DNA from: Acidibrevibacterium fodinaquatile
GTDB lineage: Bacteria > Pseudomonadota > Alphaproteobacteria > Acetobacterales > Acetobacteraceae
Assembly (NCBI RefSeq): GCF_003352165.1
Contig: NZ_CP029178.1
Span: 1-45,771 of the forward strand
Length of the DNA stretch: 45,771 nt
Direction: 5' to 3'
In this document: positions 1-45,771 of the stretch, piece after piece
Numbering within the stretch: the stretch's first letter is position 1
Layout of the letters: the number at the start of each line of letters is the position of its first letter
Program-made: the position numbers and the translations under genes
The notes under the pieces: generated by a model
Told to the model about the DNA's origin: nothing
Database searches by the model: none
What the model saw: the letters and a program-made list of their open reading frames with translations, nothing else

Positions 1-80
1 GGAGGAAGCGGCTGGGCATCGCGGTTCCTGGCCGGCAGGGCCGGAGTGGAGAGGGTGGGCAGGGTGGAGAGAGGAAAGGC

Positions 81-117
81 TGTCTCTAAAATAGACACAT
101 TTCGTGCAACGAAATGT
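81..117. other. adjacent dyads, candidate oriT or regulatory hairpins
   Basis: Two inverted repeats sit side by side upstream of the mobilization gene. The first has arms TGTCT and AGACA; the second is a perfect 9-bp stem (ACATTTCGT, loop GCA, ACGAAATGT) at 97-117. The segment is A+T richer than its surroundings. Stem-loops next to TraD/MobC-like genes of MOBQ plasmids often mark oriT, and a relaxase gene lies at the other end of this window. No nic consensus is recognised with certainty, so oriT is inference; an operator or terminator is possible. Confidence 0.35.
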
Positions 118-207
118 ATATTGAGCCTAACCCGCTATTCTTAAGACTCTGTTTCCTTGTGTGCGACATACTCCTCCTCCCGTGGTCAGCCAGGAAGAGG
201 AGCCGCC

Positions 208-747
208 ATGAGCGCCGCCGCCCCTAAACAACCCGTGTCCGTCTTCAATCAGGCGGCCGAGGACAGGCTCAAGGAACTGCTGGAGAAGAGAAAGCGCGAC
301 AAGCTCACCCGAGCGGAGGCCCTAGAGGTGCGGGAGTTGCAGCTGCTGAAAGACAAGGCGCGGCAGGCCAAGGAAGGTGCCGCCATTGCGCAGGCCCGCC
401 GCAAGCTCGCCGACCAGGACAGATACCGGATTGGCGGCTTCGCCCTCACCGCCGGGTTGGGGGGTTGGTCCGATGCGGAGCTGCGGGCCGGGTTTGCCTT
501 CCTCGCTGCGATGAACGCGACGCAGAGAGCCGAACTGCTTCCGGTTGCCGCGAACGCTGACAGCAAAGCCGGCGGCGATGCGGTGGCGGCGCCCGTCACC
601 TCCGCGATGGCATCGACGCTGATGCCCGTGCCGACGCCCGAGGCTGAGGAGGCAACGCTCGACCAGGCACACGCCGAGCCGATGGCGGAGGCCGCCATGC
701 CAGCGTCTGCTTCCATGTCCACGGGCCTCCGTCAGTTCGGCGGCTAG
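208..747 (+). CDS. TraD/MobC-like mobilization accessory protein
   Basis: A 179-residue soluble protein. The N-terminal half (about residues 15-70) is a charged helix rich in Lys, Arg and Glu (EDRLKELLEKRKRDKLTRAE), probably a coiled coil. About residues 75-105 read RRKLADQDRYRIGGFALTAG, which resembles the KIELGGLVVKAGL segment of small TraD proteins of Ti-type and MOBQ mobilization systems. The C-terminal third is low-complexity Ala/Pro/Met and probably disordered. The ATG at 208 is chosen because AGGAAGAGG lies just upstream; an in-frame ATG at 157 lacks such a site. If it belongs with the relaxase at the other end of the window, it would assist relaxosome formation at oriT. The family call rests on a short motif. 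Confidence 0.55.
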   Translation: MSAAAPKQPVSVFNQAAEDRLKELLEKRKRDKLTRAEALEVRELQLLKDKARQAKEGAAIAQARRKLADQDRYRIGGFALTAGLGGWSDAELRAGFAFLAAMNATQRAELLPVAANADSKAGGDAVAAPVTSAMASTLMPVPTPEAEEATLDQAHAEPMAEAAMPASASMSTGLRQFGG

Positions 748-773
748 GCAAGCTGATGTGATGGTCGCCCCCC

Positions 774-1051
774 ATGGATGAGGAAGATGACCTGCTGGCG
801 CTCATCGTTGCCTCCCTCGAGGAGGCGGACAAGATCGCGGCGGCGACCCACGGCGCTACTGATGCCGCGCGTCAGGCGGCTTTGGAAACCCAGTGGCAGA
901 GTTGCGTGAAAGGGTTTCCGGGTTGGAGACGAGCGTTGCCACGTTCACGAAGCAATCCCGCGACAGGGCGGCGGCTCTGGAGAAGAAGGTCGACGCCGTG
1001 ACCACGATGCTGAAAACCATGAGGAGGCGTTTCTTGGAACGCTATGCCTAG
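774..1051 (+). pseudogene. decayed coiled-coil protein (copy 1)
   Basis: The reading frame opens at ATG 774 (MDEEDDLLALIVASLEEADK) and is homologous by eye to the intact gene at 18372 (shared acidic start, Ala-rich helix, LETQ). Near 893 the homologous continuation (VAELRERVSGLETSVATFTK) lies in another frame, so there is an indel. That frame runs through a coiled-coil segment (ALEKKVDAVTTMLKTM) to a TAG at 1049, where the intact homologue has Trp before its membrane segment. A hydrophobic tail (SLCASLLYLLAMANL) survives further downstream in a third frame. I read this as a broken gene for a membrane-anchored coiled-coil protein of unknown function. Confidence 0.55.
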
Positions 1052-1211
1052 GGCGGTGCTGGCTCGGCATCTCGCTCTGCGCCTCGCTGCTCTACCTGCT
1101 CGCCATGGCGAACCTCCGCCGTTGAGCTTGGCGCTGCCTGCACCCGGGGCGGTCGCGTGTCCCCGCCCCCGCCCCCATCCTCGCCCTCCGGTAGGCAATG
1201 CTCTTGCGCTT

Positions 1212-1244
1212 GGCCCGGCGCCCGCACGAGGCGGGCGCCGGGCC
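1212..1244. repeat. GC-rich hairpin family, member 1
   Basis: Perfect 14-bp stem GGCCCGGCGCCCGC with loop ACGAG. It belongs to a five-member family with loop ACAAG/CTTGT/ACGAG and a shared inner stem ending CCCGC; the outer stem differs from the other members with both arms changed together. Confidence 0.8.
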
Positions 1245-1403
1245 GCCACTCTCCTGTGGCCGTGTTGATAAGGCGGGTTGCCCGCGCGACGTGACCCGGC
1301 ATCGACGCGAGGACTGAGCCGCGGCATCGCCTCGGCCCGAAGGTTCGGGGTCTTCGTTCTCATGCTCGCCGCCCGGGTCTCGCCTGCTGGCTGCCCCGAG
1401 CCT

Positions 1404-1436
1404 GCCGTCGTGCCCGCACAAGGCGGGCACGACGGC
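1404..1436. repeat. GC-rich hairpin family, member 2
   Basis: Perfect 14-bp stem GCCGTCGTGCCCGC with loop ACAAG. The same hairpin recurs at 18109-18141 in the duplicated region. Confidence 0.8.
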
Positions 1437-1578
1437 CGCAGGTTCATGCCCCCGCCGGCAGTGGCGAAGCAGCGCCAGAGCGTGAGCAAGGGGGGGACTT
1501 CTGCCTTGGCCCGAGCCTCGACCTCTTCATTCTCATGCTCGCCACCGGGGTCTCACCCGCCTTCTGCCCCCGAGGCTT

Positions 1579-1611
1579 GGCGCCGTGCCCGCCTTGTGCG
1601 GGCACGGCGCC
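1579..1611. repeat. GC-rich hairpin family, member 3
   Basis: Perfect 14-bp stem GGCGCCGTGCCCGC with loop CTTGT. It recurs at 18780-18812. A half copy (loop and right arm only, about 2052-2074) follows the small gene that ends at 2044, so the 1.6-2.05 kb segment is bracketed by this hairpin. Confidence 0.8.
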
Positions 1612-1822
1612 GCCGGTTCCGCGGCCCCAGCCAGTGATGGCGATGGAAGGCAAAAGAAAAAAGGAGAAAAATATTTCTAAACCGATGGCTTGATAATTTT
1701 ATCTGGCTTTCTACCAGTCATCAGTCAGGACTAATGGTAAAGCGCGGTTAATTGATTGCAACTGTCGACACCAATGCAGTAACGCTATTGTTTTTTTATA
1801 TATTATTTGATAGAATATACTT

Positions 1823-2044
1823 ATGAAAAAGATTTATTTTAAAATCCAATTAAGTCACTTCAAGACCATAAATCGTAATCACAGTGCCGGATATAGAAAG
1901 CTTCAGCGCCCCAGCTCTCGAAAAAAATGGTACGAAATTGCCGACCGCGTCATCGAAATCATAATAACAATTATTAAAATCGTCGAATTCGTCATGCTCG
2001 TCGCCAACTGGTTTAGAAATATTATTCTATTTCATTTTTTCTGA
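1823..2044 (+). CDS. small membrane protein, AT-rich family member
   Basis: A 73-residue protein. Residues 18-65 (RNHSAGYRKLQRP... YEIADRVIEIIITIIKIVEF) align with residues 29-79 of the G+C-rich proteins encoded at 2563 and 20599: shared HSAGY, QRP, a basic patch, ADR.xEI, then a hydrophobic helix ending VMLV. The coding sequence is strongly A+T rich with Lys/Ile/Phe codons, unlike its G+C-rich relatives and neighbours, so it was probably acquired separately or has drifted in another genome. A basic N-terminus plus one membrane helix is the architecture of type I toxins and small holin-like peptides, but nothing proves that role. The function is unknown. Confidence 0.6.
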   Translation: MKKIYFKIQLSHFKTINRNHSAGYRKLQRPSSRKKWYEIADRVIEIIITIIKIVEFVMLVANWFRNIILFHFF

Positions 2045-2051
2045 CCCTTGT

Positions 2052-2530
2052 CCGCCTTGTGCGGGCACGGCGCCGCTGGTTCCGCGGCGCCGACAGTGAT
2101 GGCAGCAGAACGCGAAAAGAACACGGCGGAAAATTGGTTGGAAACCGTTGGCACGAAAATTGTACCTGGCTTTCCGCCAGTAACCGGCCAGTGCTCATGG
2201 TAAAGCGCGGTTAAGGAACTGCCGCTTTCGACGCACTGCCAGTCATGTCGAGGTATGGCATGACGGCTGCAGGAATTATTTGGTGCTTGATAGTGAGGTT
2301 GAAGGCGATGGGATTGAAGCCGTTGGCCTTCGTCTCGAATGACCTGCTGTGAGGACAGTCACGCAAGAGGCGATGCGATATTTTTTCGTGCTTGTCTATT
2401 TTTCTCTTGAAGTTACTCAATATATATACTATCTTCATATCAAGAGACGGGCGGACATCTTCTTCCCTCTCCCGCGCGCCGGGCGCCCCCCGGAAACCAA
2501 GCGGCCGAGCATGGTGCTACGAACACCATA
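2052..2530 (+). repeat. upstream block of the small-protein module, copy A
   Basis: This block is clearly similar over its length to 18791-19238 (for example the shared core CTCATGGTAAAGCGCGGTTA and the stretch GAGGACAGTCACGCAAGAGG), with scattered substitutions and small indels. It precedes the 79-residue protein gene in both copies. A third, more diverged copy spans about 1598-1780 before the AT-rich family member. No gene is evident inside it. Confidence 0.75.
2407..2435 (+). promoter_or_regulatory. predicted sigma-70-type promoter of the small-protein gene
   Basis: TTGAAG (2407-2412), a 17-bp spacer and TATCTT (2430-2435). The same arrangement and spacing is kept at 19148-19176 in the second copy. 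It would give a leader of about 120 nt before the ATG at 2563. No experimental start is known. Confidence 0.5.
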
Positions 2531-2562
2531 CCCGGCCTGACTCGCAACATTGGAGTGGACCA

Positions 2563-2802
2563 ATGCCACAAGCTGCCAAACACCGTAGCACACCGCGCTC
2601 CCTGTCGGGAGCCGCCGTCATCCCCTCTCGCCCCAAGGCCCGGCATCGCGGCCACAGCGCCGGATATGCCGCGCGTCAGCGCCCTGGTTCCCACTCGGGC
2701 GAGAAGACCTGGCGCGAAGTTGCCGACCGCGGCCTCGAAATCGTCATCTGCATCGGTCACATCGTCGGCGTCGTCATGCTGGTCGTCGACCATTTGTTCT
2801 GA
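2563..2802 (+). CDS. small membrane protein, GC-rich family member (copy A)
   Basis: A 79-residue protein of unknown function. Residues 1-50 are basic and rich in Ser, His and Arg (RHRGHSAGYAARQRP); residues 57-79 form a hydrophobic helix (EIVICIGHIVGVVMLVV) ending DHLF. It differs from the copy at 20599 by three residues and is a distant relative of the AT-rich protein at 1823; a C-terminal relic is at 22561. The start has GGAGTGG upstream. A conserved promoter lies about 130 bp upstream and a hairpin terminator follows, so it seems to be a monocistronic unit. A long leader and a small basic membrane peptide would suit a type I toxin or a plasmid-maintenance peptide; this is speculation. Confidence 0.65.
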   Translation: MPQAAKHRSTPRSLSGAAVIPSRPKARHRGHSAGYAARQRPGSHSGEKTWREVADRGLEIVICIGHIVGVVMLVVDHLF

Positions 2803-2826
2803 CCCGCCCCCGCCATCCGCACAGCC

Positions 2827-2845
2827 GCGCCAAAATGGCGCTTCT
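2827..2845 (+). terminator. intrinsic terminator after the small-protein gene
   Basis: Stem GCGCCA/TGGCGC with loop AAA, followed by TTCTTCT. It lies 25 bp after the stop at 2802 and is conserved after the copy at 20838 and after the relic at 22602. Confidence 0.6.
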
Positions 2846-2992
2846 TCTCGGGTTTGCCTGCTCGGATTTGTGTGTCTGTGCTGTCCATTGCCCCGGGGAA
2901 AGAGACTCCCCTGGGGAGAGAGAAAGCCGGGGATTACGTCAGGATAGCCGTTGCCTGATAGATTTGGGCTTGCATGGCGTCGGCGAGTGCGC

Positions 2993-3022
2993 AAAAAAAT
3001 TGGCGGCCGAAAAGGCCGCCAA
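2993..3022 (-). terminator. strong intrinsic terminator on the minus strand
   Basis: Read on the minus strand: a perfect 9-bp stem TTGGCGGCC/GGCCGCCAA with loop TTTTC, then seven T. It implies a minus-strand transcript arriving from the 3.1-3.4 kb side, where the 154-bp block lies. It is repeated at 21029. Confidence 0.75.
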
Positions 3023-3240
3023 GTTTAGGGAGGAAACGTCCAAGAAAGTGCGAGGCATGGCCTCGCGCAGGACGAGATATAACGCCGCCGCGTCTGGCCT
3101 CAACTGAAATTTGTGCAATGCAGCAAAGCGCCGCTGGCGGTGTTGCGTTTCTGCCACGTGCTTGCCCTGTAACGGCGATGATGCAGCCGCTTCGCTGTTC
3201 TTCTTTCCCTCCCCTCCCCTCCCCTCCCCGTCCCGTAGGC

Positions 3241-3394
3241 ATGGCTTTCCGCCCGCCGTAGGTGGTTTTTCAGCGGTAACGCTACTTCGGGGGTGGGGGT
3301 TAGTCCGCTGACGGTGAAACTGCGCCCCTCAAAGCATGCTTTCTTGTTTGGCTGCCGCATCACGGGCGCGGATAGCGTTTCCGAGGCGCTCGAG
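3241..3394 (-). repeat. 154-bp origin-linked block, copy 1
   Basis: One of three copies (also 21266-21419 and 23590-23743), all exactly 154 bp with no gaps. On the minus strand each begins with the same coding tail, LERLGNAIRARDAAAKQESM then a stop, with mostly silent or conservative changes between copies. The remaining part is a conserved non-coding stretch able to pair (CAGCGG with CCGCTG). The upstream part of the gene is missing in every copy. Copies 1 and 3 lie within 35 bp of a DnaA box; copy 2 lies about 0.9 kb from the relic origin. Confidence 0.7.
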
Positions 3395-3414
3395 GGCCTT
3401 TGCGTGGCAGGCAG

Positions 3415-3834
3415 TTATCCACAGAAGTGGTTTATCCACCGCGGAAAGATTCAAATTCTCTTTTAAGTTCAATTTCATGCTCAAATTTCTTGTTTGTAAT
3501 CAATGAGTTAAATTGGGATAATGCGACCAAACGGGCGGGTAATTACGACCAAACGGGCGGGTAATTACGACCAAACGGGCGGGCAATTACGACCAAACGG
3601 GCGGGCTTGGTTTTATGCTGAAGACCGTTCCGAGACGGAAAATTTGGTTCGCCAAATGGGTCTGTGCGGCTGAGCTGAACAGAAAACCGACACAAGGCTC
3701 GATGACGCGGTAAATTGTCACCGGGTGAACGCAACATGGGCGGCTAAATACGACTAAACGGGCGGCTGAATAGGGAGGATAGGAAGCGCTCCGGGTTAAA
3801 AAGCTGCCGGGATAATTACGACCAAACGGGCGGG
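3415..3834 (+). other. replicon 1 origin: DnaA boxes and iterons
   Basis: A perfect DnaA box TTATCCACA at 3415-3423 and a near match TTATCCACC at 3432-3440 are followed by an A+T-rich stretch and then tandem 22-bp direct repeats starting at 3524, 3546, 3568 and 3590 (core CGACCAAACGGGCGGG, spacer TAATTA). A diverged repeat is at 3751 and a further good one at 3819-3834. This is the layout of an iteron-controlled plasmid origin, next to the Rep gene that starts at 3888. Confidence 0.9.
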
Positions 3835-3887
3835 TCTAGCGAAGCGACTTGCATAGCTGGTCAGGTCATATTATCCACTGAAAGAGC

Positions 3888-4754
3888 ATGAGCTCGACGC
3901 TTTCCCAGATGACAAACGGCAGCGGCTTTCCGAAGGCTGCTGAGCTAATAGAGATTACCGGCACGCACGCGCTGGAAGCGTCCGATCGCGCCATCTTTAA
4001 CCATCTTCTACAAACCGCCCACGATAGCGGCCGACTCGCGGACCCTGACGCCGAGTGGGAAATCTCTCTTGCTGCCTTGCGCCGCGCATCATCACGACAT
4101 GAAAGCAATGACAGGCTGAGAGAAAGCTTACGGCGACTGCGCCGAACGGATGTAAAAGTCACGTATATCTCCAGCCGGACTGGCAAACGCCGGACGATGG
4201 AATCACATCTGCTGGAATTCACTGATACGGACGACGAGGAAAGCGACTCAGCCACACTTCAATTTGGCATTCCGAAGCGCCTGCGGCTGATTCTGGCACG
4301 CTCCAACCGCTGGGGAAGAATTCGCTGCGAGGTCGTCTATGCGATGACTAGTAAATATGCCATCGCCCTCTACGAGAAGCTGTGCTTATGGGCGAATCTC
4401 GACCACTGTGTGCGCACGATGGATATTGCGGAGTTCCGGGACATGTTGGGCGTACCTCCCGGTGCTTACGAGCGCGGATTAGACTTTGAACGCAAGGTGA
4501 TTGACCCGGCGGCACTGGAGGTGAACGGTCTATCCGACATGAGCGTGCGGATTGAGCCACAACGTCGACATACACGCGCGTCCATTCACGCCATCACGTT
4601 GTGCTGGTGGAGAAAGCAAGGCGACGAATTTCGCGCGGCGATGCAAGAAAGGAACCGCAGCAAGGTTGGCCGCATGGCGAGGCTTAGGGGAAAAGTGGAA
4701 AAGGTGGATGCTACCTTGCAACTCCCGCCGCCCAACGGGCTGCGAGATCCCTAA
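3888..4754 (+). CDS. plasmid replication initiator (RepA/RepB-type)
   Basis: A 288-residue initiator. It has the two-winged-helix pattern of iteron-binding Rep proteins: an N-terminal winged helix (about residues 15-110, with LEASDRAIFNHLLQTAHDSG) and a C-terminal one (about 130-235, with YAIALYEKLCLWANLDHCVR and FRDMLGVPPGAYERGLDFER, a typical Rep segment). The last 50 residues are basic. It would bind the iterons just upstream and recruit host DnaA and helicase. The length is normal. The ATG at 3888 follows the iterons closely, so autoregulation through the nearest repeat (3819) is likely. Confidence 0.85.
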   Translation: MSSTLSQMTNGSGFPKAAELIEITGTHALEASDRAIFNHLLQTAHDSGRLADPDAEWEISLAALRRASSRHESNDRLRESLRRLRRTDVKVTYISSRTGKRRTMESHLLEFTDTDDEESDSATLQFGIPKRLRLILARSNRWGRIRCEVVYAMTSKYAIALYEKLCLWANLDHCVRTMDIAEFRDMLGVPPGAYERGLDFERKVIDPAALEVNGLSDMSVRIEPQRRHTRASIHAITLCWWRKQGDEFRAAMQERNRSKVGRMARLRGKVEKVDATLQLPPPNGLRDP

Positions 4755-4849
4755 CCCGCAGTAGCTGCGGTGTTTGTTGAGCTCAACTGGCAGCGCGGCG
4801 TCCATAGTAGAAAAACCGCTGGAAAGGGCGGGATGTTTTGTTTATTTAG

Positions 4850-4891
4850 ATTTTCGAATTTCTAAACATGTGGAAATTCGGATTTCTGAAT
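4850..4891. repeat. partition-module repeats, downstream side
   Basis: A+T-rich dyads including ATTCGGATTTCTGAAT at 4876-4891 match the motif TTCGGATTTCCGAA found upstream of parA at 5825. They are probably centromere or operator sites for the RHH protein encoded between them. Confidence 0.45.
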
Positions 4892-4897
4892 AGGCGG

Positions 4898-5209
4898 TTA
4901 TTTTCCTAACCAATTTTCAAGCAGTTCTTGCAGCACGTCGGATAGGTCGCGGCCCTCGTCTTCGGCCTGTAGCCGCGCTACGGCCTCGCGTTGTGTCTTA
5001 CGCTTGAGAAAATGCGAATAGAGCTTCCATTCTGGGTTGCTGCGCTTGCCGGTTGCCGGGCGTCCTCTCCCCCGTGCGACTAGGTTCGGATCGACGTGCA
5101 TGGTTACTGGCGAAGGAGCCAGGGTCACTGCCTCGTCGTCACGCTCGGGTTCAACGGGAAGCGTCCGAAGTTGGGCTAGCGCCGCAAATTTCCCTTGCTT
5201 CTCAGCCAC
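4898..5209 (-). CDS. small ribbon-helix-helix-type partition partner (ParB/ParG role)
   Basis: A 103-residue protein overlapping the end of parA by 8 bp, so translationally coupled. Residues 1-60 look disordered; residues 65-103 (WKLYSHFLKRKTQREAVARL then SDVLQELLENWLG) form two helices after a short basic segment, as in CopG/ParG-like DNA-binding proteins. Small RHH proteins encoded just after a short ParA usually bind the centromere and repress the operon. Dyads with a shared motif flank the operon on both sides. Confidence in the role comes mainly from context. Confidence 0.55.
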   Translation of the reverse strand: MAEKQGKFAALAQLRTLPVEPERDDEAVTLAPSPVTMHVDPNLVARGRGRPATGKRSNPEWKLYSHFLKRKTQREAVARLQAEDEGRDLSDVLQELLENWLGK

Positions 5210-5810
5210 GGATTATCTCCCTTCCGGCAGCTTCATAGGCATCCCAAGCCCTGCCCGCATTACGATCGTCCCGCACGCTGTAGACTGGCACTCCCTCAGC
5301 GGCAGCCTTCTCGAACGCGGCTAGCCGAGGGATTTCAGCCGTGAACGCAGGAATACCTTCACGCCGCAGCATCTCTCGGAGCTGCTGGCCTTCGGTACGG
5401 GGCTTCGGCGGCACCATAGTGAGCAAAACCCGGTGGCGATCATTCTTGAGCTGATGGAGCTTAGCGAGGGTATGGGTCAATCCGTCGTTCGCTACACTCT
5501 CCGGGACAGCCGGTATCACCAGGAGGTCGCAGTTGGCCGCCAAATCTCTGAAGTCGTCATCGGTCGGATTCCCCTCGGTATCGATGATAATGTGCTGATA
5601 ATCCCGCAGGTGACTAACCATCTGGGCGTGTGTAACGACCTTGAAGGGTAAACCTCTGTCGTCGCCACGCTGACTCCACTTGGTCGCGCTACGGATGGCA
5701 TCCCCGTCCACCAGAAGAGTTGGCGCCAAACGTTGCAAATATGCAGCAAGGTGTATCGCAGTGGTCGTCTTCCCCACCCCGCCCTTGTAGCTCGTCACCG
5801 TGATAATCAT
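5202..5810 (-). CDS. parA: ParA-family partition ATPase, replicon 1
   Basis: A 202-residue Walker ATPase of the short ParA type. The deviant Walker A motif KGGVGKTTT is at residues 9-17, Walker A' near VDGDAIRSATKW, and the Walker B-like segment YQHIIIDTEG near residue 75. There is no N-terminal HTH domain, so repression is likely by the small partner encoded next to it. It would position plasmid copies on the nucleoid. The upstream region (5825-5943) is dense in A+T-rich dyads, likely the operator and centromere. Confidence 0.9.
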   Translation of the reverse strand: MIITVTSYKGGVGKTTTAIHLAAYLQRLAPTLLVDGDAIRSATKWSQRGDDRGLPFKVVTHAQMVSHLRDYQHIIIDTEGNPTDDDFRDLAANCDLLVIPAVPESVANDGLTHTLAKLHQLKNDRHRVLLTMVPPKPRTEGQQLREMLRREGIPAFTAEIPRLAAFEKAAAEGVPVYSVRDDRNAGRAWDAYEAAGREIIRG

Positions 5811-5824
5811 CGTATATGCGTCTT

Positions 5825-5943
5825 TTCGGATTTCCGAATATCAGAATAACCGATAATCCACCTATATGTCTATGCGGATTTTTGACGTTTCAGATATGCG
5901 AAAATTCACAATTTCGGATATCCAGATTTTTGGATATCTGAAA
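5825..5943. promoter_or_regulatory. parA promoter region with dyads (operator/parS candidate)
   Basis: It contains TTCGGATTTCCGAA (5825-5838, a 6-bp-arm dyad) and a larger dyad at 5912-5943 with arms TTTCGGATATCC and GGATATCTGAAA (11 of 12 pairs), plus a half site near 5890. The motif recurs at 4876. Confidence 0.5.
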
Positions 5944-6012
5944 TATATTATGCCAAATTTTTAGCTAACTTTATTGGCTTCCCTTAGGTAGCACTATGTG
6001 CTATGGAGCGGT

Positions 6013-6414
6013 GTGAGGGTTTTTATGGTTCCCCAGGTCGCGAAACTCCTGCGCAAGGAACGCCTGCCTGATACCATTCTGTGCAAACCCGCGCGGGAAG
6101 TTTTAGCGGGAACACTTGGTGCTGGCGAGGCTGATCTCGGCTCGGGATTGTTCAAGAAGCGATTGGCTCGGCCAGGCGGCGGAAAGCGCGGCGGCTATCG
6201 TGCAATTATCGCTTATCAGGCGCCACAGGCAGATCGGGTCTTGGTGGCTTACGCATTCGCGAAGAATGCCGCTTCAACTCTGACACAGCAGGGTCATGAG
6301 GCCCTGAATAAAGTCGCCCAGGCGTTCATGGCAACGAACAATGAGCAACTGACAGAGCTATTGGCTGCGCAGGACGTAAGCGAGGTGATGTGTGATGGCA
6401 AAAACGATGGCTGA
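6013..6414 (+). CDS. RelE/HigB-like toxin, locus 1
   Basis: About 133 residues. The GTG at 6013 is chosen because it gives VRVFMVPQVAKLLRKE, which aligns with MRVFKNKSFARFARKV of the paralogous toxin at 26510; an ATG at 5998 would add five residues. Shared motifs are ADLGSG.FKKR.ARPGGGKRGGYR and YAFAKN, typical of the RelE-like toxins that pair with XRE antitoxins and cleave mRNA at the ribosome. The antitoxin gene overlaps its 3' end. Confidence 0.75.
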   Translation: MRVFMVPQVAKLLRKERLPDTILCKPAREVLAGTLGAGEADLGSGLFKKRLARPGGGKRGGYRAIIAYQAPQADRVLVAYAFAKNAASTLTQQGHEALNKVAQAFMATNNEQLTELLAAQDVSEVMCDGKNDG

Positions 6415-6781
6415 GTCTACAAAGCGCATGGGAGCGCAGGCAGTTGAAGACGATATGCTCGCGACAGCCCATGGTCTCGCGGCAGCGCTGCATCGCGTCG
6501 GCGCGCTCGATAGTGCGGACATGCGCACCATGGACCGACTTTGCCTCCCGCCACGGCCTAATTACAGCCCCCCGGAAATTAAACGTATCCGGGCTGCCAC
6601 CCGGATGAGTCAGCCGGTTTTCGCCCGGCTGCTCGGCGTCGATAAGTCAGCCGTTACGCAGTGGGAGCGCGGGGTGAAGCGCCCATCTGGCCCCGCCCTT
6701 CGCCTGCTGGAAGTGCTCGACCCCGAAAGGTCTGTCAGCCCCGTTGTCCAGGTCCGACGTGAGATTGACAAGGTCGCCTGA
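6395..6781 (+). CDS. HigA-like XRE antitoxin, locus 1
   Basis: A 128-residue protein with a C-terminal helix-turn-helix (about residues 60-105: IRAATRMSQPVFARLLGVDK, then AVTQWERGVKRPSG), the hallmark of XRE/HigA antitoxins. It overlaps the toxin gene by 20 bp in the toxin-first order usual for HigBA. The C-terminal tail SPVVQVRREI is mirrored by an isolated fragment at 27274-27297. It would neutralise the toxin and repress the operon. Confidence 0.8.
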   Translation: MAKTMAESTKRMGAQAVEDDMLATAHGLAAALHRVGALDSADMRTMDRLCLPPRPNYSPPEIKRIRAATRMSQPVFARLLGVDKSAVTQWERGVKRPSGPALRLLEVLDPERSVSPVVQVRREIDKVA

Positions 6782-6796
6782 CGCGGAACGCTGTGC

Positions 6797-7270
6797 TCAC
6801 TCCCACATTTTGCTGGCGATATTTTTTTCTTCGGCGCCTGTGGCGTTGGCATAGATGGCGGTGGTGGTGAGCTGGGCGTGACCGAGCCATTTCTGGAGGA
6901 GGTTGAGGGGGATGCCGGCGGAGACGGCGGTGACGCCGAAGCTGTGGCGGAGGCCTTTGGGGGAGGCGTGGGGGCCGGAGAGCCCGGCGGCTTGCATGAG
7001 GGCGTGGATGGCGCGCCAGCCGGTCATGCGTGACCAGGGCCAGAGACGGATGCCGCGTCCTTTGCCGCGGCGGGCCTGGTGTTCGCGGATGCCGTGGACG
7101 AGGTCGAGGGCGCTGAGCAGGGCAGGGGGGACGGGGACGGCGCGGTAGATGCCGCGCTGGCGTTTTTTCAGGCTCTCGAAGATGAGCACGCCGGCGGCGA
7201 GGTCGACGCGGTCGATGGTGAGGGCCAGGGCCTCGGAGAGGCGGCAGCCGGCGTAGGCGAGGGTCATACC
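6797..7270 (-). pseudogene. tyrosine recombinase, 5' end removed by Tn3 element
   Basis: The last 156 codons of a recombinase nearly identical to the intact gene at 27696-28274, including the catalytic Arg (AGCRLSEAL), the GLRHSFG box, LGHAQLT and the nucleophile Tyr (AIYAN). The reading frame is cut exactly at the terminal inverted repeat of the transposon at 7271, so the first 36 codons are lost. Confidence 0.85.
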
Positions 7271-7329
7271 GGGGGTACGCCATAGAACGGGCAGGATAGC
7301 ACGGTTCGTGGCACGTAAAGAGAACGCGG

Positions 7330-10300
7330 CTATGCTGCCAGCGCCTTGGCCATGGGCAAGCTGGCAAAGATGCCCTTAAGCGGCCGGAATCCGTCCGGGC
7401 CAAGGCTGGTATCGGCGCCCCAGAGATAGTCGCCAGTCAGGTTGATGTGCTGCCAGCCGAGCGGCGCGAGGTGGGCGAGCAATTCGTCCGGCATCGTTTC
7501 GCCACGGCGACGTATAGCGTCAAGGGCACGGCCGAGATAGACGGTGTTCCACAGCACGATGGCCGCTGTTACCAAGGCCAAGCCGCTGGCCCGGTGCTGC
7601 TGGGCCTGGGCAGTGCGGTCGTGCAGGCGCCCGAGGCGGTGAAAGCATACGGCACGGGCCAGTGCATTGTGGCTCTCGCCCTTGTTGAGTTCAGCCGTTG
7701 CCTGCCGCCGAAGTTGCGGCTGTTCAAGCCAGTTCAGGGCGTGAAGGGTTCGTTCGATGCGCCCGATTTCTCGCAACGCGAGGGCCAATCCATTCTGCCG
7801 GGGATAGGCACCGAGGCGCTTGAGCATCAACGAGGCACTGACCGTGCCCGTGCGCACCGAGGCCGCCAGCCGCAGCACGTCGTCCCATTGTGCCGTGATC
7901 AGCTTTTCGTCCGGGCGCCCGGCGACGAACGGCGCCAGGGCGGGCCAGGTCGAGGCGGGGCCGAATGCGTAAAGTTTGCGGTCCGCGAGGTTGGGGATGC
8001 GCGGCGCGAAACGGAAGCCTAGGAGATGTGCCAAGGCGAAGACGTGCTCGCTCACGCCGCCGCCGTCCGTATGATGGACGGCAACGCTGAGATCCGCCTC
8101 GTGATAGAGCAGCCCGTCTATGACGTATGCCGCTTCGCCCGAGGGCGGAATAGATGCCGTGTGGAACGGCGCGTGGCGCGACGAGACGTGGGTGTAGAAC
8201 AATGCGGACGGTTCCCGCCCGTGGCCGTGCCGGGCATTGTAGGCGCCCAGGGCCTCGCCGCGCCCGGCGGTCAGGAACGCCTGGCCATCGGAACTGGAGA
8301 CATCGGCGAACCCGAACCGCGCTGCGAGTGGCTGGCGCTGCTGGGCATTGACCACCATGGCCAGCGCTTGGCGGTACGTGTCCTCGCGCAGGTGCCAGCC
8401 TGCGGTCCAGGCGAGTTCCCGGTAGCTCGCGACCGAGCAGGCTTCGGCCATGCGGGTCAGGCCGAGGTTGGTCGCATCGGCCAGCACGCCGGTCAGAACG
8501 ACGCGCGGATCGTCAGCCGGCATTCCTGTGTGCAGGTGCGTGAAGGCGTTCGCGAATCCGGTCCAGCTATGAACGTCGGCCAGCACACTGGTGATGCGGG
8601 CACTTGGCGCCATTGCATAGAGCCGCTCGGCGGCAGCCTCCGCCTCCTCCGGGGTGATCGCCTTGAGGGGCGTGATCTTCAGTTCGTCGCCCTTGATCCT
8701 GACATCTTCCAGCTTGTCCGCAGCGGCCTTGGCGTCGATCTCCCCCATGCGCCGGTCCAGCAGGGCGCGGCGCTCGTTCAGGTACTCCTCCGCCGTCGCT
8801 GGCACGGCGACCGGCAACGGCCCGGCCTCGCGCATGGCGGCGAACAATGCGGGCGGGATGAGCTGGTCCTCGATGGCGCGCCATTGGCGGCTGCCCTCGA
8901 CCCAGATGTCGCCCGAACGCATGCTGTCCCGCAGCGTGAGCAAGGTGGCGGCCTCCCACGCGCGGCGGTGTTCCGTACTCCCGTCGCCGCCGCTGTCCCG
9001 CACGGCTTTTCGCCAGGCAGGGCGGAGGAAGCTAACCGGAAGGCCCTCGGGCCATTTCCGGCTCCCGCTCTTGTATGCTTCACGCAACAACTCGACCGCG
9101 CGCAACGTTGCTGCGGCGGCGGGCACGGCGCGAAGCTCGAAGGTATCCAAGAACAGCGGACCGAGACGGTGCAGCACTGGCCAGGCACGCGTGGCCAGTG
9201 CCGGCAGGTCCACTTTGTCCGGGCGGCTGAGGCGTTCGGCTTCGGCGACGCTTTCGGCGAGCTTTTCCCAGCCGATGGACGACACCACGGCGCCGTCGAG
9301 GCCGGCTTCCCCCTCGGTTGCCTTGGCCGCGATCAGGGCGGCGCCGAGCCTGGCGAAGAGCCTGACCTTGTCGTTGACGGCACGGGCGTCTCGCAGGACA
9401 GCGTTTTCCTCGCGGGCCTCGGCGCGGCGGAACATCCGGCCGATAGCACGGTCGAACAAGCCGACCCCGTCATCGGTCAGCCGCGCCGTGGTATCCAGCA
9501 CGGTCGCGACCAAAGTCGACCTGCGACGGAGCGGCGAGAGCGCGCGCAGGTGCTGGGCGGTAAAACGGCCGCCCTCACGGGCAAGTTTGCGCAGCCGCTC
9601 CGGATGCACCCCTTCAGCAACGGCGGGATCGAGGCCGATGGTGCGCAGGTGTGCGAGCTGATCGACAATCCGCTTGAGGGCCTTGTAGCCGGGCGCGCCA
9701 GATGGCTGGCGCGTCCAGGCCAGCACACTCGTCGATGCGTCCTCTTTGGACCCGAGCAGAGCGTCCAGGGCTTCGGTCTGTGCGGAGGACAGGTTGCGGG
9801 TGAGCTGTCCGGCGACGTGGCGCTCGGCCACGACCAGGACGGCGGCGATCAACCGTTCGATCACGCTCGAACCCGGGGCGAGGATCTTGCGCCGGCGCAG
9901 TTCGTCCGTCAGCGTCGCGGCGACAGTGAGGGCGTTCGTCGTCGCCAACGCCACCGGCAAAAGCCAAGCCAGCATCTCGCGGCCATGGCAGTGCGCGTAC
10001 ATCTGGAAGCCGAACCCCTCCCGCAGCCCGTCAAGCTGCTCGCGCCGCGTTTGGGGCCGGGCCGCATACGCGGCGAGAGCGTCGGCGCTGACCCGTAGTT
10101 GGTTGGCAACGAAGTTTAGGGCTGTCTCCGGGATGGCCTCGCCGGGCCGGAGCAAGCGGCCGGGATAGCGGAACGCACAGAGCTGGAGGGCATAGCCAAG
10201 CTGGTTATGACCGCCGCGGCGGCGATCGAGCGCCGCAAGGTCGGCAGCAGCTAATGTCCAGTGGCGGATGAGGTCGGCTTCGATGACCGGAAGGGCAAGC

Positions 10301-10344
10301 AGGTTCTCAAGCTGCGCATCGGTGAGCGCACGGCGTCTCGGCAT
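7330..10344 (-). CDS. tnpA: Tn3-family transposase A
   Basis: A 1004-residue transposase of normal Tn3 length. The N-terminal DNA-binding region starts MPRRRALTDAQLENLLALPV. The C-terminal DDE catalytic region includes SSDGQAFLTAGRGEALGAYN, FYTHVSSRHAPFHT and the HLLGFRFAPRIPNLADRKLY block. It makes replicative cointegrates that the neighbouring resolvase would separate. The frame is intact and both ends of the element are present, so it may still be active. Confidence 0.93.
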   Translation of the reverse strand: MPRRRALTDAQLENLLALPVIEADLIRHWTLAAADLAALDRRRGGHNQLGYALQLCAFRYPGRLLRPGEAIPETALNFVANQLRVSADALAAYAARPQTRREQLDGLREGFGFQMYAHCHGREMLAWLLPVALATTNALTVAATLTDELRRRKILAPGSSVIERLIAAVLVVAERHVAGQLTRNLSSAQTEALDALLGSKEDASTSVLAWTRQPSGAPGYKALKRIVDQLAHLRTIGLDPAVAEGVHPERLRKLAREGGRFTAQHLRALSPLRRRSTLVATVLDTTARLTDDGVGLFDRAIGRMFRRAEAREENAVLRDARAVNDKVRLFARLGAALIAAKATEGEAGLDGAVVSSIGWEKLAESVAEAERLSRPDKVDLPALATRAWPVLHRLGPLFLDTFELRAVPAAAATLRAVELLREAYKSGSRKWPEGLPVSFLRPAWRKAVRDSGGDGSTEHRRAWEAATLLTLRDSMRSGDIWVEGSRQWRAIEDQLIPPALFAAMREAGPLPVAVPATAEEYLNERRALLDRRMGEIDAKAAADKLEDVRIKGDELKITPLKAITPEEAEAAAERLYAMAPSARITSVLADVHSWTGFANAFTHLHTGMPADDPRVVLTGVLADATNLGLTRMAEACSVASYRELAWTAGWHLREDTYRQALAMVVNAQQRQPLAARFGFADVSSSDGQAFLTAGRGEALGAYNARHGHGREPSALFYTHVSSRHAPFHTASIPPSGEAAYVIDGLLYHEADLSVAVHHTDGGGVSEHVFALAHLLGFRFAPRIPNLADRKLYAFGPASTWPALAPFVAGRPDEKLITAQWDDVLRLAASVRTGTVSASLMLKRLGAYPRQNGLALALREIGRIERTLHALNWLEQPQLRRQATAELNKGESHNALARAVCFHRLGRLHDRTAQAQQHRASGLALVTAAIVLWNTVYLGRALDAIRRRGETMPDELLAHLAPLGWQHINLTGDYLWGADTSLGPDGFRPLKGIFASLPMAKALAA

Positions 10345-10437
10345 AGCGGGTGTCCCAAATAGAGTGTAGTCTGTCTGCTACGGCCCGCACCCGAGCAGGA
10401 ACAAGGGTTTGCCGGGCGTCCGGCGGGATGAGTTCAA

Positions 10438-11055
10438 TTGGGACAGCGCGTCGCCCTCTACTGCCGGGTTTCGACTGCCGACCAGTCCTGCGCGCGCCAG
10501 GAACGGGATCTCGCCGCGTTCGCCGAAAGGTCCGGCTACGATGTGGTCGGTACGTTCAAGGAAACCGGCTCGGGCGTGAAACAGGACCGGGCCGAGCGGC
10601 GCAAGGTCATGGCGCTCGCCCAAGCCAGGCACATCGATGCGGTTCTGGTGACCGAGCTGTCCCGCTGGGGCCGCAGCACGACGGATCTGCTCGCGACGCT
10701 GAAGGAGTTGGAAGCCCGGCGCGTATCGGTGATCGCGCTCAACGGCATGGCATTCGACCTCGCCACGCCGCACGGACGGATGATCGCGACCGTGCTGGCC
10801 GGTATCGCGGAGTTCGAGCGCGAGCTGATACAGGAACGCATTCGCTCCGGTATCGCCGCAGCCAAAGCCAGGGGGAAACGTCTCGGCCGCCAGCCCGGAC
10901 AGCGACTGAAATCGGATCGGCTCGCGCCAAAGGTCATCGCGCTCATCGGTCAGGGCCGCAGTTACCGCTTGGTCGGGCGGGAGCTTGGTTTGAGCAAGAA
11001 CACCGTGGCAGCCATCGCCAAACGGAGCCGGCCAACAACCAACCCTGTCAGTTAA
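10438..11055 (+). CDS. tnpR: serine resolvase of transposon A
   Basis: A 205-residue serine recombinase. The catalytic Ser is in YCRVSTADQ; LSRWGRSTTDLLATL and the E-helix FERELIQERI follow, then a C-terminal helix-turn-helix (YRLVGRELGLSKNTVAAIAK). The start is a TTG at 10438; no ATG gives the conserved N-terminus. It is divergent from tnpA, with res expected in the 93-bp gap, where it would resolve cointegrates and repress both genes. Confidence 0.9.
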   Translation: MGQRVALYCRVSTADQSCARQERDLAAFAERSGYDVVGTFKETGSGVKQDRAERRKVMALAQARHIDAVLVTELSRWGRSTTDLLATLKELEARRVSVIALNGMAFDLATPHGRMIATVLAGIAEFERELIQERIRSGIAAAKARGKRLGRQPGQRLKSDRLAPKVIALIGQGRSYRLVGRELGLSKNTVAAIAKRSRPTTNPVS

Positions 11056-11120
11056 TCCCGGCCATGTTCCCGCTACGTGCCGCGAACCGTGCTATCCTGC
11101 CCGTTCTATGGCGTACCCCC

Positions 11121-11408
11121 TCTATGTCTCCAACACGCCGATCTCCGCACGCCGCGCCGCCGATGCCATCCGCGCACACTGGCGGATCGAAACCACCTCC
11201 CACTACAGCCGCGACGTCACCTTCGGCGAAGACCGCTCGCGCATCCGCACCAACCCCGGCGTGTTCGCACGCTTGCGCAGTTTCGGTTTCAACATCCTTA
11301 CCGCACATCGTACCAACACACTCGCCCAGGACCGCTACCGAGCCGCCCTCGCCGGTATCGATAATATGCTCGCGCTGCTCGCTATCTCATAGCATTGAAC
11401 AGCCTTGG
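11121..11408 (+). mobile_element. ISAs1-family remnant (3' end of transposase)
   Basis: It matches the terminal part of the complete element at 19239-20523 in reverse orientation: the coding tail beginning YVSNTPISARRAADAIRAHW and the end sequence TTGAACAGCCTTG (11396-11408). The 5' side is cut by the inverted repeat of transposon A. Confidence 0.85.
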
Positions 11409-11683
11409 TGGAACTCCCCCCCGACACCTGGCGGATTTGGTATCACAATGCCGCAGGTCCAGAACGGCACTACGATCAGCTTAGTTGACTCAATAATTAC
11501 CGGCTACGACACAGGAATAGTTGTTGGAGAGCACGCACATATTCGTAATCTTACTGTCTTGCTAGCCCGCTATGCTATCTATCTGGTCCCATCTTATCAT
11601 GACATTCACATGGGTGGCGTCCTGGTGCAGTGGAGCAATTATATACTCTTTTGTCCAGGAGGAACTGTGAACTATGCCAATAA
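11409..11683 (+). pseudogene. gene fragment, beta-helix-like
   Basis: A fragment open in one frame, trapped between the ISAs1 end and the left repeat of transposon B. The translation (MPQVQNGTTISLVDSIITGY, later VVGEHAHIRNLTVLLARYAI) has short alternating beta-strands with Gly/Asn turns, as in right-handed parallel beta-helix proteins (pectin-lyase fold). It lacks both ends and is less G+C rich than its surroundings. The parent protein is unknown. Confidence 0.4.
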
Positions 11684-11716
11684 GGGGTCATCGTGGATTC
11701 TGTACCAAATCCTACG

Positions 11717-12307
11717 CTAAGGATTGGCGAGTGAACGTCTTACAGACGTGCGTCCGATCTTAAGCTGCTTAGCGATGGCCGATTTGCTCAAGCCATTTTG
11801 GGCGAGTTCACGGATTTGCGTTGCTTTTCCGGCGATTTTTGCCGGACGGCCATGCGGACGGCCATCCTTGCGAGCTTGAGCAATCCCCGCCTTGACCCGA
11901 TCACGCAGGATGTCGCGCTCAAACTCCGCGAATACGGCCAACATGCCGGCGAAAGCCCGGCCGGCGGGCGTTGTCAGATCGAGCGCCTCGCTCAGGGACA
12001 CGAAGCCCACGTTCAGCGCGGTCACCTCTTGTAGAGTGGAGACGAGATCGACAAGTGAGCGGCCCCAGCGATCGAGCCGCCAAACGACGATGACGTCGAT
12101 TTCTCTTCGACGGGCAGCGCGCAACAATTCCTCGCGACGCGGGCGGGTCTTGGCCCCGGAGCCGACTTCTTCGATCGTCGACGCGATGCTCCACCCTCTG
12201 CGTTCGGCGTAAGCGCGCATGGTTTCGAGCTGCATGGGCAGCGTCTGTTGGTCATGCGTCGACACTCTGGCGTAGAGGGCGACTCGCTCGGCTTCGACCC
12301 TGGCCAA
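11717..12307 (-). CDS. tnpR: serine resolvase of transposon B
   Basis: A 196-residue serine recombinase: the catalytic Ser is in YARVSTHDQ, then WRLDRWGRSLVDLVSTLQEV, FAEFERDILRDRV and a C-terminal helix-turn-helix (GLSKSAIAKQLKIGRTSVRR). It ends four bases inside the left inverted repeat. It is divergent from tnpA, with the res site expected in 12308-12423. It is clearly different from the resolvase of transposon A. Confidence 0.9.
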   Translation of the reverse strand: MARVEAERVALYARVSTHDQQTLPMQLETMRAYAERRGWSIASTIEEVGSGAKTRPRREELLRAARRREIDVIVVWRLDRWGRSLVDLVSTLQEVTALNVGFVSLSEALDLTTPAGRAFAGMLAVFAEFERDILRDRVKAGIAQARKDGRPHGRPAKIAGKATQIRELAQNGLSKSAIAKQLKIGRTSVRRSLANP

Positions 12308-12423
12308 AAACCCCTCCGAATTGGAGCCGTGCAGACCCCTGCATTTGCTGAGATCGACGTACGCTATTGCGCTATGGCCAGAAACTATAGTTTATGGCCA
12401 TATCCGTAAAGCGAAAACGCGCC

Positions 12424-15399
12424 ATGCCTCGTCGCCACATTTTGTCGTTGCAGTCGCGCGCCGCGCTTTTTGACCCACCGACAGAGCCCGCAGCGATAGT
12501 AAGGCACTACACTTTCTCGCCTGAGGACATCGGGCTGATCCGCCACCGGAGGCGCGCCGTCAATCGGCTCGGGTTCGCCGTAAATCTCGCCTATCTCAAG
12601 TTTCCCGGCCGCGTACTGCGATCTGACGAGACGCCGCCGGCCGAAATGCTCGCCTACATCGCCACTCAGACCGAAAGCGAAGTGATCGAGTTCGAAAGCT
12701 ACGCAAAGCGCGAAGAAACCCGGTGGGAACACCTTGGCGAACTCGAAGCCTACCTCAATGTTCGCCCATTTCGGCGCGACGACAAACGCGCCGTTGCGCA
12801 AATTGCGATCGAGTACGCGACAGGCTCGGATCGCGGCGACGTCATTGTCGCGCCGATGGTGGAATACCTGCGTGAGCGGCGCATCCTGCTTCCTGCCGCC
12901 GTCACTTTGGAGAAGGTCGCTCTCGCGGCGCGCGCGCTGGCTCGTAAGCGCGCCTATAAGAACCTTGGCGAAGGTCTCTCGCCGGAATCTATCGCGGGAT
13001 TGGAATCTCTTCTCGTCGTCGCCAGAGGTGAAGAGCGCACGTCGTTCGCCTGGCTGCGGGACTGGCCCGAAGCGCCGCGCCAGAAAAACCTTCTCGCTGT
13101 CGTCGAGCGGCTTGAAGCCGTGCGCAAACTCGGTGTCGGACCAGATCGGGAGAAGCGCATTCATCGCGCCCGCTACGCAACGATCGCCAAGGAAATCTCC
13201 ATTTTCGTTCCCCGCGACATCACGCGCTTCGACGCTCCGCGCCGTTTGGCGACGCTGATCATTTTTGCCCGTGAGATGGAGGCCGCTCTCACCGACGCCG
13301 CACTCGCCATGTTCGACAAGATGCTTGGTGCAGTCTTCCGTCGCGCCGACCGCACTCACAAGGACAAACTGATCGACCGCGCCAAGTCGCTCGACGCCTC
13401 CGCACGCGCCCTGCTCGGCATGGCCAAGGCCATGCTTGAAGCCAAGGCGAAGAACCAAGACCAGGTCGCGGCCGTCGAGCGGGCTCTCGGCTGGGAACGC
13501 CTGAAGGCGCTCGTCGCCGCGACGGAAACGGTCGTCATCGACGCCAGGCCCGACAACCTCGGCGAAGTTGTCGAGCGCTATGTGAGCATCCGACGCATGT
13601 CGCCGGTTGTACTCGGCGCGTTCGCCTTCCGGTCATGGAAGGAGAACGATCCGCTACTCGCCGCGCTCGATGTCGTGCGTGAACTTCACGCCAGCGGCGC
13701 GAATAAGCTTCCGCCACGAACCCCGACAGGTTTTCTGCGGCCAGCATGGCGTAAGGTCGTCAAGGCCGAGGCTGGGCTCAATCGCCGCGCCTACGAAGTC
13801 GCGGCCATGATGAGTTTGCGCGACCGATTGCGATCCGGCGACGTTTGGGTCGAAGGTAGCCGTGCTTTTCGCGCTTTCGACGATTTCCTGCTCCCGCGTG
13901 ACGCTTTCAAAAATCGGCGCTCAGCCGGCGAATTGGATCTCGCCGTTCCCGATAGTTTCGAGGCCTGGCGCGATACGAAAACAAGACTTCTGGAAATGCG
14001 CCTCGGCGAGATCGACGCGCTCGCCGCCGCCGGCGAATTGCCCGAAGCCTCGCTCACGCAAGAGGGGCTGTCTATCAGCGCAATTCGCGGCTCGGAGAAC
14101 GAGGCCGCCGACGCGCTCGTGCGCCGTCTCTACGCCATGTTGCCACGCCTGCGCGTCACGGAATTATTCGCGGAAGTTCATGGCTGGACGGGATTCGCCG
14201 ACCGCTTCGCCCATTTGCGCACTGGCGTGCCGCCGGACGACGCGCGTGCGTTGATGACCGCCGTGCTCGCCGACGCCACCAATCTCGGCCTGACGCGCAT
14301 GGCGCGCAGCGTCGGAGCTTTCAGCCATTCCCGGCTGTTATGGGTCGCCGAATGGCATGTGCGCGAGGAAACTTATCAGGCCGCGCTCGCCTGCATTTCC
14401 GACGCCATCCATGCGCAGCCGCTCACGAGACTCTGGGGCGACGGCGACACGTCGTCGTCGGATGGCCAATTCTTCCGCGCCGGCGGCCACGGCCAGGCGC
14501 GCGCAGACTACAACGCCAAATACAGCTCCGATCCGGGCGTGAAATTCTACACCCATGTTTCGGATCGCTACGCGCCGTTCCATTCCAAGGTCATCGCCGC
14601 GAACGCGAGTGAGGCGGCGCATGTCCTCGACGGCCTCATGCACCACGAAAGCTCCCTCGACATTCGCGAGCATTATACCGACACCGCCGGCGCCATCGAT
14701 CACGTGTTCGGCCTCTGCCAATTGCTGGGGTTTCGCTTCGCGCCACGCATTCGCGACCTTGCTGACCGAAGACTCTACATCGTCGGCGCGCGCTCGACCC
14801 ACAAGTCGCTCGAACCTCTGGTCGGCGGCACGGTCGACCTGCGCGTCATCGCCGAAAACTGGGACGAAATCCTGCGCTTGGCGGCGTCGATCAAGGCCGG
14901 AACCGTCGCGCCCTCGGCGATCCTGCGCCGTCTCGCCGCCTATCCGCGACAGAACACGCTCGCCAAGGCGCTCAAGGAAATCGGCCGCATGGAACGCACC
15001 TTGTTCACGCTCGACTGGATCGGCGACCCCGCTTTACGCCGGCGAGCGAACGCCGGCCTCAACAAGGGCGAGGCACACCATGCCCTCAAGCGGGCGGTCT
15101 TCTTCCACCGCCTCGGCGAAATCCGCGACCGCACCTTCGAAAATCAGGGCTATCGCGCATCCGGCCTCAACCTCGCCGTCGCCGCAATCATCCTCTGGAA
15201 CACGGTTTATCTCGGCCGCGCCGTCGACGAATTGCGCGCGCGCGGCGAAATTATCGCGGATGATCTTCTCACGCATGTCGCGCCGCTCGGCTGGGAACAC
15301 GTCGCTTTCAATGGCGACTACGTCTGGCCCACAGAGCCCCTCCCCAACGCATTTCGGCCGCTACGATACCCTCGGGCCGAGTTCCTCGACGCGGCTTAG
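12424..15399 (+). CDS. tnpA: Tn3-family transposase B
   Basis: About 991 residues from the ATG at 12424 (MPRRHILSLQSRAALFDPPT, a typical Tn3 transposase start); an in-frame ATG at 12394 would add ten residues. DDE-region landmarks: SSDGQFFRAGGHGQARADYN, FYTHVSDRYAPFHS, LLGFRFAPRIRDLADRRLYI. Intact and full length. It is only distantly similar to transposase A, so the two transposons arrived separately. Confidence 0.93.
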   Translation: MPRRHILSLQSRAALFDPPTEPAAIVRHYTFSPEDIGLIRHRRRAVNRLGFAVNLAYLKFPGRVLRSDETPPAEMLAYIATQTESEVIEFESYAKREETRWEHLGELEAYLNVRPFRRDDKRAVAQIAIEYATGSDRGDVIVAPMVEYLRERRILLPAAVTLEKVALAARALARKRAYKNLGEGLSPESIAGLESLLVVARGEERTSFAWLRDWPEAPRQKNLLAVVERLEAVRKLGVGPDREKRIHRARYATIAKEISIFVPRDITRFDAPRRLATLIIFAREMEAALTDAALAMFDKMLGAVFRRADRTHKDKLIDRAKSLDASARALLGMAKAMLEAKAKNQDQVAAVERALGWERLKALVAATETVVIDARPDNLGEVVERYVSIRRMSPVVLGAFAFRSWKENDPLLAALDVVRELHASGANKLPPRTPTGFLRPAWRKVVKAEAGLNRRAYEVAAMMSLRDRLRSGDVWVEGSRAFRAFDDFLLPRDAFKNRRSAGELDLAVPDSFEAWRDTKTRLLEMRLGEIDALAAAGELPEASLTQEGLSISAIRGSENEAADALVRRLYAMLPRLRVTELFAEVHGWTGFADRFAHLRTGVPPDDARALMTAVLADATNLGLTRMARSVGAFSHSRLLWVAEWHVREETYQAALACISDAIHAQPLTRLWGDGDTSSSDGQFFRAGGHGQARADYNAKYSSDPGVKFYTHVSDRYAPFHSKVIAANASEAAHVLDGLMHHESSLDIREHYTDTAGAIDHVFGLCQLLGFRFAPRIRDLADRRLYIVGARSTHKSLEPLVGGTVDLRVIAENWDEILRLAASIKAGTVAPSAILRRLAAYPRQNTLAKALKEIGRMERTLFTLDWIGDPALRRRANAGLNKGEAHHALKRAVFFHRLGEIRDRTFENQGYRASGLNLAVAAIILWNTVYLGRAVDELRARGEIIADDLLTHVAPLGWEHVAFNGDYVWPTEPLPNAFRPLRYPRAEFLDAA

Positions 15400-15432
15400 C
15401 GTAGGATTTGGAACAGAATCCACGATGACCCC

Positions 15433-16054
15433 CGTACCAGCGCTCGACCGGCACTTGGCTGGTGATGATGACGGAGCGCATCTCGTGGCGGTCATCGATA
15501 ATTTCCAGCAGATCGCGGCGTTGGTCCGCGTTCAGGGTCTCGGGGCCCCAATCGTCCAAAATCAACAGGTCGAGCCTGGCGATCTGGCGCAGTGTTCTGG
15601 CGTAACGGCCATCGGCGCGGGCCAGCGCCAGGGCAGAGAACAGCCGCGACACCCGGTGATAGGCGGTCGAGAGATCCTCGCGGCAAGCCTTCTGGCCCAG
15701 CGCGCAGGCCAGCCAGCTTTTGCCGACCCCGCAGGGGCCGGTAATGAGCAGATTATGCCGGGCGCGCACCCAGTCACAGCTGGCGAGTTTCAGGAACTGT
15801 GCCCGGTCGAGGCCGCGCGGGGCGCGGTAATCGACATCCTCGACGCTGGCGGACTGGCGCAATTTGGCCGCGCGGGCGCGGCTCTCGAAGCGTTTCTGCT
15901 GTCGCAACGTGGCCTCGTGCTCGAGCAATAAAGCCAGCCATTCGCCATGGGCCAAACCGGCAACCTCCGGCCGGGCGTCGAGGTCCTTGAAGGCTTTGGC
16001 CATGCCGTGCAGGCCGAGTTTGTGCAGCAGGTCGAGGGTCGGGTGGGTGAGCAT
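15433..16054 (-). pseudogene. istB: IstB ATPase, C-terminus truncated
   Basis: The first 207 residues of an IS21 helper ATPase: Walker A GPCGVGKSWLACALGQ, Walker B LLILDDWGPETL and the sensor region SVIITSQVPVERWY. A complete IstB is about 245-260 residues. Here the frame runs into the end of transposon B and would continue with about 40 unrelated residues to a stop at 15308. IstB is needed for efficient IS21 transposition, so this copy is probably immobile. Confidence 0.85.
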
Positions 16055-16075
16055 GCTTGTTCCTTTCAGTGGAAA

Positions 16076-17617
16076 TCAGTGAAAATATTCGGCGCCGCGC
16101 AGATTGCTGTGGGTCAGCACCGCCTGCGCCTCATCTGGCGGGCTGGCCGTCTGGTCGAGCTTGCTGGCGATGATCGAGGCAATGCTCTTGTAGTTGAACG
16201 CGCCAAAGGCGACCGCTCGGGCCGCCACCGCCTCGGCGCGCGGACGGTCCAACTCCTTGAACAGCCGCAGGATGCCAAGGCATGTCCGAAACCCCTGTTC
16301 CGGATGCGGCCGGTTGGCGAGGATGGCGATGATCAGCCCCTCGGTCTGCGGGCCGATCGATGCGCCCCATGAGCGGAACCGCTCCGGCGTCCATGCGGCG
16401 TAGCGCCGGTGCGCGCTCGGCATATGCTCAGGGGCAGTGCCGTGCCTTGGACCGCCATAGCGGCGCTGATGCACCGCGACCCGCTTGCCTTGGTGGAAGA
16501 TCTCAACCATCCGCTCGGTGGCGCGGGTATCGACTTGCTGGCGGATCAGCTGATGCGGCACCGAGTAGAAAAAGCCGCAGACCTCGACATGATAATCCAG
16601 CGAGACGCGGGCAAAACCCCACTCCGCAAACTCATGGTCGGTCTCTGGCAATGCCGCCAAAGCCTGGCGTTCGATCGTCTCGAACAAATGCCGCCGGCTG
16701 ACGCCGAGCCTGCGCATGACATGCGCGTTGATCCGCTCCACCATGCCGGCAATCGCCTGGTTGGCTTCAGCCAGAGAGAAGAAAGTCTGCTGGCGCAACC
16801 GGCCCAGAATGTAGCTCTGGGCAAAGCGGACACCGGCTTCCACCTTCGCCTTGTCCTTCGGGCGCCGCGGCCGGGCCGGCAAAACACCAACACCGTAATG
16901 CGAGGCCATCCGGCCATAGCTCAGGTTGATCTCTGGATCGTAGAACGACGCCTTGTTGACGCCGGACTTCAGATTATCCGGCACGATCAGCCGCGGCACG
17001 CCGCCAAAAAACCGGAACATGCGGCTATGCGCGCCGATCCAATCCGGCAGCGTCTGGGTCCAGCTCGCCTCCGCGTAGGTGTAGTTCGACGCGCCCAGCA
17101 CCGCGACAAAAATCTCCGCCATGCGCACGATGCCAGTTGCGGGATCGGTGATGCCCAACTTTTTGCCGGAATAATCGACGAACACCTTGTCGCCCGCCCG
17201 GTGCTCCTGGCGCATGACCGGTGACAGCCGTGCCTCGAACTCCCTGAACAAATCGCAGAACCGGCTGTAGCTGTACCCTTCCGGATGCCCGGCGCGATAT
17301 TCCTCCCACAGCACCATCAGGTTCACGCCCGGGCGCTTGAGCTCGCAGACCAGCTCGCTCCAGACCGGCTCGGCGCGCCGGCGCACCCCCCGCGGCGCGC
17401 CGCTGCGGGCAAACAGCCGCTCCTCCAAAACCGCATCACTGAGGTCGGCCGGCAACGGCCACGCCAGCCCCGCTGCCTGCGCCCGCTTCAGATTGTCCTG
17501 GATCGTGCTCCGCGCCACGCCCAGCATCCGCCCCATCGCCCTGGCGCTGATGCCGTCACTGGCCAGCCGTAAGGTTTGTCGTATCTGCCGCATCGTCAGC
17601 TCTCTCTTCGCCGGCAT
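16076..17617 (-). CDS. istA: IS21-family transposase IstA
   Basis: A 513-residue transposase of normal length. It has an N-terminal helix-turn-helix (IRQTLRLASDGISARAMGRM, then GVARSTIQDNL), a DDE catalytic core starting near residue 135 (KVFVDYSGKKLGITDPATG, later VPRLIVPDNLKSGV and RPRRPKDKAKVEAGVRF) and a C-terminal beta-barrel region. Acting with IstB it would catalyse cut-and-paste or circle transposition. The gene seems intact although its partner is broken. Confidence 0.93.
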   Translation of the reverse strand: MPAKRELTMRQIRQTLRLASDGISARAMGRMLGVARSTIQDNLKRAQAAGLAWPLPADLSDAVLEERLFARSGAPRGVRRRAEPVWSELVCELKRPGVNLMVLWEEYRAGHPEGYSYSRFCDLFREFEARLSPVMRQEHRAGDKVFVDYSGKKLGITDPATGIVRMAEIFVAVLGASNYTYAEASWTQTLPDWIGAHSRMFRFFGGVPRLIVPDNLKSGVNKASFYDPEINLSYGRMASHYGVGVLPARPRRPKDKAKVEAGVRFAQSYILGRLRQQTFFSLAEANQAIAGMVERINAHVMRRLGVSRRHLFETIERQALAALPETDHEFAEWGFARVSLDYHVEVCGFFYSVPHQLIRQQVDTRATERMVEIFHQGKRVAVHQRRYGGPRHGTAPEHMPSAHRRYAAWTPERFRSWGASIGPQTEGLIIAILANRPHPEQGFRTCLGILRLFKELDRPRAEAVAARAVAFGAFNYKSIASIIASKLDQTASPPDEAQAVLTHSNLRGAEYFH

Positions 17618-17689
17618 CCAGCCCTCCTCGTTGATGGTAACGAGAGGACAGTTGCCCGAGTTGCTGACCCAGCCGAAAACGCTGAAAAA

Positions 17690-17795
17690 TCCCCGCCAGG
17701 TGGCCGGAATTAAATCGGAATGGTGGCCGGCTTCAAATCGGAACGCTGGCCGACATCAAATCGGAATCCCCGGCCGGCTTCCGTCGGAATCTGCA
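17690..17795. repeat. IS21 terminal multiple repeats
   Basis: Four spaced copies of a motif close to GGCCGGCTTCAAATCGGAAT occur between about 17700 and 17793, ending in CTGCA. This is the usual layout of an IS21-family end (transposase binding sites). Confidence 0.8.
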
Positions 17796-17989
17796 CGTTG
17801 CCACGTTCACGAAGCAATCCCGCGAGAGGGCGGCGGCTCTGGCGCAGAAGGTCGCGGCGCTGACCACGATGCTGAAAGCCATGAAGGGGAGCGCTATGCC
17901 TAGGGCGGTGCTGGCCTTCTTCTCGGCCTCTCGCTCTGCGCCTCCCTGCTCTACCGGCTCGCCACCATGGCAAGCCTCCGCCACTGAGC
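17796..17989 (+). pseudogene. decayed coiled-coil protein (copy 2), 5' part displaced
   Basis: It matches 934-1127 of copy 1. The frame encodes VATFTKQSRERAAALAQKVA, TTMLKAM, then reaches a TAG at the same place as copy 1 (GCTATGCCTAGGG). After the TAG the frame stays open as a clean membrane segment (GGAGLLLGLSLCASLLYRLA) to a TGA at 17987. The N-terminal coding part is absent, replaced by the IS21 end. Confidence 0.5.
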
Positions 17990-18108
17990 TTGGCGCCGCG
18001 CCCGCGTGGCAGCGAGCGCGGCGCTGCGACATTGTCTTGGCCCGAAGGTTCGGCGTTGCCGCCCCCATGCTTGCCCTAGGTCGTGGTCGTGCCTTCTGCC
18101 CTGAGCCT

Positions 18109-18141
18109 GCCGTCGTGCCCGCACAAGGCGGGCACGACGGC
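18109..18141. repeat. GC-rich hairpin family, member 4
   Basis: Identical in stem and loop to the hairpin at 1404-1436 (14-bp stem, loop ACAAG). Confidence 0.8.
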
Positions 18142-18371
18142 CGCAGGTTCATGCCCCCGCCGGCAGTGGCGAGGCAGCGCCAGCGTGAGCAAGGGCGAGG
18201 ACTTCTGCCTTGGCCCGAAGGTTCGGGGTCTTCGTTCTCGTGCTCGCCATCTGATTCTCACCCGCCGGCTGCCCCGAGGCTTGGCGGCCTGGAATCGAGG
18301 TTGCTCCCAAACACCTCGTGTGTTGACACATCCACCACGGCCAACAACCCTGACCGTGTTCACCGAAGGGA

Positions 18372-18731
18372 ATGAGACATGTCTTTTGCGGCGCTGCGAT
18401 GAGTGCAACGGAGGAGGAGAACGACCCTGCTGCGCTCTTGGTGGCAGCGCTGCGCGAGGCGACCGAGGCGGCGAAGTCTGCCAATGCGGCGGCGGCGGCG
18501 GCGCACCAGGTGACGCTGGAAACCCAGGGCCAGCTCAGCCGTGTGGTTCCCAGCCTTGAGCAGAAGGTCGATGCTCTCGTGCATAGGCTGCAGGTCATGA
18601 CGCCACGCCGTGAAGCCCTGCGGCGTGCCCGTGTCGGGCGCTACATCTGGGCGGCCGGTGGTTTTCTTCTCGGCTTGCTGCTCGGCGTCTCCGTTCTCCT
18701 GCTTGCCGTCGTGCCTCGTCTTTCGGGCTGA
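18372..18731 (+). CDS. membrane-anchored coiled-coil protein
   Basis: A 119-residue protein, the intact member of the family represented by the broken copies at 774 and 17796. It has an acidic start (MSATEEENDPAALLVAALRE), a long Ala-rich coiled coil (about residues 25-80, with LETQGQLSRVVPSLEQKVDAL), a basic stretch (RREALRRARVGRYIW) and one C-terminal membrane helix (GGFLLGLLLGVSVLLLAVV). The topology is probably cytoplasmic coiled coil with a C-terminal anchor. GAAGGG precedes the ATG at 18372; an ATG at 18399 is an alternative. Function unknown. Confidence 0.65.
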   Translation: MRHVFCGAAMSATEEENDPAALLVAALREATEAAKSANAAAAAAHQVTLETQGQLSRVVPSLEQKVDALVHRLQVMTPRREALRRARVGRYIWAAGGFLLGLLLGVSVLLLAVVPRLSG

Positions 18732-18779
18732 CCGGCAAACGCCCTCAGAGGTTCATGCCTGCCCTCTGCCCCGAGGCTT

Positions 18780-18812
18780 GGCGCCGTGCCCGCCTTGTGC
18801 GGGCACGGCGCC
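18780..18812. repeat. GC-rich hairpin family, member 5
   Basis: Identical in stem and loop to the hairpin at 1579-1611 (14-bp stem, loop CTTGT). Confidence 0.8.
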
Positions 18813-19238
18813 GCCGGTTCCGCACCCTCGGCCAGTGCTGGCGTCATAACGCGAAAAGAAACACGGGAAAAAATGGGTTGGAAACCGTTGGTACAAAAAT
18901 TGTACCTGGCTTTCTGCCAGTCATCAGCCAGTGCTCATGGTAAAGCGCGGTTAAGGAATTGCCGCTGTCGACGCCCATACAGTAACGCTTCGGCCTGTCA
19001 TGACGGCTGCGCGAATTATTCGGCGCTTGATAGCGAGGTTGAAGGCGATGGGATTAAAGCCGCTGGCCTTCTTCTCGCATCGTTTGGTGTGAGGACAGTC
19101 ACGCAAGAGGCAAGGCAATATCTTTTTGTGCGTTGTCTATTTTTCTCTTGAAGCTCTTCAATAGATATACTATCTTCATATCAAGAGACGGGGAAACATC
19201 TTCTTCCCTCTCCTGCGCGCCGGGCGCCCCCCGGAAAC
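18791..19238 (+). repeat. upstream block of the small-protein module, copy B
   Basis: It is similar to 2052-2490 throughout, including the predicted promoter (TTGAAG at 19148, TATCTT at 19171). The homology resumes after the inserted ISAs1 element at 20524 and continues to about 21419 (matching 2491-3394), so about 1.4 kb was duplicated. No gene is seen in this upstream part. Confidence 0.8.
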
Positions 19239-20523
19239 CAAGGCTGTTCAATGCTATGAGATAGCGAGCAGCGCGAGCATATTATCGATACCGGCGAGGG
19301 CGGCTCGGTAGCGGTCCTGGGCGAGTGTGTTGGTACGATGTGCGGTAAGGATGTTGAAACCGAAACTGCGCAAGCGTGCGAACACGCCGGGGTTGGTGCG
19401 GATGCGCGAGCGGTCTTCGCCGAAGGTGACGTCGCGGCTGTAGTGGGAGGTGGTTTCGATCCGCCAGTGTGCGCGGATGGCATCGGCGGCGCGGCGTGCG
19501 GAGATCGGCGTGTTGGAGACATAGAAGGCGGTCTCGGCGGAGTGGCGCAGCAGCCCGGTCTTGCTGCTGCGGGTGAACACCTCGCGCTCGACGCGGATGA
19601 TGGCGGCGACGTGTGGATGCCAGTCGGTGTTGGCGAGTATGTTGGCGGGATCAAGGACGGTGACGGTGCGGCGCTCGTCGCGATTGCGCCCGATATCGTG
19701 GCTGTGGGCGGATCCGAGCGGTGGCGTGGTGGTGGAGAATTCGGTGATCTGGCGCAGCAGGGTGGGCTGGTTGTCCTTGACCTGGACGATCAGGGCGAGG
19801 TTGGCCTGCGCAGCGGCCTCGAAGGTTTTTTTTGGCAGTGCAGCGCATCGAGGGTGACGACGGCGCCGGCCGGGACGCCGAGTTCGGCAAGCAGCGCCTG
19901 CGCTGCCGGGATTTCGTTGGATTTCTCGGCGATCTCAACATGGGCGAGCACGAGGGCGGTGTCGGTGGCGAACGCGCTCAGCACCTGGGCGGCGGCGCGG
20001 TCGTGAAAGTTGTCGAAACTGCCGCGGAGCGTCTTGCCATCCAGCGCGATGCTGCCCTGTCCGGGCGTCGCGCGCGCGGCCTGCAGCAAGGCGGCATGGC
20101 GGCGGAAGACCGCCTCCACCGCAGCCGGATCAAGCCCCTGGAGGATGTAGCGGATGGCCGTGTGCGCCGGCGCGCGACGCCATTTCAGCGCAAAGATGGC
20201 GTTCAGCCGGTGACGATGGACGTCGATGAAGGTGATGATGCCGCGATACGAATTGCAGCCGCTGACGATGGCCAGGATGGCGAACAGCAGCACGTAAGGC
20301 AGTTGGTAGAGCTTTCCTTCCGCCCGGCGCGGATCAGGAATCTCCGCCAGCACGTCCAGCAACGGTGAGAATATAGCCACGGCAACCTCCACTTCGGTTG
20401 CCGCCCTATGAGTCAGACATTTCCCGATTGGGGAATCCCCTTCGTCTCCATGAATGCATTTCACCCATCAGATGTTACAAATCGGGCTCAGTCCAGCCAA
20501 CGAGAGAGCGTTGAACAGCCTTG
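19239..20523 (-). mobile_element. ISAs1-family insertion sequence
   Basis: 1285 bp with terminal inverted repeats CAAGGCTGTTCAA and TTGAACAGCCTTG, flanked by a perfect 10-bp target duplication CCCCGGAAAC (19229-19238 and 20524-20533). The uninterrupted site is seen at the matching place in the other copy of the region (about 2490), which confirms the boundaries. Confidence 0.95.
19254..20464 (-). pseudogene. ISAs1-family transposase with a frameshift
   Basis: The N-terminal part (VAVAIFSPLLDVLAEIPDPR, then SIALDGKTLRGSFD) and the C-terminal part (IVQVKDNQPTLLRQI, YVSNTPISARRAADAIRAHW) of one transposase lie in two frames. The switch occurs at a run of eight A (plus-strand T run at 19826-19833): one extra A, or a -1 slip, restores QKKTFEAAAQ. 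It could be an inactive copy or could use frameshifting. Confidence 0.85.
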
Positions 20524-20598
20524 CCCCGGAAACAAAGCGGCCGAGCATGGTGCTACCAACACCACACCCGGCCTGACCTGCAACATTGGAGTGGGCCA

Positions 20599-20838
20599 AT
20601 GCCACAAGCTGCCAAACACCGTAGCACACCGCGCTCCCTGTCGGGAGCCGCCGTCATCTCCTCTCGCCCCAAGGCCCGGCATCACGGCCACAGTGCCGGA
20701 TATGCCGCGCGTCAGCGCCCTGGTTCCCACTCGGGCGAGAAGACCTGGCGTGAGATGGCCGACCGCGGCCTCGAAATCGTCATCTGCATCGGTCACATCG
20801 TCGGCGTCGTCATGCTGGTCGTCGACCATTTGTTCTGA
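20599..20838 (+). CDS. small membrane protein, GC-rich family member (copy B)
   Basis: 79 residues, differing from the protein at 2563 in three positions. It has the same basic Ser/His-rich half and the same hydrophobic C-terminal helix. The ISAs1 element at 19239-20523 now separates it from its conserved promoter, so expression must come from inside or beside the IS, or is lost. It is followed by the same short hairpin terminator. Confidence 0.6.
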   Translation: MPQAAKHRSTPRSLSGAAVISSRPKARHHGHSAGYAARQRPGSHSGEKTWREMADRGLEIVICIGHIVGVVMLVVDHLF

Positions 20839-21028
20839 CCCGCCCCCGCCATCAGCACAGCCGCGCCAAAATGGCGCTTCTTCTCGGGTTTGCCTGCTCG
20901 GATTTGTGTGTCTGTGCTGTCCATTGCCCCGGGGAAAGAGACTACCCTGGGGAGAAAGAAAGCCGGGGATTACGTCAGGATGGCTGTTGCCTGATAGATT
21001 TGGGCTTGCATGGCGTCGGCGAGTGCGC

Positions 21029-21058
21029 AAAAAAATTGGCGGCCGAAAAGGCCGCCAA
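21029..21058 (-). terminator. strong intrinsic terminator on the minus strand, second copy
   Basis: Identical in stem, loop and T tract (minus-strand reading) to the terminator at 2993-3022. Confidence 0.75.
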
Positions 21059-21265
21059 GTTTAGGGAGGAAACGTCCAAGAAAGTGCGAGGCATGGCCTC
21101 GCGCAGGACGAGATATAACGCTGCCGCGCCTGGCCTCAACTGAAATTTGTGCAATGCAGCAAAGCGCCGCTGGCGGTGTTGCGTTTCTGCCACGCGCTCG
21201 CTCTGTGACGGCGATGATGCAGCCGCTTCGCTGTTCTTCTTTCCCTCCCTCCCCGTCCCGCAGGC

Positions 21266-21419
21266 ATGGCTTTTCGCCCGCCGTAGGTGGTTTTTCAGCG
21301 GTAACGCTACTTCGGGGGTGGGGGTTAGTCCGCTGACGGTGAAGCTGCGCCCCTCAAGGCATGCTTTCTTGCTTGGTTGCCGCATCACGGGCACGGATGG
21401 CGTTTCCGAGGCGCTCGAG
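21266..21419 (-). repeat. 154-bp origin-linked block, copy 2
   Basis: Gap-free with copies 1 and 3. Here the upstream coding tail is longest: SIAATSAPPLDPDSPIAKAL then ERLGNAIRARDAATKQESMP and a stop (minus strand, from about 21476). It is cut upstream near the end of the vapC gene. Confidence 0.7.
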
Positions 21420-21492
21420 GGCCTTTGCAATGGGGCTGTCGGGGTCAAGCGGCGGGGCGGAAGTGGCAGCTATAGAGAGAAAAGAATCTTGA

Positions 21493-21891
21493 TTAGGCTA
21501 GTAATTTCGCTTTTTGCCCCTGCTTAGCGATGAGCGAAACGGCTTTTTTGTCGAATGAGACGAAGGTTTCGCCGCCCAGCCAGTAACCGTCATAGGAGAT
21601 GACTCCGTCCGCGAAATCGCCTCCAGCATCGAGCACGTTAAGGCCTGCTGCGACCGCAGGCCGGTTGACCACCACGTTACGGGTTTTAACCAAGCGGCGG
21701 ATTGTCTCGGCAATATCGGCGCGTGGTATCTGGTATTGTCGGGCCAGAACCCATGCAAACTCGCAAAGAGATTGCAAGCTGATAGCGACCATATCGGCAC
21801 GCTCTAGAGTTTCAACGGCAATTCTGCTTTGACCTTCGTCGTCCGAGACGATCGCACGCAACAGCACATTGGTATCGGCGGTGATTTTCAT
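21493..21891 (-). CDS. vapC: VapC-type PIN-domain toxin
   Basis: A 132-residue PIN ribonuclease: catalytic acidic residues in ADTNVLLRAIV (Asp6), LCEFAWVL (Glu about 44), DFADGVIS and FVSFDKKAV. The start ATG overlaps the antitoxin stop (ATGA), the usual VapBC coupling. It would cleave RNA when free of its antitoxin and so stabilise the plasmid. Confidence 0.85.
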   Translation of the reverse strand: MKITADTNVLLRAIVSDDEGQSRIAVETLERADMVAISLQSLCEFAWVLARQYQIPRADIAETIRRLVKTRNVVVNRPAVAAGLNVLDAGGDFADGVISYDGYWLGGETFVSFDKKAVSLIAKQGQKAKLLA

Positions 21892-22154
21892 TCCTGACCG
21901 ACGCCCGCAGCGGCACCAGCTTCGGCAGTAGCGGCGGCAATGTCCTCTATCGACAGTTGCTTCCCGTTACCTTTGCCCCTGAGCAGTCCGTACAAATCCC
22001 GGAACGTGCCTTGCGGTCGGTCGGCTTTCAGTTCGGCGCGCCCGTCTGGCAGCAAATCCAGCCTGATCTTTCCACCAGGTTGAATGCCGAGATGTTTTAG
22101 CACGCCTTTTCTGAACGTCACCTGGCCACGTGTGGTGACGGTTAAAGTGATCAT
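21888..22154 (-). CDS. vapB: AbrB/VapB-type antitoxin
   Basis: 88 residues from the ATG at 22154 (MITLTVTTRGQVTFRKGVLK), an AbrB-type swapped-hairpin DNA-binding fold (TTRGQVTFRK, LGIQPGGKIRLDLLPDGRAE). The C-terminal tail would bind the toxin. It is directly upstream of and overlapping vapC. A longer start at 22178 lacks support. Confidence 0.75.
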   Translation of the reverse strand: MITLTVTTRGQVTFRKGVLKHLGIQPGGKIRLDLLPDGRAELKADRPQGTFRDLYGLLRGKGNGKQLSIEDIAAATAEAGAAAGVGQE

Positions 22155-22353
22155 GGCTGAGGTTTCCTGTCGCACCACCTAAAGATAATGTCATTTTGCA
22201 TTACTTGCAACTCGTATTTGCTGCCGTTTGTGTTCATCCGGTCCGTTTCGTTCTTCAATGCCTCTTGCTTCCTTGGGTTGCATACGGTGGTCAAGGAGAT
22301 GTTGAGACAAGTTTGCGCGGGAGGAACCAACCCGTAGGCAGGAGCTTTCAGGA

Positions 22354-22490
22354 TTATCCACAAGGACGAGTTATCCACCGCCTAAATTTCAATTTCCCTT
22401 AAGTTCAAATTCAGGAGAAAAAACATTATTTATATCAAATAGATAGGTGGCATAAATATGAGGAAACGGGCGGCTAAATGGCCCGAAGTA
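22354..22490 (+). other. relic of a third replication origin
   Basis: DnaA box TTATCCACA at 22354-22362 and TTATCCACC at 22371-22379, then an A+T-rich stretch (CCCTTAAGTTCAAATTC) and an iteron-like AAACGGGCGGCTAAAT near 22464. This order and spacing copies replicon 1 (3415-3766), but there is no Rep gene and only one diverged iteron. It appears to be a deletion remnant. Confidence 0.55.
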
Positions 22491-22560
22491 ACGGAACGCC
22501 CCGTGCTGTAGCATAAGCGGACAAAGTGGGAACGCTGACTGGTAGGGATCGAGGTTTTCT

Positions 22561-22602
22561 ATCGTCGGCGTCGTCATGCTGGTCGTCGACCATCTGTTCT
22601 GA
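22561..22602 (+). pseudogene. C-terminal relic of the small membrane protein
   Basis: It encodes IVGVVMLVVDHLF and a stop, identical to the end of the proteins at 2563 and 20599, followed by the same spacer and a diverged copy of the terminator hairpin. The rest of the gene is missing; the fusion point lies against the relic origin. Confidence 0.75.
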
Positions 22603-22708
22603 CCCGCCCCCAACATCAGCACAGCCGCGCCAAAAGGGCGCCTGTTGCGCTGGCTGGCCAGGCGACGTGCTGGAATAGACCGCTTCCTATACCGAGCGGC
22701 GTATGATA

Positions 22709-22722
22709 AGTTACATGTAACT
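22709..22722. promoter_or_regulatory. perfect 14-bp palindrome, mazEF operator candidate
   Basis: AGTTACATGTAACT lies 18 bp before the mazE start codon, followed by TATAGTGAGGAG containing the ribosome binding site. A palindrome at this place is expected for autorepression by the MazE/MazF complex. Confidence 0.6.
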
Positions 22723-22740
22723 ATAGTGAGGAGCCGAGAC

Positions 22741-22968
22741 ATGAGGCAGATGAGAGGCGCGAAGCCCACCAGGGTAAAGGTGCAGGAGCATCGCAACCGG
22801 CTGCGTGCCCAGGGCCTGCGGCCAATTCAGATTTGGGTGCCGGATGTCCGGGCGTCGTTTTTTCGTGCGGAAGCACATCGACAATCCCTGGCCGTGGCAG
22901 CGAGTGCCCATGCGGCCGAGGATCAAGCCTTCATCGATGCGGTCTCCTCCGATTGGGGCGAGGAATGA
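22741..22968 (+). CDS. mazE: MazE-family antitoxin
   Basis: 75 residues. MRQMRGAKPTRVKVQEHRNR then LRAQGLRPIQIWVPD is typical of the short alphaproteobacterial MazE-type antitoxins. The acidic C-terminus (AFIDAVSSDWGEE) is the usual toxin-binding tail. A good GAGGAG site precedes the ATG at 22741; the stop overlaps the mazF start. Confidence 0.75.
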   Translation: MRQMRGAKPTRVKVQEHRNRLRAQGLRPIQIWVPDVRASFFRAEAHRQSLAVAASAHAAEDQAFIDAVSSDWGEE

Positions 22969-23330
22969 GACGGGGCGAGATGTGGACCGTCGCCGGCGGC
23001 AAGGACTACGCGGGTAAGCCGCGGCCGGTCGTTATCGTGCAAGACGATGCCTTCGACGCGACAGATTCCATCACCATCTGCGCCTTCACAACGGACCCGA
23101 CCGAGGCTCCTTTGTTCCGGCTATCGGTGGAATCGAACGAACGCAACGGGCTGCGTTCCTCCTCCCGCCTAATGGTGGACAAAATTACCACCGTCCCGAA
23201 GTCCAAGGTTGGTAAGCGGGTCGGACGGTTGGACGATGAAGACATAATTCGGCTTAACCAGGCCATGATGGTGTTCCTGGGCCTCACGGTATCGCCAAGA
23301 ATAGGTAAAAAATGGAATAATGAAAAATAA
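22965..23330 (+). CDS. mazF: MazF-family endoribonuclease toxin
   Basis: A 121-residue MazF/PemK-fold protein: RRGEMWTVAGG at the start, KPRPVVIVQDDAF, SRLMVDKITTVPKSKVGKRV and the helix DDEDIIRLNQAMMVFLGL are family landmarks. It is translationally coupled to mazE by an ATGA overlap. It would cleave mRNA at short sequence motifs when the antitoxin decays. Confidence 0.9.
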   Translation: MRRGEMWTVAGGKDYAGKPRPVVIVQDDAFDATDSITICAFTTDPTEAPLFRLSVESNERNGLRSSSRLMVDKITTVPKSKVGKRVGRLDDEDIIRLNQAMMVFLGLTVSPRIGKKWNNEK

Positions 23331-23401
23331 ATCCAAACTTATATGGCATATCTTGCGCTAAACTAGCAGTTTAGCAGCTTGTTCTGGAAGTCACAGCGTA
23401 G

Positions 23402-23527
23402 TTAGAAAACTAAGGCTCGGGGTTTGCGCCAGTCAAGGCCGCGCCAATACTGGTCAAAACGGGCTTGAAACCGCGCGCCTGGCCGCCACCAATACTTGCC
23501 GGCAAATGCCAGCAGGCCATATGGCAT
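23402..23527 (-). CDS. possible 41-residue Trp/Arg-rich protein
   Basis: A short frame from ATG 23527 with GAGG upstream. It encodes MPYGLLAFAGKYWWRPGARF and then a second similar phrase, RFDQYWRGLDWRK. The frame is open further upstream without another good start, so it might be the tail of a longer, truncated protein. The Trp and Arg pattern does not look random. No family recognised. Confidence 0.3.
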   Translation of the reverse strand: MPYGLLAFAGKYWWRPGARFQARFDQYWRGLDWRKPRALVF

Positions 23528-23589
23528 CACGCCTCGGACGGTTGCCAGGTTGCGGAGCCGCGAAGTGCGCGGGACCCATGAAGCATGGC

Positions 23590-23743
23590 ATGGCTCCTCG
23601 CCCGCCGCAGGTGGTTTTTCGGCGGTGACCCTATTTCGGGGGTTGGGGTTAGTCCGCTTGCGGTGAAACTGCGCCCCTCAAAGCATGCTTTCTTGCTTGG
23701 TTGCTGCATCACGGGTGCGGATAGCGTTTCCGAGGCGTTCGAG
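23590..23743 (-). repeat. 154-bp origin-linked block, copy 3
   Basis: The most diverged copy, but still gap-free. The tail LERLGNAIRTRDAATKQESM and its stop are kept with silent codon changes (for example GAA for GAG). It ends 33 bp before the DnaA box of replicon 2. Confidence 0.7.
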
Positions 23744-23776
23744 AAGCCTACTTGAGCGCTTTCTAATCGATGGGAA

Positions 23777-24053
23777 TTATCCACAAGCTGGGTTGTTTTA
23801 AGGTTTATATATGTTTTAAAGAGTTTTAGACGAAAAAAACGCGATTTCCAGTTTTTAATCAATGAGTTATGTCGGTGGCTGGTGGGTAATCGACGGAGAT
23901 TGGTGGGTAATAGACGGGTCTGGGTGGGTAATAGACGGGTCTGGGTGGGTAATAGACGGGCTATCCACAACCCGAGCGAATCAGAGGGGTAGGCTGTAGG
24001 GGTTGCTGGCGCACTATAGTGAACTGGCGGCGGGTATTCCGTCTATTACCCAC
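23777..24053. other. replicon 2 origin: DnaA box and 21-bp iterons
   Basis: A DnaA box TTATCCACA at 23777-23785, an A+T-rich stretch, then four direct repeats with 21-bp period starting at 23881, 23902, 23923 and 23944 (core GGTGGGTAATAGACGG), a TATCCACA next to the last, and one inverted copy at about 24037-24053. The repeats lie beyond the 3' end of the rep gene, and the inverted copy overlaps its stop codon. Confidence 0.88.
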
Positions 24054-25170
24054 CTTCTGCCTGGGCCGACTCGATCGACGAAGCGGCGTCGCGATAGGCC
24101 ATAACGAGCGTCGGCCCCTCTTTGCCAGGAACCTCGCTCAAGCTGTATTCAGGCAAATCGTTGACTGCGATAAGGCCGCGCAAGATGCGGCAAAACTCCT
24201 TGAAGGTGCCGGTACTGCCGCTGCGTTCATAGATAGTGCGGAATGCCCACCGAGCCTCCCCCTTCCCTGCCGCCCGCCGAGCGACACGATAGAGAAAGCG
24301 ACCGATGCCGGGTTCGATAAGGAAGAACGAGGGATGGACCGTGAGAACTTCCGGGTTCTCGGCCTCAACAACCTCGCGGTAAATCCACCCTGGAATCTCC
24401 ACTTCCACCATCGCAACGCGGCCGGTGTCTGCATAGGAAACTGTCTTGTAGTTGCCGATGAGCCCCTCGGCCTGCGCTTCGCGCATGAGGCGGCTGCCCC
24501 GCCCATTCTTTGTGGTTCTGACGATCTTGATAGTGGTGTTCTTAAGGCGATCTAAGGCTTCTTCAATCTCCTCATACTGCCTCCCACCATCCGAGCGACG
24601 GCAGAATTTTAGGATTTCAGAAACGTGCGGACGAAAGGCCAAGCCGGGTTTTTCTCCTCGCCCATTGCGGTATCGGTTCATCGCTTCGGTAAGATGGGAA
24701 ATCGCCATCAACACGATATCGTAATCCCATACCGAGGCCATTCCGTCCGGGCCGGCTTTGACTTCCACATAGCCGTCCGTCAGCTCGTAGCGGATCGTCT
24801 CTCCTGCCCGCTTGTTCTTCTTTGATAGGCGAAAAACAGCCACATCCATGATGGAACGGCTGTCTTTGGTCGCAACATCGTAGAGCGTCGGCACAAAGAA
24901 ATCGGCCTGTTCATCGCCAGGTGGCGGCCGCCTCAAGGTCGATTTCGCCCGTCCTTCGGCCTCAGAAACCCTCGCCTGAAGCGGAGCCAAGCTTGCCTGC
25001 AACGGATCGGGGGCAACATAGTTGACCAGATCGGCCGGCACGTCCCCCAGCACATACCAACTCTTGCGCTGAACATCCCACTGCGCGCCATGCCGCTTGG
25101 CATGGCCCTTCTTGTCGAAGTCGATGCTCAGGTAAGTGCGTGGACGCCGTGCGGCGCGCTCGTGACTCAT
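24046..25170 (-). CDS. repA: plasmid replication initiator RepA (RPA family), replicon 2
   Basis: 374 residues from the ATG at 25170 (MSHERAARR, preceded by GAGGATTGAT). A longer frame from 25254 would translate the 11-bp repeats and is rejected. Residues 12-45 (TYLSIDFDKKGHAKRHGAQW, KSWYVL) match the DUF5710 pattern. The rest is a RepA initiator of the RPA type: FFVPTLYDVATKDSRSIMDV, SEILKFCRRSDGGRQYEEIE, IYREVVEAENPEVLTVHPSF, LYRVARRAAGK. It would act at the iterons just downstream. It is the last gene of the parA-RHH-rep cluster. Confidence 0.88.
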   Translation of the reverse strand: MSHERAARRPRTYLSIDFDKKGHAKRHGAQWDVQRKSWYVLGDVPADLVNYVAPDPLQASLAPLQARVSEAEGRAKSTLRRPPPGDEQADFFVPTLYDVATKDSRSIMDVAVFRLSKKNKRAGETIRYELTDGYVEVKAGPDGMASVWDYDIVLMAISHLTEAMNRYRNGRGEKPGLAFRPHVSEILKFCRRSDGGRQYEEIEEALDRLKNTTIKIVRTTKNGRGSRLMREAQAEGLIGNYKTVSYADTGRVAMVEVEIPGWIYREVVEAENPEVLTVHPSFFLIEPGIGRFLYRVARRAAGKGEARWAFRTIYERSGSTGTFKEFCRILRGLIAVNDLPEYSLSEVPGKEGPTLVMAYRDAASSIESAQAEGG

Positions 25171-25189
25171 ATCAATCCTCTTGCGGCAA

Positions 25190-25237
25190 CCTCTCTGCAA
25201 TCTTGCTGCAATCTTGCTGCAGTCTTGCTGCATTTCT
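25190..25237. repeat. 11-bp tandem repeats between the RHH gene and repA
   Basis: Tandem 11-bp units starting at 25195, 25206, 25217 and 25228 (CTGCAATCTTG, last one degenerate), that is one per DNA turn. The same motif in inverse orientation occurs upstream of parA at 26191-26249. They are likely binding sites for the RHH protein. Confidence 0.7.
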
Positions 25238-25546
25238 CTATCGCTGGGCTTCATAGGCGTCCAATGCGCGCTCTAGCAGCTCCACCAGCTTAAGACCGTC
25301 GCGCTCAGCGATGTCCCGTAAACGGTTGTCAAACTCAGGGCTGACTCGCGTTGCAAAAGGCAGGGTTCGGTTTGTGCGCCGTATGGCACGGGCATCGCGC
25401 CGCCGAGCCCCCGCTTCCGACCCAACTGCAACAGACGAGGGGAGGGGGGCAATTTCCGGCGCTCTGAGGTTGGGGCTAGCTTCCTCGATAGAAGGGGGCG
25501 CACCAAGAGAGCGGCGGACCTGTTTCAGCTTCGATACATCAGCCAT
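25238..25546 (-). CDS. RHH partition partner (ParB role), replicon 2
   Basis: A 102-residue protein. Residues 1-60 are basic and low in structure; residues 62-102 (LPFATRVSPEFDNRLRDIAE, LVELLERALDAYEAQ) give a beta-strand followed by two helices, a clear ribbon-helix-helix fold. It overlaps parA by 8 bp, as in replicon 1. Phased repeats lie on both sides of the pair. It probably binds them as centromere and operator. Confidence 0.7.
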   Translation of the reverse strand: MADVSKLKQVRRSLGAPPSIEEASPNLRAPEIAPLPSSVAVGSEAGARRRDARAIRRTNRTLPFATRVSPEFDNRLRDIAERDGLKLVELLERALDAYEAQR

Positions 25547-26174
25547 GATCGGTTACTCGGTCGATAAGGGATTGGATGAGGGCGTCGGCGCGCGCATTGA
25601 GCGCGCTGTAACGAGTTTCAGTCACGGCATGACCGCCGTTTTGCGCCCGGCGATACGCCGGACGCTCCACCAGGCACCCGGTAAGGACGCTGTAGCCCGC
25701 CTCTTGGAGATAGGCTCGCGCCTCCGCCTCTTCGGCGTCTGTGCCGATGCGGTTGAGCGCAAAGGTCAGGCGATCGACTGGCAGGCCCGCTTTGGCAAGG
25801 GCGTGGAACTCGCGCACGGCCGGCCGCAGGTCGTCTAGCGACGCTCCTGTGGGCTGCACCACAAGGCTGGCAGCTTTAGCGATCTCAAGCGTTCCCTGGC
25901 TGGTTCGGGCTGGCCCGTCGATGACGAGGATGTCATAGGCACTAGCCACGGCCAGCGCTTGGGCCGCCGTGGCGAATGCCTCGACAGAAACAACTGGTTC
26001 GATACCTGCGCCAAGACGAAGCCGATGCCAATCGACGGAGGTTCCCTGCTGGGTATCGAGGTCAGCTACCTTTACCCGCAGCCCGCCCGCCGCAACTTCA
26101 CGGGCCAGAGCACGGGCCAACGTGCTCTTTCCGACACCGCCCTTCTGCGACACGAACGCAACCACCGTGGCCAT
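25539..26174 (-). CDS. parA: ParA-family partition ATPase, replicon 2
   Basis: A 211-residue ATPase: Walker A QKGGVGKSTLARAL (residues 10-23), Walker A' VADLDTQQGTSVDWHRLR, and the Walker B-like YDILVIDGPARTSQGT. It is short and lacks an N-terminal DNA-binding domain, and is only distantly similar to the replicon 1 ParA. The operon is parA, RHH gene, repA, so partition and replication are co-transcribed. Confidence 0.92.
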   Translation of the reverse strand: MATVVAFVSQKGGVGKSTLARALAREVAAGGLRVKVADLDTQQGTSVDWHRLRLGAGIEPVVSVEAFATAAQALAVASAYDILVIDGPARTSQGTLEIAKAASLVVQPTGASLDDLRPAVREFHALAKAGLPVDRLTFALNRIGTDAEEAEARAYLQEAGYSVLTGCLVERPAYRRAQNGGHAVTETRYSALNARADALIQSLIDRVTDHG

Positions 26175-26190
26175 AAATTGTCACCGTCAT

Positions 26191-26249
26191 TCTGCAAGAT
26201 TGCTGCATGCTACTAAATCGGCAAGCATTCTGCAAGATTGCTGCATGCT
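26191..26249. promoter_or_regulatory. repeats upstream of parA (operator/centromere candidate)
   Basis: Two copies of TCTGCAAGATTGCTGCATGC at 26191 and 26229, spaced 38 bp; the motif is the reverse complement of the 11-bp repeats at 25195-25238. Confidence 0.65.
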
Positions 26250-26254
26250 TCTAT

Positions 26255-26380
26255 CTAGGTCGCTTCTAATGCCCGATAGAGCGTGGCGCGATGCCCCCAG
26301 CAAGCGGGCAACCTCGACCGAAGCATCATTCATATGGATGGCGCTTCGGTTCGTTGCAAATAGGAGCGGCGTGAATCCAG
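26255..26380 (-). pseudogene. C-terminal relic of a serine recombinase
   Basis: Minus strand: MNDASVEVARLLGASR then, after a one-base frame change, ATLYRALEAT and a TAG at 26255-26257. This is the helix-turn-helix tail typical of resolvases/invertases (EVARLLGVSRATLYRAL). The catalytic domain is missing. Confidence 0.6.
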
Positions 26381-26509
26381 TCTACTTGAGAGTTGGAGTC
26401 TCTAAAAATTCCGGAGCGGTTCAGTCTTCGGCTTAGTATCGGACTTGTTTTTTATAACACTAAGTACTATACTTATTTTGTAACGCTCTGGAACCCATGG
26501 CGAGGGCGG

Positions 26510-26884
26510 ATGCGGGTATTCAAGAATAAGTCATTTGCGCGGTTTGCTCGAAAGGTCCGCATCACGGATGCGGTTCTCTGCGCGGCGATCACCGATGCCT
26601 CGCGGGGTCTGGTTGATGCCGACCTCGGCGGCGGCGTGGTGAAGCAACGGATAGCACGCCAAGGGGGAGGCAAGGCAGGTGGATTCAGGACAATCATCCT
26701 CTTCCGGATCGGCGCACGGGCGTTTTTCGTTCATGGCTTCGCCAAGAACGAACAGGACAATATCCGCGATGACGAGCTGGCAGCGTTCAAGCTTTTGGCG
26801 GCTGAAATGCTGGCTTACGACGATGCGGCCCTAGCCAAGGCGATAGCGAACGGAACTCTGATGGAGGTGATATGCAATGACTAA
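26510..26884 (+). CDS. RelE/HigB-like toxin, locus 2
   Basis: 124 residues from the ATG at 26510 (MRVFKNKSFARFARKVRITD). Landmarks: ADLGGGVVKQRIARQGGGKA, GGFRTIILFRIGARAFFVHG, FAKNEQDNI. It is a paralogue of the toxin at 6013 and fits the family better, with the conserved start. The antitoxin ATG overlaps its end by 8 bp. Confidence 0.82.
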   Translation: MRVFKNKSFARFARKVRITDAVLCAAITDASRGLVDADLGGGVVKQRIARQGGGKAGGFRTIILFRIGARAFFVHGFAKNEQDNIRDDELAAFKLLAAEMLAYDDAALAKAIANGTLMEVICND

Positions 26885-27194
26885 GCAGTATCGCAGCCCT
26901 GTGATGGCCTCGATCCATGAGACGGCTGAAGGGCTGCATGCGGCCGGCGTGATGAACAAGCAGACCATGCGGAAGTTCGACGATGCGTGCCTGACGCCCG
27001 TGCGCCCGCTCTCGGCCAAAGAAATCCGCGCGCTGCGTGAGCGCGAAGGCGCCAGTCAGGCGGTGTTCGCCCGCTACCTCAACGTCACAACCGGCCTCAT
27101 CAGCCAATGGGAACGCGGCGAGAAGCACCCGAAAGGCGCCTCGCTCAAGCTCCTGTCGCTTGTCGCCAAGCATGGCCTCGGGACAGTGGCCTAA
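26877..27194 (+). CDS. HigA-like XRE antitoxin, locus 2
   Basis: A 105-residue HTH antitoxin: IRALREREGASQAVFARYLN then TTGLISQWERGEKHPKGASL is an XRE domain at residues 45-90. A paralogue of the antitoxin at 6395, without that protein's VVQVRRE tail. Toxin-first order; probably self-regulated. Confidence 0.85.
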   Translation: MTKQYRSPVMASIHETAEGLHAAGVMNKQTMRKFDDACLTPVRPLSAKEIRALREREGASQAVFARYLNVTTGLISQWERGEKHPKGASLKLLSLVAKHGLGTVA

Positions 27195-27273
27195 CATGTG
27201 ATTTCAAAAATCTTGCTCTCGAACACGGGGAGATTACGAATCTGTTCTCCTCCGTCCGGCAACACCGCGCCAC

Positions 27274-27297
27274 CCCCGTTGTCCAGGTGCGACGTGA
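27274..27297 (+). pseudogene. fragment of a HigA-like antitoxin tail
   Basis: CCCCGTTGTCCAGGT then GCGACGTGA matches 6739-6762 at the end of antitoxin locus 1 with one change, encoding PVVQVRRE. It stands alone between locus 2 and the ParD gene, a leftover of a third copy of the locus 1 type. Confidence 0.55.
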
Positions 27298-27310
27298 ATT
27301 AATGATGACC

Positions 27311-27598
27311 TCATGCGCCACGGCTAGCCTTCAGGCGCTCGGCGTGGCGGGCGCGCATCGCCGAAGCTACCTGGTCGGGTGTTAGGCCCCGCGAGGGGTC
27401 GGCCTGCATGGCATCATAGACCGACACCACTTCTTCCCGTAGCCAGCGCTCCACGGCGGCGTCGCGCTCCTGCAAGGCACGCAGGCCGGCGCGCACAACC
27501 TCGCTGGCCGAGGCGTAGGTGCCGGAAGAGACCAGGCTATCGATGAAGCGCGTCTGCTCAAGCGGCAGGCTGACGGTACGCTTTTCGGTAGTGGACAT
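27311..27598 (-). CDS. orphan ParD-type antitoxin
   Basis: 95 residues from the ATG at 27598 (MSTTEKRTVSLPLEQTRFID): a ribbon-helix-helix N-terminus (SASEVVRAGLRALQERDAA) and a C-terminal tail of the ParD type. A ParE toxin gene should follow on the minus strand, but 27195-27310 holds only fragments, so the toxin has been lost or replaced. It may act as an anti-addiction factor or as a simple repressor. Confidence 0.7.
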   Translation of the reverse strand: MSTTEKRTVSLPLEQTRFIDSLVSSGTYASASEVVRAGLRALQERDAAVERWLREEVVSVYDAMQADPSRGLTPDQVASAMRARHAERLKASRGA

Positions 27599-27695
27599 GG
27601 GGGGCTCACAAGGGACAGTGGGACGGCGGCGGTATGAATTATTCATACCGCGCTTTCCGCTTGCTGTCACGCATTGGCCAACTTTTCAAACGTGC

Positions 27696-28274
27696 TCACT
27701 CCCACATTTTGCTGGCGATATTTTTTTCTTCAGCGCCTGTGGCGTTGGCGTAGATGGCGGTGGTGGTGAGCTGGGCGTGACCGAGCCATTTCTGGAGGAG
27801 GTTGAGGGGGATGCCGGCGGAGACGGCGGTGACGCCGAAGCTGTGGCGGAGGCCTTTGGGGGAGGCGTGGGGGCCGGAGAGCCCGGCGGCTTGCATGAGG
27901 GCGTGGATAGCGCGCCAGCCGGTCATGCGTGACCAGGACCAGAGACGGATGCCGCGTCCTTTGCCGCGGCGGGCCTGGTGTTCGCGGATGCCGTGGACGA
28001 GGTCGAGGGCGCTGAGCAGGGCAGGGGGGACGGGGACGGCGCGGTAGATGCCGCGCTGGCGTTTTTTCAGGCTCTCGAAGATGAGCACGCCGGCGGCGAG
28101 GTCGACGCGGTCGATGGTGAGGGCCAGGGCCTCGGAGAGGCGGCAGCCGGCGTAGGCGAGGGTCATACCGAGGGTGCGGACCTGGCGGTCGGCGTGTTCG
28201 GCGGCGGCGAGGAAGGCGTCGCGTTCGCTCCGGGTCAGATATTTGCGGGCGCCGCTGGGGTCGTAGAGGCTCAT
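27696..28274 (-). CDS. tyrosine recombinase (XerD-like)
   Basis: 192 residues from the ATG at 28274 (MSLYDPSGARKYLTRSERDA), essentially a catalytic domain alone. Catalytic residues seen: Arg in AGCRLSEALAL, His/Arg in HASPKGLRHSFG, His in LGHAQLT, Tyr in AIYAN. A longer frame upstream is basic and low-complexity and probably not translated. A truncated, nearly identical copy is at 6797. Such short recombinases are common on plasmids and may resolve multimers or drive cassette exchange. Confidence 0.82.
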   Translation of the reverse strand: MSLYDPSGARKYLTRSERDAFLAAAEHADRQVRTLGMTLAYAGCRLSEALALTIDRVDLAAGVLIFESLKKRQRGIYRAVPVPPALLSALDLVHGIREHQARRGKGRGIRLWSWSRMTGWRAIHALMQAAGLSGPHASPKGLRHSFGVTAVSAGIPLNLLQKWLGHAQLTTTAIYANATGAEEKNIASKMWE

Positions 28275-28579
28275 GCCGTCAACCGGCCGCGAGGCCGGCG
28301 GCGCGGAATGGCTGACCCGCGGTGATATCGGCGCGGTTTTTCGCGAACCCCCAGGCTTGCCCACAGACTTACTCAGATTTTTGTGGATAACCTGCCCCGC
28401 CGCGCGAGCTGACATGGCCACTTCAGCCGCCCCCTGAGAGGCTTTGGCTGCGGCACTGATGCTGCGTGCGGAAGAGGATTTCGGGATGCCGGGTCCAGGG
28501 CCGGCGCGGCCCTGGCGGGGGCGCGGGGGCAGAGCCCCCGCTCTGCCCTTACCTTTCCCCTTACCCTTGTTTTGAAGCT

Positions 28580-28846
28580 TCACGCGGCGGTTTCGCGATA
28601 ACCACGGCGTCGTTTGCGGCGGGCGAGGGCGGCGAGGGCGTTGAGAGCGGCGCCTGGGTCTGGGTAGGGGTCGAGGCGGAGGTGGCCTTTGGTTCCGATG
28701 CGCCCCCAGTAGCGGGCGAGGAGGGCGCGGCCGAAGAGGTCGGGCCAGATGGCGAGGTGGTAGAAGCGCCATTCGTTGCGCTCGGGCCGGATGCGGGTGA
28801 GGCGGGCGTGGTCGGGGAAGAGGGGGAGCTGGTAGGGTTCGGCCAT
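28580..28846 (-). CDS. WGR-domain protein
   Basis: 88 residues from the ATG at 28846 (MAEPYQLPLFPDHARLTRIR). The segment EWRFYHLAIWPDLFGRALLA then RYWGRIGTKG has the WGR signature, followed by a helix (LNALAALARRKRRRGY). WGR domains are nucleic-acid binding; standalone versions near recombinases are frequent on plasmids but their role is not established. The recombinase lies 305 bp downstream on the same strand. Confidence 0.75.
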   Translation of the reverse strand: MAEPYQLPLFPDHARLTRIRPERNEWRFYHLAIWPDLFGRALLARYWGRIGTKGHLRLDPYPDPGAALNALAALARRKRRRGYRETAA

Positions 28847-29055
28847 GGGGAGGGCCTTTCGGGGGTTTTGGGCTTCATCCACCGAGAACTGTATCAGATG
28901 GGGGATTCCGTGGCCAGCGGAAAGCGCCTCGCGGTGGGGAGCATGGCGGGCGTCGGGAGGTCCGGCTTGGCACGATGGCGGCGGTGATGGTGCCGGGGTT
29001 CGAGGCCCTGGCGGCGGTGCTTTCGGTGCTGTCGCGGGGCGCTGATGGGGGAAGG

Positions 29056-29091
29056 GTATTCCGGATACTTTCCGGAAAGTATCCGGAATAC
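29056..29091. repeat. perfect 36-bp palindrome
   Basis: Half-site GTATTCCGGATACTTTCC followed directly by its exact reverse complement; it contains nested copies of TTCCGG/CCGGAA. No T tract follows, so it is not a standard terminator; it is more likely a protein-binding or recombination site. Confidence 0.85.
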
Positions 29092-29282
29092 CTGGCGGAA
29101 AATGCGATGCCTTTCAGGGGGGAGAGAGCGTTATAGGCCGTGGCAAGCCATGCGCGGTCATACCGCGCGGGCGTTGGCAAGGGGGCTGCGGCCCCCGTTG
29201 CATCCCCGGCGCGGGCTGCCCCCATCCGGTTCATGTTTGGGTGGCGGGTAGGTGGCGGGGGCGCGGGGTGTGTGCGGGGGTG

Positions 29283-29313
29283 TCTGTTACCTTATGGAAA
29301 ATAAGGTAACAGA
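29283..29313. repeat. 13-bp-arm inverted repeat
   Basis: Perfect arms TCTGTTACCTTAT and ATAAGGTAACAGA with a 5-nt centre GGAAA. An operator or recombination core is possible; no T tract. Confidence 0.8.
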
Positions 29314-29421
29314 GGCACTGGCACGCTCGCCCACAAACGGAAGCGCCTCAGGGGAAACCGGGGCGGTTCAGTTACCGCAAACCAACGCGTTGGTTCGATT
29401 ATCAATTCAGGAGTCCGTGCA

Positions 29422-29462
29422 TTGATCTATATCAATTCCGCAAATCTCGCTGACGCTAGGCT
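29422..29462 (+). promoter_or_regulatory. FNR/ANR-type site and possible promoter of the pqq cluster
   Basis: TTGAT-CTAT-ATCAA (29422-29435) matches the FNR/ANR consensus TTGAT-N4-ATCAA perfectly. A weak -10 candidate TAGGCT (29457-29462) would place the site near -41.5 of a start at about 29470, as in class II FNR activation. This would give a leader of about 60 nt before pqqA. The site match is seen; the promoter is inference. Confidence 0.55.
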
Positions 29463-29529
29463 TAACTTGAGGCTACCTCGCGGCGGCTATGAGGTAAGTG
29501 CCTCGTGCGTCATAAAAAAGGAAACTGCC

Positions 29530-29604
29530 ATGCAGTGGGTAAAGCCAGCTTGGTGCGATCTTCGCTTGGGGTTCGAAGTGACCGCCTATGTCTACGTTCG
29601 CTGA
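29530..29604 (+). CDS. pqqA: PqqA precursor peptide
   Basis: A 24-residue peptide starting MQWVKPAWCDLRLGFE and continuing VTAYVYVR. It matches known PqqA peptides (MWKKPAFIDLRLGLE, VTLYISNR) along its length, including the cross-linked pair: Glu16 and Tyr20, the same E-x3-Y spacing. In PQQ synthesis PqqE joins these two side chains and the cofactor carbons derive from them. An AAGGAA site precedes the ATG. It is unusually close to the family standard given how unusual its neighbours are. A longer frame from 29422 is rejected because the peptide family starts here. Confidence 0.93.
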   Translation: MQWVKPAWCDLRLGFEVTAYVYVR

Positions 29605-29619
29605 TCATTGACTAGGGGA

Positions 29620-29642
29620 GGGGGTTTAAAGAACCCCCTTTT
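29620..29642 (+). terminator. terminator/attenuator between pqqA and pqqD
   Basis: Stem GGGGGTT/AACCCCC with loop TAAAG followed by TTTT, 16 bp after the pqqA stop and 20 bp before pqqD. A partial terminator here would give excess precursor peptide over enzymes, as known for other pqq operons. Confidence 0.85.
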
Positions 29643-29661
29643 CTAAAGAGAGGAACCGTCC

Positions 29662-29949
29662 ATGAACAACGGCGGCGTTATGCAGCGAGAAAATATTATT
29701 GAACTAGATCCAAAATTCCTTTTCCGCTGGGAAGAGCCGCAACAGGCCTACATCCTGCTCTACCCAGAAGGTCTCGTGAAGCTGAACGTCACGGCCGGTG
29801 AAATCCTTGCCGTGGTTGCGAACTCTGCCGAAATCGGCGCCCTTATCGAGCATTTTGCTGCGAAATATCAAAACCCGGATATCGCTGATGATATCCTGGC
29901 ATTCCTGGAGGAAGCCCATGAACGAGGCTGGATCCGAGTTAAGCGCTGA
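29662..29949 (+). CDS. pqqD: PqqD peptide chaperone
   Basis: 95 residues, normal for PqqD. It has a winged-helix RiPP recognition element: NIIELDPKFLFRWEEPQQAY, ILLYPEGLVKLNVTAGEIL and GALIEHFAAKY fit the family (LRPHYRLQWEEAQ..YVLLYPEGMV.LN..A..IL). It binds PqqA and presents it to PqqE. GAGAGGAA precedes the ATG. The end overlaps pqqE by 32 bp, so the two are coupled and their products expected in equal amounts. Confidence 0.93.
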   Translation: MNNGGVMQRENIIELDPKFLFRWEEPQQAYILLYPEGLVKLNVTAGEILAVVANSAEIGALIEHFAAKYQNPDIADDILAFLEEAHERGWIRVKR

Positions 29950-31057
29950 AACACCGGTAACGGTCGATGGCCAGGGCCTCCCGCTCTGGCTGCTGCTCGA
30001 ACTGACCTATCGCTGTCCGTTGAAATGCCCATGGTGCAATAACCCGCTGGATTTTGACCGCTATCAGAGTGAATTGACCACCGAGGAATGGGTCGACGTC
30101 CTGCGGCAAGGGCGTAGTCTTGGTGCGATCCAGCTTGGTTTCTCTGGCGGCGAACCTCTGCAACGGCGCGACCTCGAAGATCTCGTAGGGGAGGCGACTC
30201 GTCTTGGTTATTACACAAACCTCATCACATCAGGTATTGGCCTGAACGAAACCCGCCTCGCGTCTCTTCGGAAAGCTGGTCTCAAACAAATACAGCTCAG
30301 CCTGCAGGCATGCGATGCCGAGCTTAATAATCGCCTAGTTGGCGCGGATGCCTACGATCATAAGCTGGCTGCTGCGCGCGCAATCAAGGAGCACGGGTTT
30401 CCGATGGTTCTTAACGTGCCGGTTAGCCGGCACAATATTGATCAGGCTTCCGCGTTGTTGGCGTTCGCCGAGGAACTCGGGATCGAGTATGTCGAGTTTG
30501 CGAACCTACAATATTATAATTGGGCTCTCGTAAATCGCGCCGATCTTCTGCCTACCCGCGAACAGCTCGCCGCCGCCGAAGAAGTCGTCGCCAAGGCACG
30601 TGCCCGCGTCGGGCAGCGCATGACGATCTATTTTGTCATCACTGATTACTATGATGAGCGTCCGAAAGCCTGCATGAAAGGTTGGGGAAATATCCATCTC
30701 ACTATCGGCCCAGATGGCGCGGCGTTACCCTGCCAGGAAGCACGGGTCATCGAAGGTTTGGAATTCCCTAACGTGCGCGCTCATGACCTCGGATGGATCT
30801 GGCGGGAATCGCCGGTATTCCAAAAATTTCGCGGAGAACACTGGATGCAGGAGCCGTGCCGGTCCTGCTCTGAACGAGGACATGACTATGGAGGTTGTCG
30901 CTGCCAGGCGTTTCTGCTGACCGGCGATGCGACCAGCACCGACCCGGTGTGCAGCAAGTCGCCGCATCATCACCTCATCGAGGAAGCGGTTGCTGCCGCG
31001 ATGACCAATCGTCCGAATCGGTTGATCATGCGTCAGCGCGGGCTCAATCGGGCGTAG
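29918..31057 (+). CDS. pqqE: PqqE radical-SAM PqqA cross-linking enzyme
   Basis: 379 residues from the ATG at 29918 with GGAGGAAG upstream. The radical-SAM cluster motif CPLKCPWC is near residue 33, followed by the SAM-binding GFSGGEPLQRRDLEDLV. The SPASM region has the auxiliary-cluster cysteines in KACMKGWG, ALPCQEARV, EPCRSCSERG, GGCRCQAFLLTGDA and DPVCSKSPHH. These are signature PqqE blocks, so it should form the Glu-Tyr carbon-carbon bond in PqqA with PqqD bound. All expected ligands seem present. No pqqB, pqqC or pqqF follows. Confidence 0.95.
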   Translation: MNEAGSELSAETPVTVDGQGLPLWLLLELTYRCPLKCPWCNNPLDFDRYQSELTTEEWVDVLRQGRSLGAIQLGFSGGEPLQRRDLEDLVGEATRLGYYTNLITSGIGLNETRLASLRKAGLKQIQLSLQACDAELNNRLVGADAYDHKLAAARAIKEHGFPMVLNVPVSRHNIDQASALLAFAEELGIEYVEFANLQYYNWALVNRADLLPTREQLAAAEEVVAKARARVGQRMTIYFVITDYYDERPKACMKGWGNIHLTIGPDGAALPCQEARVIEGLEFPNVRAHDLGWIWRESPVFQKFRGEHWMQEPCRSCSERGHDYGGCRCQAFLLTGDATSTDPVCSKSPHHHLIEEAVAAAMTNRPNRLIMRQRGLNRA

Positions 31058-31066
31058 AAAGTCGCC

Positions 31067-31171
31067 ATGTTGCCGCATGACAGCCTGGTGGGCACCTTGT
31101 TGGCCGGCGTTGTGTTGACCATGGTGCTCGCCGTTGTCGCCCACGTCTTAGCATCCTCATCGGGACTGTAG
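31067..31171 (+). CDS. 34-residue single-span membrane peptide
   Basis: A short frame between pqqE and the next gene: MLPHDSLVGTLLAGVVLTMV then LAVVAHVLASSSGL, a single hydrophobic helix with a short polar start and a His near its end. Weak GAAAG upstream, 9 bp after the pqqE stop. It might be a small subunit of the membrane protein that follows. No family known to me. Confidence 0.45.
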   Translation: MLPHDSLVGTLLAGVVLTMVLAVVAHVLASSSGL

Positions 31172-31190
31172 CGACGAAAATGGTTGCCAC

Positions 31191-31694
31191 ATGTTTCTGA
31201 TGGTTGCCGATCCTTTTCTGCGCGTCCTTCACATCATGGCGATCATCGTATGGATGGGGCATAACTGGGCGAACGTGATTTCTCGGCCGCGATATCGGCG
31301 GGTCCTGCCAGATGAACCGCCGGCGGCAAGACGTGAACTGTTTATCGCGGCGGCACAACGTGAACATGGCGTGTTTCGCCACGCATCCCTAGTCGCGCTG
31401 ACCACCGGGATTTTGATGTTGCTCGACCGCGGCCAACTGACCGAAGCGCTTCGGCTCCATGGGGCGAGCGCACCGCTTGGAATCGGCGTTTGGCTGGGCT
31501 TCATCATGGTCGTTAATCTTTGGTTCGTGTTGTGGCCAAATCAGAAGAAGGTGCTCGGCTTCGTCGCCGCCTCTGACTACGAGCGTCTCCGCTGCACCAG
31601 GGTGACGTTTCTGTCGTCGCGAACGAACACGATTCTCTCCATGCCCGCGATCTTTTTTATGGTCATGGGGGCCCATGGCGCGGCGCTGTTCTGA
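31191..31694 (+). CDS. standalone urate-oxidase-N-terminal-like (PuuD-like) membrane protein
   Basis: 167 residues, about four membrane helices (residues 8-28, 62-80, 94-114, 145-163). It resembles the membrane N-terminal domain of bacterial PuuD (Urate_ox_N): LRVLHIMAIIVWMGHNW in helix 1, NLWFVLWPNQKKVLGF and SRTNTILSMPAIFFMVMGAH at the end. His14, His24 and His63 could be ligands, perhaps for haem. There is no cytochrome c domain as in PuuD. It may pass electrons from a soluble partner to the respiratory chain; that is inference. The next ATG overlaps its end by 20 bp. Confidence 0.7.
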   Translation: MFLMVADPFLRVLHIMAIIVWMGHNWANVISRPRYRRVLPDEPPAARRELFIAAAQREHGVFRHASLVALTTGILMLLDRGQLTEALRLHGASAPLGIGVWLGFIMVVNLWFVLWPNQKKVLGFVAASDYERLRCTRVTFLSSRTNTILSMPAIFFMVMGAHGAALF

Positions 31695-32775
31695 GCACCG
31701 AACTGTGATCAGCTTTGCCAGCGGCCCCGCTGTTTTGCCACCGGAAGTGCTGAGTGAGGTGCAAGAGGCAGTTGGTGCGTGGGACGGCAGCGGCCAGTCC
31801 GTTCTGGAACTGCCATTTGGCGGACCGGATTATGCCACGATCCAAAGCGAGTTTGAGGCAGAAGCACGCGCGCTCCTGTCGTTACCGCCGACGTATAAGA
31901 TATTGCTATTGCAAGGTGGCGCGTTCGCACAATTTCGCCTAGTACCCCTCAATCTGCTCCGCTCCACCGATTGCGCCGCCTATGTCGAAACCGGCTACTG
32001 GTCGGCACGCGCCATCGCAGAAGCGCGGGAGGTTTGCCGTGTTGCCGTCGTCGCCCAAGCGGACGCGGCAATACCGCCCATCGCAACTTGGCAATTGCCG
32101 CGCGACACGGTGTATTGCCATGTTACCGGCAACGAAACAGCGGATGGGGTACAGATGCACCGCTTCCCAGCGCTGGGCGAGGTGCCATTGGTCGCAGATT
32201 TGACTGCCGATTTGTTCACAGGCCCGATCGACATCCAGCCATTTGGCGTAATCTATGCCAGCGCACAGAAGAATCTCGGCGCGCCGGGGCTGACCGTAGT
32301 CATCGTGCGCGAGGACCTGCTCGGCCGTGTTCGTGCCGAAGTTCCTGCTCCCTTCGATTATACGCGCCAAGCCAGTACCGGCAGCCGGGTGAACACGCCG
32401 CCGATCTTTTCGGTCTTCGTCGCCAGCCGGATGCTCAAATGGCTGGGTCGGCAGGGCGGGCTCACGGCGGCGGCGGCGCGGTGCGAGCGGCGAAGCCGCA
32501 TGCTCTATCACGTCATTGACGCTAGCCAGCTTTATACCTGTCCTGTCCGCGCCGCGGATCGCTCCCGGATCAGCGTCTGCTTTCATCTGCCCGACGCCGC
32601 GCAGGATGCGGCTTTCCTGGCTGAAGCCCAGCGCCGGGGTTTATGGCATCTGGCCGGTCACCCAACACGTGGCGGCATCCGCGCCTGTCTCTATAATGCA
32701 ATGCCGGAGAGCAGTGTTGCAATACTCGCTGATTTCATGCAGGAATTTGACAAGTCGTGCCCGGCACTCACATAG
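31675..32775 (+). CDS. SerC-like aminotransferase with altered substrate pocket
   Basis: 366 residues, clearly of the phosphoserine aminotransferase family from end to end (FASGPAVLPPEVLSEVQEAV, YKILLLQGGAFAQFRLVPLN, PFGVIYASAQKNLGAPGLTV, NTPPIFSVFVASRMLKWL, IRACLYNAMPESSV). The PLP lysine is in AQKNLG. The SerC phosphate-binding His-Arg (ISHRG in the family) reads LPFGG here, and the later GHR is GHP; the carboxylate-binding Arg of GGIRA is kept. So it probably transaminates a non-phosphorylated amino acid. A GTG at 31705 is an alternative start. It is not expected to replace housekeeping SerC. Confidence 0.85.
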   Translation: MARRCSEHRTVISFASGPAVLPPEVLSEVQEAVGAWDGSGQSVLELPFGGPDYATIQSEFEAEARALLSLPPTYKILLLQGGAFAQFRLVPLNLLRSTDCAAYVETGYWSARAIAEAREVCRVAVVAQADAAIPPIATWQLPRDTVYCHVTGNETADGVQMHRFPALGEVPLVADLTADLFTGPIDIQPFGVIYASAQKNLGAPGLTVVIVREDLLGRVRAEVPAPFDYTRQASTGSRVNTPPIFSVFVASRMLKWLGRQGGLTAAAARCERRSRMLYHVIDASQLYTCPVRAADRSRISVCFHLPDAAQDAAFLAEAQRRGLWHLAGHPTRGGIRACLYNAMPESSVAILADFMQEFDKSCPALT

Positions 32776-32791
32776 CTTGGCGCGGCGTGCC

Positions 32792-33607
32792 ATGGGAGGC
32801 GTGGGACCGGTGATTCGTCGCGCTCTCACCCGCGCGGCGCTACGCATCGCCGAGAAAGTCTCTCGTCCGACACCACCCCCCGCGTTGCCGGCTTCCGCCA
32901 TGGGCCTGACATTTATCAATCCACTTGGGTTAGCCGCAGGATTCGATGATAGTGGCAAACTTCTCGGCGCTCTTGCATTGTGTGGCTTCGGCTCAATCGA
33001 GATTGGAACGCTGCGCACTCCAGCGATGCTAAGCGCCGCGCTGACTCATATCAGTTGCCACCCACGGCACGCCCGAATTGGCATAAATCTTGCCGCAACC
33101 GACACCGGTGACACGGACGAAACGGCAGAACGATGGCGCACTCTGATGGGTTTGGCGTGGGATACCGCGGATTATTTGGTAGCGAACCTTTCCGGGCCAC
33201 GTGGCGCGCCAGTCCAGGTGGACTCGCTCATCACCAAGGTGGCGATGGTCGGGGCGACATGCAGAAGTTTGGCGCGCGCGCGCGGTTCGCGCACGCCGCT
33301 TGCAGTCAAATTCGCGCTCGAACAAGTGCCAACCGCTGCGCTTGGTATTCTGCGCGACTGTGGAGTGGACGCGATGATCGGCGTTTCGACGGATCACCTC
33401 GTCATCACCCGCGCGGTCCGGGCCTTGGCCCCATTGCAGTTGATCTCGGTCGGGGGTGTACGGGACGGCAAGGATATCGCGACCAGGCTCACCGCGGGCG
33501 CTGCTCTGGTTCAGATCCACAGTGTTTTCTGTCGCCGCGGGCCCTTCTTTCCCCGGCGCATGCTTGTCGATCTGGCTGAGAGAATGATGCCGCTCGGCGG
33601 CGGGTAA
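32792..33607 (+). CDS. dihydroorotate-dehydrogenase-like FMN enzyme lacking orotate-site residues
   Basis: 271 residues from the ATG at 32792 (MGGVGPVIRRALTRAALRIA). TIM-barrel landmarks of class 2 PyrD are kept: FINPLGLAAGFDDSGK, FGSIEIGT, RIGINLAA, DYLVANLSGPRG, LAVKFALE, and the FMN phosphate site ISVGGVRDGKDIATRL then AGAALVQIHSVF. The orotate site is not kept: GFDK becomes GFDD, the NRMGFNN loop is missing, NISSPNT is NLSGPRG (catalytic Ser and Asn lost) and TNTT is VSTD. It probably binds FMN and oxidises something else. It starts 16 bp after the previous gene. Confidence 0.82.
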   Translation: MGGVGPVIRRALTRAALRIAEKVSRPTPPPALPASAMGLTFINPLGLAAGFDDSGKLLGALALCGFGSIEIGTLRTPAMLSAALTHISCHPRHARIGINLAATDTGDTDETAERWRTLMGLAWDTADYLVANLSGPRGAPVQVDSLITKVAMVGATCRSLARARGSRTPLAVKFALEQVPTAALGILRDCGVDAMIGVSTDHLVITRAVRALAPLQLISVGGVRDGKDIATRLTAGAALVQIHSVFCRRGPFFPRRMLVDLAERMMPLGGG

Positions 33608-33612
33608 GGAGG

Positions 33613-34791
33613 ATGCCCGTCGCAACAATTCTGGTGGCGCCGTTCGCGGTTGGTCTGCTGTTTCAACTATGGCTGTTGGCTCGCCAGATCCGGTATCTCA
33701 GGCACCATACCGAGGGAAAGGTCCGCAACTATGGGTCGGCTCGTGCAACCTTCACCGCCGTGGCGGCAAGCCTCGATGTCGCATTGACCATCTGGCTCAC
33801 GCTGGGTGGGGGGGTCGCCTGGATCGCCAGATTCTGGCGTGACCGCCCGGCTGCAGCGGGCGGTATGGTAGCCTCCGTGGTGCTCGCGGGTGCCGTGCTC
33901 GATGCTACCCTCTCTATCGGTCGCACCTATCTCCTCGCTGCGCGTCTGGACGGGGTGCGCCCACCGCTTAGAATGATTCTTGCCCGCGCCATGCGGCCCA
34001 TGGTGGTGAAAATCGCTCTAGCCACCGTCGTGGGCGAGACATTCGCTGCGGCGATCAGCATGGCGCCGTCCATCTGGTGGCTTGGGGCGGCGCTGCTCTG
34101 GATGGTTGGAATCGTCGCCACAGCATGGTTGGCGCTTGATCCTTCGCACCGAGGCGGGATGACCGCTTCTCAACGACTGGTGGATCCCCTCCTTGTCGCA
34201 CGCCTCGCCCCTATCATGTCCCGGTTTGGCCTCAGCGGCGACGAGATTCGTGTGACCACCGCCCCCCCTGGAATGCAGCGAGTCAACGCAAATCTGCTCG
34301 GCGTCGGTCGATTCCGGCGTGTCACAATGAGCGATACCTTGATTACCTTGCTCTCTCCTGATGAGATAGAAGCCGTGTTGGCGCACGAAGTCGGCCATTG
34401 GCGTTGCTATCATGTCGGTCGCGATCTGGCATATCGTGCGCTACTAACGTTTGCCGGTTTCGCCGTGCTGGCGCTGGCCATGCGATATCCGGCACTGTTC
34501 ACCGCGCTCGTCAATGCGCCACCCTCCCCGGCGGCATGGCTGGCCGTGGCGGGTGCGTTTTTGCCGCTGACCGCGATGCTCGTGACACCGCTTCAGGCGC
34601 ATTGGCGCCGCCATATGGAATATGAAGCCGATGATTTCGTCGCGCGCCATGCAGATCCACGAGCCTTGATCAGCGCACTCGAGAAGCTCGATGCGGCCAA
34701 TGCGACCGCCGCCTCCGCCGATCCGCTTTATGCGCGTTTCTATAATGCCCACCCGAGTCGAATAGACCGCATCCAGAGGCTCTGGCGCTGA
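33613..34791 (+). CDS. M48 membrane metalloprotease (Ste24-like)
   Basis: 392 residues, about six to seven membrane helices, with the zinc motif HEVGHW near residue 256, the third ligand in YEADDFVARHA, and the C-terminal HPSRIDRIQRLW block, which is typical of Ste24/CAAX protease 1 rather than HtpX. GGAGG precedes the ATG, 5 bp after the previous stop, so it is in the same operon. In a pathway with a modified peptide, a peptidase is required; PqqF/PqqG (M16) is absent here, so this enzyme may release the cross-linked residues from PqqA. That role is inference. Confidence 0.85.
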   Translation: MPVATILVAPFAVGLLFQLWLLARQIRYLRHHTEGKVRNYGSARATFTAVAASLDVALTIWLTLGGGVAWIARFWRDRPAAAGGMVASVVLAGAVLDATLSIGRTYLLAARLDGVRPPLRMILARAMRPMVVKIALATVVGETFAAAISMAPSIWWLGAALLWMVGIVATAWLALDPSHRGGMTASQRLVDPLLVARLAPIMSRFGLSGDEIRVTTAPPGMQRVNANLLGVGRFRRVTMSDTLITLLSPDEIEAVLAHEVGHWRCYHVGRDLAYRALLTFAGFAVLALAMRYPALFTALVNAPPSPAAWLAVAGAFLPLTAMLVTPLQAHWRRHMEYEADDFVARHADPRALISALEKLDAANATAASADPLYARFYNAHPSRIDRIQRLWR

Positions 34792-35069
34792 CCTGCCCCC
34801 GGTCGTCCCTCGGTCATAACGAGAGTCCTTGGGGTTGATAGTGGTCGGCTTCTGGTTAAGCAAGCGCGCTGGGCACGGAGCCCTCTCTCGGAGACGGGTG
34901 CGTGGAGTGGCTTTTATGCGGCGTTGATGTCATGCCCGATAAATCGATATCGAATTTTAACATCGCGCCCGGCTATGCCCCTCTCCGTTGCTCTCGAAGG
35001 AGCACAAAGTTGGCTGGTCCGGAAGGCCGACTTTCGCCAGGGCCACGCTCCGCGCAGGAAGGAAGAGCC
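34792..35069 (+). other. 278-bp gap with small hairpins
   Basis: No gene is convincing. Hairpins include TGCTC-TCGAA-GGAGCA near 34995 and AAAGTTGGC/GCCGACTTT at about 35007-35035. This could be a leader with its own promoter for the next four genes, or a decayed stretch. Confidence 0.4.
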
Positions 35070-35513
35070 ATGTCGCAATCGCTCGCTTCTCCGACCGAGA
35101 CGCCGATGGCACAAGCCGGCGAGGTGCTGCTCGAAGATCTCGAGCCTCCACCCGGCGGCCGTGCCTTGGTGATCGGTCACCACCGGCTGGATGTTTTATG
35201 CGGTCTGATCCGCCAGGGATGCACCCAGGCAGCCGAACTTTGTTCCCATGACCGGGGCGGGGCGGGCGCGGAATCGGCGCAAATCGTCGTCCTTATCGAT
35301 CCTGCCTCACTCGAGGAGGCCGCTTCCCTGCTGGCGACAGCCTGGCGCGCGCTGGATCATGGCGGTCGAATCCTGGTGCGAGATCCGAGTGGGCGCCGGT
35401 ATCAGCTAGAAGGCCTTCTCCGGGCGCAGGGATTCATCGCTATTTCCGCGCGCGAGACGCCGCGCGGCACGATCATACTCGGCCGGCGACCTTTCCCGCT
35501 TGCCCATGGCTGA
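35070..35513 (+). CDS. Rossmann-like protein, possible methyltransferase relative
   Basis: 147 residues from the ATG at 35070, preceded by GGAAGGAAGAG. The pattern RALVIGHHRLDVLCGLIRQG (strand-helix with a degenerate glycine loop), IVVLIDPASLEEAASLLATA, GGRILVRDPSGRRYQLEGLL and the end strand TIILGRRP resembles the core of SAM-dependent methyltransferases, but the SAM motif GxGxG is not present and it is short. It may be a scaffold or a degenerate enzyme. The function is unknown. Confidence 0.5.
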   Translation: MSQSLASPTETPMAQAGEVLLEDLEPPPGGRALVIGHHRLDVLCGLIRQGCTQAAELCSHDRGGAGAESAQIVVLIDPASLEEAASLLATAWRALDHGGRILVRDPSGRRYQLEGLLRAQGFIAISARETPRGTIILGRRPFPLAHG

Positions 35514-35522
35514 GCGCAAGCC

Positions 35523-35759
35523 ATGCCTGCCGCGCGCCATCCCACACCACGTCCGCCCATGCGGGTTCCCCCTTGGGCAACGGCGACACTGCTGCTGCTC
35601 TGTGCCTGGGGGGCGGTCTGGCTTGGCACCCGTCTCGTAGACGCCATCCGGCCTCTTTTGCCAACGATGATGGTGGTGAGCCGGAATGTCCAACCGCTCC
35701 CCGGAAAAAAATCAGAGACGGATGATAATGCCTCACACCCAATCCAGCCGACGCGATAA
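35523..35759 (+). CDS. small single-span membrane protein
   Basis: 78 residues: a Pro/Arg-rich start (MPAARHPTPRPPMRVPP), one membrane helix (ATATLLLLCAWGAVWLGTRL) and a polar C-terminus (SETDDNASHPIQPTR), probably periplasmic. It begins 9 bp after the previous stop. No clear ribosome binding site, so translational coupling is likely. Unknown function; it could be a subunit of a membrane complex with the PuuD-like protein. Confidence 0.5.
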   Translation: MPAARHPTPRPPMRVPPWATATLLLLCAWGAVWLGTRLVDAIRPLLPTMMVVSRNVQPLPGKKSETDDNASHPIQPTR

Positions 35760-35767
35760 GTGCCGCG

Positions 35768-36055
35768 ATGCGCCCTCTCGATGCGCAATCGCGCTGGCAT
35801 CTGCGGGTGCTGGGAAAGCAGATCGTCTTCCTGGTGCTAATCGGCTTGCCGACCTTACTGGTCGATCGCCGTCCGCCGTTGTTGTATTTTCTACAATTGC
35901 AGAGAATGTTTAGCCTTCTTGCGCTGGTCCTGCTCACTCTTGGCGTCGTCACGCGACAGCCGTTCACGCGGGCCAGCTTTTGTGTCTGGGATCACGTCGC
36001 GGCCTCTGTGCTGCTTGCAACCGGCTGCTCTCTGGTCTTGTCGTTTATGCGCTAG
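35768..36055 (+). CDS. small membrane protein, three predicted helices
   Basis: 95 residues with hydrophobic stretches at about 17-32 (KQIVFLVLIGLPTLLV), 46-62 (RMFSLLALVLLTLGVV) and 73-92 (WDHVAASVLLATGCSLVLSF). It follows the previous gene by 8 bp and precedes the DapA-like gene by 37 bp. No family recognised. It adds to an unusually membrane-rich biosynthetic operon. Confidence 0.5.
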   Translation: MRPLDAQSRWHLRVLGKQIVFLVLIGLPTLLVDRRPPLLYFLQLQRMFSLLALVLLTLGVVTRQPFTRASFCVWDHVAASVLLATGCSLVLSFMR

Positions 36056-36092
36056 CCGCATCCGCGATGGGTTAGTTCTCCGGAGTTGCCTC

Positions 36093-37058
36093 ATGGATAA
36101 AATTGGCGCGCTGTCTGGCTCCATCGCTGCCCTGGCAACGCCGTTTTGTGACCATGCCGTCGATACCGATGCTTTGGCAATGCTCTGCGAACGCCAGATC
36201 CTCTGCGGCACGGCGGCACTTCTCGTCTGCGGCAGTACGGGCGAGGCGTCTTCACTGTCTATGCCAGAATATTTCGAGGCTGTTCGCCTGGTGGTGGCCG
36301 TAAGCGACGGGCGGATTCCGGTGATTGCCGGCTGCAGCGCAGGCGCGACCGAGAGAGCGGTCGAAGGTGCGCGTCTCGCCGCATCTGCCGGCGCCGATGC
36401 CTTGCTCTGTGCGCCGCCAGCCTATGTGAAGCCAACACAGGAGGGGATTTTCGCTCATGTCCGCGCGGTCTCGCACGCGACCAATCTCCCAATCATACTT
36501 TATGACGTGCCTGGCCGCACCGGGGTTTCAATCGCTGACGAGACAGTTGCGCGTCTTTTCGAAAGATCGTTGATAATAGGGGTAAAGGATGCCACCGCCG
36601 ATCTCGCTCGCCCACCACGTCTTCGCGTGCTCTGCGGAGAGGGTCTCCTGCAAATGAGTGGAGACGACGCGACGGCCGCGGCGTATCGCGCAATGGGCGG
36701 CGCCGGCTGTATCTCGGTAACCGCCAATGTCACACCGGCCTTGTGTGCCGCGCTGCATCGCGCCTGGGAAAGCGGTCATCTCCCCCGCTTCGCGGCATTG
36801 CGTGATATGCTGGCAGAATTGCACCGCGCGCTATTTCTGGAGAGCAATCCGATTCCGCTCAAGGCGGCACTCGCCATGCTGCGGCTATGCGGCCCTGGTC
36901 TGCGGCTGCCGTTGACCACCGCAGCACGGCCGACGCGTGAGCGTTTGGCGGCGACCCTGGCGCGGATCGCGGGGAATGAGGAGCGCGAGGCGAGGGATTT
37001 CCTAACGTTGGTGCCACCGAACCGGAGTGGCTTTTCGTTGCGTTGCAGCACCCTATGA
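36093..37058 (+). CDS. DapA-family pyruvate-dependent aldolase/synthase
   Basis: 321 residues, normal for 4-hydroxy-tetrahydrodipicolinate synthase. Landmarks: GSIAALATPF, CGSTGEASSL (Thr of the catalytic relay), ILYDVPGRTGVSI (Tyr, and Arg of the carboxylate site), GVKDAT with the Schiff-base Lys, SGDDATAA and NPIPLKAALAML. All catalytic residues are present, so it should form a pyruvate imine. It may be a lysine-pathway enzyme or a relative using another aldehyde; in this operon a condensation with pyruvate is an attractive idea but unproven. The last 35 residues extend beyond the usual end. Confidence 0.85.
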   Translation: MDKIGALSGSIAALATPFCDHAVDTDALAMLCERQILCGTAALLVCGSTGEASSLSMPEYFEAVRLVVAVSDGRIPVIAGCSAGATERAVEGARLAASAGADALLCAPPAYVKPTQEGIFAHVRAVSHATNLPIILYDVPGRTGVSIADETVARLFERSLIIGVKDATADLARPPRLRVLCGEGLLQMSGDDATAAAYRAMGGAGCISVTANVTPALCAALHRAWESGHLPRFAALRDMLAELHRALFLESNPIPLKAALAMLRLCGPGLRLPLTTAARPTRERLAATLARIAGNEEREARDFLTLVPPNRSGFSLRCSTL

Positions 37059-37107
37059 CGCACTGCGCCGCCAAGCCGATATCCTTACGAGGATCCCCGA
37101 ACAAACT

Positions 37108-37175
37108 GGCGGGTGTGCCGAGTGGCCAGTAATTTCCTGGCGCGATTGGGTCGATACACGACCTCGGCGCCCGCC
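37108..37175. other. structured 68-nt element (three-way junction)
   Basis: Outer stem GGCGGG/CCCGCC, inner stem GCCGAG/CTCGGC, then two hairpins: GCCAG-TAATTTC-CTGGC (5-bp stem, 7-nt loop) and GGTCG-ATACA-CGACC. It lies between convergent genes (36093 and 37206). It is not a tRNA: too short, and no T-arm. It may be a bidirectional terminator or a small structured RNA. Confidence 0.4.
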
Positions 37176-37205
37176 TGGGGTCCCATTTCCATGCATTCCG
37201 GTAGT

Positions 37206-38120
37206 TTACCAATGATAAGATGTATAGAAACTCCAGCGAAAATGAAGCTCGATACCGAAATCATAACGATTTCCGATGCCATTCATTGTTTGCTGTTGTA
37301 TCGGCAAAAGAGCGGTTAGCGCCACCCCATAGTGCGGTGTACTATAATCTAATCCAGGGTCCAACAGCCAAAGTTGCCCGCCCGTCCCTGGAGAAGTCTG
37401 TCCGTTTATACGGCTATTCCCGGTATCAAAATAATTTGTTTCTAACGACGCGAATAGCTCGCCCGGGATATTGGCGCTTAGGTCACGCGGCCAGATCACA
37501 TAATGAAAGGCCGCATCTGCAACAAATTGATTACCAACTTGATAACCCGCTCCGGGCGCATATGAATTGTAGCCAATTTCGGCCTCCGCATTCCAATGTA
37601 GCGTCTGCCATGAACTGGTCATGGCAATGCGTCCGCCAAAATTACCCATCCCCGGCTGGTCCTCGCGAGGCATTTGTGGGTTAGCGCCGTCCATGCCGGT
37701 CGGTAATGTTATGCCAATTAGCGGCGCCAGACGAAAGGTCGATGCAGTACCATCTAATTGGTATACAGTGTAGCGTGCCTCCTGAGTGGTGTCTCCTATG
37801 CCAGACGCGGCTAGTCGAACGGTCTTCCCGCCGCTAACGACATCTGCCATCGTGTTAACAAAAAGATTACTTTCCGTTATTAACGCAAGATTCGGTGAGG
37901 CGCCATAGAGGATTACTGTTTGCCCTATTATCCTTTGAAAATTTGAGGATTCCTCTGTTATCGTTGGCTGTTCCAATATGGTAAAATTCCCCGCCGAAAG
38001 TGGCGACGCACCAGGGAATGTTAACTGCGCTCTAGCGTGAGATATTGTAAGGAAAACTACCGCTGTTGTAGCCAAATATATCAGGGATTTTATTAAAATT
38101 CTTCGCTGTTCATGGGGCAT
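37206..38120 (-). CDS. outer-membrane beta-barrel protein
   Basis: 304 residues with a Sec signal peptide (SLIYLATTAVVFLTISHA then cleavage after ARA). The mature part has alternating beta-strand patterns, Asn/Gly/Tyr-rich turns and a terminal aromatic (ELHFRWSFYTSYHW), as in the 'MetA-pathway of phenol degradation' or transporter-like barrel family: APLIGITLPTGMDG and GQLWLLDPGLDYSTPHYGVA are typical. The gene is less G+C rich than its neighbours. It could form a channel for a small molecule; the substrate is unknown. Confidence 0.7.
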   Translation of the reverse strand: MPHEQRRILIKSLIYLATTAVVFLTISHARAQLTFPGASPLSAGNFTILEQPTITEESSNFQRIIGQTVILYGASPNLALITESNLFVNTMADVVSGGKTVRLAASGIGDTTQEARYTVYQLDGTASTFRLAPLIGITLPTGMDGANPQMPREDQPGMGNFGGRIAMTSSWQTLHWNAEAEIGYNSYAPGAGYQVGNQFVADAAFHYVIWPRDLSANIPGELFASLETNYFDTGNSRINGQTSPGTGGQLWLLDPGLDYSTPHYGVALTALLPIQQQTMNGIGNRYDFGIELHFRWSFYTSYHW

Positions 38121-38160
38121 AACCTGACCCCGAAATTACCTCTCGAACACCAAACACTTT

Positions 38161-38523
38161 CTATCTGCCGGCTGATTCCTGTGACGGGATCCAACGAATA
38201 TCGCCGGGGGTATAGCTGGCATCCACAATGGCCTGACGAATTTGATCGTCGGTGACCCGCGCCTCTGGTTTGACGTGGATATCCGCTAAGCCCTGACTCA
38301 AGTTGAAGCTGACCTGCTCGACTCCTGGTATCTGTTCCAAACGCTTGATGATACCGAACACAGAAAACGGGACCGCCACACCTTTGACCACAGCAATCGC
38401 TTCGTGGCTTGACATTGGGTTCGGCGATTCCGCTCCGATAACCGCGATATTTCGAAAAAAAACACCGGCCGTGAGTAGTACTTTAAGCGCATGAATCATC
38501 TGACGACGGTATGGAAAACGCAT
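38161..38523 (-). CDS. exported HMA-fold-like protein without metal-binding cysteines
   Basis: 120 residues from the ATG at 38523, preceded by GAGGAG. It has an N-terminal signal or membrane segment (MIHALKVLLTAGVFF) and one HMA-like ferredoxin fold: FSVFGIIKRLEQIPGVEQVS, GLADIHVKPEARVTDDQIRQ, AIVDASYTPGDI. The usual GMTCxxC loop reads GVAVPFSVFG and the protein has no Cys at all. It may therefore bind something other than a soft metal ion or act in protein interaction. It lies just upstream of the barrel gene on the same strand (40-bp gap). Confidence 0.65.
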   Translation of the reverse strand: MRFPYRRQMIHALKVLLTAGVFFRNIAVIGAESPNPMSSHEAIAVVKGVAVPFSVFGIIKRLEQIPGVEQVSFNLSQGLADIHVKPEARVTDDQIRQAIVDASYTPGDIRWIPSQESAGR

Positions 38524-38647
38524 TTTAAGACTCCTCATGAACCCAAAAGAGAAGACGCTAACGCCCCCCCCTACATCATAAAATATGATGTTTTTGACTA
38601 TTATGTTTTTGACCAGTTTGCGAGTGGCAGCAGTCAACGCCAGTTGC

Positions 38648-39841
38648 TCAGATGCACATATCTGCCACCCTATGGGTTGTGCCTGATTGATGGAAGCGAA
38701 ATTGCCACTGTGGAAAAGCATATTCTTTTATGGTGCTCGTGTCAGATAGATGTTTACCGCACGCCGCCACTACGTCTTCGATCGCAATCAACTGCATGCA
38801 GCGATTGTCGCCACCGCAAGGCGGCACCGCCACGTGATGAACACAAGGGCTGCATAACACCGGACGATAGAGAATAATTTTACGCTCCGGTGAGCCGAGA
38901 TGCGCATTGTGATCGGGATGCACCGGGCCGAAAAGGCCCACGACCCGGGCCCCGAGAGCTAGCGCGAGATGCAGTGGTCCACTATCATTGCTGAGCACAC
39001 AATCAGCGCGGGTGATCAGCGCCATGAGGCTGCCAAGCGTGGTCATGCCGGCGAAATTTCTTACTGCATTCCCTGATGTCGCAACCATCTGGTGGAGCTT
39101 ACCAACATAATCCCGTTCCGATGAAGACCCAATCAGCGCCACACGAAGCCGCGGAGTTTGGCCAAGCAAAACGCTGATCGTCTCGGCATAGGACGTGAGC
39201 GGCCAGCGCCGAACATAGGCCGTTTCCGAGGCGTTGGGATTGACGATCAGCAGACGATCATATGCACCAAGCCAGCCGTGCAGAAGCGCATGCGCTTTGT
39301 CTTCGTCGGCGCGGCTTATTAAAAGGGCGTGATGTGGCTCGGATGGCGGACGTCTCGCCCCGGCGAGACGCGCCATTTCGAGATAAAGTTGATCAACCGG
39401 AGCAAAAGGATTGGCGAAAACTTCGTAGCCATCGCATGGGGCCGTCTCGCGCGCGCGGAAAAAACTGAACCGGCGAGGCGCGCCGCTTAATCGCGCCAAT
39501 ATTCTCCCAAGACGACGATGGGTATGAATCTGCAGATCGAAAAACATGCCGGTTTTTTCTATCCGTAACGCGCGCCCGAGGAGAAGCGTCTGAAGGATAG
39601 GAAAACCATTCGGCTCCAGGACTACAATCCGATCGGCGAGATTCATACGCTCGACCAGTTCGGCGTTAGAGGCGGACGTGATATAGATGATTGTCCGTTC
39701 CTTTCCGAAATGGTCACGCAGCGCCTGCAAAAATGGTCGTGTTGTCAGGACACTTCCAAGGCCGCCCCATTTCAGTACGCAGAGCGGTGGCGTTGTGCGA
39801 TGCGCGGAAACATGGCCGTTTTGTAAAAAAGCAATGCTCAT
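38648..39841 (-). CDS. GT9-family glycosyltransferase (heptosyltransferase-like)
   Basis: 397 residues, GT-B fold. N-terminal LCVLKWGGLGSVLTTRPFLQ and C-terminal SNDSGPLHLALALGARVVGL then FGPVHPDHNAHLG are the hallmark segments of ADP-heptose:LPS heptosyltransferases. It would act on the cytoplasmic side of the inner membrane. The C-terminal part is Cys-rich (CSPCVHHVAVPPCGGDNRC). It is the first gene of a minus-strand group with the HMA-like and barrel genes. The acceptor is unknown. Confidence 0.8.
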   Translation of the reverse strand: MSIAFLQNGHVSAHRTTPPLCVLKWGGLGSVLTTRPFLQALRDHFGKERTIIYITSASNAELVERMNLADRIVVLEPNGFPILQTLLLGRALRIEKTGMFFDLQIHTHRRLGRILARLSGAPRRFSFFRARETAPCDGYEVFANPFAPVDQLYLEMARLAGARRPPSEPHHALLISRADEDKAHALLHGWLGAYDRLLIVNPNASETAYVRRWPLTSYAETISVLLGQTPRLRVALIGSSSERDYVGKLHQMVATSGNAVRNFAGMTTLGSLMALITRADCVLSNDSGPLHLALALGARVVGLFGPVHPDHNAHLGSPERKIILYRPVLCSPCVHHVAVPPCGGDNRCMQLIAIEDVVAACGKHLSDTSTIKEYAFPQWQFRFHQSGTTHRVADMCI

Positions 39842-40056
39842 GCCAGCAGCATGTTCATATCCGATACTCCGGAACCGACACGGAAATTAACGCTGGAAGA
39901 TATGTGCGTCCTCGTATATCTGCTGAGCAGAAATATGTCATGGAATGCTTTGTAACATTGAAACTGATACTCATTATTAATTTATAAAAAATGTTGATAA
40001 CATCTTATTCTTTCTGAGCGTTGCGCAAACGTATGTTACAGTGCCTTGTAACAATC
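39842..40056. other. AT-rich intergenic region
   Basis: 215 bp between two minus-strand genes, A+T rich near 39950-40010 (GATACTCATTATTAATTTAT). It likely holds the promoter of the GT9 gene and the terminator of the MFS gene. No clear stem is seen. Confidence 0.4.
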
Positions 40057-41319
40057 TCAAATTTTCGTGAAACCGCGGTCCCGCGCGAGAAAGGCGAAGC
40101 CAAACAGAACGACGTAGAGAATTTGCAGAAATGCCGCCAGCAGAAATGGCGCGGCAAGATCATTCGCGGCGATCCGGTCACCAGCTATGAGCGGGCCGAA
40201 GCCTCGCGGCAGCGCCAACGCGGCGGTGCCGAGACCACCAGCAAGGCCGCGCCTACTGGCCCCGACCAGCGTCATCATCACCGCTTCCATTGCGCCGGTC
40301 GCGCCGCGTTCGATTGCAAACCGCAAAATCCAGACCAGAGCCGCGAGCGGAAACGACGGGAGGAAAGGAAAGCCGAGCAGTAGCAAGGCACCTAGCCCTT
40401 GAAGAAAAACAAAGCTGCTCGCAGACCCAAATCGCTCCGTGAGTTGGCCAGTCAGCATGGCCGAAAAGGCCGCAGCAAAATAGGAGGCAGCTAGTGCTGG
40501 CGCGATCTGCAGCGGATCAAGATAGAATTTCACCGCGAACCAGTAGGCGATGAGCGGGCCGGAAAGCCCAAGCGAAACGCCGCTGAACAAGCTGATCAGA
40601 CCAAGATACCAGAGCCGCTTGCGTTCGTCGTGGGCCAGTGGCGGAAGCGGTGACGCACTCTCGATATCCTTCTTCGGTGGACGGCTCTCGGGTATTGTCG
40701 CAAGCAGTCCAGCGATCACCAAGGCTATGGCCCCGCCGATCAGAAAAAGTGGCTGGTAGCTGCTAACACCGGGCAATGCGTGAGACCAGAGCGTGGGCGC
40801 GACAGCGAACAACGCTCCAAATCCCATGCCAAGAAATCCCGCCGCCGTATTTATGCTATACGCGGCGCCATGACTGGTGACCGGGATAAGCCCGGCCAGC
40901 CAGCTCAATTCCACAGGCACAAAACAACCGGGCGCACCATTGGCGCCGCGGCCAAATCCGGCGAACACCGCAGCGATGGCAATTACCGCCGGACGGTTGC
41001 TCCACGCCACGGCAAAGAAGGCCAGAGCAACCGCCACTTCATAGCCAATGAGCAGGCGCTTGCAGCCGAAGCGGTCGCTCGCCGGGCCAACCAACAGGCT
41101 GAGCACCGCGCCAAGCACGAAGCTCCCCGCCAGCACAGCGCCGATGCTGGTTCCCGACCAATGCAGGCTGTGAAGATAGAGCGTGAAATCGACGACCAGG
41201 CAGCCCTGCGCCAGGCTGCGCAGGAAACGTGCCACGAACAGACGCCGGACAGGTGACGGCCAAGCGGCGATGCGACTCTTGGCCCAGATGCGCCCGTTTC
41301 GCGCGAACGCCAAGCTCAC
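40057..41319 (-). CDS. MFS transporter
   Basis: 420 residues with about twelve membrane helices and a central loop (residues about 205-230, PESRPPKKDIESASPLPPLA). The loop 2-3 motif GPASDRFGCKRLLIGYE matches the MFS signature GxxxDRxGRK, and GQLTERFGSASSFVF is its second-half counterpart. The family is known for export of drugs or small metabolites. It may export a product of the island or be unrelated; there is no close co-transcribed neighbour. Confidence 0.85.
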   Translation of the reverse strand: MSLAFARNGRIWAKSRIAAWPSPVRRLFVARFLRSLAQGCLVVDFTLYLHSLHWSGTSIGAVLAGSFVLGAVLSLLVGPASDRFGCKRLLIGYEVAVALAFFAVAWSNRPAVIAIAAVFAGFGRGANGAPGCFVPVELSWLAGLIPVTSHGAAYSINTAAGFLGMGFGALFAVAPTLWSHALPGVSSYQPLFLIGGAIALVIAGLLATIPESRPPKKDIESASPLPPLAHDERKRLWYLGLISLFSGVSLGLSGPLIAYWFAVKFYLDPLQIAPALAASYFAAAFSAMLTGQLTERFGSASSFVFLQGLGALLLLGFPFLPSFPLAALVWILRFAIERGATGAMEAVMMTLVGASRRGLAGGLGTAALALPRGFGPLIAGDRIAANDLAAPFLLAAFLQILYVVLFGFAFLARDRGFTKI

Positions 41320-41349
41320 GGCGCTGCCGCGAGAGGTGGCTCGCCGTGG

Positions 41350-41631
41350 TCAGTCGTCATCGCCGAATCGTCGCGGATAGTAATAGACTGGTGGTGAGTA
41401 GGCGACCGGCGGCGGCGGCGCGTAAACCGGTGGGGGCGTGTAAACCACCGGTGGCGGCGCGCCGTAGGGGACACCATAGCCCGGGCCGCCCCAGTGTTCA
41501 TGCCAGTGATGCCATTCGCCCTCGTTCCAGCCCCCGTCATGCCAATCATGATCATGCCAATCATCGGCGATGGCACGGCCAATGCAGGATAGGAAAATCA
41601 AGAAAATAAGGAAATATGACCTCAACGTCAT
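41350..41631 (-). CDS. secreted His/Trp-rich protein
   Basis: 93 residues from the ATG at 41631 (MTLRSYFLIFLIFLSCIGRA signal, cleavage near AIA). The mature N-terminus is a run of His, Trp, Asp and Glu (DDWHDHDWHDGGW, EWHHWHEHW), then a Pro/Tyr repeat (PPPVVYTPPPVYAPPPP). The His/Asp density suggests metal binding in the periplasm. It is divergent from the lipoprotein gene at 41833, which shares the Pro/Tyr-rich style. Function unknown. Confidence 0.6.
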   Translation of the reverse strand: MTLRSYFLIFLIFLSCIGRAIADDWHDHDWHDGGWNEGEWHHWHEHWGGPGYGVPYGAPPPVVYTPPPVYAPPPPVAYSPPVYYYPRRFGDDD

Positions 41632-41832
41632 ACCGCGGAATCCCTGATGATAAGGTTGGCGCACGAAGATCTTGATAAGACCACTGGATCGAACCTGGGC
41701 CTTGCCTTGTCCACGACCCTAGCGAATCGTGACCATGTTGCGAATTACAAAATGTAACCACGGAGCGCACTAACTCCCATTTGGCCCTGATGCGTGGTAG
41801 AATTCCCATAAACTCATCGGAGGAGTTGTAAC

Positions 41833-42069
41833 ATGTCACGCGGATTTTTGGTTTCGGCGCTTCTCGTGACAGTATCTGCTTTGGTCACAGCTTGCGACGA
41901 TGACGATTATTATCGTCATGTTTATTATCCGCCACCGCCGCCAGTCGTGGTCCAGCCGCCGGCGGCGTCACCGCCCGCCTATTATGCCCAACCGCCAGCC
42001 TATTACGCGCCGCCAGCCTATTACTATGGTGGCTATGGTTATGGGGAACATGAGGGTGATGATCATTGA
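41833..42069 (+). CDS. small Pro/Tyr-rich lipoprotein
   Basis: 78 residues with a lipoprotein signal: VSALLVTVSALVTAC, where LVTAC is the lipobox and Cys21 the lipidated residue. After DDDDYYRHVYY comes a proline-tyrosine repeat (PPAYYAQPPAYYAPPAYYY) and an acidic His-containing end (GEHEGDDH). GGAGG lies 12 bp before the ATG. Asp after the Cys could direct inner-membrane retention. It was possibly derived from the same ancestor as the divergent neighbour. Confidence 0.7.
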   Translation: MSRGFLVSALLVTVSALVTACDDDDYYRHVYYPPPPPVVVQPPAASPPAYYAQPPAYYAPPAYYYGGYGYGEHEGDDH

Positions 42070-42198
42070 GTCTTGTTCGTAACAAAAACTCACTGAGTTG
42101 TGAATTCGCGAGCTCCAACGCTGATGTTGTTGTAGATATCGAATTAGGGATTTTACCACATCGTCGGCGGTCTTCACCAGGAAGGAGAAGTTCGCGCA

Positions 42199-42840
42199 AT
42201 GAATGTCATCGTCAGCCAATCGAAGCTACGCAGCCAACGGATCGTCGATCGCCCATCGCGCAAGGAGGCGGAAGCGGCAGTTCGCACTCTACTGCGCTGG
42301 GCTGGCGATAATCCCGGTCGTGAGGGTCTACGCGATACACCAGCGCGTGTCGCCCGCGCCTATGAGGAATTTTTTGCCGGCTATGATACTGATCCGGTAG
42401 CACTGCTCACCCGAACCTTTGAGGAGGTGGAAGGTTACGACGAGATCGTGCTGCTGCGTAATATTCGGCTCGAAAGTGTCTGTGAACACCACATGGCACC
42501 GATCATCGGGCGCGCGCATGTGGCCTATCTGCCGGCGCATCGCGTCGTCGGTATCAGCAAGCTTGCCCGCGTTGTCGAGGCCTATGGCAAGCGGCTGCAG
42601 ATTCAGGAGAAGCTAACCGCACAGATCGCTGCCACCATAAACGAAGTTCTGGAACCGCGCGGAGTGGCGGTGGTGATCGAGGCGGCGCATCAATGCATGA
42701 CCACACGCGGCGTCCATAAACCCGGGGTGACGATGACCACCAGCCGTATGCTCGGCGCCTTCCGCGACGATCCAGCAACGCGGCGGGAATTCTTCGCCAT
42801 GCTCCAAACCCACTCACCATCAAGTGGCTGCCAGGACTAA
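42199..42840 (+). CDS. folE: GTP cyclohydrolase I
   Basis: 213 residues, canonical FolE: zinc ligands in [20 protein letters not shown] (Cys, His) and [14 protein letters not shown] (Cys), and [20 protein letters not shown] plus LTAQIA typical of the family. It converts GTP to 7,8-dihydroneopterin triphosphate for folate or other pterins. AGGAGAAG precedes the start. On an accessory element it is either a backup copy or supplies a pterin/deazapurine; no queuosine or folate genes are nearby. Confidence 0.93.
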
Positions 42841-43002
42841 ACTTCCGCTTGAACTCTGAACTGCTCCGGCTTCCCGGGTGCCATTTTGGTTGGATCCGAA
42901 AGCCTTATTGCCCCCCTCTTAGTGAACCATCCAGGGAATGTCGGAGAGCATTGACCACATTCCAGCAATCGCGCCATTTCCTCCGCCCGCCCGCCCTGAG
43001 GG

Positions 43003-45771
43003 TCATCGCATACCCATGCCGAAGCCAGGCGGCTCCGGGTCTGGTTCGGGCTCGGGCTTTGGTTCCGGCTCCGGCCTGGGCTGCGGCATCTGCTGCAGCG
43101 CCTGGGCGATGACTTCATCGCGGCTTTGCCGGGCGAACCCCTCAACCAGAGGGGCCTGGCCGGGGCGTTGCTGGCGCAAGGCAGCGAACAGGCCCGGGTC
43201 ATCGACGATGGCCCGGGCGGCTTGCCAGACGCAGGTGACGAGGCGGACGAGTTCTTTTTTCTCCGCGGCGCTGCCCCGCCAGGTGCCGGCCATTTCCCGG
43301 AGGGCATGGCCGCTTTCGACAAAGACGTCGCGATAGCGGGACAGGGTCGCCGCCACGTCGTCGGATGTTGCCGGCGGCGGTGACGGTGATGACGGGCTGA
43401 CGGAATCCGCCGCCGGCGCGGCCGGCTTGGCCACTGTCCCCGGATTGGGTGGCGCCTGCCCCTCCGACTGCAGGCGCTTCCGCGCGGCCTTGGCGGCGCG
43501 CACCGCACGGCTATTGTCGAGGGCAGCGCGGAAGACCTTGGACGCGGTAGCGGCCCGCTGCTGCTGGCGCGCCTGGTAGTCCTCGGCGGTGTCAAAGCGC
43601 AGCGATGAGCCGCGGTCATCACGCGGGCGCAGGATTTGTTCGGCGAGAGCGTCGAGGTCGGGGGCGAGGTCTCGCGGGACGAACAGCCGATAGTCGTCGC
43701 GATGGCGGGTGCCGATGACATAGGCGGCGCGGGCATCCCAGGCAAAGGGATTGTCATAGACGGCGGCGGTGCGCGGCTGCGTCTTGCCCTGGCCCTTATA
43801 GCCGGTGCCGCTATAGCCGAGCCCCCACTGGTCAAAGGCGCTTGGGTCAAAGCCGATGACCGCGCCATCATCCTTGACCACCTCCAGCCATTCGGCCGTC
43901 ACCCGCCGCACGGTCCCGAACTCCGAGGCCGCAACGCCAATGGCGCGGTCGGTGCGATAGAACTGCACCCGCTCGCCGCCGGCGAGCGAGACCGCGCCCC
44001 GCACCGTCGCGAAGGCAAACGCGGTAAGGGTTTCTCCCGCCGCCTCCCGAGCCTCCCGCCGCCGCTGCTGCTCGCGCCGGTTCAGCGCCTCGACCTCGTC
44101 ATTGGTGCTGGCATAGAGAAACCCCGGCGCCGCGGTCTCCGCCTGCGCCGCTACCGCTTGCGCCCGCGCTGCCTCGAGACTGTCGCACCAGACAATCTGC
44201 CCACGGTCGTTATAGGCGCGGAGGGCGGTGAGAATATCGCCGCGAGCAAAGTCGGCACTCGCCTGCGCCTGATAGGCCTGGCGCTGCCGCCGCACCTCGG
44301 TCAGCTCGGCGGCGCCATGCTCGGCCACCAGCTCGCTGAACATGCCGCCGCGGGCAACCGAAGCAAATTGCCGGTCGTCGCCGGCGAGGATGAGCCGGGC
44401 GCCACACCGCTCGGCGGCGGCGAGCAGTGTGGCCAGCATGGTGTTGTCGACCATCGCCGCCTCATCGACCATCACCACGGTGTTGCGGTCCCAGCGCTTG
44501 GGGTCACGCGCCAGCGCCCCGAGCTCGCGATGCAGCGTCGCCGCCTGGCGATACCCGTCCCGACGCAAATCGGCGACCACGGCATTGGTCGGGGCAAGAC
44601 CGATGACCCGCTTGCCAGCTTGCTCGAAGGCGCGGCGGACCGCTTGCAGGGTATGGCTCTTGCCGGTCCCGGCACGGCCGATGACGATGGCCAGCCGCGA
44701 GCGGGTGGTCATCCGCGCCGCCGCCTGGCGCTGCTCATCGGAGAGCTCTGCCGCATCGAGCAGACGCTGAGCTGCGGCATTGAGCGCCGGCACCGAGGTT
44801 TCCGCGAGACGCTTGGCACTCTCGCGGATGAAAACCTCCTCGGCCCGCGCCGTCTTCGTCGTCCAGCCGATGCCCTCACCCCGCGGATCGACCAGGGCGA
44901 CGGTCTCGGGGTGGGTCCGCAACGCTGCCTCGAGCGCCGCGCGCGCCTCGCCCTCGAGCCCGGAGGCATTGAGCGCTCGCCGCAGGTCGCGGGCGGTGAA
45001 GATGGATTTATGCGCGGTCAGGCTCGCGAGGATGGCCTCGGGGTCACGCTTGCGGACCTCGGCCACCGCGGCATTGGCCTCGGCGATGGCATCGCGCTCG
45101 CGACACACCGCCTCGCTCCGCATCTGGCCGCGGCGGTAATGCGGCTCCGCCATGCCACGCCGCTCCGGCACCGCTACCGCGAGACCCGCCCGCGCGAACC
45201 AGGCATCCTGGAACGCCGCCCAACGCTTGTCCCAGTCATCGCCGTCGCTGACAAAATGCGCTGCCCCCCGGCTGGCAAAGCCCGGGTTCATCGCCCGCGC
45301 CTTTTTGCCGAACCCGGTGGCGCCGAGGGCACGGGTGCTGATCAGGAGATGGGCATGGGGGTTATGGTCATCGGCATGGATCGCCCATTCGACGGCGACG
45401 CCATGCCGCTCGGGCTGCAGCTCGGTGGCGATGAAGGCGAGCAACATCGCCTCGCGCTGCTCCGGCGTGACCTCGCGCGGCAGGGCGATGGTCATGTGGC
45501 GGGCGATCTGCCCACCCTTCTTCCAGCGCCGCTCGCCGCTCTGGCGGTCGATGGTCTGCTCTGCCCGCTCGGCGGCACGCCAGAGCGCCGCCGGGTCATG
45601 CGCCCAGTCCGGGGCATCCCCGGGGAGGATGAGGCCATGGCCGAGAAGCTCCGCGCCGCGATGGGCGAAGTTATAGACACTGCCGCTGTCATCCGACCTT
45701 CGGGCGCGGGCGATATAGGCGGCGAGGCCGACGACGCTGCTGTCGTGCTCGGCGTGGACGATCTCGCAGCG
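43003..45771 (-). CDS. TraA-type relaxase/helicase, 5' end outside window
   Basis: At least 922 residues; the frame is open to the last base of the window, so the start is missing. The visible N-terminal part is a MobA/MobL relaxase domain with the histidine motif HADDHNPHAHLLISTR. A RecD-like helicase follows: Walker A VIGRAGTGKSHTLQAVRRAF, Walker B VVMVDEAAMVDNTML, LILAGDDRQFASVARGG. Further on, SGTGYKGQGKTQPRTAAVYD and RHRDDYRLFVPRDL are characteristic of Ti/MOBQ-type TraA. The C-terminus is Glu/Pro-rich. It would nick oriT and unwind the transferred strand. Confidence 0.92.
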   Translation of the reverse strand, partial: RCEIVHAEHDSSVVGLAAYIARARRSDDSGSVYNFAHRGAELLGHGLILPGDAPDWAHDPAALWRAAERAEQTIDRQSGERRWKKGGQIARHMTIALPREVTPEQREAMLLAFIATELQPERHGVAVEWAIHADDHNPHAHLLISTRALGATGFGKKARAMNPGFASRGAAHFVSDGDDWDKRWAAFQDAWFARAGLAVAVPERRGMAEPHYRRGQMRSEAVCRERDAIAEANAAVAEVRKRDPEAILASLTAHKSIFTARDLRRALNASGLEGEARAALEAALRTHPETVALVDPRGEGIGWTTKTARAEEVFIRESAKRLAETSVPALNAAAQRLLDAAELSDEQRQAAARMTTRSRLAIVIGRAGTGKSHTLQAVRRAFEQAGKRVIGLAPTNAVVADLRRDGYRQAATLHRELGALARDPKRWDRNTVVMVDEAAMVDNTMLATLLAAAERCGARLILAGDDRQFASVARGGMFSELVAEHGAAELTEVRRQRQAYQAQASADFARGDILTALRAYNDRGQIVWCDSLEAARAQAVAAQAETAAPGFLYASTNDEVEALNRREQQRRREAREAAGETLTAFAFATVRGAVSLAGGERVQFYRTDRAIGVAASEFGTVRRVTAEWLEVVKDDGAVIGFDPSAFDQWGLGYSGTGYKGQGKTQPRTAAVYDNPFAWDARAAYVIGTRHRDDYRLFVPRDLAPDLDALAEQILRPRDDRGSSLRFDTAEDYQARQQQRAATASKVFRAALDNSRAVRAAKAARKRLQSEGQAPPNPGTVAKPAAPAADSVSPSSPSPPPATSDDVAATLSRYRDVFVESGHALREMAGTWRGSAAEKKELVRLVTCVWQAARAIVDDPGLFAALRQQRPGQAPLVEGFARQSRDEVIAQALQQMPQPRPEPEPKPEPEPDPEPPGFGMGMR

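Follow-up and report, generated by a model that had tools for sequence, protein, structure and literature searches.

A set of genes in which pqqA, pqqD and pqqE are joined to genes for PuuD-like, SerC-like and PyrD-like proteins is carried on what appears to be a plasmid, and probably forms an oxygen-regulated system for the late steps of PQQ synthesis without O2. The window, which is the whole 45,771-base contig analysed (C3, one of four contigs in the genome), is taken to be a plasmid because it encodes a RepA-type initiator, ParA and a MobA/MobL relaxase; none of the plasmid records compared with the cluster by DNA match it. PQQ synthesis by the known pathway, which begins with the joining of Glu and Tyr in PqqA by PqqE and its chaperone PqqD, is regarded as requiring O2, which PqqC uses. 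For this reason a study of methanol use by anaerobes published in 2024 expects PQQ-dependent methanol dehydrogenase to be of little help where oxygen is strictly absent, and names other dehydrogenases as a possible alternative (PMC11102522). If the proposed function is correct, there would be a simple explanation for denitrification on methanol and for other quinoprotein metabolism without oxygen, and three enzyme families would have new reactions.

The gene set and its markers are now defined (Table 1). Profile matches confirm what the first-pass annotation had read from the DNA: pqqA, pqqD and pqqE followed by PuuD-like, SerC-like, PyrD-like and M48 genes, with neither pqqB nor pqqC. The genes from pqqA to the M48 gene and the DapA-like gene are open frames on one strand, and a decaying copy was rejected for the plasmid set on that ground. 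The annotation's gene list was incomplete, as it missed a conserved 34-residue membrane peptide; the motif of this peptide is present in 29 of the 48 pqqE-puuD gaps examined, and in three more by eye, and it has no match in NCBIfam or PHROGs. The gap between pqqA and pqqD (29600-29665) folds with an energy of -24.2 kcal/mol (z -2.08), and its hairpin, where a terminator scan placed no + strand site, could conceivably be an attenuator. The annotation had also counted the DapA-like gene in the set, and here it did not hold: neither this gene nor the three ORFs before it had a BLAST match in the other module loci then compared, so the conserved unit ends with the M48 gene or, in most lineages, with the PyrD-like gene.

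Table 1. Features of the module and its surroundings in the window
Feature	Position	Strand	Basis
FNR/ANR-type dyad TTGAT-N4-ATCAA	29422..29435	+	centre ~101 bp upstream of pqqA
pqqA, 24-aa precursor with E-x3-Y	29530..29604	+	TIGR02107 31.7 bits (cut-off 20), PF08042
Hairpin then T4, between pqqA and pqqD	29615..29644	+	RNA fold
pqqD, peptide chaperone	29662..29949	+	TIGR03859 74.9 bits (cut-off 46)
pqqE, radical SAM/SPASM cross-linking enzyme, module clade	29918..31057	+	TIGR02109 509.7 bits (cut-off 381); tree
34-aa single-helix membrane peptide, new component	31067..31171	+	conserved in pqqE-puuD gaps
PuuD-like four-helix membrane protein, half of Urate_ox_N	31191..31694	+	PF06181 33.2 bits (cut-off 26.9)
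SerC-like PLP aminotransferase	31675..32775	+	NF003764 403 bits (cut-off 253)
PyrD-like FMN barrel, class 2 (quinone) DHODH fold	32792..33607	+	PF01180 60.6 bits
M48 membrane metalloprotease with HExxH	33613..34791	+	PF01435
Three ORFs between M48 and DapA-like	34902-36055		no BLAST match in other loci
DapA-like	36093-37058	+	TIGR00674 274.6 bits (cut-off 206)

A set unique to the window was rejected, as the same genes occur in other genomes. The search for similar neighbourhoods that the annotation had suggested found 48 loci, and joint conservation of the genes reaches well past this host: PqqE and the PuuD-, SerC- and PyrD-like proteins occur all four together in 43 of them, and the possibility that the genes after pqqE keep company in no other genome is thus false. 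M48 genes are present in 17 of the 48 loci. Two loci (L012 and L065) lack the PyrD-like gene, the SerC-like and M48 genes being nearly adjacent there, and L043 has neither the SerC-like nor the PyrD-like gene. In a tree with 41 canonical PqqE sequences, the 50 module rows fall together on the other side of a single branch (support 100/98). Where rows were collected for alignment, pieces shorter than 60% of query length were discarded. Only two of the 398 genomes in a phylum sample, the host included, are clear module members by the PuuD-like profile, which also picks up short PuuD-like proteins of a broader family (85 further genomes at E <= 1e-10).

The core is not new, and in this respect the annotation, which had proposed an undescribed branch pathway from the cross-linked Glu-Tyr unit, has to be amended, while its suggestion of a path leading to PQQ by another route is supported. 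Li et al. (2025) describe a pqqAED-puuD-serC-pyrD core in Hyphomicrobium denitrificans (Hden_0548-0553), offer O2-independent PQQ synthesis as speculation, and report that regulator mutants lower expression of the extra pqqA/D/E genes (Hden_0551-0553) together with denitrification and anaerobic ubiquinone genes (PMC12423496). On C3, too, pqqA, pqqD and pqqE stand together without pqqB or pqqC, and PuuD N-terminal-like, SerC-like and PyrD-like genes follow pqqE. The PqqE lineage is also the same, by way of several Hyphomicrobium sequences, from members other than H. denitrificans, within the module group. The two sets share the core genes, a co-occurring complete pqqABCDE and an anaerobic link, and differ in the plasmid location, M48 protease (a term with no occurrence in its main text) and small membrane peptide found here. 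The residue, tree and distribution tests come from the present analysis, with no counterpart in the parts of Li et al. that treat the cluster. New here, and backing the O2-independent reading, are the promoter box, UbiV co-occurrence, ubiUV adjacency, loci with a shared PqqE and residue losses described below. A search of the open full-text literature turned up no further report of a second PQQ set or of one independent of O2.

By their names alone, some of these proteins could pass for serine, pyrimidine and lysine enzymes acquired on a plasmid and unrelated to PQQ. NF003764, a curated NCBI model that names the SerC-like protein a phosphoserine transaminase, and TIGR00674, with the curated name dapA, are consistent with this, as is the lack of conservation of the DapA-like gene and three ORFs with the set. 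The two curated models for phosphoserine transaminase differ on the SerC-like protein, which passes NF003764 (403 bits, cut-off 253) and scores 358 bits against TIGR01364, below the cut-off of 444. Across 49 aligned rows, however (47 distinct, L067 and L068 duplicating L011 and L014), it keeps K198, D174, W102 and R335 throughout, while among the phosphate-binding sites H41 is replaced by F in all 49, R42 is lost in all 49 and R329 in 46; H328 is retained. In true PSAT, it is at these sites that the phosphate or the side-chain carboxylate is bound (PMC12011608, PMC6797613). No NCBIfam DHODH model exceeds its own cut-off with the PyrD-like protein, whose model (pLDDT 92.5) finds its best Foldseek match in a quinone-type DHODH (1f76, TMq 0.79). 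The orotate loop RxxEDRAxINRMGFNN is absent in all 45 PyrD-like rows (43 distinct; L028, at 396 residues, was excluded), and an equivalent of the catalytic Ser (Ser175 in E. coli) occurs in 12 of the 45, two canonical rows serving as reference. On the alignments, then, residues that serve the substrate in phosphoserine transaminase and in dihydroorotate dehydrogenase are lost and those for the cofactor kept. Housekeeping paralogues were rejected for both proteins, since specificity residues are changed in all rows. Together with the joint occurrence of the four proteins in 43 loci, this makes it very unlikely that the PuuD-, SerC- and PyrD-like genes are an acquired assembly unrelated to PQQ; for the DapA-like gene and the ORFs at 34902-36055 such an origin may hold.

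For the reactions that follow, we infer a route to PQQ in which PqqE and PqqD, both intact here, would cross-link Glu and Tyr of PqqA, a reaction established for this enzyme family, and peptidases, probably including the M48 protein (H258, E259 and H262 are invariant across 14 aligned sequences), would free the cross-linked unit. The PuuD-like membrane protein may then replace PqqB and oxidise the ring, the new oxygen presumably coming from water and the electrons passing to the respiratory chain. PuuD itself is a cytochrome c urate oxidase (PMC4562309). The module protein (167 residues, AlphaFold2 pLDDT 90.8) resembles part of the PuuD membrane domain, with four long helices instead of eight, no cytochrome c domain in a domain profile search, and module-specific H24, E58 and H59; Foldseek with its model found no solved relative at E <= 0.001. 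The SerC-like PLP enzyme would act on an amino group of the unit and not on phosphoserine. The PyrD-like FMN enzyme could replace PqqC, which uses O2, by dehydrogenating the rings itself and delivering electrons to the quinone pool.

An oxygen link, in the form of an FNR-type box, UbiUV company and a quinone-type dehydrogenase fold, was missed by the annotation. The dyad upstream of pqqA is the sole exact match in the window, where matches with at most one mismatch number three against 0.53 expected by shuffling, and it recurs at the same place with no or one mismatch in L010-L015. With the pattern widened after that result, and with related loci that are not independent, an exact FNR/NnrR-type dyad lies upstream of 20 of 43 module pqqA genes (0.10 expected by shuffling; six of 49 sources yielded no pqqA), as against one of 32 canonical pqqA-like peptides from module genomes (p=1.8e-5), which come from 33 places, a part of those available. 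The strict FNR box precedes 7/43 module and 0/32 canonical genes (p=0.018), and in canonical loci (L006 and L056-L064) the widened dyad precedes one of 14 pqqA-like peptides. This dyad is absent before 23 of the 43 module genes, and also before the module pqqA of G128, and takes the form TTAAC-N4-GTCAA in the Hyphomicrobium loci examined, unlike the window set. At low oxygen, an FNR-type activator would turn the operon on.

The UbiT-UbiU-UbiV system is encoded in the host genome, and of 47 module genomes 43 have a UbiV match above the cut-off and four have none above it (L024, with the same isolate name as L021, was left out of genome searches). Since the PuuD-like profile is ambiguous, the fetched module genomes were compared with pqqC-bearing genomes of the phylum sample, taken as module-free on a low or absent PuuD-like score: among pqqC-bearing genomes, UbiV occurs in 41 of 44 with the module and 14 of 68 without (p=5e-15, not corrected for kinship). 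Over the whole sample UbiV is present in 121 of 398 genomes, against the two clear module members. The host genus is uninformative as a contrast, because all six genomes have UbiV with or without the module (a close PyrD-like match occurs in three). Of the 48 loci, 16 have both ubiU and ubiV in their flanks, and 14 have ubiD there.

That the module alone makes PQQ is an inference because nearly all module genomes keep pqqBC (pqqC over cut-off in 44 of 47, pqqB in 43). In the host, pqqB and pqqC profile matches lie on contig C1 only and not on C3, and the chromosome carries a complete pqqABCDE besides the plasmid set. The annotation had called for this check and had regarded a complete set beside a silent or degenerate plasmid copy as counting against its reading; the former exists, and the frames of the latter are intact. 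G060 and G091 have neither pqqB nor pqqC over cut-off. In G075 pqqB is absent, the match to pqqC is without its first 45 positions, and a second pqqE is partial. Contigs missing from the assemblies, or errors in the sequence, would account for all three genomes. The retention of pqqBC could indicate that the extra genes tailor or assist PqqBC-made PQQ, by modification, membrane transfer or loading, and two membrane proteins in the module and the contiguity of both sets in some loci would suit such a role. The anaerobic signature makes little sense, however, if the O2-dependent PqqC must act first, and with PqqE duplicated in most module genomes and both complete sets back to back in G128, we consider this role improbable.

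The same retention, and the more than one PqqE match in 33 of the 47 module genomes, showing that the module mostly brings its own PqqE, would also be expected if it made a different quinone cofactor or metabolite for low oxygen from the cross-linked Glu-Tyr unit. A transaminase should take away an amino nitrogen that is kept in PQQ, and the product might then be a PQQ-like redox cofactor whose side chain is transaminated and whose synthesis an FNR-type switch turns on in anaerobic conditions. Against this, pqqB and pqqC adjoin the module in six loci (the order in L040 and L041 is pqqB-C-A-D-E-PuuD-SerC-PyrD-M48), and each such genome shows a single PqqE, the module's; because this enzyme serves both, the module and pqqBC share a precursor. 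No candidate user protein is found among the recurrent neighbour families named, a subset of all. A separate cofactor, transaminated or otherwise, is thus a less likely product, and PQQ remains the preferred one.

Compared with canonical pqqABCDE, the module has pqqA, pqqD, pqqE and presumably the cross-link in common, and differs in the lack of pqqB and pqqC and in its separate PqqE clade. The logic is analogous to the O2-independent UbiT-UbiU-UbiV ubiquinone pathway, in which an anaerobic twin replaces O2-dependent hydroxylation, although the module itself includes no U32 protein. Mycofactocin clusters likewise pair a radical SAM enzyme with a chaperone on a small peptide, but the precursor and radical SAM family are different; an MftE-like creatininase, scoring below the MftE cut-off, lies beside the module in five loci.

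The window is the whole of contig C3 (45,771 bases), one of four contigs in a host genome of 4.04 Mb, and it encodes plasmid functions: a RepA-type initiator, ParA and a MobA/MobL relaxase. Mobile elements of the host are similar to Acidiphilium plasmids. Most neighboring genes of the module overlap or are separated by no more than about 20 bases, and none of their reading frames is interrupted. The DapA-like gene and three small ORFs that the first-pass annotation had placed in the same run are excluded from the module because none of them matched the other loci by BLAST. A GTP cyclohydrolase I gene is located elsewhere in the window, near genes encoding an MFS transporter and a heptosyltransferase.

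Coordinates of features in the window and in related loci
Feature	Coordinates	Strand	Content
Module gene run	29530-34791	one strand	pqqA, pqqD, pqqE, 34-aa membrane peptide, PuuD-like membrane protein, SerC-like aminotransferase, PyrD-like flavoprotein, M48 protease
Genes 3' of M48	34902-37058	same strand as module	three small ORFs without family (34902-36055), DapA-like gene
FNR-type dyad	29422-29435		perfect dyad
GTP cyclohydrolase I gene	42199-42840		
SerC-like to M48 interval, L012	L012:12836-13082		
SerC-like to M48 interval, L065	L065:4251-4302		
P. caucaseum locus	L043:9974-11952		
Methylovirgula plasmid flank	L009:11194-12773		
Lone host pqqC	L125:6931-7698 (G000:C1:2547942-2548652)	-	

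The module is conserved well beyond this plasmid. Scanning genome contigs with the window PqqE yielded 56 loci; 47 of these, together with the Methylovirgula sp. HY1 plasmid, constitute the 48 module loci, and the remaining nine (L056-L064) are canonical pqq operons. PqqD and the PuuD-like protein are each encoded in 47 of the 48, the SerC-like protein in 46, the PyrD-like protein in 43 and the M48 protease in 17, and the 43 loci with a PyrD-like gene are also those in which PqqE, PuuD-like, SerC-like and PyrD-like genes occur together. L048 and L017 are cut off by a contig end. In L012 and L065, the SerC-like gene is followed by M48 with no PyrD-like gene between them, and in L043 (Paramagnetospirillum caucaseum) module-type PqqE, pqqA and PuuD-like genes precede a FIST-domain protein, with neither a SerC-like nor a PyrD-like gene at the locus; these three are either genuine variants or assembly faults. 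In a maximum-likelihood tree, 50 module PqqE proteins are split from 41 canonical ones by a branch with support of 100/98, and 32 of the canonical sequences come from module genomes. Carriers belong to the Alpha-, Beta- and Gammaproteobacteria, and one is a Rokuibacteriota MAG.

A single-helix peptide of 30-41 aa, starting with the motif P-x-[DEN]-[STH]-x(2,3)-[GS]-[TS], is present in 29 of the 48 gaps examined between pqqE and the PuuD-like gene. Similar peptides were recognized by eye in three more (L026, L034, L065), and none is found in the corresponding gaps (0-75 bases) of the Hyphomicrobium/Rhodoblastus/Methylovirgula group. On the Methylovirgula plasmid, the genes flanking the module include a second radical SAM peptide pair (cbpA/cbpB) as well as heavy-metal RND efflux genes. 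Five loci (L037, L040, L041, L042, L051) have beside the module a creatininase-family protein similar to MftE, the mycofactocin peptidase; it is perhaps a further releasing peptidase, and the L040 member scores under the MftE cut-off.

The host chromosome carries its own pqqA-B-C-D-E operon, with pqqB (376 bits), pqqC (388) and pqqE (548) each over the cut-off, and the two host PqqE proteins are 47% identical. A second, lone pqqC lies on the chromosome far from that operon, and a pair of pqqC matches is also seen in several module genomes. Profile searches of the 47 module genomes found pqqC over the cut-off in 44 and pqqB in 43; G060 and G091 have neither, and G075 has no pqqB and a truncated pqqC. 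Only these three genomes suggest that the module is independent of pqqBC, and incomplete or faulty assemblies could explain all three. In five genomes (G094, G096, G098, G103, G104), the pqqC match crosses one in-frame stop codon, perhaps by running on into the following gene.

A precursor shared with PQQ is indicated by six loci (L038, L040, L041, L044, L051, L052), where pqqB and pqqC lie beside the module; each of these genomes shows only one PqqE. A working normal pathway in these genomes would have to be supplied by the module PqqE. A complete canonical operon is back to back with the module in G128.

In the known PQQ route, PqqC requires O2, and PqqB is generally held to do so as well. 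One would expect an O2-free substitute to combine a PuuD-like membrane oxidase with a quinone-type FMN dehydrogenase, and M48, where present, may free the cross-linked unit. We infer this mechanism as a whole; its weakest link is the part played by the PLP enzyme. In a passage of PMC4562309, PuuD is thought to oxidize urate via cytochrome c electron transfer, without H2O2, and a superoxide alternative is also discussed. Within Li et al. 2025 (PMC12423496), passages of sections 2.5-2.10 and 3 describe the same core in Hyphomicrobium denitrificans, name other denitrifiers that share it and offer as speculation that it finishes PQQ synthesis in the absence of O2; the idea is therefore already in print. 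None of the present tests, the M48 and peptide parts or the plasmid instance was found in these passages.

SerC-like proteins (49 aligned rows, 47 distinct) retain the PLP lysine and aspartate, W102, R335 and H328; H41 is phenylalanine and R42 is lost in every row, and R329 is lost in 46. Published accounts of true phosphoserine aminotransferase give the residues at these changed positions a role in holding the phosphate (PMC12011608) or the side-chain carboxylate (PMC6797613). These changes suggest that the protein no longer acts on phosphoserine. Counter to that reading, the curated model NF003764 still gives it the name phosphoserine transaminase, at 403 bits over a cut-off of 253, whereas its TIGR01364 score is under that model's cut-off. 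PyrD-like proteins (45 rows, 43 distinct) keep the FMN-side lysine and glycines, all lack the loop RxxEDRAxINRMGFNN, and have serine at the catalytic serine position in only 12 rows, with two canonical relatives serving as reference and positions given in E. coli numbering. The PyrD-like model (pLDDT 92.5) best matches E. coli DHODH, a quinone-linked class 2 enzyme (TMq 0.79). The PuuD-like protein is modeled as a four-helix bundle (pLDDT 90.8) with no significant relative among solved structures. Across 47 module PuuD-like proteins, residues H24, E58 and H59 show no variation, but nearly all of 28 proteins of a sister family have L, A and L there. A widespread PuuD-like family of about 200 aa (L093-L120), found in 85 of 398 phylum genomes besides two module members, has N109, W115, P116, Q118, R144 and N146 in common with the module protein.

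The perfect FNR-type dyad in the window has counterparts with 0-1 mismatch at a roughly equivalent place in L010-L015. Module pqqA was located in 43 of 49 sources and searched within 300 bases; the pattern TT[GA]A[TC]-N4-[AG]TCAA, widened only after the L010-L015 boxes had been inspected, occurs at 20 of the 43, with 0.10 expected from shuffles. Its TTAAC-N4-GTCAA form is similar to the NnrR box. The dyad is found at one of 14 canonical pqqA in the host operon and L056-L064, and at one of 32 canonical pqqA-like peptides of module genomes (33 listed, minus the G128 module pqqA, itself without a box). Against the latter set, p = 1.8e-5 for the widened dyad and 0.018 for the strict one (7/43 versus 0/32), related loci being non-independent in both comparisons.

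The O2-independent ubiquinone pathway UbiT-UbiU-UbiV is present in the host, and UbiV scores over the cut-off in 43 of 47 genomes with the module. A phylum sample of 398 genomes includes 70 with pqqC and 121 with UbiV. Among pqqC-bearing genomes, UbiV occurs in 41 of 44 with the module versus 14 of 68 others (the 70 minus two module members), a comparison uncorrected for kinship; among the control genera, UbiV occurs at all in 11 of 41. All six genomes of the host's genus have it, whether the module is present or not. With flank families defined as BLAST clusters, each named after a single member, the flanks of the 48 loci include ubiU and ubiV in 16, ubiD in 14 and a Crp/Fnr regulator in nine.
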